Of a DNA stretch of 64,000 nt, positions 1 to 64,000 are shown piece after piece. Within the stretch, counting starts at the first letter, position 1, and every line of letters starts with the position of its first letter. This DNA comes from Verrucomicrobiia bacterium (GTDB lineage: Bacteria > Verrucomicrobiota > Verrucomicrobiia > Opitutales > Cerasicoccaceae), in the NCBI GenBank assembly GCA_030425485.1, contig JAUIAM010000021.1, positions 1-64,000 of the forward strand, read 5' to 3'. The notes under the pieces were generated by a model. It was not told where the DNA came from and did no database searches. It saw only the letters and a list, made by a program, of their open reading frames with translations. The position numbers and the translations under genes are program-made.

Positions 1-93
1 AAGTGGTGTGAATCCAGATTCATGAACTGAGAAAACGGAAAAAGACGCGAAAAGACCCTTTTCTACCGACCTTGATGAATTTGAAGACACGGC

Positions 94-1098
94 CTAGCAG
101 GTCCAGTCGCTGGAGATGAGCACCTTACCCTCGCGGCGGCCCTGATTGGCCGCGGCCACGGCGTCAAGCGCCTCGGCAAAGGGGTACACTTTTTGCACCG
201 GCACCGCGATCGTCTCGTCGGCCAGGAGTTGAAACACCTCGCGGTTCATGGCGTCGATGTCATGCTTGCTGTGACGGCGCAGCCAGCGGTCCATCCAGAA
301 GCCGACCAGGCACACGTCGTTAAAGATCAGGTTGCGCGTGGGAAAGCGAACCTTGTCCCCGACCATCCCGCCAAAGGTGACAGATGTACCGCCATCGGCC
401 AGCGCACGAATCTGGCGGATAACACTCTCTCCGCCGATGGAGTTAAGGCCCAGTTTGGGCTTTTCGCCCCCGGTCAGCTCTTTCACGTTTTTCTCGTAGC
501 CGGAGTCCTCCGTCACCACGACATCCGCACCAAAGGCCTTCAGTTGGGCCTCGCGGGAGGCGTCGCGCACCACGTTCAGCGTGCGGTAGCCCAGTTTCTT
601 GGCCAGTTGGATAACCGAGGTGCCCACGGCAGAGTTGGCCGCGTTTTGGATAATCCAATCGCCCGGCTTGAGTCCTCCAAAATCTTTCAATATGCGCAAC
701 GCCGTCGGCGGATTGACAAAGGCCTGCGCAGCCTGGTCAAGCGGGACCTCAGACGGGATCGGCAGCAGCGCGTCGGCCTTGGCCACCACGGCTTGCCGCC
801 ATACGCCCGCCTCTTCCGGCATGCGGACGAGCTGCCCCGGCTTGACCGCCGTCACGCCCTCGCCCACGGCAACGACCTCGCCCACGCCTTCGCGGCCCGC
901 CACCGCAGGCAGCTCACGCAGTCGCCCGTAGCTCCCGCCAATCATCCCCATATCCGAGGGGTGAATCACTGCGCGGCGCAGGGCCACGAGGGCTTCACCC
1001 CGCCCCGGGTGCTCGACCGGGAGCGGCTCCAGTTTCAGCACCTCATCGGGCTGGCCAGTTTCGTGATAGCGGACGGCTTGCGGTGTGTTTTTGTCCAT
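94..1098 (-). CDS. MECR-like zinc-independent 2-enoyl thioester reductase / quinone oxidoreductase family (MDR superfamily)
   Basis: 334 aa ORF; MDR hallmarks (AVAGREGVGEVVAVGEGV, NSAVGTSVIQLAKKLGYRTLNVVRD). Confidence 0.85.
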   Translation of the reverse strand: MDKNTPQAVRYHETGQPDEVLKLEPLPVEHPGRGEALVALRRAVIHPSDMGMIGGSYGRLRELPAVAGREGVGEVVAVGEGVTAVKPGQLVRMPEEAGVWRQAVVAKADALLPIPSEVPLDQAAQAFVNPPTALRILKDFGGLKPGDWIIQNAANSAVGTSVIQLAKKLGYRTLNVVRDASREAQLKAFGADVVVTEDSGYEKNVKELTGGEKPKLGLNSIGGESVIRQIRALADGGTSVTFGGMVGDKVRFPTRNLIFNDVCLVGFWMDRWLRRHSKHDIDAMNREVFQLLADETIAVPVQKVYPFAEALDAVAAANQGRREGKVLISSDWTC

Positions 1099-1182
1099 AC
1101 CCTACTATAACACGGCCCCGGCACAAATGCTCCAAAAATTACGCTGGCGATTTCCCACATAGTAGCCACGTTTCTAAGGACC

Positions 1183-3327
1183 ATGAGCCACCCCTTTCTC
1201 GAAAACACCTTTCACATCCCCTGGCACCGCCTCAAGCCCGAGTGCATTCAGGCCGACATCGAGCTCGCCCTGCAACAAACACAGGTACGCCTCAACGTCA
1301 TCGCCGACACCCCGCACGATGAGGTCAACCTCGACAACTCCCTGCTTGAGCTCGAGAACGCAACCGAAGACCTGAGCCGTGCCTGGGGCTACGTCTCCCA
1401 CCTGGACAGCGTGAGCAACTCCCCTGCCCTGCGCGAAGCCTACAACGCCATGTTGCCCAAGGTTTCGGAGTTCTACACCCGCATCCACCTCAACGACAAA
1501 CTCTGGTCCGTCGTCAAAGCCTTTGCCGAATCTGCGGAGGCCAAAACGCTTTCCGACATCCACCGGCGCCTGCTGGAGGAAACCCTGGCCGATTTCCGCG
1601 AATGCGGAGCCGACCTCCCCCCCGAGCAGAAAAAGAAGCTTGAACAGCTTAACACCGACCTCACCCGCCTGACCCAGAAGTACAGCGAGAACGTGCTCGA
1701 CTCCACCAACGCCTGGGAGCTGCTCATCACCGACGAAGCCCGCCTCGCCGGGCTGCCGGAATCCGCCCGCGACGCCGCCCGCGAGAGCGCCAAGACCAAG
1801 GGTCACGGCACGGACGACGCCCCTGTCTGGCGCTTCACCCTGCACATCCCCTCCATGCTCCCCGTCATGAAGTACGCGCAGGACGACTCCCTGCGGCGCG
1901 AGATCTGGGAAGCCTCGACCAAGCTCGGCTGGAGCCAAGACCACGATAACAGCCAGCTCATCGTGGACATCCTCAAGCTCCGCCAGGCCAAAGCCAAGCT
2001 TTTGGGCAAAAAGGACTTTGCCGACCTCGTACTCCAGCGTCGCATGGCTAAAAACGGCGCCGCCGCCCTCGCCTTTACCGAAGACCTCCACGCCCGCGTC
2101 AAACCCGCCTTCCTGGAGGAAGTCGAAGAGCTGGAAGCCTTCAAGGCCGAGCAAACCGGCAGCCCACGCGAGCACCTTGAGCCCTGGGAAGTCGGCTACT
2201 GGTCCGAAAAACTCCGTCACGCCCGCTACGAGCTGGACGAGGAGGAGCTGCGCCCGTACTTCCCCATGCCGATCGTTATCAGCGGTATGTACCAACTGGT
2301 CGAGCGCCTCTTCGGCGTGCGCATCGTCCAGCGCCCCACCGTCTACATCGACCCGGCGAGCGGACAGGAAACCCACTCCAACGACCCCCACACGCAGGCC
2401 CCCTTCCGCCCCACGGTCGAAGTCTGGCACCCGGACGTAAAGTACTATGACCTGCTTGACGAGAACTCGACCCACCTCGGCTCCTTTTTCACCGACTGGT
2501 TCCCGCGCGACAGCAAGCGCAGTGGTGCCTGGATGAACCACCTGCGCACGGGCAGCGTCAACCACGACGGCCCCAACGAACCCCACCTCGGCCTCATGTG
2601 CGGAAACATGAACGCCCCCCTCTCCGGCAAGCCCGCCCTGCTCACCCACGACGAGGTGCAGACCGTCTTCCACGAGTTCGGCCACCTCCTTCACCACCTT
2701 CTGGGCAAGGTCACCGTAAAAAGCCTCAACGGGGTCAACGTGGCCTGGGACTTCGTCGAGCTGCCTTCCCAGATCATGGAAAACTGGTGCTGGGAGCGCG
2801 ATGCCCTCAACGTCTTTGCCCGCCACTACGAGACAGGACAGCCCCTGCCCGAAGCACTCCTGGAAAAGATGCAGGCCGCGCGAAACTTCCAACAGGGCCA
2901 CTTCACCATGCGCCAGCTTTCCTTTGGCAAGATGGACCTCGACCTGCACATGACCTTTGCCAAGCAACCCGACCAGGACCTTGAGGCCTTTATCGACGCC
3001 TCGCTGGAGGACTACCGCGCCCCCCTCAAGACCAAAGCCCCGAGCATCATCCGCCGCTTCACCCACCTCTTTGCCGACTCCACTGGCTACGCCGCAGGCT
3101 ACTACTCCTATAAGTGGGCCGAGGTGCTAGACGCCGACGCCTTTACCCGCTTCCAGAAGGAAGGCGTGCTCAACAGCGAGACCGGCCGCGACTTCCGCCA
3201 CTGCATCCTCGAAAAAGGAAACAGCCAGCCCCCCGAAAAGCTCTTCCACGCCTTCATGGGCCGCGAGCCGGACCAGAACGCCCTCCTCGCCCGCTCCGGC
3301 CTCCTCGTCGAGGAAGACACGGCCTAG
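1183..3327 (+). CDS. prlC: M3 family metallopeptidase (oligopeptidase A-like)
   Basis: 714 aa ORF with HEFGH zinc motif (TVFHEFGHLLHHLL) and M3 family context. Confidence 0.92.
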   Translation: MSHPFLENTFHIPWHRLKPECIQADIELALQQTQVRLNVIADTPHDEVNLDNSLLELENATEDLSRAWGYVSHLDSVSNSPALREAYNAMLPKVSEFYTRIHLNDKLWSVVKAFAESAEAKTLSDIHRRLLEETLADFRECGADLPPEQKKKLEQLNTDLTRLTQKYSENVLDSTNAWELLITDEARLAGLPESARDAARESAKTKGHGTDDAPVWRFTLHIPSMLPVMKYAQDDSLRREIWEASTKLGWSQDHDNSQLIVDILKLRQAKAKLLGKKDFADLVLQRRMAKNGAAALAFTEDLHARVKPAFLEEVEELEAFKAEQTGSPREHLEPWEVGYWSEKLRHARYELDEEELRPYFPMPIVISGMYQLVERLFGVRIVQRPTVYIDPASGQETHSNDPHTQAPFRPTVEVWHPDVKYYDLLDENSTHLGSFFTDWFPRDSKRSGAWMNHLRTGSVNHDGPNEPHLGLMCGNMNAPLSGKPALLTHDEVQTVFHEFGHLLHHLLGKVTVKSLNGVNVAWDFVELPSQIMENWCWERDALNVFARHYETGQPLPEALLEKMQAARNFQQGHFTMRQLSFGKMDLDLHMTFAKQPDQDLEAFIDASLEDYRAPLKTKAPSIIRRFTHLFADSTGYAAGYYSYKWAEVLDADAFTRFQKEGVLNSETGRDFRHCILEKGNSQPPEKLFHAFMGREPDQNALLARSGLLVEEDTA

Positions 3328-4064
3328 TGCTGCGGCGCGGGTACATCTACGCCCGCAAACTTCACGAACTCAACTTTGCCTGTGGCGAGATTATAAATTC
3401 CGCCAACGATACCCAGCTTACCCTCTGCATGCGCGCGCGTAAGGACGGTGCCACTAACGCAGAGCTGATCTACAACAAGCTCCACATTGGCCTCCACTGC
3501 ATCGTGAAGATCGACGGGGGTCTGCTTGGCACTGGCGATGGCCACGGCGGGCTCAATCAAATCCACCAGATGATCGATCTCTCCCGGAAAGCTGGCATTG
3601 TCTTCGTAGGATTTCATCGCAGCATCCACCGCACCACAGTTCTCGTGCCCGAGCACAACGATCAGGGGAGAGTCCAATACGGCAACCGCGTATTCCATAC
3701 TGGCCAACCCGTACTGCGTCAAGGTATTGCCCGCGATGCGCACGACAAAGAGATCACCCACGCCCTGATCGAAGAGCACCTCTGGAGCGACGCGTGAGTC
3801 CGCGCAACTGAGGATAATCGCTTTGGGACGCTGCGAGACAGCCGTCTGCGAGCGGGCATCCATGCCGCGATCCGGGGCCAGTTTTTGTCCGCTTACATAA
3901 CGCTCATTACCCTGGATGAGTTTCGCAAACACCGTGCTGGCGTCATCGGCAGGGGTCAGCAGGGTATCGCGGCGGGCTTGCTCTTGGGCGTGAACAGTGC
4001 CAGCAGCTAGCAAAAGGAAGAAGGCCAACAACGTGGCAGGGGAGAAACCAGAGGCATACTTCAT
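3324..4064 (-). CDS. beta-class carbonic anhydrase with N-terminal signal peptide
   Basis: ILSCADSRVAPE and VLGHENCGAV zinc-ligand motifs; hydrophobic N-terminus ending AQA-like (TVHAQ). Confidence 0.92.
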   Translation of the reverse strand: MKYASGFSPATLLAFFLLLAAGTVHAQEQARRDTLLTPADDASTVFAKLIQGNERYVSGQKLAPDRGMDARSQTAVSQRPKAIILSCADSRVAPEVLFDQGVGDLFVVRIAGNTLTQYGLASMEYAVAVLDSPLIVVLGHENCGAVDAAMKSYEDNASFPGEIDHLVDLIEPAVAIASAKQTPVDLHDAVEANVELVVDQLCVSGTVLTRAHAEGKLGIVGGIYNLATGKVEFVKFAGVDVPAPQH

Positions 4065-4288
4065 TCCTGATAATTATTGTGACAGTGATCTGTCGTCAAG
4101 AACCTAAAAAACTGCCCAAGTGTGACAGGGTGGCGCAATAATGCACTACTCCGGTAGGCATTGACACAGCCCTGCCCTGCGATGATTTTGAAACAAAATC
4201 GGGCTTTCGCGTTCTAAGTCTCATTATTCAAAGGACTTAATCGCTCCCTTTTTCGGCTTCATCTACTTGAAACAAACCGGAACTCAAT

Positions 4289-5053
4289 TTGCTTATACAC
4301 TTAATCATGGAATCTATACTCTCACTGACACTTTTTCCCACCCTGGGGATGATTATCCCAACCGGCAGTGGCATCGGCCTCTGGATCGTGCTCATCGTCC
4401 CGACGATCATCCTGGGCATCTGGGCCCAGATGAAGGTCCAATCAACCTATAATAAGTACCTCCAGGTGCCCTCGCGTGGACGTATCACCGGGGCGGAGGC
4501 CGCCTCCGCCGTCATGCGCAAGGCAGGCATCAACGACGTGGAAATCGTCGAGATCGGCGGGCAACTGACCGACCACTACGACCCGATCCACAAGCGCCTC
4601 GCCCTGAGCCAGGCCAACTACCGCGGGACCAGCCTGGCGGCGCTCGGTGTGGCCGCGCACGAAGCCGGGCACGCCATCCAGCACAAGGTGGGCTACAAAA
4701 TGCTCAACCTGCGCATGTCGCTTATCCCGATCACCTCCTTTGCCTCACAGATCCTGCCGTTCGTCATCATCGGCAGCTTCTTCCTGCCCTTCCTCGCGGC
4801 CAACATGATCGGCCTCAAGGTTGCCGTCGCCATCTACGCCGTGCTGACGATTTTCCAACTCGTGACCCTGCCGGTGGAGTTCGACGCCAGCGCACGCGCA
4901 CGCAAGGAGCTCGTCGGCATTGGCATCATCGACCAGGACGAAGCCGTGGGCGTCGTAAAGACGCTGAACGCAGCCGGCTGGACCTACGTCGCCGCCTTCG
5001 TCAGCAGCCTGGCCAACCTCGTGTACCTCTTCCTCGTCTCGCGAGACAGGTAA
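4289..5053 (+). CDS. YugP-like neutral zinc metallopeptidase, membrane
   Basis: HEAGHAIQH zinc motif, multiple TM segments. Confidence 0.88.
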   Translation: MLIHLIMESILSLTLFPTLGMIIPTGSGIGLWIVLIVPTIILGIWAQMKVQSTYNKYLQVPSRGRITGAEAASAVMRKAGINDVEIVEIGGQLTDHYDPIHKRLALSQANYRGTSLAALGVAAHEAGHAIQHKVGYKMLNLRMSLIPITSFASQILPFVIIGSFFLPFLAANMIGLKVAVAIYAVLTIFQLVTLPVEFDASARARKELVGIGIIDQDEAVGVVKTLNAAGWTYVAAFVSSLANLVYLFLVSRDR

Positions 5054-5077
5054 GCCAGCAACCTTCTTCTTTCAAAC

Positions 5078-5107
5078 AGCCGGGCCGTGTACGCCCGGCT
5101 TTTTTTG
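5078..5107 (+). terminator. Rho-independent terminator
   Basis: AGCCGGGC-cgtgtac-GCCCGGCT followed by T tract, just after YugP-like stop. Confidence 0.85.
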
Positions 5108-5535
5108 TGGTCTTGACGCAGCAGGCGGCGGCCTGCAACTTCTCTGCCGTGCTTCGCTTATCCGGAACATGCCTGTTGCTTATCGCCCTGCTCAACGCCC
5201 TCAACCTACCGTGGGCGCTGGTGCAAGGCGTAGCCTGGGTGAGCATGTTCAGCGAAGAGCAGCAGCGCGCCGCCACGATCCGCGAAGCCATCGAGGCCAC
5301 CTTTGGCCCGGGGGCCGAGTGTGAGATTTGCGGCATTGTCGAAAGCGCATTGGAGGAAAGCTCTGCCATGAAGGCTGCGGCTCAGGCCGACTTCCTTCAG
5401 GTCAAGCTGCTGCCCTTGCCGCAAAGCGAAACCATCCTTACCCTGAGCTGCCGCCAAGAGGCCTACGAAAGCCTGCGCGAGCACGCCGTGAGACAAACGT
5501 ATCCGCTGGAAACACCGCCCCCGCGCGTCGCCTAG
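5107..5535 (+). CDS. hypothetical secreted/membrane protein with CxxC (CEIC)
   Basis: 142 aa ORF, GTG start, hydrophobic N-terminus. Confidence 0.55.
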   Translation: MVLTQQAAACNFSAVLRLSGTCLLLIALLNALNLPWALVQGVAWVSMFSEEQQRAATIREAIEATFGPGAECEICGIVESALEESSAMKAAAQADFLQVKLLPLPQSETILTLSCRQEAYESLREHAVRQTYPLETPPPRVA

Positions 5536-5619
5536 AGCACACGCATTGTTTCCACTTCTATCGCCCGTGGCCTGTCGCCGCGTGGCGCTTCGCATACGTT
5601 TATGTAACTCACAACTAAA

Positions 5620-6768
5620 ATGAAATCCCTGTATTCAATTTTCCGATACACCGCCCTCTTTGCATTCTTAACGCCACTGCTCCACGCTGACGAAACCACT
5701 TCGGCCTCAAGCACTGGCCCGAGCCCCTCGCTCGGCACCGACACACACGCCCACGACACCGGGGGCTTCCCCAGCAGCCGGGTCGACGGCCACGCCCCCA
5801 TCGGCGTGATGGGCGACCACGTCCACCACGAGGGCGAATTCATGTTCTCCTACCGTTTCATGTATATGAACATGGACGGCAACCTCGACGGCAGCAACTC
5901 GGTCTCACCGGGCAGCTTTCTGGCCCCGCCCATGCCCGGCCGCTACGTCGTCGCACCGCTAAGCATGGACATGTACATGCACATGTTTGGCCTCATGTAC
6001 GCGCCCACGGACGACCTCACCCTCATGGCCGGATTTTCCTATCAGGAAAAAACAATGCAAAACCAGATCGCCAATCTGGGTATGCTTCCTCCCGGCGTGA
6101 GCGGCTCTACCTTTGGCGTCGAAACCAGCGGCATCGGCGACCTCAAACTGACCGCGCTGTACCGCCTCTATGAAGACGAAAGCAGCCTGGTCATCCTCGG
6201 CCAGGGCATCAGCGTGCCCACCGGTTCGATCTCCGAGCAGGGCTTCGTGCCCACCTTTGGGCGCGACGTCACGCTGCCCTACCCGATGCAGCTCGGCTCC
6301 GGCACGGTGGACTACCGGCCCTCGCTCACCTACAAAGGCTACCACGAAGACTGGTCCTGGGGCGCGCAGGTCAGCGGAGTCGTGCGCATGTACAAGAACT
6401 ACCACGACTACCAACTGGGCAACGAGTTTGAGGCCACGAGCTGGATTTCACGCGTGCTGGCCGACTGGGTCAGCGTATCCTTCCGCCTGAATTACCGCTA
6501 CTGGGGCAACATCGACGGGGCGGACCCGAGCATTGCCTCGCAGGCCATGATGGGGGCACTCACCACCCCTACCGCGCAACCCGGCCTTCGCGGGGGTAAT
6601 CGGCTCGACGCCCTCGGCGGCGTGAACTTCCTCCTGCCAACATTCATCGATGGCATCGACTCCAACCGCATCGCGATCGAAGGCGGCGCGCCGATCTACC
6701 AGTACCTCAACGGCCCCCAGCTCCAGACCAACTGGACGCTGACCGTGGGCTGGCAGATGAGTTGGTAG
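5620..6768 (+). CDS. outer-membrane transporter-like beta-barrel protein, His/Met-rich N-terminal region
   Basis: 382 aa, signal peptide, alternating beta-strand pattern, C-terminal aromatic (W). Confidence 0.7.
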   Translation: MKSLYSIFRYTALFAFLTPLLHADETTSASSTGPSPSLGTDTHAHDTGGFPSSRVDGHAPIGVMGDHVHHEGEFMFSYRFMYMNMDGNLDGSNSVSPGSFLAPPMPGRYVVAPLSMDMYMHMFGLMYAPTDDLTLMAGFSYQEKTMQNQIANLGMLPPGVSGSTFGVETSGIGDLKLTALYRLYEDESSLVILGQGISVPTGSISEQGFVPTFGRDVTLPYPMQLGSGTVDYRPSLTYKGYHEDWSWGAQVSGVVRMYKNYHDYQLGNEFEATSWISRVLADWVSVSFRLNYRYWGNIDGADPSIASQAMMGALTTPTAQPGLRGGNRLDALGGVNFLLPTFIDGIDSNRIAIEGGAPIYQYLNGPQLQTNWTLTVGWQMSW

Positions 6769-6859
6769 CAAAAGCGTGAGCCGCAGTCATATAAAAACGA
6801 GGCGGGTAACCAACGCTTTGCCATGCTTGTGCCAGCCTTTGTCCTTACACGGTCTGCGG

Positions 6860-8062
6860 CTATTCGCTCGAAACCACTTCGAGCCGCAGCATCGATGCCG
6901 GGCCGGAGATGGGCGCAGCCACCTCCCAGGTGGTAATGCCTTCTCCGGTTCCGGTCTGGCTGGCCGAGAATGCGACACCCTCAAACGGGGTCGCCAACTG
7001 GTCATCGCTACGCTGCACGAAGAATGAAAGACCCGCCGCCGTGGTGCTCTGCTGCCAGGACAAGATAATATCGGACTCATCGCACGTGACCCGCAGCCCC
7101 AGGTGTGCGTCAGCCACCAGCGGATTCGTCCCGTAGGCATATTCAAGAAAGTTGCTCATGCCATCATGATCCGGGTCCCCCGAAGGATCATCGCCATAGG
7201 CCTGAAGCGAGTTATCGGTTACCCAGCCCGCATAGGTCGAGAGGTTGGGCAGAGCAGCCAGGATATCGTCTGCGTAACTGGAGATGCGTACGTAATAGTT
7301 ATAATCCCCGCTATTGGAAAAGGTAGAGCTCCCCGCGGTTTGCACCAAGGTCGCCATTCCAGACAACACCCATTGCCCATCGATTTCCTGAAACAGCGCC
7401 GACCCGGAATCAAAATATGCCAGTGCCGCTTCACTGTTACCCTCCCCGCTGTTTGCGCGGATGCGGAGCCCATCGTAAGCATGGCTCTCGCCATCCGTAA
7501 AATCGATAGCAGAGGTAATTTCGTTCGTTCCCCAGCGCTTGGCCACGGTAGCATTCCCCCCCCAAGTCCATACAACCGGATCACCTGCATCTTCTTGTGA
7601 GCTGCTCCTGCCCCGGCCATAGCCAACCATCACGGTCGGGTGCTCAGTGCGAAAGGGACCGATACCAAAAGGCACCTCGCTGGTACTGGTGTTCAGGACG
7701 ATGTCATCCAAGCCAGGGTCTTGGCGTAATTTCAGAATAACCATGTCAACGGCCCCGATCTGGATTTTATCAAAATGCGGATCGACATCGTAGAACGTTA
7801 CACCGTCAAAGGTCACCCTCGACTTCACCTCCACATGGTCAGCAGTCAGGATGTACTTTCCCCGCAAGTGTACGACCGACCCGCTACTATTGGACTGCGG
7901 ATTCCCATTGCTGATATTTCCGACCTGCTCCCACGGCGTACCGTCCCCAGGGTCGGAGGTATTGGCAGCATTATCGCCCGAATAGAGGATCAACCCGTGT
8001 ATCGGCAAAACGGATACAAGAAACAGGAGCAGCGCTTGGTGAGCTGGGGAGAAAAACTTCAA
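6860..8062 (-). CDS. secreted trypsin-like serine protease with C-terminal Asp-rich (thrombospondin type 3-like) segment
   Basis: LTADH, DMVIL and DSGSALF match S1 triad contexts; GDPDHDGMSNFLEYAYGTNP calcium-binding-like repeat. Confidence 0.75.
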   Translation of the reverse strand: MKFFSPAHQALLLFLVSVLPIHGLILYSGDNAANTSDPGDGTPWEQVGNISNGNPQSNSSGSVVHLRGKYILTADHVEVKSRVTFDGVTFYDVDPHFDKIQIGAVDMVILKLRQDPGLDDIVLNTSTSEVPFGIGPFRTEHPTVMVGYGRGRSSSQEDAGDPVVWTWGGNATVAKRWGTNEITSAIDFTDGESHAYDGLRIRANSGEGNSEAALAYFDSGSALFQEIDGQWVLSGMATLVQTAGSSTFSNSGDYNYYVRISSYADDILAALPNLSTYAGWVTDNSLQAYGDDPSGDPDHDGMSNFLEYAYGTNPLVADAHLGLRVTCDESDIILSWQQSTTAAGLSFFVQRSDDQLATPFEGVAFSASQTGTGEGITTWEVAAPISGPASMLRLEVVSSE

Positions 8063-8155
8063 AAGTGCGGTCTGAATGGGTACAGGTACGGGCTAAAAAC
8101 TCGTTCTTACATATACCCCAAAAGACCGCAAAAGTCGCGGTAAAGTTTCCGTAAA

Positions 8156-8935
8156 TTACGTCAGGCAAACACGTTCCTGCGCCGTGGCCAGGCCCGTCTG
8201 CGGGTCAATATCCACCAGAATCCCGCACAGGCGCACATCGCCCTCGGCCACGGGCCAGCGTCGCGGCAGCCCGTCCAGAAATTTAAGCACGATGGGCTCA
8301 ACCTCGCGCCCAAGGATGGAGCGGTAGGGGCCGGTCATGCCCGTGTCGGTCTGGTAGGCCGTGCCGCGGGGGAGGATATAATTGTCGGCGGTCGGGATGT
8401 GCGTGTGCGTGCCGATGACCATGGCCGCGCGCCCGTCGAAGTACCAGCCCATGGCCACTTTTTCCGAGGTCGTCTCGGCGTGGATCTCGATAAAGGCCGC
8501 GTCGATGTCGCTGCCCATGTCCCCCAGGATGCGGTCTGCCGTGCGGAAGGGACAATCCCCCTGAAGCTTGACGTTTGCCCGCCCCAGCACGGTGACGACT
8601 CCCAGCCGAAAGCCATCCTTTTCCAAAACCAGGTGCGTACGACCGGGGCACTGCGGCGGGAGATTGGCCGGGCGGCTGACTTTCTCCAGAGCATTGATGT
8701 CCTCTGCGAAACCGCGCTGGTCCCACACATGGTCGCCCAGCGTAATGCCGTCCACCCCGGCGCCGAGCAGCTCGTTGGCAATGGCACTGGTGATGCCCTG
8801 TCCGCCCGCTGCGTTTTCACCATTGGCCACGACGATGTCGATGCCGCGCTCCTCGCGAAATGCCTGCAGCTTGGCCGCCACAATCTCGCGCCCGGGCTTT
8901 CCCACAATGTCACCAATAAAAAGCACTCTTGCCAT
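8156..8935 (-). CDS. YmdB/TIGR00282-family metallophosphoesterase
   Basis: MARVLFIGDIVGKPGREIV, NGENAAGG, GTHTHIPTAD motifs; start placed at internal Met 14 of the ORF. Confidence 0.93.
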   Translation of the reverse strand: MARVLFIGDIVGKPGREIVAAKLQAFREERGIDIVVANGENAAGGQGITSAIANELLGAGVDGITLGDHVWDQRGFAEDINALEKVSRPANLPPQCPGRTHLVLEKDGFRLGVVTVLGRANVKLQGDCPFRTADRILGDMGSDIDAAFIEIHAETTSEKVAMGWYFDGRAAMVIGTHTHIPTADNYILPRGTAYQTDTGMTGPYRSILGREVEPIVLKFLDGLPRRWPVAEGDVRLCGILVDIDPQTGLATAQERVCLT

Positions 8936-9148
8936 ACCTCCTTTAACACACCGTACGAAACCGCCCCAGGGCAAGCTTTTTGGGAAATGAGAATCTGCCC
9001 ATTGGGATTCTTGAATGTTATATGAGCGGGGAAATGCCCCCTGATTTACGCCTTGCTAAATCATGCCCAAAGCCTATTGTTTCACGCTTTTCTCATGTTT
9101 TTCCCCGCTAGGGGCACACAATGAAAACAACCTGAAACAATAGCACCA

Positions 9149-10927
9149 ATGGACACCCAACCGATCACCGAATTCCCCCCACAAGACGAAAAAGGACCTG
9201 CCATGAAGGGTTCCGATGTCGTCGTCGCATGCCTGGAGCGTGAGGGTGTGGACGTGATCTTCGCCTATCCCGGCGGGGCCTCCATGGAGCTGCACCAGGC
9301 CCTGACTCGCGCCAAGAAGCTGCGCACCATCCTCCCCCGCCACGAGCAGGGCGGCGGCTTCATGGCCCACGGCTACGCCCGCGCCACAGGCAAGGCAGGC
9401 GTCTGCATGGCCACCAGCGGCCCCGGCGCGACGAATCTCGTCACCTGCATCGCCGACGCCTACATGGACTCCATCCCGCTCGTTGCCATTACGGGTCAGG
9501 TTTTCCAGGAGTTCATCGGCAAGAGCGCGTTCCAGGAAACCGACTTTTTCGGCATGACCCTGCCCATCGTGAAGCACTCCTTCCTCGTCCTCGAGGCCGA
9601 GGAGCTGCCCATGATTATCAAGAAGGCGTTTGAAATCGCCACCAGCGGACGCCCCGGCCCCGTTGTCATCGACATCCCCAAGGACGTCCAGCAGAAGGTC
9701 TTCGAGCCCGTTTTCCCGGCCAAGGTCGACATCCCCGGCATGCCCCCGCCTCCGCACGCCAGCGACGAAGAGCTGCTCAAGGTCCTCGAACTCATTGCTG
9801 AGGCCAAGCAACCCGTCCTCTATACCGGCGGTGGCATCCTCTCGGCCAACTGCTCCGATGAGCTGCGCGAATTTGCCAAGCTGACCGGTGCCCCGGTCGC
9901 CTCCACCCTGATGGGCCTCGGCGCCATGCCGCCGGACGACCCGCAGAGCCTCTACTGGTTTGGCATGCACGGCACCGTTGCCGGAAACTGGGCTGTTTGC
10001 GACAGCGACGTCCTCGTCTGTCTGGGCGCACGCTTCGACGACCGCATCACCGGCTACGTCCCGAAGTTTGCCACCGAGGCCACCATCGTCCACTTCGACA
10101 TCGACCGCTCCGAGCACAACAAGAACAAGCGCGCGGACTACCCCGTCCACAGCGAGCTCAAGTACGCCCTCACGCGTATGATCGAGCTCATCAAGGCGGG
10201 TAAGTTCAAGAAGCCCGACCTCAGCGCGTGGTTTAGCACCATCAACCAGTGGAAGAAGGATCACCCGTACCCCTTCCACTACAATGAGTCGGACAAGTAC
10301 ATCCTCGCCCAGGACGCGATCAAGACCCTGCACGAGGAAACCAACGGAGACGCCATCATCGCAACCGGCGTTGGCCAGCACCAAATGTGGGCTCCGCAGT
10401 ACTACCATTTCAAGAACCCGCGCACCTTCATCAGTTCGCTCGGGCTCGGCACGATGGGCTTTGGCCTGCCCGCCGCCATCGGCGCACAGGTCGCCCACCC
10501 GGACAAGGTCGTTGTCGACATCGACGGCGATGGCTCCTACCTGATGAACATCCAGGAGCTGGCGACGGCCAAGATCGAAAAGATCCCGGTCAAAGTTCTC
10601 CTGCTCAACAACCAGCACCTCGGTATGGTGGTTCAGTGGGAAGACCGTTTCTACGACGGCGTCCGCGGGCACACCATCCTGGGCGACCCGGAGAACATCG
10701 GCAGCCCGGACAACCTCGACGCCATTTACCCGGACTTCGTCAAGATCGCCGAAGGCTTTGGCATCGCGGGCCGCTCCATCCACAAGAAGGAAGACCTGCG
10801 CGGGGCCATCCGCGAGATGATCGACCACGACGGCCCCTACGTGCTCAACGTCAACATCCCGTACACCGAGCACGTGCTCCCCTTCATCCCGCAGAAGAAG
10901 GGCGCCAAGGACATCCTCACGGACTAG
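9149..10927 (+). CDS. ilvB: acetolactate synthase large subunit
   Basis: 592 aa ThDP enzyme; [61 protein letters not shown]. Confidence 0.93.
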
Positions 10928-10991
10928 TCCGCAGGACCTCCCCTCTGGGCGATCCAGGGTGCGACAGCCAGATCGCCACCATTTAGTAGTT

Positions 10992-11024
10992 AGAAACGGC
11001 AGGGTTCAACATCCTGCCGTTTCT
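10992..11024 (+). terminator. strong hairpin after ilvB
   Basis: AGAAACGGCAGG-gttcaacat-CCTGCCGTTTCT, 12-bp perfect stem. Confidence 0.7.
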
Positions 11025-11065
11025 AGTATTGATATACATTAAACAGGCCTGATATAAATCATCCC

Positions 11066-13726
11066 GTGAACGCCAACACTCTACTCGCCTGCATTTGCTT
11101 TCTCGCAGCCCCATTCACCACTCTCGCCTCCGGCATCGATATTGGAGGTGGTGGCGGAGGCTCAATTCCTATCGGCTCGGTTGAAACAGTAAAATACCAC
11201 GGCCCCTTGAGCTACACGGTAGCGTACAGCAAAATAAAAATCACTGACTGCGATACAGATGTGACGGGCGTTTTCGAGGTTCCTGCGGAGATTGAAGGCA
11301 TTCCCGTTGTTTCGATTGGGCAGTATGCTTTCAAATCGTGTACTTCGCTCACAAATATCATACTTCCAGAGAGCATCACTCGTATTGAACGGTTTGCCTT
11401 TCAGGGCTGCAGCAGTCTGACTGACATTACGATTCCAAACAGCGTTGAGTCTATCGGGGAAGCTGCATTTGGGTATTGTACGAGCCTGCGCACAGTGACG
11501 CTACCGAGTAATAACAAATTCAAATATATCAACGTTAGACTATTTAATGGGTGCAACCAGCTTAGAAGTATTGAGATCCCAGGTGCTGTAGCTAGTATAG
11601 GGCATGAAGCCTTCAAGTCCTGCTCAAATCTCGCCAGCGTAACGTTTCTCGACTACGAATACCTCAACGGGAACAACGAGCTCGTCATAGAAACGAGTCA
11701 GCTGGGGTACATAGGCTCATTCGCCTTCTACCGCACAGGACTCATCAGCATCGACATCCCTGACAGTGTAACCACAATCAGGGAAAGCGCATTCTACGGG
11801 TGCAAAGATTTGGTGGCCATCAACCTACCCCATGACCTCACTACGATCGAAGCTTCCGCATTCGAAAATTGTAGCGCGTTAGCATCCGTCACCTTGCCCG
11901 ACCGTCTGACGACGCTCAGCCACTTCCTTTTTAAGAACTGCACAGCGCTGACGACAATAAACCTGCCAGAGGGAATCACGAGAATCCCTCAAGGTGCATT
12001 CGAGAATTGCTCGAGCCTCGAAACAATTTCTCTACCAAATGGCATCACAGAAATCAGAACCAATGCTTTCCGTGGATGTACTGCACTGACCAACATCACA
12101 CTCCCCACCAGCTTGACGAGAATCTTCAACTTTGCGTTCTACGGTTGCCACAGCCTGACCAGCATTCACATCCCCGCAAGCGTGATTCACCTTAGCTATC
12201 CCTTTCCTCAGTGCAAACAACTGTCGGAGATCACGGTCGCCCCCGGCAACACCCATTTCGAATCCATTGACGGTGTCCTCTACAATGAAGTCCTGACCTC
12301 ACTCCTGCAATTCCCCGCCAATCACAGTGCTAACCACTTCGACATCCCGTCCAGCGTAACGGAGATTAAGGGCCATGCCTTCGAAGGCTCAGTAAACCTG
12401 ACCAGCGTCACGCTACCAGAAAGCTTGCGCAGGATAGCAGAGTGCGCATTCGCAGATTGTTATAATCTGGCGGATATTGAGTTCTCCGAGAACCTCAACA
12501 GTATCGAGCATCGAGCATTTGATGGTTGTCACGCTATTACCACCGTAGCAATTCCCACCTCAGTCACATACATCGACGTCAATGCGTTCTCAAACTGCAG
12601 AAACCTGACTAGCTTCACCCTTGCCCCACCAGCCAACCCCAATTACTCCGTCCACGACGGCATCCTTTATAATTACGACAAGACGAGAATCAGGCTGTAC
12701 CCTTTTGGGAGGACCGACACATCATTCGCGCTTCCTGACACGATGGAACATCTCAGCACTAGCGTCTTTGATAGCAATCCGAACCTGACATCCATACATC
12801 TTACAGCGCACTCAAGATTATACAGTTACGACGGCTTACGACAGTCACAAAACCTGAAAGCCATCATCGTAGACTCCGAGCACACCAGGCTAAAGTCGGT
12901 AGATGGTGTACTCTATAGTGCGGATATGAACGAAATCATATGTTATCCGGCGGGAAAAACGGATACATACTTCACCATCCCCGATGGCGTAACAAGAGCT
13001 GAAACGAATGCTTTCAGTGGAAACACGCATCTGGCCAGCATTGTTTTCCCAGCTGGCTTTGATTACGGCGAGCATAGCATATTTGTGGGCTGTAACAATC
13101 TAGTTGCCATTACCTTTGAGGGACATGCACCCGAGTATACTGGTGAAAACAAGATACTTAAGGATTCCCCGGAAACCTTGACCGTATACTTCCATGAAGG
13201 AGCAACGGGCTTTACCACGCCCATGTGGCAAGACCGCAAATCGGTCATGATCGGCACCGGGCAAAGCGTCATGAATCACTGGACTGCCACCCACCTAAAT
13301 GGCACCGGCTACACCGCCGAAGACCTGCATCCCAGTGCCGACCCAGACCGCGACCTTGGCACAAACAGAGAGGAGTACGCTTTTGGCGGCGAGCCGGGAA
13401 CCATGGACTTTTTCCAAGCCTCAACTGTTTCTCGAGGAACCCCTGGCAGCAATACCCTCACCCTCACCTTTAACCTGCGCGCCTCCGCCACCGACCTCAC
13501 CTACATCCTGCAAACCACCGACAGCCTGATGAACGAAACGCCGTGGGTGGACCGGCTCAGCTACACCCCGCAGGGCAGCGGATTCGTACCTGCCCGCCAT
13601 ACTGACATGGGCACAGAGCTACTCTCCATGCAAGACCTTGGGAACGGCTTTTTCGAAATCACAGAGCAGTTGCCCGCCGGGATCCAATATGCCCGCATAA
13701 AGCTGGTCGATGCCAATGCCCCTTAG
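11066..13726 (+). CDS. secreted BspA-type leucine-rich-repeat (LRR_5) surface protein
   Basis: Many copies of IxxxAFxxCxxLxxIxLPxxxxxI repeats, signal peptide. Confidence 0.9.
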   Translation: MNANTLLACICFLAAPFTTLASGIDIGGGGGGSIPIGSVETVKYHGPLSYTVAYSKIKITDCDTDVTGVFEVPAEIEGIPVVSIGQYAFKSCTSLTNIILPESITRIERFAFQGCSSLTDITIPNSVESIGEAAFGYCTSLRTVTLPSNNKFKYINVRLFNGCNQLRSIEIPGAVASIGHEAFKSCSNLASVTFLDYEYLNGNNELVIETSQLGYIGSFAFYRTGLISIDIPDSVTTIRESAFYGCKDLVAINLPHDLTTIEASAFENCSALASVTLPDRLTTLSHFLFKNCTALTTINLPEGITRIPQGAFENCSSLETISLPNGITEIRTNAFRGCTALTNITLPTSLTRIFNFAFYGCHSLTSIHIPASVIHLSYPFPQCKQLSEITVAPGNTHFESIDGVLYNEVLTSLLQFPANHSANHFDIPSSVTEIKGHAFEGSVNLTSVTLPESLRRIAECAFADCYNLADIEFSENLNSIEHRAFDGCHAITTVAIPTSVTYIDVNAFSNCRNLTSFTLAPPANPNYSVHDGILYNYDKTRIRLYPFGRTDTSFALPDTMEHLSTSVFDSNPNLTSIHLTAHSRLYSYDGLRQSQNLKAIIVDSEHTRLKSVDGVLYSADMNEIICYPAGKTDTYFTIPDGVTRAETNAFSGNTHLASIVFPAGFDYGEHSIFVGCNNLVAITFEGHAPEYTGENKILKDSPETLTVYFHEGATGFTTPMWQDRKSVMIGTGQSVMNHWTATHLNGTGYTAEDLHPSADPDRDLGTNREEYAFGGEPGTMDFFQASTVSRGTPGSNTLTLTFNLRASATDLTYILQTTDSLMNETPWVDRLSYTPQGSGFVPARHTDMGTELLSMQDLGNGFFEITEQLPAGIQYARIKLVDANAP

Positions 13727-13798
13727 GCGATTTCAACCATAGCGCCGATACACACAGCTAAACTAGTGATTGCAGCATAGCCCGAAGCCGGTAAAGTT

Positions 13799-14254
13799 AT
13801 GCTCATGTTTTCCCGACAACTCGCTCTTTTCGCCCTGATCTTCGCTACGCCGCTCGCGCTCCTCGCTGCTGGTGCCGCCCCAAACGCAGAGGCGAACTTC
13901 GAGCAACGCCTGCGCACGGCCAACGCCGCCAAGACACTCGACGCCTACGCCCCGCTCTACGACTTCGATGGCACCCCGGTAGAGATGCAACGTGAACTGC
14001 TCAAGATCTGGGGTAAGGTGCACGGGCTCGAAATCGTCAGCATTCAGTTTACGGAACTCGACGACGCTATTCAGCGGGCCATGTCGCAGATCATCACCAT
14101 CCAGGGCAAGCAGTACGTCGTCAACCTCGCCCCCACCCGGATGGTGAAAACGACCTACCGCCTGAACGCCCAAAGCGAATCGGTCGTGCACAGCTTCGCC
14201 ATCGGCCTGAAGGACGGCCAGTACTACTGCCCCGGTCTTAAGCCGAAGATGTAG
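13799..14254 (+). CDS. hypothetical secreted protein
   Basis: 151 aa ORF with signal peptide, codon usage consistent. Confidence 0.65.
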   Translation: MLMFSRQLALFALIFATPLALLAAGAAPNAEANFEQRLRTANAAKTLDAYAPLYDFDGTPVEMQRELLKIWGKVHGLEIVSIQFTELDDAIQRAMSQIITIQGKQYVVNLAPTRMVKTTYRLNAQSESVVHSFAIGLKDGQYYCPGLKPKM

Positions 14255-14683
14255 GCGCCTTTGGCAACTGGAAAGTTTATCTGGAAAAGTCGCGTCAATC
14301 TGCGGCTGCGGCGAACTGCCATCTACACTGCCAGCGTGGTCTTTGCGTCTGCTTATTGGCCAAGATAACTTCCTAACGAGTTGTGGGCCGCATTCGACTC
14401 CGGGCTCCCCGTCGCGGTGTTGGCCAGGGGCTCGCTCAAGTTATACGCAGCATACCTTACGCATTATCAGGCGTGGGTGTCAGTACGTATCCCGTGCGAT
14501 GGACCATATATCGCATCAGGCTATTTAATAGGCCGTTACCCCTAGTCGGCGAAAATACAAAGCCTAACGACAATAGAAATAGTATCTAGTTTAAGGCTAA
14601 TCGCTATTTAGGACTTTAAAAGTTCTGTTAACTTATCTTAGCTGCGTGACTCGCCTAATCACATAACTGTTAGCGAACTCACT

Positions 14684-16189
14684 ATGAAATACCTTAAACC
14701 GATTGCGACTGTAATCACCTCTCTCATCGTCACGACATCTCTGTATGGCGCGACCGCCGGATTTGACGACACATCGGCCAACATTATTCGCACAGGCGGC
14801 ACTACCAGCCTTAGCACTGATCTGGAAAATGAAACCTACACGGTTGAAGCTAACGGCGGAGGTAAAGTCGCCATCGGCTTCGAGGGGATTTCTGGCAGTC
14901 AGGTCGGCAGCTTGTCCGGTCTCAAGTTCAGCTCCGTAGGCTCCACCAGTGAGGGCTTTCCTTACGTAAACTTTTGGGTAACCGATGGCACAAACTACGC
15001 CTTCGTTGCCCTGAACGAAGTCTACTCCAATGGCGGCATGCAGGACGGCCCTGTCTACGAGCAGGCTGTCAGCGAGCCTGGCATCGATCGCAATTACTTC
15101 CAGAGCCTGCAGATCCGCCTCTACGGTACCAACACCTCCGATATCGACTGGGTCTACGATGGCGCCACGCGTAATAAGTTCAACGCGGGCTCATGGGGTG
15201 AACTCTGGAAAAGCAGCGACACCGGAGTCGTCGATCCCGTCACCGTGGCAGATATCGCACACCTGACCTTTGCCTCCCCCTTTACCTCGGAAAACGCCAA
15301 CATCCCCTCCGTCTCCAGCCCCGCCGCATGGACCTACGCAGGCACTGGCGATCCCCAGCAACCCGAAGCCTTCTACGTCGTCGTGGGTGACACCACCGCA
15401 TCCAATACGGGTGATTTCATCATTGGCGACCTCGAACTGAACTACGAAGCCGCCGCCCAGAACTCCACCTCTGGCGGGGCCACCGCAGACAGCACCAGCG
15501 TCGGTACCGGCACCGGTACGGTGAATGTCGGCGGTAGCGGTAGCGGGTACTTTGCCACCGATAGCACAGAAGTCGACGATGCTGGCACCCTTGAGGTGTC
15601 CGCCAGCAGCACCTTCCAGACGAAGACCATCAACACGGGCGTCCTCGGCACCATCGTCCTGGTTGACGAGTCCGAAATCGAAGCGGAGGGCGGTGACATC
15701 GCCGGCACGCTCGAGCTCGGCACCACAGGCAAGCTCAAGGGCGGCAACGACGGCCTCCTCCTCTCCGGTAACGTCAACGGCAGCGGCACGCTGCAAAACC
15801 TCACCATCACCGGCGACGTATCCGTGGGCAACAGCCCCGGCGTGCAGAACTACGAAGGCGTTATCTTCGGCGCAGAGTCCAGCATCCTGCTCGAAATCGA
15901 AGGCACGGACCCCTCTGAGTACGACCGCATTATCGCCGACGGTGACACCGACTTCAGCGGCGCCGACCTGAGCATCGTCTTCAGCGAGAGCTTCACCCCC
16001 GAGGACACCGATACCTTCGACCTCTTCACCGGCGATGCCCTGTTGATCTTTAACAGCATCATCACGCCTGAAGGCTGGACCTTCAACCCCGAGAATGGTC
16101 AGCTCGTCATCCCCGAGCCCGGCACGCTCCCGCTCCTGCTCGGCGTTGGCAGCCTGCTGCTCATCGTCCGCCGCCGTCAGCGCGCCTAG
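14684..16189 (+). CDS. PEP-CTERM sorting domain protein with beta-helix/autotransporter-like repeats
   Basis: C-terminus VIPEPGTLPLLLGVGSLLLIVRRRQRA; Gly/Ser/Thr-rich passenger. Confidence 0.9.
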   Translation: MKYLKPIATVITSLIVTTSLYGATAGFDDTSANIIRTGGTTSLSTDLENETYTVEANGGGKVAIGFEGISGSQVGSLSGLKFSSVGSTSEGFPYVNFWVTDGTNYAFVALNEVYSNGGMQDGPVYEQAVSEPGIDRNYFQSLQIRLYGTNTSDIDWVYDGATRNKFNAGSWGELWKSSDTGVVDPVTVADIAHLTFASPFTSENANIPSVSSPAAWTYAGTGDPQQPEAFYVVVGDTTASNTGDFIIGDLELNYEAAAQNSTSGGATADSTSVGTGTGTVNVGGSGSGYFATDSTEVDDAGTLEVSASSTFQTKTINTGVLGTIVLVDESEIEAEGGDIAGTLELGTTGKLKGGNDGLLLSGNVNGSGTLQNLTITGDVSVGNSPGVQNYEGVIFGAESSILLEIEGTDPSEYDRIIADGDTDFSGADLSIVFSESFTPEDTDTFDLFTGDALLIFNSIITPEGWTFNPENGQLVIPEPGTLPLLLGVGSLLLIVRRRQRA

Positions 16190-16220
16190 AACCCAGCGTC
16201 ACAAACAACACACTTTTCAA

Positions 16221-16248
16221 AAGGGCACCTCAACGGGTGCCCTTTTTT
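16221..16248 (+). terminator. Rho-independent terminator
   Basis: AAGGGCACC-tcaac-GGGTGCCCTTTTTT. Confidence 0.9.
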
Positions 16249-16291
16249 GTACCTCGAGAAAATACTCACCTTCTCGATAGCATAAAAACAC

Positions 16292-17293
16292 CTACTGCTG
16301 CTGCTGGACTTGAATTTCGCCTGCCATGTCCACCGGGGGGAGGAACATGTAGGCCTTATAGGTGGAGCCGCCAATCTCGTTGAGCCGCTCCTGAATGCGG
16401 TCGAGGTACTCGTGGAGGCCCTCGCTGAAGACCTCCTCGACTGAGCCGTAGTTGAGCTCCGAGAGCAAACGCCCGCAGAGGCGCTCGGCCTCGTTGGAAT
16501 AGTTGGCCATGGGGCAACCGGAGATGTCGTGCAGGCGGTCGTTGAGCTCTTTCACGCAGTAGCGGATTGAGCGCGGAAAGGTCTCCGAAAAAATCAAGAG
16601 CTCGGCAATCTTGGCCGGAATCACGTCCGTCACATAAATCTGATGGTAAGCCTCGTAGGCACTGGCTGAGCGCAGGATGGCAATCCACTGGGCCACGTCG
16701 ATCGCGCCGCCCACATCATTCACGCTGGGCAGCAGCATGTGGTACTTGATGTCGAGGATACGCGTGGTCTTGTCCGCGCGCTCGAGGAAAGTCCCCACCT
16801 GGAGGAAGTCGTAGCCCTCGGTACGCGAGACCGTGGCCTCAGCCAACCCGAGGAAGAGGTGGGAGTGTTCCTTTATCTCGGCGTAAAAGTCGTGAATGGC
16901 CTTATCGTACATGCGCCGGGCGCCGTCGGATTTGAGGAAGAGGTAGAGCTTGTTCAGCGTTTCCCACATCTCCTGCGTGATCTGGTCGCGCACCATGCGG
17001 GCGTTTTCACGGGCGGCGTTGACGCACGAGATGACAGAGTTGGGGTTCTCGCGGTCGAAGGTCAAAAACTCCAGCACACTGTCGCTGTTGGCGATGTCGT
17101 AGCTCTCGAAGAAGTGCTCCTCATCTCCCGTCGAGCGGATGAGGGGGTCCCAGTGCTCCTTGAGCTTCTCGTCGTCCACGTCCTGAAAGTCCAGCAGGAG
17201 CTGGAGGTTCACCTCGACGAGGCGTGCGATGTTTTCGGCCCGCTCGATGTAGCGGCCCATCCAATAAATCGAATCTGCAACACGTGATAGCAT
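16292..17293 (-). CDS. alpha-E domain protein (DUF403)
   Basis: MLSRVADSIYWMGRYIERAENIARLVEVNLQLLLD; start at internal Met 13. Confidence 0.93.
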   Translation of the reverse strand: MLSRVADSIYWMGRYIERAENIARLVEVNLQLLLDFQDVDDEKLKEHWDPLIRSTGDEEHFFESYDIANSDSVLEFLTFDRENPNSVISCVNAARENARMVRDQITQEMWETLNKLYLFLKSDGARRMYDKAIHDFYAEIKEHSHLFLGLAEATVSRTEGYDFLQVGTFLERADKTTRILDIKYHMLLPSVNDVGGAIDVAQWIAILRSASAYEAYHQIYVTDVIPAKIAELLIFSETFPRSIRYCVKELNDRLHDISGCPMANYSNEAERLCGRLLSELNYGSVEEVFSEGLHEYLDRIQERLNEIGGSTYKAYMFLPPVDMAGEIQVQQQQ

Positions 17294-17402
17294 GGATAAA
17301 AGGTATTTTACAGGAGGGAGCAGAGCCAACAGAGATACTGAAACATCCGACTCATTTTTTAAACTCCATTCTCTCTGCTTTCTCCTGTTTTAAAATCTAT
17401 AT

Positions 17403-18845
17403 TTATTCCTCGCCGTAGAGCACCCAGCTGTCTTTGGCTCCGCCGCCCTGTGAGGAGTTGACCACAAGCGAGCCCTTACGCAGAGCGACGCGGGTCAGGC
17501 CGCCGGGGGTGATGGAAATCTTCTCGCCGCAAATGATGTACGGACGGAAGTCGATGTGCCGCCCCTCGAAGCCCAACTCGTTGCAATAGGTCGGGTGGCG
17601 CGAAAGCGAGATCGGGTTTTGCGCGATGTAGTTGCGCGGGTTCTCCTTCACCGCGGCGCGAAAGGTCTCGATCTCCTCCTTCGTCGCCCAGGGGCCGAGG
17701 AGCATCCCGTAGCCGCCAGCTTCATTAGCCGCCTTGACCACCAGTTTCTCCATGTTCTCGATCACGTAGTCGTAGTCTTCCTTCTCGCTGGGCAGGTAGG
17801 TCTCGACGTTGGGCAAGATCGGGTCCTGATTGAGGTAGTACTTTATCATACGCGGCACGAAGTAGTACATGACCTTGTCGTCGGCTACTCCGGTGCCAAT
17901 GGCATTGGCCAGGCCGATGGTGCCCGCACGCACGGCGTTGTAGATACCGGGCACACCGAGGACGGAGTCGGCGTTGAAAACACTGGGGTCGAGAAAGTCG
18001 TCGTTGATGCGGCGGTAAATGACGTCCACTTGCTTCAGGCCCTTGGTCGTGCGCATGTAGACCTTGCTGTCGCGGACAACGAGGTCGCGGCCCTCGACGA
18101 TCTCCACCCCCATCTGGCGGGCAAGGAAGCAGTGCTCAAAGTACGCACTGTTGTAGACGCCCGGCGTAAGCACAACCACGGTCGGCTCGCGCTCCTGCGT
18201 GGGCGAGATGTATTTTAACATTTTGAGCAGGTCCTCGGCATAGTGCTCGACCGGGCGCACGCCCGCACGCGGGAACATATTCGGAAACGCGCGGCGCATG
18301 GCGGCGCGGTTTTCCAGGACATAGGACACACCGGAGGGGCAGCGACCATTGTCCTCAAGCACGAGGTACTGCCCATCCGCGTCGCGGATCAGGTCCGTGC
18401 CGCAGATGTGAATATAGAGATTTTTGGGAACATCGACACCCATCATCTCACGGCGAAAATCCTTCGAACTGAGCACATAGCTCGGTGGGATAATACCGTC
18501 CTTGAGAATCTTCTGGTCGTGGTAAATATCGTGCAGAAAAAGGTTGAGCGCCTCCATGCGCTGCTTGAGCCCGCGCTCGATGTAGTCCCACTCGCTGGCC
18601 GGGATGATGCGCGGGATGAGGTCGAAGGGCATGATGCGCTCCGTACCCTGATTGTCGCTATAGACAGTGAAGGTGACCCCCGCCCGGAGAAACGACAGGT
18701 CCACCGCCTGCCGCTTTTGGTCAAACTCCTCGTCGCTCAGCCGGGCGAACCGCTCGGCCAGCTTGGCATAGTGCGGGCGCACCTTGCCGGGCGCCTCAAA
18801 CATTTCATCGAAAAAATCTTCAGTCTGGTAGTTCTCAAAATGCAT
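17403..18845 (-). CDS. circularly permuted type 2 ATP-grasp protein (DUF404/DUF407)
   Basis: 480 aa; [53 protein letters not shown]. Confidence 0.93.
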
Positions 18846-18920
18846 GCGGGATAACTCACGCTATAAGCAGATCGCATGCCGTTGCAAGGGTTTGTGCAGC
18901 TAAGGCCACCGATTACGCGG

Positions 18921-19265
18921 CTACATCTCGTCCAGACGATACATTTCGAAAAACGGAACGCAGCCGTTGAGCCAGACAACACACGCCCAAGCCAGTGCGA
19001 TGAAACCCAGCACCTTGACCTTGGTCCCCGTCAGCCGGGTGAGACCACGCGCGGCCAGGCCAAACTGAAGCAATGGAAGATACATGCGCAGACGATGTTC
19101 GGGATGGAGGTGCTCGATCATCGCAAGAACAAACACGAGCCCGAGCGCGATAGACACGAGTGCATAGATTATCGCCGCGACCGACTCATCCTTGTCAACG
19201 CCCTCACCCTCCATAAAAACCGGGTCAGGCGGCTCCGGCATCTCTTCTCTCCTGGATGATTTCAT
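18921..19265 (-). CDS. hypothetical small membrane protein
   Basis: 114 aa with hydrophobic segments; location consistent. Confidence 0.5.
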   Translation of the reverse strand: MKSSRREEMPEPPDPVFMEGEGVDKDESVAAIIYALVSIALGLVFVLAMIEHLHPEHRLRMYLPLLQFGLAARGLTRLTGTKVKVLGFIALAWACVVWLNGCVPFFEMYRLDEM

Positions 19266-19281
19266 TCCATAGGATCGCAGC

Positions 19282-20301
19282 CTAGTAGCTGTCCTCGGTC
19301 AGCTTGACCTTGCCGCGGAAGATGTAGTACACGCAGGCGGTGTAGGTCAGCACGATGGGGATGCCGATCAGAGCGATGTAGAACATGAACTTCAGCGTCT
19401 TGTCCGTGGAAGAACCATTGTAGATATTGAGGCTATTCTGCGGCTCGGGGTTGGAGAAGATCATGTTCGGAAACACACTCAGGGCGAAGAGGATCATGAG
19501 GAAGCCCATGCCCGCACAGGAGTACAGGAAGGCGCGGAACTCGCGACCCTTGTGAATCTCGCGCGGGATGGCTCCCACCACCATCAGGGCCAGCACGAAA
19601 ATTACCCCCAGCTCGACCGGGCGCTTGTAGAGCGCAGCCTCGATGTGCGGGCATTCGTAGATGGTCCAGAAGTTGAAAATCAGGAAGCACAGGACGTAGA
19701 CCGGGATGGTGATCTTGACCATCTTGCGGAGCTTCTGCTGCAGCTCGCCCTCGGTCTTCATAATGAGGTAGATGTTACCGTGCATGAGGAAGAGCGAGAC
19801 AACCATGATGCCGAGGAACACCGCGTAGGGGTGCAACAGGTTGAAGAAACCGCCCACGTACTCGTGGTTGTGGTCGAGCGGGATACCCCAGGTGATGTTA
19901 CCCATGGCGACTCCGATCAGGAACGCAGCCAGCAGACTGCCCACAGCAAAGCCCGTATCCCAGAAACCGCGCCAGAGTCTACCCGGCTCCTTGCTGCGAA
20001 ACTCGATCGCGCAGGCGCGGAAGATGAGCGAGAAGAGCAGGAACATGAACGGCAGGTAAAACCCGGAAAATGCCGTCGCATACACCTCGGGAAAAGCCGC
20101 AAAAAGCGCACCCCCACCGGTAACGAGCCAGACCTCGTTGCCGTCCCAAACCGGGCCGATCGCGTTGAGGAGGATGCGCCGATCCTCGTCCTTTTTTATA
20201 AACAGGTGCAGGCCGCCCACGCCGAGGTCGAAACCATCGAGCATGGCGTATCCGGTGAAAAGCACCCCGACGAGTATGAACCAGATTGTGTTGTAATCCA
20301 T
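19282..20301 (-). CDS. cydB: cytochrome bd ubiquinol oxidase subunit II
   Basis: MDYNTIWFILVGVLFTGYAMLDGFDLGVGGL; GPVWDGNEVWLVTGGGALFAAFPEVYA. Confidence 0.96.
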   Translation of the reverse strand: MDYNTIWFILVGVLFTGYAMLDGFDLGVGGLHLFIKKDEDRRILLNAIGPVWDGNEVWLVTGGGALFAAFPEVYATAFSGFYLPFMFLLFSLIFRACAIEFRSKEPGRLWRGFWDTGFAVGSLLAAFLIGVAMGNITWGIPLDHNHEYVGGFFNLLHPYAVFLGIMVVSLFLMHGNIYLIMKTEGELQQKLRKMVKITIPVYVLCFLIFNFWTIYECPHIEAALYKRPVELGVIFVLALMVVGAIPREIHKGREFRAFLYSCAGMGFLMILFALSVFPNMIFSNPEPQNSLNIYNGSSTDKTLKFMFYIALIGIPIVLTYTACVYYIFRGKVKLTEDSY

Positions 20302-20306
20302 GGTGC

Positions 20307-21941
20307 TTACTTGTCTCCGGTTGCACGGCCAGGCAGGGCGTCCGCGAGCTTGCGCCACTTATCGGGCAGCACGTTGAGCGACTCGTCGTCCTTGGGACCG
20401 TGTTTGATTTTGTTGTGCAAGGTGTAGAGGAACACGAAGAAAAGCAGCGAATAAATCAGGAAGAACCCGATCAGCGAGCCCAACACCTGGTTAGCCTTCA
20501 CCGCCTTGGAGAGGCCCTCCGAAGTCTTGAGAATCTCGTACACCACCCAGGGCTGACGCCCCATCTCCGCCGTAAACCAACCCGCCTGATTGGCCAACTG
20601 CGGGATGAATACCGAGATGACCAACACCCAGAGGAAGAGGCGGGTGATTTTCTTTTCCGTGCTAAAGAGGTAGCCAAACTTCCAGAACGCGCAGCCCAGC
20701 AGGGTAATGCCAATCAGCGCCATGCCGCACATAATCATGATGTGGTATGTCTGGAAAACCACCGGCACTTCGGGCCAGTATTCGGGGCGGATTTTCATCA
20801 CTTCCTCATCAGTCAGGTGCTCACCGTAGCGCTCTCGGATAAACTCGTCCGAGGGCAGCTCCTCCAGCCCCTTGACCTCCGTCTTCATGCCCTCCATCGG
20901 GTCGAGGAAGTCGCCGGAAACCAGCAGGCTGAGCATGCCCTTCATGCCGATGGTGTAGTTATTGAGGCCGATGATATTGCCTTCGTCGTCCTTTTTCCAC
21001 GTGACAAGCCCCCCGATACCGAGCGGCGCCATGGTCTGCGTCTCGACCAGACCTTCGATGGCGGCGAGCTTGACCGGCTGATTGTCAGCCACTCCGCGAG
21101 CGGTCGAGTCCGCGCTCCAGAGCTGGAGCAGCGAGGCGATCGTAGCGTAGACGAGCGCGATTTTTAGCGATGCCTTGGCAAACTCCGTGTGCCGCTTACG
21201 CAACAGGTAAAAGGCACTGATGCTGATGACCAGGAACGACCCCGCCAGCCAGCAACCGAGCGTAACGTGCGTCAGACGGTCAAGGGACGAGGGGTTAAAC
21301 ACCATGGCCCAAAAGTCCGTGATGACCGCGCGCACGGAGTCGATGTCCGCCTGCTGGAGGATGTAGTCGTCGGGGAGCTTGAACTCCTGAACGGTAAAGG
21401 TGCCCTGCTCCAGATTGGCCGAGAGGGGATGGCGCACGCCGTCCTCGGTAACTTTAAACTTCTGGGCCAGGTGGAAGCCCGTCGGCGTCTGCATCCAGGA
21501 GTTTGCCACCACAATCCAGACCGCGCTGAAGTGCGAGCCCAGGCAAACCATGAGTGTGGCGAAAAAGTGTGTGTACGGGCCGACCTTGTCCCAGCCAAAA
21601 AGCAGGATGGCGAGGAAACCAGACTCGAGGAAGAAGGCGTAGAGCCCCTCAATGGCCAGCGGGCTGCCGAAAACGTCTCCCACAAAGCGCGAGTAGGTGG
21701 CCCAGTTCGTGCCGAACTCGAACTCCATCACGATGCCACTGGCCACCCCGATGGCAAAGGTCAGGCCAAACACCCGCGTCCAGTAGCGGGCCATGTTGTG
21801 GTAGAGGGGTTTGCGTGTCTTGAGCCAGAAAAGCTGCACGATGACCAAAAAAAGACCCAGACCTATGCTGAAGGTCGGGTAAATGTAGTGAAAGGCGATC
21901 GTGAAGGCAAACTGGATACGCGAGAGTATTTCGACGTCCAT
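20307..21941 (-). CDS. cydA: cytochrome bd ubiquinol oxidase subunit I
   Basis: [73 protein letters not shown]. Confidence 0.97.
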
Positions 21942-22106
21942 AGCGCACCCCAGCATGTGCTCTCAGGCAGAAATAGCACGCTAAATCTGGGAAAACTTTT
22001 TCGTAAGCTGGCCGTAACACGGCAATTACAAAGCCTAATCGCAGAAATGGCATTGCCACAAGCGGACCGCTCACCCAAGGTTCTGCTTTAACCCACAGCG
22101 AAGACT

Positions 22107-22862
22107 TTGAAGAACGCCTACCAGGACCTCGATCTCGATATCAACCGCCACGTCAAACAGGATGCCACCTGGATGCTTAGCGAGAAGGCGGCCAAGCGCA
22201 ACTACCCCACCCGGCTGCTGCGCTACTTTGTGCCCTACGGCTACCTCTATGCCATGTCCAAGGCACTCGGACGCCCCATCCGGGTCTGCGAAATCGGCAT
22301 CGGCAAGGGGCAGATGGCGGCCTTCTACGAGTCGGCCCAAAAGTTCCCCGGTCAGCAGCCCTTCGTAAAAGACTTTGTCGGCGTCGACATCACCGACGAG
22401 CGCCCGCCCTACGCGATTTACTCCGACTTTCTCAAAGTCGATCTGAACAAAGAACCGGCTCCCCGCGGCTTCGACGTTTACCTGATGCTCCACATCATCG
22501 AGCACCTGACCGAGCCTGAGGCCGCTCTGGACAAAATCGCCGCAGCACTCGACCCCGGCGCGGCCATCGTGGTCGGCGTCCCCTGCCACCCGCACTTTCT
22601 CATCCCCTACCGCGAGCGCAGCTACCATAAGATTCGCACCTTTGATGCCGGCCACCACACGGCCCACTCCCGCAAGCGCCTGAACGATTGGGCCAAGAGT
22701 GCGGGGCTAAAGATGCGCTACGAAGACGGCGCCTTCCTCCTGCGCTCCAGTGGTTCACCGCTGGAAGACTCCAAGGGCTGGCAGGCCCTTAACCTGGCCT
22801 TCGGGCGCGCCTTCCCCGGCTTCCCCGGCGAGTACTATTGCTGCGCGGTCAAGGAAAGCTAG
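22107..22862 (+). CDS. class I SAM-dependent methyltransferase
   Basis: EIGIGKGQMAAFY motif I, DVYLMLHIIEHLTEPEAALDKIAA. Confidence 0.75.
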   Translation: MKNAYQDLDLDINRHVKQDATWMLSEKAAKRNYPTRLLRYFVPYGYLYAMSKALGRPIRVCEIGIGKGQMAAFYESAQKFPGQQPFVKDFVGVDITDERPPYAIYSDFLKVDLNKEPAPRGFDVYLMLHIIEHLTEPEAALDKIAAALDPGAAIVVGVPCHPHFLIPYRERSYHKIRTFDAGHHTAHSRKRLNDWAKSAGLKMRYEDGAFLLRSSGSPLEDSKGWQALNLAFGRAFPGFPGEYYCCAVKES

Positions 22863-25111
22863 GCCTTTTCTGGTTTGTAGCGGCGCATGAGCCTGCGTGC
22901 CTGACGCATGACTTGACGCGCATGGGCCCGCGAGCTCGTCTGGCCGAAGCGCAGCTCCAGCAGCCCAAGCCGTGCCTCTTGCCAGGCCAATCGCTCCTGA
23001 CCAGCCAGGTGCTCACGCGCGTGGTCAAACAGCGGTTGAAAGCGCTGGAGCAGGTGTCCGGCTTTTAGCCGTATCGGATCTCCGGCCCGGATACCAAACA
23101 GCGAACCGCGGTGGCGCATGACCTCACGCAAGCCCAGATAGAGGTAGCGAACAGCCAGGAGCGAAAAGCAAACGATGGCCAGATAGAGCGCCAGCGTCAT
23201 AACCTTTTGGCGGTTCCAGCCCTCAGTCACCCATGCTTTGGCCTCCTCCAGCCAGCCTTTGAGCCGGGATTTGACTTCCTCGTAGGAGCTGCTCGCGTAG
23301 CTGCGTATATCGCTGGCCATTTCGGCCTGATCGGTCTCGTCAAAATTGACCACCCTGCGGTACCACATCATGCGCAGGCTATCCGTCCAGGCGGACCAGC
23401 CGGAGAACGTCACCACCAGCGAGGTGGAGGCCGCCGCCATCTCACCAAATGAAGCCGAGCCCGCGCTCGGTGTCGGGTCCACGCGAAGCCAATGGCCCTT
23501 CAAATCGTAAATCTCCACCCAGGCATGGGCGTTTTTGTTGCGAATAACGAGATAGTCATCGTAGTCATTGCGCTCGGCCCCGGCGAAGCCCGATATAAGA
23601 CGGGCCGGGAATCCTGCCGTGCGGGCAAGCAAAGTAAATGCGCCGGAGAAATGCTCACACCAGCCTTCATCCTCTTCGCGCATCCAGAGCAGGAGCGGAT
23701 CACCCATCGGGTCATAGTACATGTCGACATTCCGCCCGTAACGGTAGTTTTGCCTTAGCCAGTTGCTGGCCTTCAGGCTGAATGCCTCAGCATCGAGCTG
23801 CTCTCCGCCTGTAATTTCCTCTACAATTTGCTCCAGGTATTCGCGGTCATGCTCCGCGGCAGGAACAATCCGCGTGGTATGCGGATATTGGATAAAGCGC
23901 GGGTTCTCGTAGTCCATGGGTGGCTGCGGGATCGGACTGTGCTGCACCAGGGCCATACGCTCGACCGAGGTCGCCTCCAGACGGCTCTCGTTACGCATCC
24001 CGCTAACCGAGTAGCCGAAGAGATTCGCACTGACCATCTCCATCGAGAGCAGGTTCAGCCCCGGGTAAGCGCGCGTCTTGGTCACTTTCTGAAAGCGCAC
24101 CGTGTCAAAGGGGCCGAGCAGAGGCAGGTACTGGCTGACGTTCCCATGCATGTAGAATAACCACGGCTCCGAGGGCTCGAGTTCCCCCTCCCGATCCCAA
24201 TAGCGGGCATTGAGCAGCACACCCTCGCCCAGGTCCGCATGGTTGCGCTTTAACTCCGCGGACATGCGGAAGCCCTGGTCGGTGTACTCATCGAGCACGA
24301 TCATGCGCCAGTAGGGATCGCCCGGTATCTTGGCCCCCTCCGGCGCATCCACACGCAACGCGATGCTGTTATCATCCTGCAGGCTGCTGACCTCACCGTA
24401 GCGGATGCTGTCGCTAAACCCCGTCGTACTCGTGCCCGGCATTTGCAGGAAGGGCAGCGCCTGGTCGATACTGAACCGGGGCATGGCCAAAAAGATCATC
24501 GTGCTAACCGTAACCATACCCGCAAACAGCACCCCCGCAAAGCCCAGTAGGCGCAGGTCGAGCCCCTGTCGCAAACGCCGCAGGAAGCTCCGCCAGCGGA
24601 AGCCTTCCCAATCGCTGCGGTTGAGGATGCGTCGATGGCTGGCTTCGAGCAGGTTGATCACAAACAGCATGCCCATAGCCAACGGCGTAAAGAGCAGCAT
24701 CTGGAACCCGAAGGTAAGCGAAACGGTCATCACTCCCGTGATGACCAGGATGAACAGCGAGAGCAGAACCAGTTGCAGGTCCTCACGCCGGGAGCGGTAC
24801 TGCATACTGCGGTAGACAGCCAGCAGCATAATCATGCGCACCAGAGGTTGCAGAAAATCTGCCCCATGGATGAAGAAATCCAGCAGGATGATGGTGATGA
24901 CAGCAGGTGTGGCCGCCTTCCAGAACACAGCGGGTATGCGCGAGGGCACACCGGGAAAAAGCACTGTGCAAAAAACGACGAAACCAAACAGCAGCAGCAG
25001 CGGCTGGCTGCCAACATCCAGCTCCAGCATGGCCCAAAAGGCAATCAGCACCAGCAGTTGCCCCATGAGCCACTTCAAGCGATGCAGGTCTGTCAGGCTG
25101 AGCGAATTCAT
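22859..25111 (-). CDS. transglutaminase-like membrane protein (DUF3488/TgpA family)
   Basis: WCEHFSGAFTLLARTAGFPARLISGF, HAWVEIYD; N-terminal TM region. Confidence 0.92.
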   Translation of the reverse strand: MNSLSLTDLHRLKWLMGQLLVLIAFWAMLELDVGSQPLLLLFGFVVFCTVLFPGVPSRIPAVFWKAATPAVITIILLDFFIHGADFLQPLVRMIMLLAVYRSMQYRSRREDLQLVLLSLFILVITGVMTVSLTFGFQMLLFTPLAMGMLFVINLLEASHRRILNRSDWEGFRWRSFLRRLRQGLDLRLLGFAGVLFAGMVTVSTMIFLAMPRFSIDQALPFLQMPGTSTTGFSDSIRYGEVSSLQDDNSIALRVDAPEGAKIPGDPYWRMIVLDEYTDQGFRMSAELKRNHADLGEGVLLNARYWDREGELEPSEPWLFYMHGNVSQYLPLLGPFDTVRFQKVTKTRAYPGLNLLSMEMVSANLFGYSVSGMRNESRLEATSVERMALVQHSPIPQPPMDYENPRFIQYPHTTRIVPAAEHDREYLEQIVEEITGGEQLDAEAFSLKASNWLRQNYRYGRNVDMYYDPMGDPLLLWMREEDEGWCEHFSGAFTLLARTAGFPARLISGFAGAERNDYDDYLVIRNKNAHAWVEIYDLKGHWLRVDPTPSAGSASFGEMAAASTSLVVTFSGWSAWTDSLRMMWYRRVVNFDETDQAEMASDIRSYASSSYEEVKSRLKGWLEEAKAWVTEGWNRQKVMTLALYLAIVCFSLLAVRYLYLGLREVMRHRGSLFGIRAGDPIRLKAGHLLQRFQPLFDHAREHLAGQERLAWQEARLGLLELRFGQTSSRAHARQVMRQARRLMRRYKPEKA

Positions 25112-26268
25112 CAGGCGGTTCCGGCGAGATTACCCGCGATAAAGGCGTTGACGGTTTTTCCGCCACCCGGGCGAAAGGTTATCAGGTTCGGCCCCGTTAC
25201 GTCGGGTGAGACCTGGGGCTGCTCAACTGTTTCCAGCCGGGCCATGACTTCAAAAAAGCTGTGCAAATCGTGCAGGCGTTTCACCGATACCAGCGGCTCA
25301 TCGTTTACCGCCACACCGATCAAGCGACTCTCCAGAAACAGGTCCTCGGCCAGGCTACAGGCAAAAGCGCAGAGCTTTTCCAGTGCCTCGGCATTTCCCC
25401 AAAGCGAGCTGGGGGTCTCCACAAACACAATGTAGCCGTCCCGATTGTCCTCCGCCATCTGGCGCACCATGAGGCGCCGCAAGCGGGCAGAGGCCTTCCA
25501 GTGCACGAGCCGCTGGGGATCACCCTCTTGGTAGCGGCGGATGTTAATGAGCTCCGCGCCACTGCCGGGGCGGCGGCTTAGCTCTCCCTTGCGGTGCGCG
25601 TGATGGCCGCTGGGCGGCTGAAAGGTGTACTCGATGCGTCCGGGAAATACGATTATGTCACGCCGGAGCGAGCCGCCCACCACCTTGCGCAAAAAACCAA
25701 AGGGGAACTGCGACTCCAGGCCCGCGATGGCGATGTTGTCCTCACCCCGCAAGAGCGGGCGAAAATTCCAGCCAAGGCGCGTCACCTCCCCTGGGTTCAG
25801 GCGCTCGTCGAGGTAGATGCGCTCCTGTTGCCCCGCCCGTGTGGAGCGAATGTTAAACCACAGGTTATAGGTGGGCAGGAGATGTTTGGTATTGGAAAGC
25901 TCGATGTGCAGATCGGCCGTCTCCCCCACCCTGAAATAGGCGGGCAAATTAAGCCGCCAACGCGTACCGCGAAAGTTCCACCAGCTCAGCAAGCCGCTCA
26001 GGATGAAGCTCGAAAGCAGCAGCGAAAGCGCCATGAAAAGGATGTTGCTGGCCGTGTTGTAAGCTGCCGTGCCCAGCCCCAGCGACACGAGGATCAGCGC
26101 GTAACCGGCCGGGGTCGGGATGATGCGGTTGCCCTCTACGGGGAGGATCATCTTCCAAACCAGACGCCAGAAGCGGTCGCCTTTTTGCAGGCGATGCGAG
26201 AAAAACGCCGGGTCGGCCCAATCTCCGCTTCGTGCCGCCTCGGGATTTGGTTCGGCCCAGGTGCTCAC
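25111..26268 (-). CDS. DUF58 domain protein
   Basis: [29 protein letters not shown] motif; between MoxR and transglutaminase genes. Confidence 0.92.
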
Positions 26269-27242
26269 GTCGGCGTCGGGATGGTCTCCAGAAAGCGGTT
26301 CAGAATGCCCTCCACCTGGCGACGCTCCTCCAAGGGGTCAGAGCTCTGGCGGCGCAGATTCAGGCGGTGGGTAAAGACATTCGTAAAGACGGAACTCACG
26401 TCTTCCGGGATAACAAAACCCCGCCCCTCGACCAGCGCACTGGCCTGGGCGGCCAGCTTTAGCGCGAGTGTACCGCGCGTGCTCACCCCGGCCTGAAATT
26501 CGCTCTCTGTCCGCGTCGCCTGCACCAGCTTGAGGATGTAATGCAGGATGCTCTCCTCCACGAAGACCTGCGGCGTAAAGTGCTGGATCTCCTGCACCTC
26601 TTTCTTCGTGACCACTGGGCCGATGTCGATCGTATCGTAACTGCCCCGGCTGCCGTTGCGCGAGAGGATTTCGAGCTCGTCGTCGTACTCCGGATAGCCC
26701 ATCTGCAAGCGCATGAGAAAGCGGTCCATCTGGCTCTCCGGCAGGGGAAAGGTGCCCTCGTAGTCGACGGGATTCTGGGTGGCAAATACCGCAAAAGGCG
26801 CACCCACCGCGTATGTCTGCCCATCGACGGAGACCTTGCCCCGGTCCATCACCTCCAGCAGGCTGGACTGGGTTTTCGGCGTGGTGCGGTTGATCTCGTC
26901 CGCCAACACGATGTTGGAAAAAATCGGCCCTTTTTTAAAGATAAACTCCTTCAACTGCTCATCGTAGATGGAGACCCCGATGACGTCGCTCGGGAGGAGA
27001 TCACTGGTAAACTGGATGCGCGAAAAAGAACAATCCACCGACCGCGCCAGGCAGTAGGCCAGCGTGGTTTTTCCCACCCCGGGTAAATCCTCGATCAGGA
27101 CATGCCCCCCGGCTACCAGCGACACCACAACCTGCCGCACCACCTCGTCCTTCCCGCGAATTACGGTGGTGATATTGCTGCGCAGTTTGTCGAGGGTCTC
27201 CTTTATGCGCGGCGCGGGAATAGGTTTCGTCGGGGTGCTCAT
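26265..27242 (-). CDS. MoxR-family AAA+ ATPase
   Basis: [23 protein letters not shown] Walker [24 protein letters not shown]. Confidence 0.95.
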
Positions 27243-27447
27243 ACTATATATATATCAGGTGACAGGTAGTTTAGGTTAACCCATCTCGACATGGTTGCAA
27301 GTCAGGGCTGCGACAAGTCAGACCCCGAGCACAAGCTCATTGTTCCTCAGCATATTGAGCAAACGGCATACCACAACGATGCGCACCAGGCCACATATCA
27401 GCAATTCGAGCAAGGAATGCCGCGCAGACACCTCCCTGCCCACACAC

Positions 27448-27475
27448 AAAAAAGCCCCGGGGAGGCCCGGGACTC
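27448..27475 (-). terminator. Rho-independent terminator (minus strand)
   Basis: minus-strand GAGTCCCGGGCCTCCCCGGGGCTTTTTT downstream of the 27510-28070 gene. Confidence 0.85.
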
Positions 27476-27509
27476 ACAATCAACACTATGAATCGAGAAG
27501 AATGCGCGC

Positions 27510-28070
27510 TTAAGTAGCACGCTTACGCTTACACATGATGACAAAGACACCCGCCAGCACTCCAATCATGGAGGCGGTCTGGGATGGCTCCGGCACGGCC
27601 TCAGCCGTGATTGACCCGAAGTTAGCCGCATCGGTAAGCGTAAAATCCGTCGCGGTAAACGTTACCACAGTAGCCTGCGGAACATATAGCGGCGTACTAA
27701 TACTGTAGCTTTGGACAGCATTAGCGGCCAGGCCTACTCTAGAGCCACCTCCATCAACGCTAAGGGAGAAAGTGCCCCCAGAGTTTACCACATTGCCGAT
27801 ACTGTATGCGGTCAGATTCACGTCGGCATCAAAGGTAAGTTGAAAGGTGAGAACATTGCCCGAGACACTATTGCTGATCAAAACCCCATCCGCTGTTGCC
27901 GCAAAGAGGTTTGTGCCCGTGGTCGTTTGTACAGGATTATTGACCGTCAGGTTCACGCCGCCATCAGCGAGAACAGCCGATGCGGTACCCTCTAGGTCCA
28001 GACCAAAAGTATAAGTAAGGCCGTGTGCGAGATTTACGCAGAGTAAGGATGCAAGTAGTAATTTATACAT
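27510..28070 (-). CDS. small PEP-CTERM sorting domain protein
   Basis: C-terminus AVPEPSQTASMIGVLAGVFVIMCKRKRAT; signal peptide. Confidence 0.85.
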   Translation of the reverse strand: MYKLLLASLLCVNLAHGLTYTFGLDLEGTASAVLADGGVNLTVNNPVQTTTGTNLFAATADGVLISNSVSGNVLTFQLTFDADVNLTAYSIGNVVNSGGTFSLSVDGGGSRVGLAANAVQSYSISTPLYVPQATVVTFTATDFTLTDAANFGSITAEAVPEPSQTASMIGVLAGVFVIMCKRKRAT

Positions 28071-28329
28071 GAGCAGCAGGAGTTAAGAGTTGTTCAACCA
28101 GCCACACGCTATGCGGCAGTTATGTTACATTGAGCAACAAAACAGGTTGAGGCAAGCCCCAAAATATCACATTTAACGTAACACTACTGCATCTAAACCG
28201 TATTTGCCTACAAACCACATACTTAGGCAATACAATCACACAAACTATACAGCCACTTGCAATAGGAACATACGCAACAAACCATTCACAAATGATTCAC
28301 CTCAAACAACTTAATACAACAAAGATAGC

Positions 28330-29337
28330 CTAATCCCTATCCTCAATCAACACTTCTGGAACCAGCAAATAAGTGCCAAACAGGAAGAACCACGAGCCCA
28401 TCATGAGGGCGAACATGTTCCCCCACCACTGGTGTATCTGCACGGGCCCCTGCCCAAAGTAACCCACCACGCTGGAGCACAAAAAGCCAAAGCTACCCAA
28501 CAGGCTGAAGAAATTTATCCACCAGGACATATCCCAGAAGAGCCAGGACCAGCGACGGTGCGTCACCTCCACGATCCCCAGGTAGCTTGCCGTGACGAAG
28601 CAGCACGAGGCCACCGTGCTCGGGGTCCAGACAAAGAGGTCGCTCTGCCACCAACTCAGCCCCTCCACCAGTGACATTCCGCAGTTGAGGTTGAAGACAA
28701 TCGCCCCGACCAGTTGCACCGTAGCAATGGTGAAGTCGATCCGTGGCCAGTCCCAGCCAAACCAACGCCATTTTTTCTTCCGCAGCAGGCCAGGCTGGTG
28801 CTTGGCCGTCGGATCTGCATGGGCATTGAGCGCCTCCAGCAGCAGCATATAACTGCCCACCGTGAAAAAGACCGACCCGGTGAAGCAGATAAAGTTCATG
28901 GCGAACATGCTCCACCCCAGCCACTGGGCCAGCCCGCTATAGGCCATCGGCACCGTGCCGAGGACAAAGCAGATCGATCCCAGGATGAAAACCAACCCGA
29001 TCCACCAACTGAGGTGGTCCGTGCGCCAGCCCCACCACTTGAAGCCGCGGGAATGTTCACGGATGAGCCTCTCGGCCCGCTCCGCATTTTCGACAAAGGT
29101 CATCAACTCGTGCTCGGCCAGATCCTTGACCAGTGCGCCGCGGCGCTTGCGGTGTCGCCGGGACGACCAGATGTGCAGCCGCCCGTCCGGAAGCCGATGC
29201 AGCACACGTGTGATAAACGGCCCCACCCACTCCGTGCGCAGGTGCTCCCAGTGCGTGGGAAACTCCACATGTGACGGCAAGTGCGGCCTCTCCGCAGAGG
29301 CCACCTTGACGCGATCAACCTTGTGAGCCTTTAACAC
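28330..29337 (-). CDS. hypothetical multi-TM membrane protein
   Basis: 335 aa, Trp-rich TM segments, upstream leader; downstream of gad in same orientation. Confidence 0.75.
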   Translation of the reverse strand: MLKAHKVDRVKVASAERPHLPSHVEFPTHWEHLRTEWVGPFITRVLHRLPDGRLHIWSSRRHRKRRGALVKDLAEHELMTFVENAERAERLIREHSRGFKWWGWRTDHLSWWIGLVFILGSICFVLGTVPMAYSGLAQWLGWSMFAMNFICFTGSVFFTVGSYMLLLEALNAHADPTAKHQPGLLRKKKWRWFGWDWPRIDFTIATVQLVGAIVFNLNCGMSLVEGLSWWQSDLFVWTPSTVASCCFVTASYLGIVEVTHRRWSWLFWDMSWWINFFSLLGSFGFLCSSVVGYFGQGPVQIHQWWGNMFALMMGSWFFLFGTYLLVPEVLIEDRD

Positions 29338-29371
29338 CCAGTTGTATGAAGCTACGGTTTAGCGGGTGCCG

Positions 29372-30787
29372 CTAGCAAACGCGGCCCTTGCCCTCGACCA
29401 GCCCCTTGGCCTTTGCCTTCTCGAAGTAAGCCTCAAAGTCACCCGCGAGCGTATTGAGTTTATCGATACAGGCCTGCATGTCGGTGGCGAATTTCTCCGC
29501 CATGTCGCGGGAGAAGTTTTCCTTTACCACCATGCGCAGGACGTGAACGGTGTCCGCCTTGGGCGGGAGTGGGTAGGCCGGGACAATCCAGCCGTACTCG
29601 CGCAGGAGGTCGCTCAGGAGGTAGACGACCTTGTCCGGCAGCTCGCGGTCCTTGAGGCGCACCGTAACCGTCGGCAGGTACTTGGATTCATTAAGCAGTT
29701 CAAAGTAGCCGGTCTCGAGCAGCTTTTGCTCCAGGTACTGCGCATTATCCATGATGTTCTTCATGATGCGCTCGTAGCCAGCGCGGCCGAGGCGGAGGAA
29801 GTTGTAATACTGCAGGAGCACCATAGACGAGGCGCGGGAAAAATTCAGGCTGTAGTTGGGCATGGAGCCACCGAGGTAGGTGATGTTGAACACCAGTTCC
29901 TCCGGCAGGTCGCTGCGGTCGCGGAAAACCACCGAGCCGACACCGGGGTAAACGAGGCCAAACTTGTGGTTCGAAGTGTTGATCGAACGCACCTGCTCCA
30001 GACGGAAGTCCCACTTGACCTCCGGGTAAACGAAAGGTGCAACGAATCCGCCGCTGGCACCGTCCACGTGAATCGGAATGTCCCAGCCCTTCTCGGCCTT
30101 GAGCTTGAGCAGGTAGTCGTTCACGCCCTGCACGTCGTCGATCTGTCCGGTAAAGGTGGTGCCAACGACACAGCCCACCGCGCAGGTGTTTTCGTCGATG
30201 TACTCGCCGATCTGATCGGCGCTCATGAAAAACTGGTCCGGCTTGAGCGGTACGACGCGCATCTCGACATCAAAGTAGCGGGCAAACTTCTCCCAGCACG
30301 TATGTACGTCGGCAGAAAAAACAACGTTCGGGTTGGCCGTGGATTTGCCCTCGGCCTCACGACGCTTCTTCCACGACCACTTGTGCGCGAGCAGACCGAG
30401 CATGATGGCCTCGGAAGAACCCACCGTGCAGGTACCGACCGGATCGCAATCCTTGGGTGCATTAAACATGCGGCCCATCATGCTGATAACGCGCTGGTGG
30501 ATCTCCTCGGTCTGCGGGTACTCGTCCTGGTCAACAAGGTTCTTGTTGGCCGACTCCTTCAGCAGTTCGTCCGCCTCGGGTTCCATCCAGGTGGTGACGA
30601 AGCTGGCGAGATTCAGCGCCGGGTTACCATCGAGGTTAAGCTCGTCGTGGATGATCTGGTAAGCCACGCGAGCGTCCATCCCTTCCTCGGGAATGTCGTA
30701 CTTGGAAACCGCCTGGTCCATGTGGCGGTCAGCGTAAGTGAAGTGGAGCGGTTTGTCCTGATCGGGGGTGTGTTTTACCTGGCGCAT
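29372..30787 (-). CDS. gadB: glutamate decarboxylase (PLP-dependent)
   Basis: [25 protein letters not shown] lysine region; [13 protein letters not shown]. Confidence 0.95.
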
Positions 30788-30845
30788 GAGCGAGAGCTTT
30801 GCTCGGCAAGCCCATCACGGCAAGGCCGAAAGGGATTTTATGCGG

Positions 30846-31340
30846 TTAAGAACGCGTAACGAGCTTGTCACCAGCGTAGGCGCGAAAGCTTTGTTCATCA
30901 GCCTCGCTGGCAAACGCTTCTTTGCCTAGCCAAATCCCCATGCGCGGCTGCGGATAGAGCAGATAACCATCCCGACAGGCCACCACCTGATCGATGACCG
31001 CCCAGTCCACGCACGATTCGCCACCGTCTCCGTGCTGACGCATTCCCTCGGGCGTAAACTCGAAGTGGACGGTCTTGTTGGCGATGGGCATCTTTTCAAA
31101 CTGCTTCAGCACGTTAAACTTCACGATCCGGTAGTAAAAGAGCATGTAGCAACTGCCAAAAAACAGGGCCACGAATACAAAGCGAAAGGAGTCGCCCGAG
31201 TTCAACCACAGGACCAGCAGCAGGACCGTGTTCAGCAGCCCGAGCCAGGGCATGTAGCGAAAGAGGGCCCGGCGCTTCCCCAGCTCCATCGTCGTCTTAA
31301 CGACGTACTCCTTCGTATACTGGCAGGAAACCTGAACCAT
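30846..31340 (-). CDS. YcxB-like membrane protein
   Basis: 164 aa, TM pair followed by VHFEFTPEGMRQHGDGGESCVDWAVIDQVVACRDGYLLYP pattern. Confidence 0.65.
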   Translation of the reverse strand: MVQVSCQYTKEYVVKTTMELGKRRALFRYMPWLGLLNTVLLLVLWLNSGDSFRFVFVALFFGSCYMLFYYRIVKFNVLKQFEKMPIANKTVHFEFTPEGMRQHGDGGESCVDWAVIDQVVACRDGYLLYPQPRMGIWLGKEAFASEADEQSFRAYAGDKLVTRS

Positions 31341-31343
31341 AAC

Positions 31344-31712
31344 TTAGCGGTATTGCACGATGTGCCAGAGCACGCCCGCAGGGTCGATAAGGTGAATCTC
31401 GCGCAGGCCCCAAGGGTACTCCTCCGGTGGCTTGGCCTTTACCCCCTCGTAGCGCTCGACGAGCCGAGCCTCGCAGATATGCGCCCACCAGCCGTCGAGG
31501 TCATCGACCACGAGCTGGAACATGAAATTATCGGCCCAGGTCTTCTCGTAATAATTTTGCAGCAGAAACTGGCACTCCCCCAGCGTCATCTCGCGCACGT
31601 CGGGCGAGTCGTAAGTCACCTCAAACCCGAGCGCCTGATAGAACGCGGTTGAGGCGGCAAAATCCTTGGCCGGCACGAAGGTGCGGAGCTTTCTGGCGGT
31701 GGGGGATGGCAT
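31344..31712 (-). CDS. VOC (glyoxalase/bleomycin resistance) family protein
   Basis: FVPAKDFAASTAFYQALGFEV; EIHLIDPAGVLWHIVQ. Confidence 0.85.
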   Translation of the reverse strand: MPSPTARKLRTFVPAKDFAASTAFYQALGFEVTYDSPDVREMTLGECQFLLQNYYEKTWADNFMFQLVVDDLDGWWAHICEARLVERYEGVKAKPPEEYPWGLREIHLIDPAGVLWHIVQYR

Positions 31713-31714
31713 GG

Positions 31715-34138
31715 CTATCGGGGCGAGACCGTGGTGGACTCGCGGTTGGCAAAGGCTTCGGCTTGCTGAACCCAGGCATCGCGCTGAGACGGGTCGGCGT
31801 AAAACTCGTAGTAGTTGATCGACCGCATGTAGTTGACGAGGTCCTGAAGAAATCCGTAGGTGGCCAGCACTTCGTTCTGACGCTGGCGAAAGGCCTCGTT
31901 TTGCGCGTCAATCAGGTCGATATTGTTCACCGTACCCTGCTGGTACTTCTCCGTCACGATGTTGAGGTTCTTGTTTGCGCGGTCCGCTGCGATCTCGCTG
32001 TAGTTGATATTTGAATACGAGGCAGAGAGTTGGTAGAGCGAATTCAGGATGCGCTGCTGGACGAGCTGCCGGGTGTAGTCGCGCGTGTACTGGAGGTTGC
32101 GCACCACGGCCTGCTGGCGCATGACGTCGAAGATGCGCTCCCCGCCCTCGAAGATCGGTATCTCGGCATTGACCGAAACAAACCACGCGCTGTCATCCGG
32201 CCAAAGCACGGGATTATAGTCGCTGGAGCGGTGGAAGGTATTGGCGTACTCGAAGTTCGCGCCGATGTCGGGCATATAGAACGCGCGCTCTTTCTGACCG
32301 AGGCTGATCTCCTGCCCCTGAATCGTGCGGTCGAGCGCCTCGACTTCGGGGCTGCGGGACACGCCGTACTGGAGCGAAAAGAGGCGAAAGCGCTCGTAGC
32401 GGGCATCCGTGCTAATGAGGTCGGAGGCCGTCTTGACCGTGCCTTCGAAATAGCTGGAGTCGAGGTTGAGGTCCTCGGGAGCCCAGCGGCGGTTCAAGTC
32501 CTCCCCCAGCACCTGGTTGAGCGTAACCAGCGCGATTTCGACCGCAGCCTGGGCATCGGCGACGGACGCGCGGTCGGACGCCTCCGAGGCCTCGAAGCGG
32601 TAAACCTCTTCCAGGCCACCCGTGCCCACACGCTCGCGGATGCGGGAGAGCTCGAGGTTGCGCCGCGTGACGGCGAGATTATCCCGGGCAATCTTTTCCA
32701 GCGAAACCGCGGACAAATACTGAATGTATGACACCGCCGTCAGTTGGATAATGTTCAGGCGCACGACTTCCTCCTCCAGCGTGGCAGCCTCGTAGTTCTC
32801 CCCGGCCACCCGCAGGTTTGAAATCCGCTCGTCACTGAAAATGATCTGGCTGATGCGTACCCCGGCCTCAGCGGAGTTGTTGGACTGCGAGCCGCCACTG
32901 GCGCGCACCGTGCCGGTATCGATCTGGTTGTACCCGACGAAGCCATAAATCTGGGGAAGCAGCGGGCTCATGGCGAGGCGTTCATCCTCGAAACTGATCT
33001 TCGTGCTCTGGCGCTGGGCAAGGTACTGGAAGTTGTAGGTCAGCGCCATTTCGATAGCCTTGGGCAGATTGATCGGGTCGCCCTTGGAGGCTTTTTGCGC
33101 AAAGAGGACTTCGGCGTACGAGGCGGTTTCAAAGGAAATATCGTACCCGATCTGGTCCGCTGTCCGTGCATTGAGATAAAGGTGCGGCTCGGTGTAAATG
33201 ACGGTGGGGACTTCGTTCGGGCTCTCGCCAAAGATGATGCGCTGGAAGTTCAGGGCCGTGCGACGGGCGAGCTGCTGCCGGATGTCGGGCAATGAGCCCC
33301 CCAGGATACCCTCGCGTACGGCGGGCTCACCAATGTAGGAAAAGGACGGGATACCCCGGGTGTTGATGCCGTCGATAAGTTGTGTGCGCTCGGCCTCATC
33401 CATCAATACGGGCGGGAAGACATAAACCGCGCTAGCGTCCTGCGGGAGCTGGTCCAGCACGGGCTGAGCCTTGTCCCCCATCCCGATGAAATGGGTTTCC
33501 GTATCGGCAGACTGCTCCAGCTCCACGATGTAGTCGCGCAGAAAGCCGAGGTTTTCCAGGTAGGGCTCGGCCGCCAGCACATAGATGCGGTCAAAATCGA
33601 CCAGGGTTTTAAAACGCTGAAGGTCTTCGCGGATGCTGTGGTTGGAGACCACGATGTTGAGGTTCGGAACGACGGAATGCTGCTCCTCGTCCAGCAGATA
33701 ATCGATCACCTCAGGCTCTTGCAGAAAGCCGCCTACAACGGGCTTGGGCAGCACGTACTCTGCCCGCGCAGCCGCATCCATAACGAGAAAACCCTGCAGC
33801 AGCAAGTAGTCCACCTCCGGGTCGATGAGGGCCGCGCGCAGGGCCTCGGCAGCGCGGCTGGGCGACCAGTTCGCGCTAAAATCCGGGTCCTCCTTGAAGC
33901 TCACCGTTACCTTAGTGCTGGTCAACTGTTCCAGCGACTGCTGTATCTGCACGAGTTGCTCGTCAATGTACCAAGAGTTGCCATCGCGCACCACCGCGAT
34001 GACGACCTCGGGCAGGGGTGCGGGTTCCGCCGCGCGATGGGGCAGGTCTTCGGGGCTCTCGGGCTCGCCGAGCAACATTGCCGGCAGGGCAAGTATGAGG
34101 CAGCAGGTAGAGAGGAAACGCTGGGTCAGGTTAGGCAT
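31715..34138 (-). CDS. TolC-family outer-membrane efflux protein with N-terminal periplasmic-binding-like domain
   Basis: C-terminal half shows two TolC/OEP repeats; N-terminal ~310 aa resemble ABC_sub_bind-type fold; overlaps RND gene by 8 bp. Confidence 0.8.
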   Translation of the reverse strand: MPNLTQRFLSTCCLILALPAMLLGEPESPEDLPHRAAEPAPLPEVVIAVVRDGNSWYIDEQLVQIQQSLEQLTSTKVTVSFKEDPDFSANWSPSRAAEALRAALIDPEVDYLLLQGFLVMDAAARAEYVLPKPVVGGFLQEPEVIDYLLDEEQHSVVPNLNIVVSNHSIREDLQRFKTLVDFDRIYVLAAEPYLENLGFLRDYIVELEQSADTETHFIGMGDKAQPVLDQLPQDASAVYVFPPVLMDEAERTQLIDGINTRGIPSFSYIGEPAVREGILGGSLPDIRQQLARRTALNFQRIIFGESPNEVPTVIYTEPHLYLNARTADQIGYDISFETASYAEVLFAQKASKGDPINLPKAIEMALTYNFQYLAQRQSTKISFEDERLAMSPLLPQIYGFVGYNQIDTGTVRASGGSQSNNSAEAGVRISQIIFSDERISNLRVAGENYEAATLEEEVVRLNIIQLTAVSYIQYLSAVSLEKIARDNLAVTRRNLELSRIRERVGTGGLEEVYRFEASEASDRASVADAQAAVEIALVTLNQVLGEDLNRRWAPEDLNLDSSYFEGTVKTASDLISTDARYERFRLFSLQYGVSRSPEVEALDRTIQGQEISLGQKERAFYMPDIGANFEYANTFHRSSDYNPVLWPDDSAWFVSVNAEIPIFEGGERIFDVMRQQAVVRNLQYTRDYTRQLVQQRILNSLYQLSASYSNINYSEIAADRANKNLNIVTEKYQQGTVNNIDLIDAQNEAFRQRQNEVLATYGFLQDLVNYMRSINYYEFYADPSQRDAWVQQAEAFANRESTTVSPR

Positions 34139-37100
34139 CTTGTCCGGTAGGTGCAGGAGTGGAATTATCCTCGGTGGGCGCGGGCTTACTGCCGCCAAAT
34201 TTCTCCGAGATCGATTGGATGACGAAGTACAGCATCGGTACCACGACCACGCTGACTACTGTCGCGACCAGCATGCCGCCAAAAACAGAGGTGCCGATGG
34301 CTTTGCGGCTCTCTGAACCCGCTCCCGTGGCCACGAGGAGCGGGATCACGCCGAGGATGAAGGAGAAGGCTGTCATGAGCACCGCGCGGAAACGCAGGCG
34401 GGCGGCGCTGAGCGCGGCATCAAAGGGGCTCATACCGGAGTCACGCTGCTCCTTGGCAAACTCCACGATGAGAATTGCGCTCTTGGTGGACAGGCCGATA
34501 AGCAACACAATGCCGATCTGGGTATAAAGGTTGTTATCGTAGCCGCGGATCATGAGCGCAGCGACAGCGCCAAGCAGAGCGGTCGGCACAGCCAGGCAGA
34601 CCGACAGCGGGAGCGTCCAGCTCTCGTACTGCGCAGCGAGCACGAGGTAAACCAGGATGATAGCCAGGGCAAAGATGATGGTCGTGCCCCCGGCAGCTGT
34701 CTTCTGTTGATATGAAAGGTCCGTCCACTCGTAGCCCATGCTTTGGGGGAGGTCGCGGCTGGCCATGTCTTCGATCACCGCCATGGCCTGCCCGGAACTG
34801 TAGCCCGGGGCGTTGTTTCCCATCACCTTAACCGAAGGATAGAGGTTGTAGCGCGTGATGGTCTGCGGGCCGAGCACCTCGTTGATAGCGATCAAGCCGC
34901 TGAGCGGAGTCATGCGGCCGTCCGGCGTACGGATCTCCAGCTTGCCGACGTCCTCGATATTGGAGCGGAATTCACTGCCCGCCTGGGCCTTAACCTTGAA
35001 GACGCGGTTGAAGTCAGTGAAGTCGTTGATATAGGTCGAGCCGAGATAGGTCTGCATGGCGTCGAAAACCGATGTCAGGGATAGGCCGCGGTTTTTGACC
35101 TGCTCCCGGTCGATGTCGACAAAGAGCTGCGGGACATTGGCCCGAAAGGTGGTGTTCATGCTCGCGATGGCGGACTGCGCACTGCCCGAGCCGATAAAGC
35201 CGTCGCTGACCTGCTGGAGCATTTCCATGCCTGCCCCGCCCCGGTCTTGCAACATAAGGGTAAAGCCACCCGTCAAGCCCAGGCCCGGCAGCGAGGGCGA
35301 AGGAAAGGCGAAGGCCAACGCCTCCATCAACTGCGAAAACTGGCGGTTGAGGTTTCCGATGATGACCGACTGGTGCTCCTCGGGCGGGCGCTCCGACCAG
35401 TCCTTAAACACCGCGATGGAAAAGGCCATGTTGGACGAAGCCGCACCGTCGAGCAGTGAGTAGCCGGAAATAGTCAGGTAGTCCTGCACGCCCGGGGTCT
35501 CGCCAATAATTTTATCCACCTGCTCCATGACAGCACTCGTACGCTGGAGCGAGGCCGCATCCGGCAACTGCACGGACATGATGGTATAGCCCTCGTCCTC
35601 CTGCGGCACAAAACCAGTGGGTAAGTTCACAAAGCCCCACATGGCTAGCACCGTCATGCCGACAAAGAGCAGGATGCCGATAAAGGCACGGCGCATGGCC
35701 ACCCGCACCACCGCATGGTAGCCCGTGGTGGTTTTGTCCATGCCGCTATTAAAGAGGCGGAAGAACCAGTTGGTTTTACCACTGCTCTTGCGCAGCATCA
35801 CCCCGCACAGGGCCGGACTTAGCGTAAGGGCATTGATGGAAGAAAAGACCGTGGCCACGGAGATCGTTACCGCGAACTGCTGAAAAAGAATGCCCGTGAT
35901 CCCCCCCATAAAAGCCGTAGGGACAAACACCGCCAGCAGCACCAGCGTCGTTGCCACGACGGGCCCGCTGACCTCGGTCATGGTGAGGAAAGCAGCCTCC
36001 TTGGGCGACATGCCCTCCTCCAGGTGACGGGAGCAGTTTTCCACCACCACAATGGCGTCGTCCACCACAATCCCGATCACGAGAATGAGCCCGAAGAGCG
36101 TAAGCAAGTTGATGGAGAAACCGAGCGCAGCCATGGCTCCGAAGGTCCCGATGAGCGACACCGGGATGGTCATCGAGGGGATCAGCGTAGCGCGAACATT
36201 TTGCAGGAAAACAAAAACCACCAGCACCACGAGCAGGAGGGTGATAAAGAGCGTCTCCATCACCTCGTCCATCGAGGCCACAATGACGCGCGTATTGTCG
36301 TAAACGACCTCAATGGCCACGCCCTCGGGAAAGCTCTCGGCCAGTTCCTCGACACGGGCCTTTACCCCTTCCGACACGGCGAGCGCGTTTGCCCCTGGCA
36401 CCTGGTAGACCGCCATGGCCGCCGCAGGTTGGCCGTTGTAGTTAGCGCGGAGCTTGTAGGCCTCTGCGCCGAGTTCAACCCGGGCAATATCGCCCAGGCG
36501 CAGCACTGCCCCATCGGCACCCGTGCGGATAATGATCTGCTCAAACTCCTGCGGCGAAACCAGACGACCGCGCACACTGATCGTGTATTGAAACTCCTGA
36601 CCGGGAGGCGCGGGCGGCTCGCCGATGTTACCGGCAGCGACTTGCACGTTCTGCTCACGCACGGCGTTAATCACGTCGTCGACCGTGACCTGGCGCGCCT
36701 TCATCTTGTCCGGGTTGAGCCACAGGCGCATGCTGAACTTTTCCGCACCGAAGGTCTGCACCTTGCCCACGCCGTTGACGCGGGCCAACTCATCCTTGAT
36801 GTACTGGTTGACGTAGTTGGCCAGAAAGATGTCGTCATACCTGCCGTCAGGAGAGATCAACGCGAGGTAGAGGTTGGCGTCCTTCATCTGCTTGTCGACC
36901 TGCACGCCCATGCGCTGCACCTCCTGTGGAAGCTGCGAGAGCGCCTTGCTGACGCGGTTTTGCACCAACACCTGGGCCATGTCCGAGTCCGTCCCCGTGG
37001 CGAAGGAAACGGTCAGCGTCATGCTGCCGTCATTAGCCGAGACGCTCGACATGTAGATCATGTTTTCGACACCATTGACCTCCTGCTCGATGGGCGAGGC

Positions 37101-37286
37101 CACCGTGTCGGCCACGGTCTTGGCATCGGCCCCGGGGTAAACCGCCGTGACCTGTACCGCGGGCGGGGCGATGTCCGGGTAGCGCTCGATGGGCAGGCTC
37201 AACAGGGCAAAGCCGCCCAAGAGCATGATGACAATAGAGAGGACTGCCGCAAAAATCGGGCGCCGGATAAAGAAGTGACTAAACAT
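34131..37286 (-). CDS. RND multidrug efflux transporter permease (HAE1 type)
   Basis: 1051 aa; FFIRRPIFAAVLSIVIMLLGGFALLSLPIERYPDIAPP; GIVVDDAIVVVENCSRHL. Confidence 0.97.
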   Translation of the reverse strand: MFSHFFIRRPIFAAVLSIVIMLLGGFALLSLPIERYPDIAPPAVQVTAVYPGADAKTVADTVASPIEQEVNGVENMIYMSSVSANDGSMTLTVSFATGTDSDMAQVLVQNRVSKALSQLPQEVQRMGVQVDKQMKDANLYLALISPDGRYDDIFLANYVNQYIKDELARVNGVGKVQTFGAEKFSMRLWLNPDKMKARQVTVDDVINAVREQNVQVAAGNIGEPPAPPGQEFQYTISVRGRLVSPQEFEQIIIRTGADGAVLRLGDIARVELGAEAYKLRANYNGQPAAAMAVYQVPGANALAVSEGVKARVEELAESFPEGVAIEVVYDNTRVIVASMDEVMETLFITLLLVVLVVFVFLQNVRATLIPSMTIPVSLIGTFGAMAALGFSINLLTLFGLILVIGIVVDDAIVVVENCSRHLEEGMSPKEAAFLTMTEVSGPVVATTLVLLAVFVPTAFMGGITGILFQQFAVTISVATVFSSINALTLSPALCGVMLRKSSGKTNWFFRLFNSGMDKTTTGYHAVVRVAMRRAFIGILLFVGMTVLAMWGFVNLPTGFVPQEDEGYTIMSVQLPDAASLQRTSAVMEQVDKIIGETPGVQDYLTISGYSLLDGAASSNMAFSIAVFKDWSERPPEEHQSVIIGNLNRQFSQLMEALAFAFPSPSLPGLGLTGGFTLMLQDRGGAGMEMLQQVSDGFIGSGSAQSAIASMNTTFRANVPQLFVDIDREQVKNRGLSLTSVFDAMQTYLGSTYINDFTDFNRVFKVKAQAGSEFRSNIEDVGKLEIRTPDGRMTPLSGLIAINEVLGPQTITRYNLYPSVKVMGNNAPGYSSGQAMAVIEDMASRDLPQSMGYEWTDLSYQQKTAAGGTTIIFALAIILVYLVLAAQYESWTLPLSVCLAVPTALLGAVAALMIRGYDNNLYTQIGIVLLIGLSTKSAILIVEFAKEQRDSGMSPFDAALSAARLRFRAVLMTAFSFILGVIPLLVATGAGSESRKAIGTSVFGGMLVATVVSVVVVPMLYFVIQSISEKFGGSKPAPTEDNSTPAPTGQDA

Positions 37287-37302
37287 GCCGCGTAGCCCTC
37301 GC

Positions 37303-38409
37303 TCAGTTGGTCGGTGTTACAGGCATGCCGGGCCGGGCACGCTGGATGCCCTCGACGATGACGCGCTCATCGGCCTCCAGCCCCTTGAGCACGATGCGCC
37401 CCTTCTCGATCAGAGGGCCCTTCTCGATCGGGCGGGTTTCGACGATGTTCTGCCCATCCACGACGAGGACGTAATCCCCTTGCAGGTTGCGCATGATGCA
37501 CGAATCCGGCACGACGATGGCATCGGGGATTTCCTCGGAAAAGAGGACCTTGGCGTAGAGGCCTGGGATGAGCTTGCCTTCCGCATTGGGAAAGCTGACC
37601 CGCGCCTCAATCGTACCCGTGAGCGCGTCGACGGTGTTGCCGTAGTAGTCGATCACGCCTTCCTGATCGTAAACCGTGCCATCCGCCAACTCGAGCTTGG
37701 CCGTGACGGGCTCGCGGTTCTTGCCGCTGTTTTGTCCGTTGAGGGTAAGGTAGCCGAGCAAGGTGCGCTCGTCGATGTTGATGTAAACATCCATCGGGTC
37801 CATCTGCAATATGGTGGCGAGCAGCGTCGAGTCCCCCGAGCCCACGAGGTTGCCGGCGGTAACCAGCTCGCGGGAAATACGACCCGAAATGGGAGCGTGA
37901 AGCTCGGTATAGCTCAAGTCCAATGCCGCCGCGTTTACGGAAGCCTCGGCCTGAGTCACGCTGGCCGCGGCCAGATCGAGTTCGGACTTGCTGCGCAGGA
38001 GATCCAGCTCAGAAATCGCATCGCTGGTAAAGAGTTGCTCGTTGCGGCGGTAGGTCGTGTCGGCCAGGTCGCGGCTGGCAATCGCGCTTTCAAGCTTACC
38101 CTCGGCAGACTGGAGATCCGCCTCGTAGAGCTCGGGCTCGATGGTGAAGAGCAGTGCTCCCTTTTCCACAAACGTGCCGGGGGCGAATTCAACCGTCTCC
38201 AGAAAGCCGCGCACGCGGGCCCGCACCTCGACAGCATCGCGGGCATGCGTCTGTCCCGTCTGCGGTGAATACACCGTGACCGGACCATTGTAGGGCAGTT
38301 CCAGTTTAACCGGGGGAGGCGGCGGAGCCTGGTACTCGTTTTGCTCAGCACAACCGCCCAGAAGCAGCAGCGTAGAGAGCGGCAGAAGAAGCGAGCAGAA
38401 CGGACGCAT
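37303..38409 (-). CDS. RND efflux periplasmic adaptor (MFP) subunit
   Basis: lipoprotein signal LLLGGCAEQ; biotinyl-lipoyl/hairpin architecture; upstream of RND gene. Confidence 0.94.
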   Translation of the reverse strand: MRPFCSLLLPLSTLLLLGGCAEQNEYQAPPPPPVKLELPYNGPVTVYSPQTGQTHARDAVEVRARVRGFLETVEFAPGTFVEKGALLFTIEPELYEADLQSAEGKLESAIASRDLADTTYRRNEQLFTSDAISELDLLRSKSELDLAAASVTQAEASVNAAALDLSYTELHAPISGRISRELVTAGNLVGSGDSTLLATILQMDPMDVYINIDERTLLGYLTLNGQNSGKNREPVTAKLELADGTVYDQEGVIDYYGNTVDALTGTIEARVSFPNAEGKLIPGLYAKVLFSEEIPDAIVVPDSCIMRNLQGDYVLVVDGQNIVETRPIEKGPLIEKGRIVLKGLEADERVIVEGIQRARPGMPVTPTN

Positions 38410-38418
38410 AGAACAAAG

Positions 38419-38748
38419 CTAGTGGGTTTGCACGGGCTTGCGCGAGGGCAGCACAAGCAGAAGGAGCCAAAGACCGATATTTACCGCCGGGATAAAAGCC
38501 AAAATGGCAAAAAAGCCGGGCCACCGCGCATCATTTAAACGCTGCACGAACTGCGTCATCAGCACGATGAGGGCAAACACCGCCAAGAGTATGCACATGA
38601 AAATGGCCAACCCACTGAGATGATGGTCCGCCCCGACCGTGTGCATGACGAGGTAACCGAGCCCCCCGAATACCGCAACGGTCAACACCGTAGAGAGAAA
38701 AAACAGCAGGGGGCCGCGACGGCGGGTCATATCCAGTAGTAACTCCAT
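38419..38748 (-). CDS. small membrane protein (DUF805-like)
   Basis: QFVQRLNDARWPGFFAILAFIPAVNIGLWLLLLVLPSRK pattern; start at internal Met. Confidence 0.65.
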   Translation of the reverse strand: MELLLDMTRRRGPLLFFLSTVLTVAVFGGLGYLVMHTVGADHHLSGLAIFMCILLAVFALIVLMTQFVQRLNDARWPGFFAILAFIPAVNIGLWLLLLVLPSRKPVQTH

Positions 38749-38889
38749 GCGGCAAAGGCTAGCCCCGCAGGGGCGACTTTCAACCCCCAAATGCACGCGC
38801 AGTCCACCCAAGGAGCGGAAATGCTGACTTCGGAGGTGGCCCGTCTCCTGCTTGCAATTTTGGCAGAAACACACCATGTAAGTACCGCC

Positions 38890-39738
38890 ATGACTGCCCA
38901 ACGCACCTGCATTCTCCTAGCACTCGCCACGTTGGCGACATCCCTCCACGGCTTTTACTCCCAGAGCAACAAAGGCGAAAAGCTGATCGAGGCACATGAG
39001 TCTTCCTTCGCCCCCAAGTCCCAGATTGAGCACTACGAGACGGTGTTTATCCACCCCGACGGCAGTGTCGACACGGGCGAAATGCTCCTCATCTACGCCT
39101 ATGGTGAAGAGGTCACCTACGGCATCGTCCACTTTATTAAACCCAAGGCGCTAAGCGGATTCACGGTTTTATCCGTCCAGGAGCTGGGCAAGCTGCCCCA
39201 AATTTACTATACCGCGCCGGATGAGGACTCGCCCCTTGCACTCAGTAGCAGCAAATGGAAGGAGCGTTTCTTCGAGACCCCTTGGCACTTTGAAGACATC
39301 CTCGATGATGACCGCGAGGACTGGACCTACCAGAACCGCGGCATCGTACAGATCAACGGTGTGCTGGCAGATCTGGTCGAGTCAGCCTACGGCACAGGCG
39401 AGCTCAAGGACCGTAGCGCCTACAGCAAACGGGAGGTCTACCTCGCGCGCGAAGACAGCCGCTTCCTGAAATGCGTCTACTATGGTCGCGATGGCGACCC
39501 CCTGAAAAGCTTTGAGGCGGGCAGGCACCATGACTTTGGCACACCGGATGCCCCGCGTATTCGCTGCACGCGCCTGATCGTATCGGATTACCGCTCCGGC
39601 GCGATGCTCATCCTCTCTCTCAAGGACAGCGTGTATGACATCGAACTGCCTGAGCGTTTCTTTGCCCCCGCGCAGTTGCCCCAGTGGGCTGAAAACAATA
39701 CGCCCCAGGCCTTGATACTGGCCCGGGGCGCTAAATAA
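38890..39738 (+). CDS. outer-membrane lipoprotein-sorting (LolA-like) family protein
   Basis: CVYYGRDGDPLKSFEA...YRSGAMLILSLKDSVYDIELPERFF; start at internal Met with signal peptide. Confidence 0.6.
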   Translation: MTAQRTCILLALATLATSLHGFYSQSNKGEKLIEAHESSFAPKSQIEHYETVFIHPDGSVDTGEMLLIYAYGEEVTYGIVHFIKPKALSGFTVLSVQELGKLPQIYYTAPDEDSPLALSSSKWKERFFETPWHFEDILDDDREDWTYQNRGIVQINGVLADLVESAYGTGELKDRSAYSKREVYLAREDSRFLKCVYYGRDGDPLKSFEAGRHHDFGTPDAPRIRCTRLIVSDYRSGAMLILSLKDSVYDIELPERFFAPAQLPQWAENNTPQALILARGAK

Positions 39739-39763
39739 ACAAAGACCTTAAACAAGAGGAAGA

Positions 39764-41737
39764 CTACGGACCGCCGTGGCGGATCGCGTTCTTCTTGGAG
39801 CCACTGCTGGTCTTGCTGTTTTTGCTCTCATTGCTGTCGAGTTGGTCTTGCAGGTCTTGCTGGTCCTGGAGCAGGCGCATGTTTTCCTGGCTCAGGTCAA
39901 CATCGTTGCGCAGGCGGAGGACTTCGTCCAGACGCTCCTGTTCGGCCTCGGGCAGGCGGTACTCAGGCAGCTCGGAATCGGTAATGCCCATCCGGTTGAG
40001 CAGGCGCGGATCGACCATCTGCTTGTAGGTCGTACCGTCGGGATTGAGCGTGCGCGCAGTGATGAAAATCAGCAGGTCACGGGAAGCATTATCATTTGCA
40101 TCCTTACGGGTATTGGTGAAGAGCTCGCCGATAACAGGGATGTCTCCCAGGAAGGGAACCTTGTCCTCGGTGACGCTGCTTTCCTTGGCCCGAAGACCAC
40201 CGATAACCAGGGTGTAACCGTCCTTGAGCACAACCGTGGACTCCGCTTCCTTTGTGTCGAAAGAGGGAATTGTGGTCGCGTTCGAGTCGCCCGCACCTGT
40301 GGCCACCGTGACACCATTTTGGCCGATATCGCTCAGCTCCGGCTTAACCCGCAAGCGGATAAAGCCCGCGCTGTTGACGTTTGGTGTAACGGTCAGAACT
40401 GAACCCGTGTCGCGATACTCAAACCCGCTCACCTGGAATCGACCCGTTTCTTCATTGAAGGTAAAGTTCGGAATCGGAATTTCCTCACCGACCACGATCT
40501 TGGCCTCCATGCCGTCCATGGTGACAACCGTCGGATTGTTCACCAGGCGCGAGTCGGTATTCTGCTCAAGGAAGTTGATCGTAGCGGTCAGGCTACTCAT
40601 GCTCAACACGGCGTTGTTACCAAAGAAGCTGTTACCGAAGACCGTGTTTGTCGTGCCCTGAACAGGATTCATGCCGACGCCTGCCAGATTGATAGCCCCA
40701 TTGTCCCCACTGCCCGAGAGGGTGTAGCTGACGGAATTAGGCCACTGGATACCGAGGTTAAGGGTTTCGGTCGTCTGGGTCTCGATAAACATGGAGTGGA
40801 TCATGACCTGCGGCGTGGGCTGGTCCAGACGCTCGATGATCTCCTGAACATCGTTCATGCGCGAAGGGCGCTCGGTAATGATAAGCGCATTGGTGCGCTT
40901 GTCCACCTGGATACGGCCACCGGCTGCGGCATCAATCAGCGGAGCCAGCGAGTCCTTGAGCTGCTCGGCCTGAGCGTAGTTGATGAGAAAAACGCGGGTG
41001 TCGACCGGCTCCTGCAGAAGTTCGTCGATACTCTTGATTTTGATAATATTGCGGTCCTCAATGTAGGTGTAGCCAATCGGCTCAAGCACGACTTCGAACA
41101 CCTGACGCCAGGTGACGTTGCGGAGCTTGATCGTGGTGTTGCCTACAAGGGTGTCCGGAATGACGACGTTGAGGTCGTAGAGGTCGGCCACATTACGGAT
41201 AATGATGCGCACTTCCTCGTCGGGAAAATCGACGGAAATCGTCTCGTCATCACCCATCTCCATGTCGGTCTCGGTGGTGACATCAGTCGGAAACTCCAGC
41301 GTGGCCAGACCGCCAGTGGGGAAGTCCAGCTCAAGAGCGGGGACTTCATCGTTGACCTGCTCGATTTCCTTCTGCCCCTCGGGTGTCGTTTCGATCTTCA
41401 CCTTTGGGTCGGAGGCAGTGACCTCCTTCACCTTGATGCCGGAACGATCAGGTGCATAGACGTCCACCCCGCCGGGATTGGCCGAAGTCGAAGCATCGCC
41501 ACTGGCAGGCTTGCTCGGAGAAGTTGAGCTGTTATCCATCGAGTCAGCAGGGGCCGTTACCGACGTACTGGTTTCAGGGGTATCTGCCGTGGCCTCTGGA
41601 GCCGCAGCAGTCGTCGTGTCCGACGCATTGGCACCGGATCCGGTGCTCGCCTCGTCGGAGCTGCCGTCCTGAGCCTGTAGCCAACATGCAGGCCAGGCCA
41701 AAATAGCAGCTAGGAGCATTACTCTCAATGATTTCAT
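39764..41737 (-). CDS. type II/IV secretin (GspD/PilQ family)
   Basis: QVDKRTNALIITERPSRMNDVQEIIERLDQPTPQVMIHSMFIETQ; VPFLGDIPVIGELFTNT. Confidence 0.95.
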   Translation of the reverse strand: MKSLRVMLLAAILAWPACWLQAQDGSSDEASTGSGANASDTTTAAAPEATADTPETSTSVTAPADSMDNSSTSPSKPASGDASTSANPGGVDVYAPDRSGIKVKEVTASDPKVKIETTPEGQKEIEQVNDEVPALELDFPTGGLATLEFPTDVTTETDMEMGDDETISVDFPDEEVRIIIRNVADLYDLNVVIPDTLVGNTTIKLRNVTWRQVFEVVLEPIGYTYIEDRNIIKIKSIDELLQEPVDTRVFLINYAQAEQLKDSLAPLIDAAAGGRIQVDKRTNALIITERPSRMNDVQEIIERLDQPTPQVMIHSMFIETQTTETLNLGIQWPNSVSYTLSGSGDNGAINLAGVGMNPVQGTTNTVFGNSFFGNNAVLSMSSLTATINFLEQNTDSRLVNNPTVVTMDGMEAKIVVGEEIPIPNFTFNEETGRFQVSGFEYRDTGSVLTVTPNVNSAGFIRLRVKPELSDIGQNGVTVATGAGDSNATTIPSFDTKEAESTVVLKDGYTLVIGGLRAKESSVTEDKVPFLGDIPVIGELFTNTRKDANDNASRDLLIFITARTLNPDGTTYKQMVDPRLLNRMGITDSELPEYRLPEAEQERLDEVLRLRNDVDLSQENMRLLQDQQDLQDQLDSNESKNSKTSSGSKKNAIRHGGP

Positions 41738-41782
41738 TTCAGGTCCTCGTTTAGGAATTAGGCAGTAGCAAATAGGGCTTGG

Positions 41783-42367
41783 TTATTGGGAATTGGGTTG
41801 AAAACGTTGTATGCTGGCGTCCTCCAGTGACTTATTGAAGGTGCCGCGGTAGGTGGCATCGCCAATCTTGAATGTGTAGTGGTCGTCGGTAACATCGCCC
41901 ACATAAATGGCGTAGGCTTTACCTTCAAAGGGAAAGCGAATCGGCAAGGGCTTGTTGTCCTCGCTCTGCTTGCGGGTGCGCCCATCGGGATAAATGATGA
42001 GCAGGTAATCGGTATCGCCCATGCGCATGCGTCCCGAGACGGAATGCGTAGCAATAAAGGCATCCAGAATCTGCTGGGCGGTGACCTCCTCGACCACCGG
42101 AGCGGCAGGTGTGGTGGCTTCGCCGTCCGTGGTGGAGGCAACGACAGGCTCGGGCACCTCCTCCAGCTCAAAGGGATAAGGGAGATCAGCAAGCGTGCTG
42201 GCAAAGTCGACGTCATAGCGATCCGTGACCGTCTTTCCCAATGCGATCAGCTTTGCCCGGGCCTCAGCCGAGACAATACGCGTGGTCTGGCCATGGGCCG
42301 CAGCAACCATGAACCAGAGCAAGGCACAGAGCAGAGAACAAGAGAGTATGCGTGAAACGATTTTCAT
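41783..42367 (-). CDS. hypothetical pilus-assembly (PilP-position) protein
   Basis: 194 aa, signal peptide, located between PilO-like and secretin genes. Confidence 0.6.
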   Translation of the reverse strand: MKIVSRILSCSLLCALLWFMVAAAHGQTTRIVSAEARAKLIALGKTVTDRYDVDFASTLADLPYPFELEEVPEPVVASTTDGEATTPAAPVVEEVTAQQILDAFIATHSVSGRMRMGDTDYLLIIYPDGRTRKQSEDNKPLPIRFPFEGKAYAIYVGDVTDDHYTFKIGDATYRGTFNKSLEDASIQRFQPNSQ

Positions 42368-42369
42368 GT

Positions 42370-42984
42370 CTATTTCCCTCCCTTCTTATCCTTTTTTTCT
42401 TTCTTCACCTCAGGCGTGACAGCCAGACAGCGCACATTCATCCTGGCCACGACCATGCGCCCCCCCTCGTTTAGGTCGGGGTTCATATTCATTTGCTGAA
42501 GCCGAATAAAATAATCCCCGGTGGTCAGGCGGTACATGAAATCCATGACCTTGTTGAATTCTCCGGCCACCTCCAGTTCGTACTCCAGTTGGGAAAGCTC
42601 GGTCGTATGGATGGAGCTGTTTTTCACGCCTGCAATGTAGAATTCCCGCTGGGCCGGGTTCATCAGGTTAACATCACTGGCCACGGCAAGCGTTGCGAAG
42701 TACAGGAAGTGCTCATTCTGAGCCTCCTTGGACTTCATCAGCCGCGAGGTGATGTTCTCGGCCAGCGTCTTCATTTTCTCGTCATCCTGAGGCAAGTTGC
42801 TCGCATTGGCCTTGTTGCTATCGATCACGGTAACCGCCTCAGAGACCTCCTGGTAGGATGTCCTGACCTCATCCAGCGCTGCACCACGCAGGAATATAGC
42901 CACAAGCATCACCAAGGAAAGCACCCCGCAGATGACTGCGATCGGGTACTGCTTAAGCGTTGCGATGAGCTTTTGCGTATCCAT
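42370..42984 (-). CDS. PilO-like inner-membrane pilus/T2SS assembly protein
   Basis: single N-terminal TM, ferredoxin-like C-terminus, operon position. Confidence 0.65.
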   Translation of the reverse strand: MDTQKLIATLKQYPIAVICGVLSLVMLVAIFLRGAALDEVRTSYQEVSEAVTVIDSNKANASNLPQDDEKMKTLAENITSRLMKSKEAQNEHFLYFATLAVASDVNLMNPAQREFYIAGVKNSSIHTTELSQLEYELEVAGEFNKVMDFMYRLTTGDYFIRLQQMNMNPDLNEGGRMVVARMNVRCLAVTPEVKKEKKDKKGGK

Positions 42985-42987
42985 GGA

Positions 42988-43626
42988 TCAGGATTTTACG
43001 ATGACTTCGATTTGGAACTCGTGGATGTTGGCTGCCTTGTTGGAAAAACTTTTCGTGACCGTGGCCTTAAATACCTTGTCCTTAAACGGCTCCATATTCT
43101 GAAGCGCGTCGCGATAAGCACTGACAGCGGCAATCTCCTGCGGGCTGCTGCCCTTCAGGAATCCAGTGATAGTAAATACGCCCGCGAAATCCTCGTGCTT
43201 TACTTTTTTCTTGTCCGTACCGATATGCCGGATGCTGTACTGGAAGCCCAGGAAAGTGATGTCTTCGGGGCGGTTTTGAACCACCGGCACCAGGAACTCC
43301 AGCGGCGGATAGGAGATGCCATAAAATAAGCTCAGGTCCTCAAGCAACTTGGCGTTGCGCTTGAATTGACCGCTTAGCCGCAGGCTTTTATCGTTCTGCG
43401 ACTTTAATCCCTGAATGTGCTGCTCGAGTTTACCTAATTCGCTGGACGTGGACAAAATAGCCAGTTCGCGCTGAACATTGAGCCCCACCAGCAACACGAG
43501 GATAATCACCGCCACCAGGTTCACCATAAACCCGGTGCGCACGACCTTGATATCCGGCAGGCTGTCGGCAAGGCGCAGGTTCGGATGCCAGTTGCGGATC
43601 GGCTCCTTCTTACTTTCCTTTTGCAT
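42988..43626 (-). CDS. PilN-like assembly protein
   Basis: N-terminal cytoplasmic tail + TM, LKSQNDKSLRLSGQFKRNAKLLEDLS coiled coil, operon position. Confidence 0.65.
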   Translation of the reverse strand: MQKESKKEPIRNWHPNLRLADSLPDIKVVRTGFMVNLVAVIILVLLVGLNVQRELAILSTSSELGKLEQHIQGLKSQNDKSLRLSGQFKRNAKLLEDLSLFYGISYPPLEFLVPVVQNRPEDITFLGFQYSIRHIGTDKKKVKHEDFAGVFTITGFLKGSSPQEIAAVSAYRDALQNMEPFKDKVFKATVTKSFSNKAANIHEFQIEVIVKS

Positions 43627-44662
43627 CAGCAGCCTCCGCTTGTGGGTTGTAGTCGCACATCAGGGCAAAGAGCCCAAACCAGCGCTTGTCCAGCTTTGAG
43701 GTTTCTACGCCATCGGCAAGCGTGATGTTGGAGCCTTCAAGCCAGGTGGCAAGATCTGGCTCGATCACATCTACCCCCAACGTGCGCGAGAGGCTCCGCC
43801 CTACCCAATTCAGATTTTCCGGCAGCAGATTCAGATATATCTGCCCGATGGTCTGGCCCGTTTGCACCTCATAAAAGCCCGTAGACGCCTGCAACTCCTT
43901 GAGCATTTTCTTGAGCAACACCGGGCCCATCTCGGTAAAATCAAAGGTATTAGAGGAGAAAAGCTTACGGGCGGAATCCTCGTCTTTGAGCCCAAGCTCC
44001 TGCTGCACCAGCGGGTACATGCTGCTCAACCCGTAAGGAATGGGACGGGCCACATCGAGCTGGTCACCCTGAAAAATCAGCACCTGAGCCTGTGTTTCCG
44101 TAATCTCCAGCATCAGTGTAGGTGCCTTGATCCCCTTGAGGCGGTTATAGCGCATCATCCCCCCGAGCGTGGCCAAGGTGCCGAGCTCGAGTCGCTCCGG
44201 GTAAAGGTTGTAACTGAGCAGGCGCTCCTGCTCGGCTAAAATAGCCGCCTTGGGAGCCCCGCAGAAAATCAGCTCCTTGCCCGCAAGCTTCTCCGGCTGA
44301 AACGGCGTGCCCAACGCTGCGTTGAGCGGAAAAATAGCGTGCGACTCGACATCGATCTTGAACTGCTGTTTGACGAAGTCGATGAGGTAGGCCGGATCCT
44401 TGGCCTTGTTGGGACTCTCCAGCGTGGTTCTGCGCAGGAGGGCCTGAGGCGGGTACATCCCACAGACGGACAGACAGAGCTGCCCCTTCTTGGTGCTGGA
44501 AAATTGAAGGATTGATTCCGTGGCCTGCTCGGGCGCAATGTCCGTCGGCAACTCCAGCAAAGACTCAACCTGTATCCGCCCACTGGTCGCGCTGACGCGC
44601 GCCACCAAAAATGAGTAGTCCGATATTTCGACAAACAGGGGTTTATTAGCAGTCTTCAGCAT
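43610..44662 (-). CDS. PilM-like actin-fold protein
   Basis: 350 aa; upstream of PilN/O-like genes; overlaps next gene by 17 bp. Confidence 0.65.
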   Translation of the reverse strand: MLKTANKPLFVEISDYSFLVARVSATSGRIQVESLLELPTDIAPEQATESILQFSSTKKGQLCLSVCGMYPPQALLRRTTLESPNKAKDPAYLIDFVKQQFKIDVESHAIFPLNAALGTPFQPEKLAGKELIFCGAPKAAILAEQERLLSYNLYPERLELGTLATLGGMMRYNRLKGIKAPTLMLEITETQAQVLIFQGDQLDVARPIPYGLSSMYPLVQQELGLKDEDSARKLFSSNTFDFTEMGPVLLKKMLKELQASTGFYEVQTGQTIGQIYLNLLPENLNWVGRSLSRTLGVDVIEPDLATWLEGSNITLADGVETSKLDKRWFGLFALMCDYNPQAEAADAKGK

Positions 44663-45026
44663 CGCACAGAGTACAGGCAGGTGGGAGAGCGAAACGTCCT
44701 CACCGCGGCAGATAAACTACTCGCAATGGCTGAATGTCCGCAAACCCAAACAAGGTTCTCTAAAATATGCCTAGAACTAACGACACGATTTGCGCCGTGG
44801 CAACGCTTTTTCCACCACAATATGAAGGGTTTACACTTAATTCACCCCTGAGTTACAACCCATGATGAGGACTAAGTAAAAACACCTAGCCAATGGCCTA
44901 ATGGCAGCCTATTAGCTAGCGATAGCGCTATATTGTAGTCGATGGCACAGCCCTAATGCGTGCACATAACGGGCACGATTAGGGTGTACGAACGAGACAG
45001 GTGGTGAGGGCGCAATGCGCCCAAAA

Positions 45027-45122
45027 CTACCACACGCGCTTCTTGTGACGATTGGAGCGCGAACGCTTACGACGCTTGTGCTTGTTCATCTTCAAGCGAC
45101 GCTTCTTTTTGAGGTTTCCCAT
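45027..45122 (-). CDS. AURKAIP1/COX24-type small basic protein (31 aa)
   Basis: Hand-translated: [31 protein letters not shown]; below the length cut-off of the supplied ORF track. Confidence 0.85.
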
Positions 45123-45215
45123 TGATTCTTAAAGTATGTGATTTGAGCGCAGGAGTCTGCTGAAAAAGGGGGAGAGAATGAACGGCCAGAGCCGACTTAC
45201 AAGCAAAAAATGCAA

Positions 45216-46031
45216 TTAATGATTTTTCTCGACCAAATGACGGCGTAAACGGGTCTGCAGCACCCCCAGCCCCTTGGGCAACGGGGAACTGGCCTCCAGG
45301 GACCAATCCGGCGCAGCCACCACCACGCGGCCCAAATGCAGGCAAAGCTCACCGTAAAGCGGCGTCTCCTCCCCGCGGGAACGGTAACCGGGCTTGATGT
45401 CCGAGAGCATGATGCCCCTTGGCCCACGGTAGCGTCGATCCCCCACGACCGGCAGACCGACCTCCGCTGCGTGTAGACGGATTTGGTGCGTACGCACGTA
45501 TGTGGTTTCAGCCTCCCACCAGCCGTAGCCCCCGAGGCGCTCCAGACGGCGAAAGCGCGTGGTGCACTTTTTACCCGAAGTGTGCGAAACCAGCCCCCGC
45601 GACTGTGTACGGTGGACGGCCAACGGGAGCTCGCAAACGCGCTCATCGCTGCCGCCATCATCTTTAGCCAAAAATTGAAAAGTAAAGGTGAACTGCCCCG
45701 AGCCGTAGGCGTCACGCAGGCCCTTGAAAGCCTCATCGCCCAAGGCCAGCAGGAGCACCCCGGTAGCTTCGGGCTCAAACTTGTACACGCTGCCCGCCTT
45801 GTCGATTTCAAGCGGGGCCAGTTCTGGCTTGCCCGCCGCGACCTGGGCATTGAGCGCGCAGATGAGGTCCGGCGCGTCAGGAAACCAGCGGTGCGCCTCT
45901 GGCAGGACGCCGGGAGGCTTGTCCAGCGCGAGCCACTGCCCCGGGACCGCGCCCAGCACGTCGAGGCGAAGCGGCTGCTCCCCCAGCAGAGGAGGTGGAA
46001 ATCCGACAGCTTTCGGCAAGGTAGAACTCAT
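45216..46031 (-). CDS. RluA-family pseudouridine synthase-like protein
   Basis: LALDKPPGVLPEAHRW, IDKAGSVYKFEPEATGVLLLALGDEA, ETTYVRTHQIRLHAAEVGLPVVGDRRYRG. Confidence 0.85.
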   Translation of the reverse strand: MSSTLPKAVGFPPPLLGEQPLRLDVLGAVPGQWLALDKPPGVLPEAHRWFPDAPDLICALNAQVAAGKPELAPLEIDKAGSVYKFEPEATGVLLLALGDEAFKGLRDAYGSGQFTFTFQFLAKDDGGSDERVCELPLAVHRTQSRGLVSHTSGKKCTTRFRRLERLGGYGWWEAETTYVRTHQIRLHAAEVGLPVVGDRRYRGPRGIMLSDIKPGYRSRGEETPLYGELCLHLGRVVVAAPDWSLEASSPLPKGLGVLQTRLRRHLVEKNH

Positions 46032-46067
46032 AGCATAAATAAGGCGGCAAGGTGTGGGCACCGGGCA

Positions 46068-46097
46068 ACAAAAAACCTCCGCCGTGTAAGCGGAGGC
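46068..46097 (-). terminator. Rho-independent terminator of rpsT (minus strand)
   Basis: minus-strand CCTCCGC-ttacacg-GCGGAGG followed by TTTTTT. Confidence 0.9.
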
Positions 46098-46119
46098 TGT
46101 AAAGCGGGCCGAAACGCTA

Positions 46120-46365
46120 CTAGGCCAGGGCCTTGGCAGCGACGGCAGCCTTCTGGCGGCTGGCCCGGTTCGGGTGGATCACGCCGTGCTTGGCAGCCTT
46201 GTCCAGAGCGGAGGTGTACGCGCGAGCTGCCTTGGTGGCTTCTTCGCCTTCAGCCGTCTGGACCTTCTTGGCAAGGCTCTTCAAGCGGCTGCGCTCGTGA
46301 CGATTACGCTCCGTCCGGGTCTCGGTCTGGCGGATGTACTTTTGGGCTTGTTTGGTGTTGGCCAT
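46120..46365 (-). CDS. rpsT: 30S ribosomal protein S20
   Basis: MANTKQAQKYIRQTETRTERNRHERSRLKSLAKKVQ...KAAKHGVIHPNRASRQKAAVAAKALA. Confidence 0.95.
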   Translation of the reverse strand: MANTKQAQKYIRQTETRTERNRHERSRLKSLAKKVQTAEGEEATKAARAYTSALDKAAKHGVIHPNRASRQKAAVAAKALA

Positions 46366-46524
46366 GAAATTTTCTGGTTTGAGAAAGGAAAAGGGGGAGA
46401 AAACAACCGGAGTTAACGCCCCTGTCAACTGAAAAAAATGTTTCGAAGTCAGAAGAGATAATCGGCCCATAGGTGGCGAACAACCAAAACGCCATCAACT
46501 ATGGACCCATCGACTCTGAAAAGT

Positions 46525-46905
46525 AATCAGGGGATCATAAGCCGGATTCTGTTTCCGCCCGAAAGCGGATGCTCTCATTTATCTGACGCGCCTTGCGACG
46601 CGACTCCCGAAGGATGCGACCTACCCGGGACCGTATGAACGGGCCGCTCGGCCCCCTACACTGTCTTGCACCGGATTGGGTTTACCCTGCCCGTGCGGTT
46701 ACCCGCAACGGCGGTGGGCTCTTACCCCACCTTTTCACCCTTACCCCGCGCCGAGGCACGTGGCGGTTCGTTTTCTGTGGCACTGTCCGTCAAGTTCGAC
46801 CCAAAGGCCTCCCCTGCCCCGGCTTTCACCGGGAATCCTGCCCTGCGATGTCCGGACTTTCCTCGACCCCGCCGAAGCGGAACCGCGAGAGCTCACCCCT
46901 GAAAA
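46525..46905 (-). ncRNA. rnpB: RNase P RNA (bacterial class A)
   Basis: Minus strand contains GAGGAAAGTCCGGACATCGCAGGGCAGG...GGTAAGAGCCCACCG...GGTAAACCCAATCCGGTGCAAGACAG...AGATAAATGAGAGCAT...ACAGAATCCGGCTTATGATC; canonical conserved regions. Ends approximate. Confidence 0.96.
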
Positions 46906-46980
46906 GTGTTAAAAGAACAAACGACCACCTTGGCGCAATTGACCTTGTCGGTCAATCACAATGTCATAGCATTAAAACGC

Positions 46981-47655
46981 ATGGAGTCCGCCACCGAAGC
47001 CAAAATCATGCGCACTGTCGACTTCGACGGAGACGAGCGCGAAGCCGCCCTGAAGGAGGCCGTTTTCCTGCAAGAGCGCGTCGACGAGTACGTGGCGGCC
47101 AGCTTCGGCAGCAGACACCACTATCAGGTAAACAAAACCCAAGCCTCCCCCGGCAATACCCTGACCTCTATCCGGCGCGGCAGCGGTGAGATCATCATCG
47201 AGACGAACTTTGGCCAAAACACCCGCTACGGCCCGGGCGGTGCCCACAAGTACTACTGCACCTACGTCGAAGTCTCCCACAAAAACCACGCGCTGGACCA
47301 AGCCGTAAAAACAACTGAGACAGTAAAATGGTGCCTACAGGCTTCATTCGGAGTACTCGGCGCCCTTATATTTTTTACGTTAATCCAACTGACGGGTGCA
47401 GTTGCTCAAGCGAAAAGAGCCATGGGTATCGGAATGGTGTTCGTCATTATGTCATGTGCCGCCATTGGCGGATTCGCCGGCACGCTCGTCGGGAGATGGT
47501 ATTATAGACTTAGATATCGGTCACAGGAAAATAGCGGCGAAATCGACGAACTCGAAGACGACTGGGCCAACATGCAGGAGACCATCGAGATCATTTTTGA
47601 CAAAAGCCAGGGCTTTAACTTTGACCACGCCCGAGGGGCAAATCACTACGAGTAA
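46981..47655 (+). CDS. uncharacterised two-TM membrane protein, paralog A
   Basis: RTVDFDGDEREAA...ASPGNTLTSIRRGSGEIIIETNFGQNT...YYCTYVEVSHKNHALD; upstream part of ORF overlaps rnpB 5' region so start set at Met 26. Confidence 0.8.
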   Translation: MESATEAKIMRTVDFDGDEREAALKEAVFLQERVDEYVAASFGSRHHYQVNKTQASPGNTLTSIRRGSGEIIIETNFGQNTRYGPGGAHKYYCTYVEVSHKNHALDQAVKTTETVKWCLQASFGVLGALIFFTLIQLTGAVAQAKRAMGIGMVFVIMSCAAIGGFAGTLVGRWYYRLRYRSQENSGEIDELEDDWANMQETIEIIFDKSQGFNFDHARGANHYE

Positions 47656-47673
47656 CCCCACCCCACACGCACC

Positions 47674-48336
47674 ATGTCCAACGCCACTGAAGAACGCCTG
47701 ATCCGCAGCGTCGATTTTGACGGGGACGAGCGCGAAGCGGCAGAGGCCCGGGCAAATCGCAATTGCCACGCCCTCGCCCGCTACCTGGAGGCGAACTTCC
47801 CCCGCCGCAACGGCTACCGGGTCAAGCGCAGCACCGCCTCTGTCGGCAATACCCTGACCCGCATCCGCAAAGGCAGTTGCGAAATTACGGTCGAGACGAA
47901 CTTCGGGCTCAACACGGCATTCGAGGCGGGCAAGGCCTATAACTACTATTGCCACTACGTCGTAGCCGCGCACCGCAACCGCGCCCTCGACAGCGTGGTC
48001 TTTTTCAACGACCAGATCATGTGGGGCAGCCGGGCCTTTTACGGCTTCATGATCGGCCTGCCAATCGTGTTTTACTTCATTTACCTTGCGGCTGGAGGCT
48101 ACCTCTACCCCTCACTTTACTTCGGCTCGCTCGCGCTCTTTGTCGGCGCATCCGTCCTGACCCGCCTGCTCTACAAGCAGATCAAGGCCGCCGTGCTCAA
48201 GCGCAGCAGCACGCAGGACATGGACCGCGAATGGGGCGAACTACGCGCCTGGATTGACGAGCAGTTTGTGGCCGAGAAAGACTTTAGCTTTGACCAAAGC
48301 CGCGCAGGCATCCCCTACGAACGCGAGCTTTTTTAG
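47674..48336 (+). CDS. uncharacterised two-TM membrane protein, paralog B
   Basis: RSVDFDGDEREAA...ASVGNTLTRIRKGSCEITVETNFGLNT...YYCHYVVAAHRNRALD; same motifs as paralog A. Confidence 0.82.
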   Translation: MSNATEERLIRSVDFDGDEREAAEARANRNCHALARYLEANFPRRNGYRVKRSTASVGNTLTRIRKGSCEITVETNFGLNTAFEAGKAYNYYCHYVVAAHRNRALDSVVFFNDQIMWGSRAFYGFMIGLPIVFYFIYLAAGGYLYPSLYFGSLALFVGASVLTRLLYKQIKAAVLKRSSTQDMDREWGELRAWIDEQFVAEKDFSFDQSRAGIPYERELF

Positions 48337-48463
48337 TTGGACTTCCAACAACACGAACTCCGCCTACTACGTTTGCATAAAGGCGAGCTGGAAGAGAGAT
48401 GCATGTGTGATCTCATCCGGAGTAATACCGTCTTCCCATAACTATGATAAAGTCAGTGGCACG

Positions 48464-48518
48464 GGTAGGGATGCCTGCCTCAGGCATCCGCGGACGACTG
48501 GGGGCAGCCGTCCCTACC
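48464..48518. repeat. 55-bp three-arm inverted-repeat (REP/MITE-like) element
   Basis: GGTAGGGA...TCCCTACC outer arms enclosing GATGCCTG-cct-CAGGCATC and GGACGACTG-gggg-CAGCCGTCC. Confidence 0.75.
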
Positions 48519-48630
48519 AACATCTTATCAATCATTTTTGGAAACGCGATAAGCCACTCTGCGGACGAGTCAAAGGACCTTCAATTCCGTACAAAAAAGC
48601 ATGAAGGCTAACCTTTCGGCAGATGAACGA

Positions 48631-48668
48631 GGAGATCCCTCGACTCGCTGTACTCGCTCAGGATGACA
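48631..48668. repeat. intergenic dispersed-repeat-like sequence (ATCCxTCGACTCGCT..CGCTCAGGATGACA type)
   Basis: GGAGATCCCTCGACTCGCTGTACTCGCTCAGGATGACA resembles dispersed repeats seen in many bacterial genomes. Confidence 0.5.
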
Positions 48669-48783
48669 ACAGCCTGCTATTATCCCAAGCGAGAGCCACT
48701 ATGTGTACCGTGAGCTAAGTTCCTCGCATAAGTTTGGGTGCAACCCAGTTTGGATGCTCCTCTGGGATTACGGTAACAGGACA

Positions 48784-49152
48784 CTAGGGGCCGACGACGA
48801 TGCGCGGGTAGATCGCGCTGGGGTCGGGCTGCTGGGCTTTGACGAAGCCGATGTTCTCCGGGGCAATGGTCATGCTTTTGGTCTCCGGGTCGTTGACCAG
48901 GATGCCATTGGTGTTAAACCACTCAACACGGTAGCTGACCGCCATGGGCTTGTCCGTCGTGTTGATCAGGTTGGCCTGAAGCACCTTCGAGTCCTTGATC
49001 TGGCCATCGACCAGCTTGACCTCGAGATCGTCCTTGAGCTTCGGGTCGGTGATGACGAAGCGCTGGTTCTTGTAGTCGATGTTCGACGGTGAGCTGGAGC
49101 AGCCAGCCAGGAAAGCCAGAGCGAGAAACAGAAGAGCGAAGGTGGTTTTCAT
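48784..49152 (-). CDS. YcfL-family (DUF1425) lipoprotein
   Basis: MKTTFALLFLALAFLAGCSSS lipobox; VLQANLINTTDKPMAVSYRVEWFNTNG. Confidence 0.8.
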   Translation of the reverse strand: MKTTFALLFLALAFLAGCSSSPSNIDYKNQRFVITDPKLKDDLEVKLVDGQIKDSKVLQANLINTTDKPMAVSYRVEWFNTNGILVNDPETKSMTIAPENIGFVKAQQPDPSAIYPRIVVGP

Positions 49153-49216
49153 GTCAAACGATGATGTCCGATCACCGCTACAGCGCAAGGGAATTTGCCG
49201 AAGTGGGGAGCAAAAA

Positions 49217-49915
49217 TCAGGACGGCTGTGACTCGTCTGCGCCGAGGACACCGTCCTCCAGCTCGACGATGCGGTCGGCCACGTCGAGGATGCGCGTGTC
49301 GTGCGTGACCAGCAAAATAGTGGAGCCAAACTGTTTGGCCAGCCGCTGGATGTGATTCACGATGTCGCGCCCGGTCTTGCCGTCGAGCGAGGCGGTGGGC
49401 TCGTCCGCCAGCACGATCTTGGGCTTGTGCACGAGGGCACGGGCGATGGCTACGCGCTGCTGCTGACCGCCGGAGAGCTGGCTCGGCTTCTTGTTCACGT
49501 GCTCGCCCAACCCGACCTGCTCCAGGATCTCCACCGCCTGCGGACGGGCCTTGCGGGCGGTCATCTTCGGGTCGAAGGACAGCGGCATCATCACGTTTTG
49601 CGTCACGCTGAGCGAGGCAATGAGGTGGTGATTCTGGAAAATAAAGCCGATCTGCCTGCGCACTTGCACGAGGTCTTCCTTTTTGGCGTTGGCCAGCGAA
49701 CGCCCCCGTACCTCGATGCTCCCCTCCTGCACCGTGCGCAGCCCGCCCACAAGCTTGAGCAGGGTCGATTTCCCCGAGCCGGAAGGCCCGGTGATGATGA
49801 CGATCTCGCCCGGATAGAAGTCCGCCGAGACGCCGTGCAGCACCTCCTTCATGCCGTTGCCCTCGCGAAAGGAGTAACGGAGATCTTTTATGCGGATGAT
49901 GGGTTCGTCGGACAT
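49217..49915 (-). CDS. ABC exporter ATP-binding protein (DevA/LolD family)
   Basis: GPSGSGKSTLLKLVGG Walker A; LSGGQQQRVAIARALVHKPKIVLADEPTASLD. Confidence 0.95.
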   Translation of the reverse strand: MSDEPIIRIKDLRYSFREGNGMKEVLHGVSADFYPGEIVIITGPSGSGKSTLLKLVGGLRTVQEGSIEVRGRSLANAKKEDLVQVRRQIGFIFQNHHLIASLSVTQNVMMPLSFDPKMTARKARPQAVEILEQVGLGEHVNKKPSQLSGGQQQRVAIARALVHKPKIVLADEPTASLDGKTGRDIVNHIQRLAKQFGSTILLVTHDTRILDVADRIVELEDGVLGADESQPS

Positions 49916-49935
49916 GGAAGTTGGATAAGGTGTTA

Positions 49936-49967
49936 TTAACCGCAAAGGGCGCGAAGATCGCAAAGCG
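49936..49967. repeat. dispersed-repeat-like ACCGCAAAGGGCGCGAAGATCGCAAAG
   Basis: similar in pattern to 61194-61220 (CACGCAAAGACGCAGAGGCGCAAAG). Confidence 0.45.
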
Positions 49968-50078
49968 TTGCCATATCTGTTCCAGTATTTTGCCCCGTAA
50001 AACAGAACACCCGTTCATTCATGGGCGGAGAATGAATCAAACTTTGTCCCCTTCGTGCCGGTGTGTTGAATCGACTCA

Positions 50079-51251
50079 TCAGAAAATTTCAGCGGGGTTG
50101 GCGGCACGGAGCTTGCGCGTGGCGAGGGCGCCGGCGATCAGGCACATGAAGAGCGTGAGGAAGAAAATGATGACGCAGTTGAGCGGGTCGAGGTAGGTCG
50201 CCATGTGGGCCACCTGCCGGGTAAAGTAGAACATGACCGCTGTCAGCGCGGTGCCGGGGATGAACCCGAATACGCTCAGGATGACCGACTCCTGCAGAAT
50301 GACGCCCGTAAAATAGCTATCGCGGAAACCGATGGACTTGAGCGTGGCATACTCCTCAAGGTGGTCGGTCACGTCGGTGTAGAGAATCTGGTAAACGATG
50401 ACCGCGCCCACGATGAGCGCGACGGCCATCGAGGCCGTGATGACAAAGCCGATGGGGGTACGCTCGCGCCAGTACTGCATCTCGTATTCGAGAAAGCCCT
50501 TGCGCGTGTACAGGCGCACGTCCTGGGGCAAAAAGCTGCCCAGCTCGGTCAGGACGGCCTCGGCGTCAGCACCGGGTTTGAGCTGAATCAAGCCGAGACT
50601 GACCACGGCGCGATCACCGCCCGGCCACAGGGGCAGAAAGGTGGCCTCATTCATGAGCATGTTACCATCGGCCACAAAAGTCGGGGCACAGGAAAAGAGC
50701 CCCTCGATGGTAACGCGGCGGTTGGCCACCTCGGTCACGGCCTCGCCGCTCTGCTCCACTTCGCGCACGAAGGGGCCAAGTTCGGGGCGGGAAAGGCGGT
50801 CGTAGAGCGCGACGCCGTCACGCTTGAGCTTCCAGCGCTGGGAGGAAATCTCCGGGTCGGAGAAGGCCTCCCTGGCCGGGTCCCAAGCCATGATAAAGAC
50901 TTCGCGCGTGCTCTGGTTTTCTGTGTTAATCAGGGGCAAGGCGCCCACGTACATAGGCACGACCTGCTCGACCTCGGCCAAGCCCTCGGCCTGCACGAGT
51001 CGGCGCAGGGGGAAGCCCTTGCTCACGCCAAGGTACTCGTACTGGCTGCTGACGACGAAGATGTCCGCCTTCATCTTGGCGTGCGGTCCGACCACCTGCT
51101 CAAAGAGCGCGGAGTTGAGCCCCATCTGAAACATCATCATGGTCACGGCAAAGGTGATGCCCGCCACCGCGGCGAAGAAGCGTTTCTTCTCCTTGACGAG
51201 GTTGAGCCAGGCCAGCGGGATGCCTAGCGGAATGATCCGGTTGAGCAGCAT
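50079..51251 (-). CDS. ABC exporter permease (DevC family)
   Basis: 390 aa; MLLNRIIPLGIPLAWLNLVKEKKRFFAAVAGITFAVTMMMFQMGL; FtsX-like C-terminus. Confidence 0.93.
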   Translation of the reverse strand: MLLNRIIPLGIPLAWLNLVKEKKRFFAAVAGITFAVTMMMFQMGLNSALFEQVVGPHAKMKADIFVVSSQYEYLGVSKGFPLRRLVQAEGLAEVEQVVPMYVGALPLINTENQSTREVFIMAWDPAREAFSDPEISSQRWKLKRDGVALYDRLSRPELGPFVREVEQSGEAVTEVANRRVTIEGLFSCAPTFVADGNMLMNEATFLPLWPGGDRAVVSLGLIQLKPGADAEAVLTELGSFLPQDVRLYTRKGFLEYEMQYWRERTPIGFVITASMAVALIVGAVIVYQILYTDVTDHLEEYATLKSIGFRDSYFTGVILQESVILSVFGFIPGTALTAVMFYFTRQVAHMATYLDPLNCVIIFFLTLFMCLIAGALATRKLRAANPAEIF

Positions 51252-51254
51252 GGT

Positions 51255-51539
51255 CTAGTATGGCTCTTTAATAACGGATGTAAAATCGGACCACTGTTCG
51301 ATGCGGAAAGTACGAATATCTCGTACGCTGGCGGGGAACCACGCCAGTGCGCGGAGCGCCTGTATTGCGCGAAAAAGATTGGCCATGTCTTCGTCCTCAG
51401 TGGTGTAAAGACTACCCTGAACCCATTGAAATCCGTAGCCAGCAAGCGTTACCTTAATATCGGCATAGGCCTGGGACACACCTTTTTCGTGGTGGCGTTC
51501 CGTCTCGGCGACAACCAGATCAAATGCAATCGCAAACAT
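51255..51539 (-). CDS. vapD: VapD family endoribonuclease-like protein (Cas2-like fold family)
   Basis: MFAIAFDLVVAETERHHEKGVSQAYADIKVTLAGYGFQWVQGSLYTTEDEDMANLFRAIQALRALAWFPASVRDIRTFRIEQWSDFTSVIKEPY, near full-length match to VapD signature. Confidence 0.93.
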   Translation of the reverse strand: MFAIAFDLVVAETERHHEKGVSQAYADIKVTLAGYGFQWVQGSLYTTEDEDMANLFRAIQALRALAWFPASVRDIRTFRIEQWSDFTSVIKEPY

Positions 51540-51541
51540 GC

Positions 51542-51763
51542 CTAGGCAGCCGGGTCGTGCCGGGCTTTCGAGTATGGGTAGTCCATGACTTCTCCCGTTG
51601 CGGGCACTTCGATACGCAACAGCCATTCTCCGTCATCACGCTGACGAGATGGCTCCAGGATATGGTATGTCGGACCATATTCGCCAAAGGTACGGTACTG
51701 GCCTAGCAACTGTGTATCATCGAAGCTGGCAACACTGTTTTGCATGAGTTTAAAGTCGTTCAT
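51542..51763 (-). CDS. DUF5397 / VapX-like antitoxin partner
   Basis: LLGQYRTFGEYGPTYHILEPSRQRDDGEWLLRIEVPATGEVMDYPYSKARHDP pattern; 2 nt upstream of vapD. Confidence 0.78.
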   Translation of the reverse strand: MNDFKLMQNSVASFDDTQLLGQYRTFGEYGPTYHILEPSRQRDDGEWLLRIEVPATGEVMDYPYSKARHDPAA

Positions 51764-51800
51764 ATAGGCGGGAATGTCAAGGTTTGTGCCCCTGTCTGGC

Positions 51801-52991
51801 TCAGGGCTGAATCTTGACTGTGACTTGGGCACCGATCAGCGAGCGGACCGCAGTGGGGTCGTCAAACTTGACCCGCACCATGACGACGCGCTTGTCGGCA
51901 AAGGCGGTCGGATCACGGCTAAAGAGGTCGTTCGGGGCGACGCGGGAGGCCACGCGGGAGACCTTGCCCGTGAGCTCTCCCGAGAGGGGCTGGCCGGAAA
52001 TAGTCGCAGCCTGCCCTACCTTGACCAAGGCGATGTCGTCGATGTAGACCTCGGCCTCGACGTACATCTCGCTCGTGTCGGCCAGCGAAAGCAAGCCCTC
52101 CATGCCCACGGCTTCACCGGGGCGGGCGTTGATTGCCAATACCGTACCGGCAAGCGGAGCCTTGACCGTGGCTTGAGCGAGCTGCGCCTTTGCCTGGGCC
52201 ACTTGAGCGGCAGCGGCGTCGGCCTGAGCCTGCACCTGCTTGATCTGGGCCTGAGCGATAGCCTGCTCGGCCTCGATCCCCGCACGCTCGGCTGCGATGA
52301 TACCGAGCTGGTCGCTGGCCGTCTTGGCATCGGCTTGTGCGGCTTTGACCTGGGTTTCTAAAATTTTCTGCTGAGCGGGGAAAGTCGCGTGCAGTTTGTT
52401 CATCTCAAGCCGGAGCACGGCCTGCTGGAACTCGATCTCGACGCGGTCGCTCTTGCCCGGGTCCCACTCCTTGATCACTCGGGTGTGCTCGTCGATCTCG
52501 CCTTGCAGGCGCTGGACGCCCGCGAGGTAGTCGCTTTTGGCCTGCGCAAGCTGGGCCTCGGCCTGCTCGACCGCGATTTGGGCGGCGGAGGCTTCCTGCG
52601 CGGCCACGGCCTGCCGGGCCTCCAACACGGCAAGTCGCTGGGTAAAGACACCCGCCTGTTGCTGGGCAATGCTCACGCCCTCAGCCGCAGCGGCGGCCTC
52701 TTTTTCTGCCGCTGTCACCGCAGCCTGCAAGAGCGGCGCACTGGTCAGCGTGGCCAGCGTGTCGCCCGCCTTGACCGCATCGCCGACCTTGACCTTGAGC
52801 TCAGCCACAATGGCTTGCCCGGTTGCTCCCGCCGGAGCGGCTACCTCGACCAGTCCCTCGCCCGGCACAATCCGGCCTAGCGCGGCCACTTGTCGCTGGG
52901 CCTGAAGCCCCGTACTGGCCATTAACAGGCAAGTGAGCACGCTCAGGCCAAGGGGCATCGTGGTGCGGGAACGGAAATTGCGCAAAAACAT
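51801..52991 (-). CDS. HlyD/DevB-family ABC exporter adaptor
   Basis: VAALGRIVPGEGLVEVAAPAG...coiled-coil Ala/Gln-rich hairpin...ATISGQPLSGELTGKVSRVASRVAPNDLFSRDPTAFADKRVVMVRVKFDD. Confidence 0.93.
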   Translation of the reverse strand: MFLRNFRSRTTMPLGLSVLTCLLMASTGLQAQRQVAALGRIVPGEGLVEVAAPAGATGQAIVAELKVKVGDAVKAGDTLATLTSAPLLQAAVTAAEKEAAAAAEGVSIAQQQAGVFTQRLAVLEARQAVAAQEASAAQIAVEQAEAQLAQAKSDYLAGVQRLQGEIDEHTRVIKEWDPGKSDRVEIEFQQAVLRLEMNKLHATFPAQQKILETQVKAAQADAKTASDQLGIIAAERAGIEAEQAIAQAQIKQVQAQADAAAAQVAQAKAQLAQATVKAPLAGTVLAINARPGEAVGMEGLLSLADTSEMYVEAEVYIDDIALVKVGQAATISGQPLSGELTGKVSRVASRVAPNDLFSRDPTAFADKRVVMVRVKFDDPTAVRSLIGAQVTVKIQP

Positions 52992-53187
52992 AAGCGGTGA
53001 GCATAGCCCCCGGCGCTCAGGCTTCAATGACGAAAGAAGGCCGAAGTCCGTAATCACATTGAGGGCCCGTCCAGGTCAGATAACAGGGTTAATCCATAGG
53101 TAGAATAGATACGCTTTGGGGCACTTCAATTATCCTACCATTTGAATTTGACAGAACGATAAAAAATGAACTCTTAATGCAAAACAT

Positions 53188-54225
53188 ATGAAAAAGCGTA
53201 CCCATTCTGCCCGGACTTTTATCGTTATTTTGCTTTCTTGCGGTCTCGCCGCCGTGTCTCCCCTCGCTGCCAGCATGCATATCGATACCGTGACGGTGGG
53301 TAATGCTGGCAATCTGGCAGACGCTGCAACCGGATATGGGGCGGTGGGCTACAACTACCATGTAAGCACCTATGAAGTAACTAACGCCCAATACACAACG
53401 TTTCTCAATTCAGTAGCCAGCACGGATACCCACGGCGTCTACAACGCATTGATGGGTTCGCATGCACTCGGTGGAATTGAACGCAGTGGCACCTCGGGCA
53501 GCTATACCTATACGGTAAAGGATGGCTTTGCCAACAAACCGGTTAATTACGTAAGCTTCTGGGATGCCGCCCGCTTTTCGAACTGGCTGACAAACGGACA
53601 GCCTACAGGCAGTCAGGACGCCTCAACCACTGAAAGCGGCACCTACGCGTTGAACGGCGTTACAAATCCGAACAACTCGTGGATGCTCCGCGATACGACG
53701 GCCTTCAATAATGGCGGAGTCGCCATCGCCAATGCCGATGAATGGTACAAGGCTGCCTACTATGATCCAAGCCTGAACACAGGCAATGGCGGCTACTGGC
53801 TGTATCCGACACAAAGCAATGGAACCCCCCTGGCGCAAACAGCACCCGGCGGCAGCAACAGTGCCAATTTTATGGATCAGGAGTTTTACTCTCCTTACGG
53901 CAACCCCATTGACGTCGGCTCATACATCGGCACGACGAGCGCCTATGGGGCTTACGATATGGCCGGAAACGTCTCGGAATGGCTGGAAGAAATCAACGGG
54001 ACCCATCCACAATGGCGCAATTACCGTGGCGGCTCCTTCGGTGATTGGCCCATTATGCAGGAGGCTGACTACGAAAGCCCAGGCCTGCTCCCCGATCAGG
54101 TTGCCGACGCGATAGGCTTTCGAATCGTGTCATTGAACGCGATTCCCGAACCGTCAAGCTACGCTTTGCTGGCCGGCCTTACCGTGGCATTGATTGCCAT
54201 GCTGCGTCGCCGCCAAACCCGGTAA
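53188..54225 (+). CDS. formylglycine-generating-enzyme-fold (SUMF1-like) PEP-CTERM protein
   Basis: YHVSTYEVTNAQYTTFLNSV, PVNYVSFWDAARFSNWL, YDMAGNVSEWLEE, RGGSFGDWP; C-term IPEPSSYALLAGLTVALIAMLRRRQTR. Confidence 0.9.
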   Translation: MKKRTHSARTFIVILLSCGLAAVSPLAASMHIDTVTVGNAGNLADAATGYGAVGYNYHVSTYEVTNAQYTTFLNSVASTDTHGVYNALMGSHALGGIERSGTSGSYTYTVKDGFANKPVNYVSFWDAARFSNWLTNGQPTGSQDASTTESGTYALNGVTNPNNSWMLRDTTAFNNGGVAIANADEWYKAAYYDPSLNTGNGGYWLYPTQSNGTPLAQTAPGGSNSANFMDQEFYSPYGNPIDVGSYIGTTSAYGAYDMAGNVSEWLEEINGTHPQWRNYRGGSFGDWPIMQEADYESPGLLPDQVADAIGFRIVSLNAIPEPSSYALLAGLTVALIAMLRRRQTR

Positions 54226-54318
54226 CCCCCGGTCAGAACCAGAAGTCGGTCTGGACGCGCGGCCGATAAGCCTACGACAAGTGCTTAGCCGTGTTGCGGA
54301 ACAGAGGGAATCCCAAGC

Positions 54319-55230
54319 TTGTCTCTGCGCCCCGATATGGCTTTGCTGGCAACCTTTATGACCGTCGCAGAATCCTACGCCCGCTGCCACGCGCTGACCC
54401 GCGAGCACTACGAGAACTTCCCCGTGGCCAAGCTCGTGCCCAAGGCGATCCGCCCCTACGTCAGCGCCGTCTATGCCTTTGCCCGCACCGCAGACGACAT
54501 CGCAGACGAGGGCTGGGGCCTGGCCGGGAGCCCTACCCCACAGGACCGCGTGGCCGCACTGGATGCCTACGAGGAACAGCTTGTGGCCGCCGCCGAGGGA
54601 CGCCCCGTCGGCGACGAGTACGCCTGGATTTTCCTCGCTCTGGCCGACACGATCGAAAAGACCGGCGCGCCGCTCCAGCTCTTTCGCGACCTGCTCAGTG
54701 CCTTTAAACAAGACTGCATCAAACTGCGCTACGAGACGCACGCCGAGGTGCTCGACTACTGCCGCCGCAGCGCGAACCCCATTGGCCGCCTCGTGCTCAT
54801 CCTGCACGGCCACGCCGACACGCAGAAGTTTGCCTGGTCTGACCAGATCTGCACCGCGCTCCAACTGGCCAACTTCTGGCAAGACGTGAGCGTGGACATC
54901 AAAAAGGATGGCCGCATCTACGTCCCCCGGGAGGACTGGGCCACCTTTGGCGTGACCGAAGCCATGTTTTCCCAACCGCCCGCGAGCCCGGAGTTCCGCC
55001 GCTGCCTCAAGCATCAGGTAGACCGCACCTATGCGCTCTTCAAAGAAGGGCGCGTGCTCTCCCGGCACCTGCCCTTTCCGCTCAGCATGGAAATCCGCCT
55101 GACCTGGCTCGGCGGGCAAACCATCCTGGACAAAATCATCGCCGCTGACTACGACACCGTCAGCGCACGCCCCAAGATAAACAAATTCGACAAGATCAAG
55201 CTCCTGCAAAAAGCCGCCTTCACCAGGTAG
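54319..55230 (+). CDS. hpnC: squalene synthase-like HpnC (start may be 54358)
   Basis: YARCHALTREHYENFPVAKLVPKAIRPYVSAVYAFARTADDIADE; NFWQDVSVDIKKDGRIYVPRED. Confidence 0.93.
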   Translation: MSLRPDMALLATFMTVAESYARCHALTREHYENFPVAKLVPKAIRPYVSAVYAFARTADDIADEGWGLAGSPTPQDRVAALDAYEEQLVAAAEGRPVGDEYAWIFLALADTIEKTGAPLQLFRDLLSAFKQDCIKLRYETHAEVLDYCRRSANPIGRLVLILHGHADTQKFAWSDQICTALQLANFWQDVSVDIKKDGRIYVPREDWATFGVTEAMFSQPPASPEFRRCLKHQVDRTYALFKEGRVLSRHLPFPLSMEIRLTWLGGQTILDKIIAADYDTVSARPKINKFDKIKLLQKAAFTR

Positions 55231-55253
55231 CAGGACGCGGTCCTGCACCTGTG
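55221..55253. repeat. hairpin repeat copy 1 overlapping hpnC stop
   Basis: CACcAGGTaGCAGGAC-gcg-GTCCTGCACCTGTG; 26-bp core GCAGGACnnnGTCCTGCACCTGTGAT shared with 58397-58422. Confidence 0.8.
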
Positions 55254-55274
55254 ATCCTTCGGATCACTCTTTTT
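55251..55274 (+). terminator. Rho-independent terminator-like hairpin
   Basis: GTGATCC-ttc-GGATCAC-TCTTTTT. Confidence 0.7.
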
Positions 55275-55416
55275 GGTGGCATTGGCGAATACTTCAAGCT
55301 TACGTAAGCATCCGGTGAGGCTGGCTCAGCTTTTGGACAATAGCAGAGCGTTTGTAAACATTAACGCCTTGCCAGCGGGGGGCATTGTTCGTGGATTAGC
55401 AGTTTGTTGCCAAATC

Positions 55417-57603
55417 ATGTCCTCTGAGTCCAAAGAAGCGGTCCAGGCCCGCAAAAAGTCCAACCTCGCCTTTACCTTCATGTCGCTCGAACCCGAGCGC
55501 AAGGATGCCATGGCGGTGTTTTACGACTTTTGCCGACGGGTAGACGACATCGCGGACGACCCGGAGCGACCCGACGAGCAGAAGGCACGCGAGCTCCAGG
55601 ACTGGCGCGACGAGATCAATGCCTGCTACCGCGCCGACAGTGGTCAGCTCAAGCTGGCCCACGAGCTCAAGCCCGTCATCATGCGCTACGATGTCGTGCG
55701 CGAGGACCTGCTCGCCATCATCGACGGCGTGGCCATGGACATCGGCGGCGCGCGCTTCCAGACTTTTCACGACCTCCAACGCTACTGCTACGGCGTGGCC
55801 TCCGCCGTTGGGCTCGTCTCGATCAAGATTTTCGGCTGCACGCATCCACGCACGCCCGAGTACGCCGAGACGCTCGGCTATGCCCTCCAGTTTACCAACA
55901 TCCTGCGCGATGTGGTCGAGGACCGCATCGAGATGGGTCGCGTGTACCTGCCGCAGGAAGAGTTGGCCGCGCTCGGCGTCAGCGAGGACGACCTGCTCGA
56001 CCCCTCGCAGAACCCCGCCTGCCAGAAGCTTTTCCGCCTCTGCTATTTCCGCTGCAAGCACTTTTTCAACAAAGCCCGACGCCTCCTGCCCGAGTCCGAG
56101 CGGGGCAACCTCAAGGCCGCCCTCGTCATGGGCGCATTTTACGAGGACATCCTGGAGAAAATCGCCGCCGGCGGGTTCGACATCAAGGTCAAGCGCACGC
56201 GCCTCTCCAAAGGCCGCAAGCTGCAGTTGCTTTTCCGCACCATGCGCGAGCTCAAGCAACCGCTCAAGCCCAAGCGGCTCCCTGGTCGTGCCGCCGTCCT
56301 CGGCGGAGGCATTGCGGGGATCACGGCCGCGCTTGAGCTCGGCATCCAGGGCTACACGCCGCACCTTTACGAATCGAAGACCTACCTCGGCGGGCGCGCT
56401 CACAGCCTGACCGACGCCGCCACCGGGCTGACGCTGGACAACTCTCAACACATCGTCATGGGCTGCTACAAGAGCTTTCTGAAGCTGGTCGATCGGCTCG
56501 GCATCGGCGACAAGCTGGAGGCTCAGGACAGCATGACCGTGCCCTACATCAGCCCCGGCGGGAAGTGGTCTACCCTCGCGGCCAAAAACCTGCCCGCACC
56601 TTTCCACCTCCTCGGCGGCCTCTTTGCCTTTGATGCGCTGAGCACCGCCGACCGCCTGGCCATTATCCACATGGGGCTGGTCATGCGCCTGGAGGCACGC
56701 CCGAAAGAAGACGAAACCGCTGAAAACTGGCTGCGCCGCCACAAGCAAACCGACGGCGCCATCCGCGCACTCTGGGAGCCGTTTTGCGTGGCCGCGCTCA
56801 ACGAGCCCGTGGCCACCTCCAGCGCACGCCTGCTCCACGAGACCATGAAACGCTCGCTCTTTGGCAAGGCCAGCGACGCCACCATCCTCCTCTCAAAAGT
56901 CGGCCTGAGCGAACTCTTCGAGCCCGAGACGGAGCTGTTTCTCAAGAGTATCGGCGGCAGCCTGAGCCTTTCCAAAAAGATCGCCCAACTGGTCGAAGCC
57001 GACGGGCGCGTCGTCGCGATGGAAACCTCCAAGGGCGAGCGCATCGAAGCCGGGCTTTTCGTCAGTGCCCTGCCCTGGAACGGCCTACGCGGGCTCCTGC
57101 CCGCCGGACTACGCCTGCAGGAGCGCGTGGCCGCCATCCCCTCGGCCGCCATCCTCAGCATCCACCTGCTAACCGATCGCAAGCTCTACGACACGGGCGC
57201 GGACTTCGTCGGCCTGCTCGACTCGCCCATCCACTGGGTCTTTGATCGCACCTGCACCCTACCCGCCGAGCGCAGCAACGAGCACCTCTACGCCGTCGTG
57301 GTCAGCGCGGCGGACGAGTTGCTCGACCTCAAGAGCAACGAGATCGTGGACAAGCTCATGGCCGAGCTGGAACGCTTTTTCCCCGCCACCAAGGAGCTGA
57401 CCGTCAACCGCTCGCTCGTGTACAAGAGCCGCGACGCTACCTTTGCCGCCCGCCCCTCGACCGAGCTCTTGCGCCCCAACGCCCAAGACGCCCCTTGGGA
57501 GAACTTCTTCCTCGCCGGTGACTGGGTCAACAACGGCCTCCCCGCCACGATCGAAAGCGCCGCCGAAAGCGGATTCGCCCTGAGCGAAGTGCTGGATGGG
57601 TAA
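55417..57603 (+). CDS. fused presqualene diphosphate synthase HpnD - hydroxysqualene dehydroxylase/amine oxidase HpnE
   Basis: N-terminal FYDFCRRVDDIADDPE and DVVEDRIEMGRVYLPQEEL (prenyl synthase); C-terminal AAVLGGGIAGITAALELGIQGYTPHLYESKTYLGGRAHS (FAD) in one 728-aa frame. Confidence 0.93.
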   Translation: MSSESKEAVQARKKSNLAFTFMSLEPERKDAMAVFYDFCRRVDDIADDPERPDEQKARELQDWRDEINACYRADSGQLKLAHELKPVIMRYDVVREDLLAIIDGVAMDIGGARFQTFHDLQRYCYGVASAVGLVSIKIFGCTHPRTPEYAETLGYALQFTNILRDVVEDRIEMGRVYLPQEELAALGVSEDDLLDPSQNPACQKLFRLCYFRCKHFFNKARRLLPESERGNLKAALVMGAFYEDILEKIAAGGFDIKVKRTRLSKGRKLQLLFRTMRELKQPLKPKRLPGRAAVLGGGIAGITAALELGIQGYTPHLYESKTYLGGRAHSLTDAATGLTLDNSQHIVMGCYKSFLKLVDRLGIGDKLEAQDSMTVPYISPGGKWSTLAAKNLPAPFHLLGGLFAFDALSTADRLAIIHMGLVMRLEARPKEDETAENWLRRHKQTDGAIRALWEPFCVAALNEPVATSSARLLHETMKRSLFGKASDATILLSKVGLSELFEPETELFLKSIGGSLSLSKKIAQLVEADGRVVAMETSKGERIEAGLFVSALPWNGLRGLLPAGLRLQERVAAIPSAAILSIHLLTDRKLYDTGADFVGLLDSPIHWVFDRTCTLPAERSNEHLYAVVVSAADELLDLKSNEIVDKLMAELERFFPATKELTVNRSLVYKSRDATFAARPSTELLRPNAQDAPWENFFLAGDWVNNGLPATIESAAESGFALSEVLDG

Positions 57604-57679
57604 GCTTGAATTCCGTCACTGAGGCACCTTCTCATCGACCTTGACACCTTACTAAATACATATATAAGTAAGGCAGAGT

Positions 57680-57922
57680 ATGCAGATAAAAATCACCAGC
57701 AAAAGGCAGGTGACCTTCCCGCAGCGCGTGATGGAAAAACTCGGCGTGCAAGCAGGTGACACGCTCGTCATTGAAGAATCCAGAGACGGCTTCACCCTCA
57801 AGCCACAGCGTTTTTCCACCAAAAACCTCGCGCCCTTGCGCGATAAGGTTAACGCTGACTTACCCGCCCTCGACCTGAACGCCACCCGCCATGCCGCGCT
57901 CGACCCCAAGCTACGGGATTGA
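57680..57922 (+). CDS. AbrB/SpoVT-MazE-like antitoxin
   Basis: MQIKITSKRQVTFPQRVMEKLGVQAGDTLVIEESRDGFTLKP swapped-hairpin domain. Confidence 0.88.
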   Translation: MQIKITSKRQVTFPQRVMEKLGVQAGDTLVIEESRDGFTLKPQRFSTKNLAPLRDKVNADLPALDLNATRHAALDPKLRD

Positions 57923-58304
57923 TACCTCCATCTTCGTTCGGTTGCTGACTGGGCACCCTGCCAAGGACTACGCGCAAACGCTCGACGCCCTTGAGCGACT
58001 CCTGAAGCGTGAGCCAAGCGCTGCGCTTTATGTGTCCAATCAGGTGATCGGCGAAGCCTATATCGCCCTTCAACACCACTACCAAATCAGCAAAAGCGAT
58101 GCGCGAGAAGCCATGCTAAAGCTGCTCACGGGCAGCATGATTCGCCCGCTCAATGGCGACGATGCACTAACCTGCCTGCGTGCAAAGACAGGCTGCGGCT
58201 TACTCGACCGACTCATCACGCAGGATTACGCCGCCCGGGATGCCATCGTACTGACAAACGACAAGAAAATGGCTAAACTGACAGAGGCGAAACTGCTCGG
58301 CTAG
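57891..58304 (+). CDS. PIN-domain VapC-like toxin
   Basis: YGIDTSIFVRLLTGHP ... CGLLDRLITQDYAARDAIVLTNDKKMAKL; overlaps antitoxin by 32 bp. Confidence 0.88.
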   Translation: MPRSTPSYGIDTSIFVRLLTGHPAKDYAQTLDALERLLKREPSAALYVSNQVIGEAYIALQHHYQISKSDAREAMLKLLTGSMIRPLNGDDALTCLRAKTGCGLLDRLITQDYAARDAIVLTNDKKMAKLTEAKLLG

Positions 58305-58396
58305 AGCATCAACAGCTCTCCGCTGGCGAAAAGAGATTAGCGTGGAGCCTTTGACAAATATCTGTCTGCTCAAACCCTAAAGAGTAACGCACAAGC

Positions 58397-58422
58397 ATCA
58401 CAGGTGCAGGACTTAGTCCTGC
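58397..58422. repeat. hairpin repeat copy 2 overlapping shc stop
   Basis: reverse complement GCAGGAC-TAA-GTCCTGCACCTGTGAT, identical arms to 55230-55255; TAA loop is the shc stop codon. Confidence 0.8.
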
Positions 58423-60374
58423 CCTGCCAGTTTCCGGTACTTCGCGAGGGCATACAATGGCCAAGACCACTGGTAGGAGGAGTACTTGAGATAGTAGATG
58501 CGGGGGAAGCCCGTGCCGGTGAATTCCTCGTAGTTCCAGGAGCCATTCTCCTCCTGCGTGCTGAGCAGGTAGTCGATGCCGCGTCGGACGGACGGGCGGT
58601 CGGCGTCGCCAAAGCAGAGCAGACCGAGCAGGGCCCAGGCCGTTTGCGAGGCGGTGGACTTGCCCGTGCCGCGCGTCTGGGCGTCGTGGTAGGTCCAGCA
58701 GGACTCGCCCCAACCGCCGTCAGCGTTCTGGTGATTTTCGAGCCAGTTGCGGGCCTTCTTGAGGAAGGGCGCGTCCATGTCCTCACCGATGGCGTGCAGA
58801 CCGCGAATGGCGTGCCCGGTGCCGTAAATGTAGTTCACGCCCCAGCGGCCGTACCAGGAGCCGTCCTCCTCCTGCGTATCGAGGAGGAACTTGCGCGCGC
58901 GTTGGACGATCTCATCCTCGCGGGTGTAGCCAAAGGCGGCCATCGTCTCGAGCGAGCGGCCCGTGATGTCGCTGCATGGCGGGTCGAGGATAGCGTTGTG
59001 GTCGGCAAAGGGAATTTCTTCGAGCCAGGCGTCGTTGATGTCCTTGTCGAAGGCGGCAAAGCCCCCCTCCTTGCACTGCATGGCGCGGCACCAGCGCATG
59101 CCCCGGTCGAGGGCGTGGGCCTTGCGGCGGGGGTTGGAGGCGGTGAGGTCTTTCAGGCCGAGCATGACCTGGAAGGAATCGTCCACGTCCGGGTACCAGT
59201 CGTTGTTAAACTCAAAGGCCCAGCCTGCGGCCTCGGGGAAGTCGCAGTTTTCCTTCCAGTCGCCGCGGATGCCGATCTCGCAGTCCAGCAGCCAGTCGGC
59301 GCACTTGGTCATGCGGGGGTCGTCGCTGGGGAAGCCGCTCTCGGAGAGGGCCATGGCGATGATGGCCGTGTCCCAGACGGGTGAGTGACAGGGGGCGATG
59401 CGCCAGTCCGTTTCAAGGTCCTGCTTCGGATCGTGCTTGGGATAGGTCGGGCTGCCGAGGCAGAGGTTGTCAAAGTGCTCGCGGTTGAGCTCGAAAAGCG
59501 GGTGCTCCTTGGAGTAGCCCATCAGCTCGAAGGCGATGAGCACGTTCATGATGGCGGGGAAAATCGCGCCCATACCGTCAGAGCCCTGCCCTACGCGATC
59601 GCACATCCAGGCTTCGGCCTTGCGGAGGGCACGCTTACGGAACCAGGACTCGGGCAGATGATTGACGAAGCGCCCGAGCTTGTCCGCCACGAGAAAGAAG
59701 TTTTTCCACGAGAGCTTTTTCTCCGAATACGGCAGCGAAAGATTACCGTCGAGCGTGCCCGCGGGGTACAGTTCGTTCAGGTCCGGGCAGCTCTCGATGA
59801 TGCGCACCGGCTTGTAGTGGTTGATGACCATCAGCGGCACGATCATGTTTCGCGTCCAACTGGACATGCGGTAGATCGTGATGGGGAACCAATTGGGCAT
59901 GAGCATGAGCTCGGCCGGGATCAGCGGGCAATTCTCCCACGGAAAGCAGCCAAACATGGCCAGGTAAAGCTTGTTCCAGGTGTGGCAAGCCGGGATGCCG
60001 CCCAGCTCGAGGATCTTATCCCGCGCAGCCACCATGTGCGGGGCGTTCATGGACTCGCCCGCCATCTTGAGCGCATAGTAGCCCTTAACCGAAGCGTTGA
60101 GCTCGCTGGGGCCGTCGGTAAACTGCGGCCAGCCGCCGTCCTCGCGCTGCCACTTCTTGATAAAGGTCACGATCTGACGCTCGCGGTCGGCGTCGACCTC
60201 ACCTGTCCAGCGGTAGTACAGGAGGTAGTCGCAGGCCACGGTCGAGTCCACGGGGAGCTCGCAATTCCAGTAGCCATCCTCGTGCTGGATGGACATGAGA
60301 TAGTCCTGCACTTTGGCGATGGCGGCATCGACGCCTTTAGCGGAACGTTCGTTGGTGTCAGTTGTCGGTTGCAT
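58413..60374 (-). CDS. shc: squalene-hopene cyclase
   Basis: 653 aa; QW motifs and PCVSPVWDT-type region (CHSPVWDTAIIAMAL), DGSWYGRWGVNYIYGTGHAIRGL. Confidence 0.97.
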   Translation of the reverse strand: MQPTTDTNERSAKGVDAAIAKVQDYLMSIQHEDGYWNCELPVDSTVACDYLLYYRWTGEVDADRERQIVTFIKKWQREDGGWPQFTDGPSELNASVKGYYALKMAGESMNAPHMVAARDKILELGGIPACHTWNKLYLAMFGCFPWENCPLIPAELMLMPNWFPITIYRMSSWTRNMIVPLMVINHYKPVRIIESCPDLNELYPAGTLDGNLSLPYSEKKLSWKNFFLVADKLGRFVNHLPESWFRKRALRKAEAWMCDRVGQGSDGMGAIFPAIMNVLIAFELMGYSKEHPLFELNREHFDNLCLGSPTYPKHDPKQDLETDWRIAPCHSPVWDTAIIAMALSESGFPSDDPRMTKCADWLLDCEIGIRGDWKENCDFPEAAGWAFEFNNDWYPDVDDSFQVMLGLKDLTASNPRRKAHALDRGMRWCRAMQCKEGGFAAFDKDINDAWLEEIPFADHNAILDPPCSDITGRSLETMAAFGYTREDEIVQRARKFLLDTQEEDGSWYGRWGVNYIYGTGHAIRGLHAIGEDMDAPFLKKARNWLENHQNADGGWGESCWTYHDAQTRGTGKSTASQTAWALLGLLCFGDADRPSVRRGIDYLLSTQEENGSWNYEEFTGTGFPRIYYLKYSSYQWSWPLYALAKYRKLAGQD

Positions 60375-60435
60375 CTAGAGTATAATTCGCTGAGAAGATT
60401 ACGTAAATTCTTTCAAGACTGACAATAATAGACTT

Positions 60436-61095
60436 ATGGCACTGATTTTGTTCCCAACTAAGTTTGAAGCTGAGCCGTTTATCCAATCGCTCGATAACGC
60501 TGTGAAGTACGACATGGGCGAAGGTGAGACCTGGGTCGGCGAGTCCGGCCGCACCACCGTGCACGTGGTCATCATCGGCATGGGCCTGCCCCACTGCGTG
60601 AACCGGGCCAAGCCCCCGCTGGAGCTCGTCAAGGGCAAGCGGGTCTTTCTGGCGGGCTTCGCCGGCGCGCTCGATCCCGCCCTGCAGCGCGGAGAGATCG
60701 TCACCGAGACGGGCGAAGGCGCCCTCGGCGACGGCAAAATCTACACCGCCGATAAGGTCATCAACACCCCCGAGGCCAAGGCCCAACTCTTTGCCCAAAC
60801 CGGCAAGCCCGTCGTCGATATGGAGTCGGCCCACGTGGCCAAGGCCGCGGAGGAAGCGGGCAAAACCCTGACCATTATCCGCGGAATCAGTGACACGGCC
60901 GCCGAGCCGCTGCCGGACTTTCTCTCCAAGGGCTACGACCAGGCCAAGGGCAAGGAAACCCCGCTGCGCATGGCCGGACACATGGCCACCCACCCCGGCG
61001 ACATCGGCAAGATGAAGGCCCTGCTGGCCAGTTGGGAGCCCGTCCGCAAGGCCATCGCCGAGGCCGTCACCGCCGCCGTGGCCGACGGCAAGTAG
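60436..61095 (+). CDS. nucleoside phosphorylase-like protein (HpnG-like)
   Basis: VVIIGMGLPHCVNRAK, FLAGFAGALDPALQRGEIV, VVDMESAHVAKAAEEAGKTLTIIRGISDTA. Confidence 0.82.
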   Translation: MALILFPTKFEAEPFIQSLDNAVKYDMGEGETWVGESGRTTVHVVIIGMGLPHCVNRAKPPLELVKGKRVFLAGFAGALDPALQRGEIVTETGEGALGDGKIYTADKVINTPEAKAQLFAQTGKPVVDMESAHVAKAAEEAGKTLTIIRGISDTAAEPLPDFLSKGYDQAKGKETPLRMAGHMATHPGDIGKMKALLASWEPVRKAIAEAVTAAVADGK

Positions 61096-61193
61096 AGGTC
61101 AGGTGGACACAGGCGAAAGGCCCGCGCGTTGACCAAGCGTGTATCCAATGGCAGAGACTGAGCCTGCCCTGTGCCGATATGTTTGATTCTTTT

Positions 61194-61230
61194 TTCACGC
61201 AAAGACGCAGAGGCGCAAAGAGGATGAAGA
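61194..61230. repeat. dispersed-repeat-like CACGCAAAGACGCAGAGGCGCAAAG
   Basis: pattern shared with 49936-49967. Confidence 0.45.
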
Positions 61231-61292
61231 AGTACCACGACTTATAGAGCGGTTCAAATGAAGGAGTAGCCAAAAATGGCTATCTATTTTAA

Positions 61293-61348
61293 CCACAGAT
61301 TGCACAGATAGGATCGGACTAATCTGCGTGCATCTGTGTAATCTGCGG
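61293..61348. repeat. inverted repeat CCACAGATTgCACAGAT...ATCTGTGtAATCTGcGG
   Basis: long imperfect palindrome; half-site also at 63181-63208 (CCGCAGATTGCGCAGAT). Confidence 0.7.
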
Positions 61349-61394
61349 ACACAATATGCTTCGCATTCAGGTAAGATATACCTGCCCAAAGACA

Positions 61395-61427
61395 AAAAAA
61401 GCCGACCCCATGTGGAGTCGGCTTTTT
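61395..61427. terminator. bidirectional terminator between hpnG-like and hpnH
   Basis: AAAAAAAGCCGAC-tccacatggg-GTCGGCTTTTT. Confidence 0.88.
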
Positions 61428-61464
61428 CGCGAAATGAGTTAAAACCTAAAGCGCAAGGCCCGCC

Positions 61465-62691
61465 TTAGCGGTCGTTGCTGTCGGCGGAGACCTTTTCCTC
61501 GCGCGGGACGCTGCGCGTCATGCGGTTGGCGGCGATCTGCTCCATCAGCTCGTCGCGACCTGAGGTCGTGGCGCTGGAGGAAGAGCAGGAGTGAGCACCA
61601 CCACCGGCGGCTTCACGAGCTGCGGCCTCATCCTTCATCTTGGTGTAAAGGGCTTCTTCCTCGGCGGTGAAGGTGATCTTCTTGCGGAGGTTCTTGCTGG
61701 CCTTAAACATACGGATGGCGCCGGGCAGCGAAAAGCTGTCGTCCACCGCGCTGGCTTCGTAGCCGCAGTGCACCATGCAGTCCTTGCAACGCTCGTCTGT
61801 GCCCTTTTTGCCGTAGCGGGGCCAGTCGGTCGTGTCCATCATCTGCTGGAAAGTCTTGGTGTAACCGTCGGCCAGGAGGTAGCAGGGCTTTTGCCAGCCA
61901 AAGACGTTGTAGGTCGGGTTACCCCACGGGGTGCAGTTGTAGTCGATTTCGCCCTTGAGGAAGGCGAGGAAGTTCGGGCTGTGGTTAAAGAGCCACTCCT
62001 TCTTGGCACCGCTGAGGATCTTCTTGAAGAGAACCTTGGTGCGGTCGCTTTCGAGGAAGATGTCCTGCTCGGGAGCCTTTTCGTAAGGATAGCCGGGGGA
62101 AAGCATCATGCTCTCGACGCCGACCTTCATCAGCTCGTCGAAGAGCCCGTGGACGCGGTCCGGGTCGGCATTGTTGAAGAGGGTCGTGTTTGTGGTGACA
62201 CGGAAGCCCATCTCGACGGCCTGCTTGATGGCCTTGAAAGCGATGTCGTAGGTGCCGTCGCGGGATACGGAGCGGTCGTGCTCCTCCTTGAGGCCGTCCA
62301 TGTGGACCGAGAAAGTCAGTTGCTTGTGCGGCTTGAATTTCTTGAGCGCGCGTTCGAGCAGGAGGGCGTTTGTGCAGAGGTAGATGTAGCGGCCCTGCTT
62401 AATGAGGCCATCGACGATCTGCTCAATTTCCGGGTGGATGAGCGGCTCACCACCGGCGATGGACACGATGGGCGCACCGCACTCTTCGGCGGCGGCCAAG
62501 GCCTTCTCGGCAGAAACACGCTTCTTCAGGATGTGCTCCGGGAACTGGATCTTGCCACAACCCTCGCAGGCGAGGTTGCAACGGAAGAGCGGCTCGAGCA
62601 TGAGCACGAGTGGATAACGCTTACGTCCTTTGAGTTTTTGACCCATGACATAAGATGCCACGGTCCAGGCCTGAGAAATGGGAACTGCCAT
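61465..62691 (-). CDS. hpnH: hopanoid biosynthesis radical SAM protein HpnH
   Basis: LVLMLEPLFRCNLACEGCGKIQFPEHILKKR, SIAGGEPLIHPEI; CxxxCxxC SAM motif variant; start at internal Met 48. Confidence 0.94.
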   Translation of the reverse strand: MAVPISQAWTVASYVMGQKLKGRKRYPLVLMLEPLFRCNLACEGCGKIQFPEHILKKRVSAEKALAAAEECGAPIVSIAGGEPLIHPEIEQIVDGLIKQGRYIYLCTNALLLERALKKFKPHKQLTFSVHMDGLKEEHDRSVSRDGTYDIAFKAIKQAVEMGFRVTTNTTLFNNADPDRVHGLFDELMKVGVESMMLSPGYPYEKAPEQDIFLESDRTKVLFKKILSGAKKEWLFNHSPNFLAFLKGEIDYNCTPWGNPTYNVFGWQKPCYLLADGYTKTFQQMMDTTDWPRYGKKGTDERCKDCMVHCGYEASAVDDSFSLPGAIRMFKASKNLRKKITFTAEEEALYTKMKDEAAAREAAGGGAHSCSSSSATTSGRDELMEQIAANRMTRSVPREEKVSADSNDR

Positions 62692-62837
62692 AGGTGCGGA
62701 AAAGTGAAGGTTAATGTCTGCCCTGTCAAGAGCGGATACCGTGCCAGACTTGCAACAAGCCCAGCTACTTCCAGTACGGACCATCAACAATTTAGCTTGT
62801 TCCCCACCCCACGGCTCATCACAATACCACAACCGCC

Positions 62838-63161
62838 ATGCACGAAGTTTACCGCAACTGGGATTCGGCCAGGGTTGGGCTGCTCAACGGCGTCCTGCAA
62901 AGCTCCGGCATTCCCACCATTTTGCGCAACTGGACCGGCTCCAATATCACCGAAATCCCCATCCCGGCCATGTTCCCCAACATCTGCGTCATGAACGCCG
63001 AAGACATCGAGCCGGCCCGTGAACTAATAAAAGCCTACCTGGAGGCACCCGCCATCAGGGGCCCGGAGTGGACCTGCCCCGCCTGTGGCGAAACCAACGA
63101 GGCCAACTTCACCGAATGCTGGGCCTGCCAAACAGAACAGCCGGGGCTGACGAACAGCTAA
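62838..63161 (+). CDS. DUF2007-type putative signal-transducing protein with C-terminal zinc ribbon
   Basis: GLLNGVLQSSGIPTILRN ... WTCPACGETNEANFTECWACQTEQP. Confidence 0.82.
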   Translation: MHEVYRNWDSARVGLLNGVLQSSGIPTILRNWTGSNITEIPIPAMFPNICVMNAEDIEPARELIKAYLEAPAIRGPEWTCPACGETNEANFTECWACQTEQPGLTNS

Positions 63162-63323
63162 GGTATTTGGAATATTCTATCCGCAGATTGCGCAGATACA
63201 CACCGATTAAATGCCGTACCTATTTTTGCACAGCAGCGGAATCAGTGGTTTAAACAAATAGGCACCGCAGGCCACGATTTATAGTGAAGTCGCCTTCGGG
63301 CAATCCCCTAAGCAGGCCACCCT

Positions 63324-64000
63324 TTACCCGCAAAACGCCCCGCCGGGCTCGTCTCCGGAGGCACTGATGGCCATGGGCACACCGTTGACCAGCGGGTAGC
63401 GGTAGATCTTACCCTCGAAGTTGCGGATCACGACTTCGTCGTCGTTCAATTCCTGAATGTACTCGGGGTTGATCGGGACCTTGCCGCCGCCACCAGGGGC
63501 ATCGATGACGTACTGCGGCACGGCGTAGCCCGTGGTGTGGCCACGCAGCCCACGAATAATCTCGATGCCCTTGCGCACATCCGTCCGCAGGTGGGCACTG
63601 CCCGTAATCAAATCACACTGGTAAAGATAGTAAGGGCGCACGCGCATCATGAGCAGACGGTGCACGAGCTGCTTCATGGTCTGTAGGTCGTCGTTCACAC
63701 CTTTGAGGAGCACACTCTGGTTCCCCAGCGGGACACCGGCGAAGCTGAGGCGTTCGGTGGCGGCGCGCAGCTCCTCTGTGCATTCGTTGGGGTGGTTGAC
63801 GTGGATGCTCATCCAGATCGGACCGTGCTTTTTAAGGATTTCGCACAGCTCAGGCGTAATCCGCTGCGGAAGAAAGACCGGGATGCGTGAGCCGATGCGG
63901 ATAAATTCCACGTGGGGAATAGCCCGCAGGCGACCCAGCAGGTAATCCAACTTGCGCTCGGAGAGGAGCAGCGGGTCACCACCGGAGAGGAGCACGTCGC
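63324..64000 (-). CDS. KamA/lysine-2,3-aminomutase-family radical SAM protein (truncated by window end)
   Basis: [95 protein letters not shown]. Confidence 0.93.

Follow-up and report, generated by a model that had tools for sequence, protein, structure and literature searches.

A lineage-restricted family of REP-like two-hairpin repeats at the 3' ends of bacterial genes

The convergent genes hpnC and shc, located in a 64,000-nucleotide stretch of DNA from a Verrucomicrobiia bacterium (the whole of which is here called the window), both end in copies of one palindromic element, and these copies are members of a family dispersed through the genomes of its genus. Each member consists of two different hairpins in a fixed order; copies at gene ends sit preferentially in the orientation of the gene that they adjoin, differ in presence among orthologs, and in some genes provide the stop codon. 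The explanation that we judge best, and hold to be probable, is that the element represents a lineage-restricted, dispersed family of palindromic DNA repeats resembling REPs.

The family is a case of palindromic repeats that tag housekeeping genes at their ends, and at times rewrite those ends, in a bacterial order that has received little study and with apparently no RAYT transposase in residence. Since some orthologs carry the element and others do not, what it does to transcript ends and C-termini is directly testable; for annotation there is also a warning, namely that a repeat has contributed the final residues of some of these proteins.

The two copies in the window and the genes that they end

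The initial annotation reported a 26-nucleotide hairpin motif at 55230-55255 (+) and again, inverted, at 58397-58422 (-). Both copies are exact at these positions, and a scan of the window allowing up to three mismatches finds no other (shuffled sequences lead one to expect 0.00). The junctions are also as first described: base 55230, where the motif starts, is the closing G of the TAG that ends hpnC; the loop of the first hairpin (HP1) in copy 2 is the shc TAA (58415-58413); and the two motifs agree at 23 of 26 positions. What needed revision is the extent, as the 26-nt core is present but forms only the first half of a 49-nt element with two hairpins. The window copies measure 48-49 nt and run in the order HP1, linker ACCT, HP2 and T-rich tail (Table 1), and on the strand of its gene each folds into two hairpins (-21.1 kcal/mol, z -3.8, for copy 1; -21.5 kcal/mol, z -3.9, for copy 2). 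A terminator scan picked up HP2 of copy 1, the scan as a whole not exceeding shuffled sequences (8 vs 6.3). In shc the element reaches into the protein: the last residues, QD, are encoded by HP1 of copy 2, and related shc proteins have other ends.

Table 1. Copies of the element in the window, their hairpins and their host genes
Feature	Position	Strand	Description
hpnC (squalene/phytoene synthase family), host of copy 1	54358..55230	+	PF00494, E 4.4e-56
Copy 1 of element	55230..55277	+	hpnC 3' end; R1 match 69.2 bits, E 1.6e-16
HP1 of copy 1	55230..55246	+	GCAGGAC-GCG-GTCCTGC; first base is the final base of the hpnC stop TAG
HP2 of copy 1	55251..55277	+	GTGATCC-TTC-GGATCAC, then TCTTTTT; intrinsic-terminator-like
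Copy 2 of element	58374..58422	-	shc 3' end; R1 match 58.4 bits, E 1.1e-13
HP1 of copy 2	58406..58422	-	GCAGGAC-TAA-GTCCTGC; loop is the shc stop codon
HP2 of copy 2	58374..58401	-	GTGATGC-TTGT-GCGTTAC, two G.U pairs in the sense strand; then TCTTTAGGGT
shc (squalene-hopene cyclase), host of copy 2	58413..60374	-	PF13243 and PF13249

Comparisons were made with three genomes of the same genus (the congeners G001, G002 and G003, this genome being G000), whose hpnC orthologs are 84-86% identical to that of the window. The window shc is 67-70% identical to shc of Cerasicoccus, by this protein the closest named organisms, but the best match that any of the three congeners has to it reaches only 36-38% identity; given this difference, it may have been exchanged horizontally or retained in some lineages and not in others. 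The segment between the two elements holds hpnD-hpnE, as had been noted, though as one fused ORF (55417-57603; SQS_PSY and Amino_oxidase) of 728 residues with squalene synthase and amine oxidase domains; at the matching place the congeners have open frames of 735-753 residues. Genes for a MazE/AbrB-type antitoxin and a PIN-domain protein overlap at 57680-58304; they were missed by the codon-usage gene caller and may have atypical codon usage.

Two near-identical inverted copies bracketing a segment could also mark a recombination site at which the stretch from 55.25 to 58.4 kb is flipped, as had been suggested. This idea we reject as scarcely credible: the relative orientation of hpnC and hpnD is the same in all four congeneric species (G000-G003), among which no inverted state of the hpnC-hpnD segment was seen; no recombinase was found within the segment; about 50 copies exist genome-wide; and each copy of the pair is oriented by its own gene. 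The inverted arrangement only reflects the convergence of hpnC and shc, each of which carries a copy in its own direction. At C62:31961 (+) and 32146 (-) a further pair of convergent genes likewise has one copy for each gene.

A dispersed family and its architecture

A genome-wide search for the 26-nt motif with up to three mismatches returned 26 copies in the 3.81-Mb genome and none for the reversed control; further copies thus exist, and the view that the window pair is a local coincidence or a simple duplication is rejected by this census. With R1, a covariance model built from 18 copies whose matches were counted at E of at most 0.001, there are at least 50 matches in this genome, at least 85, 50 and 31 in the three congeners, and 0-5 in other genera of the family; these are lower bounds, as 150 first-look candidates were scored per genome, and the weakest matches include some palindromes of a second family described below. 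The 26-nt pattern is absent from all genomes outside the genus among the 36 searched, and the curated covariance models of Rfam gave no match at E of at most 1 within 50000-64000. An origin from phages or plasmids was rejected, no match being present in phage or plasmid records or in viral contigs. Only one copy was called inside a gene (a large ORF).

The consensus consists of HP1 (GCAGGRC-nnn-GYCCTGC, plus variants), ACCY, HP2 (GTGATSC-nnn(n)-GSATCAC) and a T-rich tail. Among 114 copies, standard pairs fill 97.4% of 1,587 pair cells and double-sided changes affect 7 of 14 pairs; covariation is 0.228, versus 0.071 in shuffled and at most 0.061 in slid controls, the latter being at most 49% paired. 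The column counts indicate that these double-sided changes are largely a few sub-family states, not independent events. Imperfect pairs comprise 13 G.U and 26 A.C cells; G.U is not the commoner, contrary to what sense-strand selection at the RNA level would produce, so that no such selection is visible, and conservation is no higher in copies close to stops than in those far away. Selection on the RNA is left unsupported by these two comparisons.

Beyond HP2, a T-tail (at least five T in the following 10 nt) is found in 31 of 46 copies in this genome, where the background is 10%, and in 13 of 60 copies in G001; T-tails are uncommon throughout G001-G003 (10-30% of copies). A third hairpin follows HP2 in 54 of 80 congener copies (0.7% in shuffles) and in 6 of 46 here, and the 60 third hairpins found in all genomes have 34 different 5' arms.

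Local tandem duplications that include the element occur with a period of about 106-115 bp at two places in G000, one at C17:74080 and 74195 (L068 2581-2744), the other at C60:152471 and 152577 (L064 2472-2626); tandem duplication is one way in which the number of copies grows. The same genome contains a second palindromic family, composed of GGGGGCTATGCGCCCCC, GCAGGCATAGCCTGC and CGATGCnnnnGCATCG, then a hairpin of 14-20 bp, then a conserved tail near CAAACTGGGTTGCACCCC; the arms of the hairpin vary between copies while their complementarity is kept. Its sites in G000 are C28:14949, C29:3431, C37:162, C49:54140, C56:116496, C58:19444 and C30:36007, and in G001 it is found at the hpnC 3' end (L159, about 1390-1490, minus strand). 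More recurrent palindromic or GC-rich modules (for example, GGGGTAGCGACCAACGGGAGCG, GTAGGGGCGTAGCCCCTCAAT and GGATCAAACGCCGCGCGTTT) lie at many G000 loci, often beside R1 copies.

Placement at gene ends

Distances to stop codons, which the initial annotation had proposed to tabulate, were taken from the better-scoring copies (48 here, 62 in G001, and 10 each in G002 and G003), with genes called by a simple codon-usage script. In 65 of these 130 copies the start falls from -26 to +12 nt relative to a stop on the same strand. If copies were spread uniformly over those same intergenic spaces, 15.3 would be expected, and the maximum in 20,000 simulations was 30; this null ignores promoters and other constraints. 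The mirror arrangement was seen in 1 of 85 cases. Start offsets cluster at -1 to +5, with the stop just upstream of the element; at -10 to -12, with the stop in or beside the HP1 loop, as in shc; and at -24/-25, with the stop within HP2. Roughly half of all copies do not adjoin a stop, and some are antisense in G001. TAG adjoins 19 of 27 copies in this genome, versus 115 of 245 called genes overall; it is not required as a target site, since TAA and TGA occur beside copies too. Host genes that could be named by Pfam are mostly housekeeping genes, including members of the trpA, ispF, dnaJ, htpG, ptsI, purH, purL, gltX and gltA families.

Genes for tRNA are ended in the same way. One copy in this genome starts at the base directly after a tRNA-Cys gene, and two sister-genus genomes have one R1 copy each that runs from the base after tRNA-Arg in a tRNA array; the arrays are closely packed, with 17 (L205, G008) and 9 (L206, G009) predicted genes. 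Because copies adjoin tRNA 3' ends, placement is not tied to translation alone. Escherichia coli REPs at most 15 nt from a stop are reported to stall ribosomes (cited in PMC12306157), and a comparable control of translation by the present element would suit the half of the copies that overlap a stop or lie within about 12 nt of one, but with untranslated genes among its neighbors and no excess of G.U pairs we find such a role highly improbable.

Orthologs differ in whether they carry the element. The hpnC protein ends in AAFTR in four species, and only in this genome among them is the stop (TAG) joined to the R1 element; the G001 gene has TAA and a different palindromic element, and those of G002 and G003 have TGA and no element. 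At G001:1385452 the protein ends in an element-coded EGRSPSP*, in place of the eight residues NPEPGNTT* that close its counterpart in G000, and for the genes at C11:11503 and C17:23156 the G003 orthologs also bear the element, joined at slightly different bases. Between congeners the intergenic sequence has diverged too far for empty sites to be aligned with filled ones, and the comparison yielded no such pair close enough to reveal a clean insertion with target duplication.

The copies might instead be plain intrinsic terminators selected at operon ends, alike through common origin and gene conversion and not through mobility. The oriented placement directly after stops and tRNA ends, the T-tract after HP2 in this genome and the many convergent contexts all speak for this, but simple termination needs neither the conserved HP1 nor the ACCY linker, congeners usually have no T-tract, G.U pairs are not in excess, copies far from stops are equally conserved, and ORFs read into the element; we consider this explanation unlikely.

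Proposed origin and comparison with known systems

A mobile REP-like donor of stop codons was among the first suggestions for the pair. The dispersed family, the abutment on stops, the stops within HP1 and HP2, and the presence or absence among orthologs bear out the donor; its mobility, like termination by the element, is something that we infer. No transposase was identified that would mobilize it. We hypothesize that a core HP1-ACCY-HP2 element spread to many sites, either as mobile or as template-copied DNA. It sits preferentially, and in a single orientation, at the immediate 3' end of genes, either right behind the stop codon or the CCA of a tRNA or extending into the final codons. In the latter position HP1 or HP2 provides the new stop, and at gene ends of either kind the element would form the hairpin that closes the transcript on its 3' side. 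Here it would probably also serve as intrinsic terminator or mRNA 3'-end stabilizer, since HP2 mostly precedes a T-tract here; on sequence grounds termination appears plausible and stabilization possible. Overall, we favor with reasonable though far from full confidence a REP-like palindrome at gene ends that spreads by dispersal and has a terminator role in this genome. A bolder version, in which a RAYT-free palindrome inserts specifically at the 3' ends of protein and tRNA genes, recognizing gene or transcript ends and rebuilding the end with its own stop and hairpins, strikes us as decidedly doubtful.

Set beside REPs, the favored REP-like element is likewise a short, high-copy and mostly extragenic palindrome, but at 49 nt and with two hairpins it is longer than a single REP. 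It has no conserved tetranucleotide (GTAG or CGTC tag) 5' of HP1, the conserved flank being 3' (ACCYGTGAT), and a search for RAYT (PF01797) gave 0 matches in this genome, in the near-complete G001 and in G003, and 4 in G002 only. Since three of the four genomes lack a RAYT and the GTAG tag is missing, the element is REP-like and not a REP proper; it agrees with GTAG REPs (PMC3733652) in being palindromic and extragenic, in its size and number of copies, and in donating stops, but a true REP mobilized by a RAYT (Y1 transposase) is very unlikely. Relative to the REP repeats already known from bacteria, it is a new cousin specific to this lineage.

The nearest likeness is to the REPs tagged with GTAG or CGTC, which include those of Opitutus terrae, of the same phylum; the termini of GTAG REPs are reported to be a frequent source of TAG stops for the ORFs beside them (Di Nocera et al. 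2013, PMC3733652). Those REPs and the present element are both short dispersed palindromes that number from tens to hundreds and lie close to gene ends or overlap them, but the present element is untagged, strings together two or three unlike hairpins in a set order, abuts tRNA 3' ends as well, and occurs in four genomes in three of which no RAYT was found. E. coli REPs and BIMEs are also 3'-flanking palindromic repeats, a fraction of the REPs lying at most 15 nt from stops (PMC12306157); their sequence is unrelated, and BIMEs alternate opposite REPs whereas the present element places different hairpins head to tail. With intrinsic (Rho-independent) terminators it shares a hairpin, HP2, and a T-rich tail in this genome, a resemblance that is weak in congeners, where the T-tract is often absent; unlike them, it has an additional conserved HP1 and is conserved in sequence across loci. 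Rickettsia palindromic elements (PMC3733652), finally, are palindromic repeats that likewise add coding sequence to host genes, but they do so by in-frame insertion within ORFs, whereas the element described here ends them.
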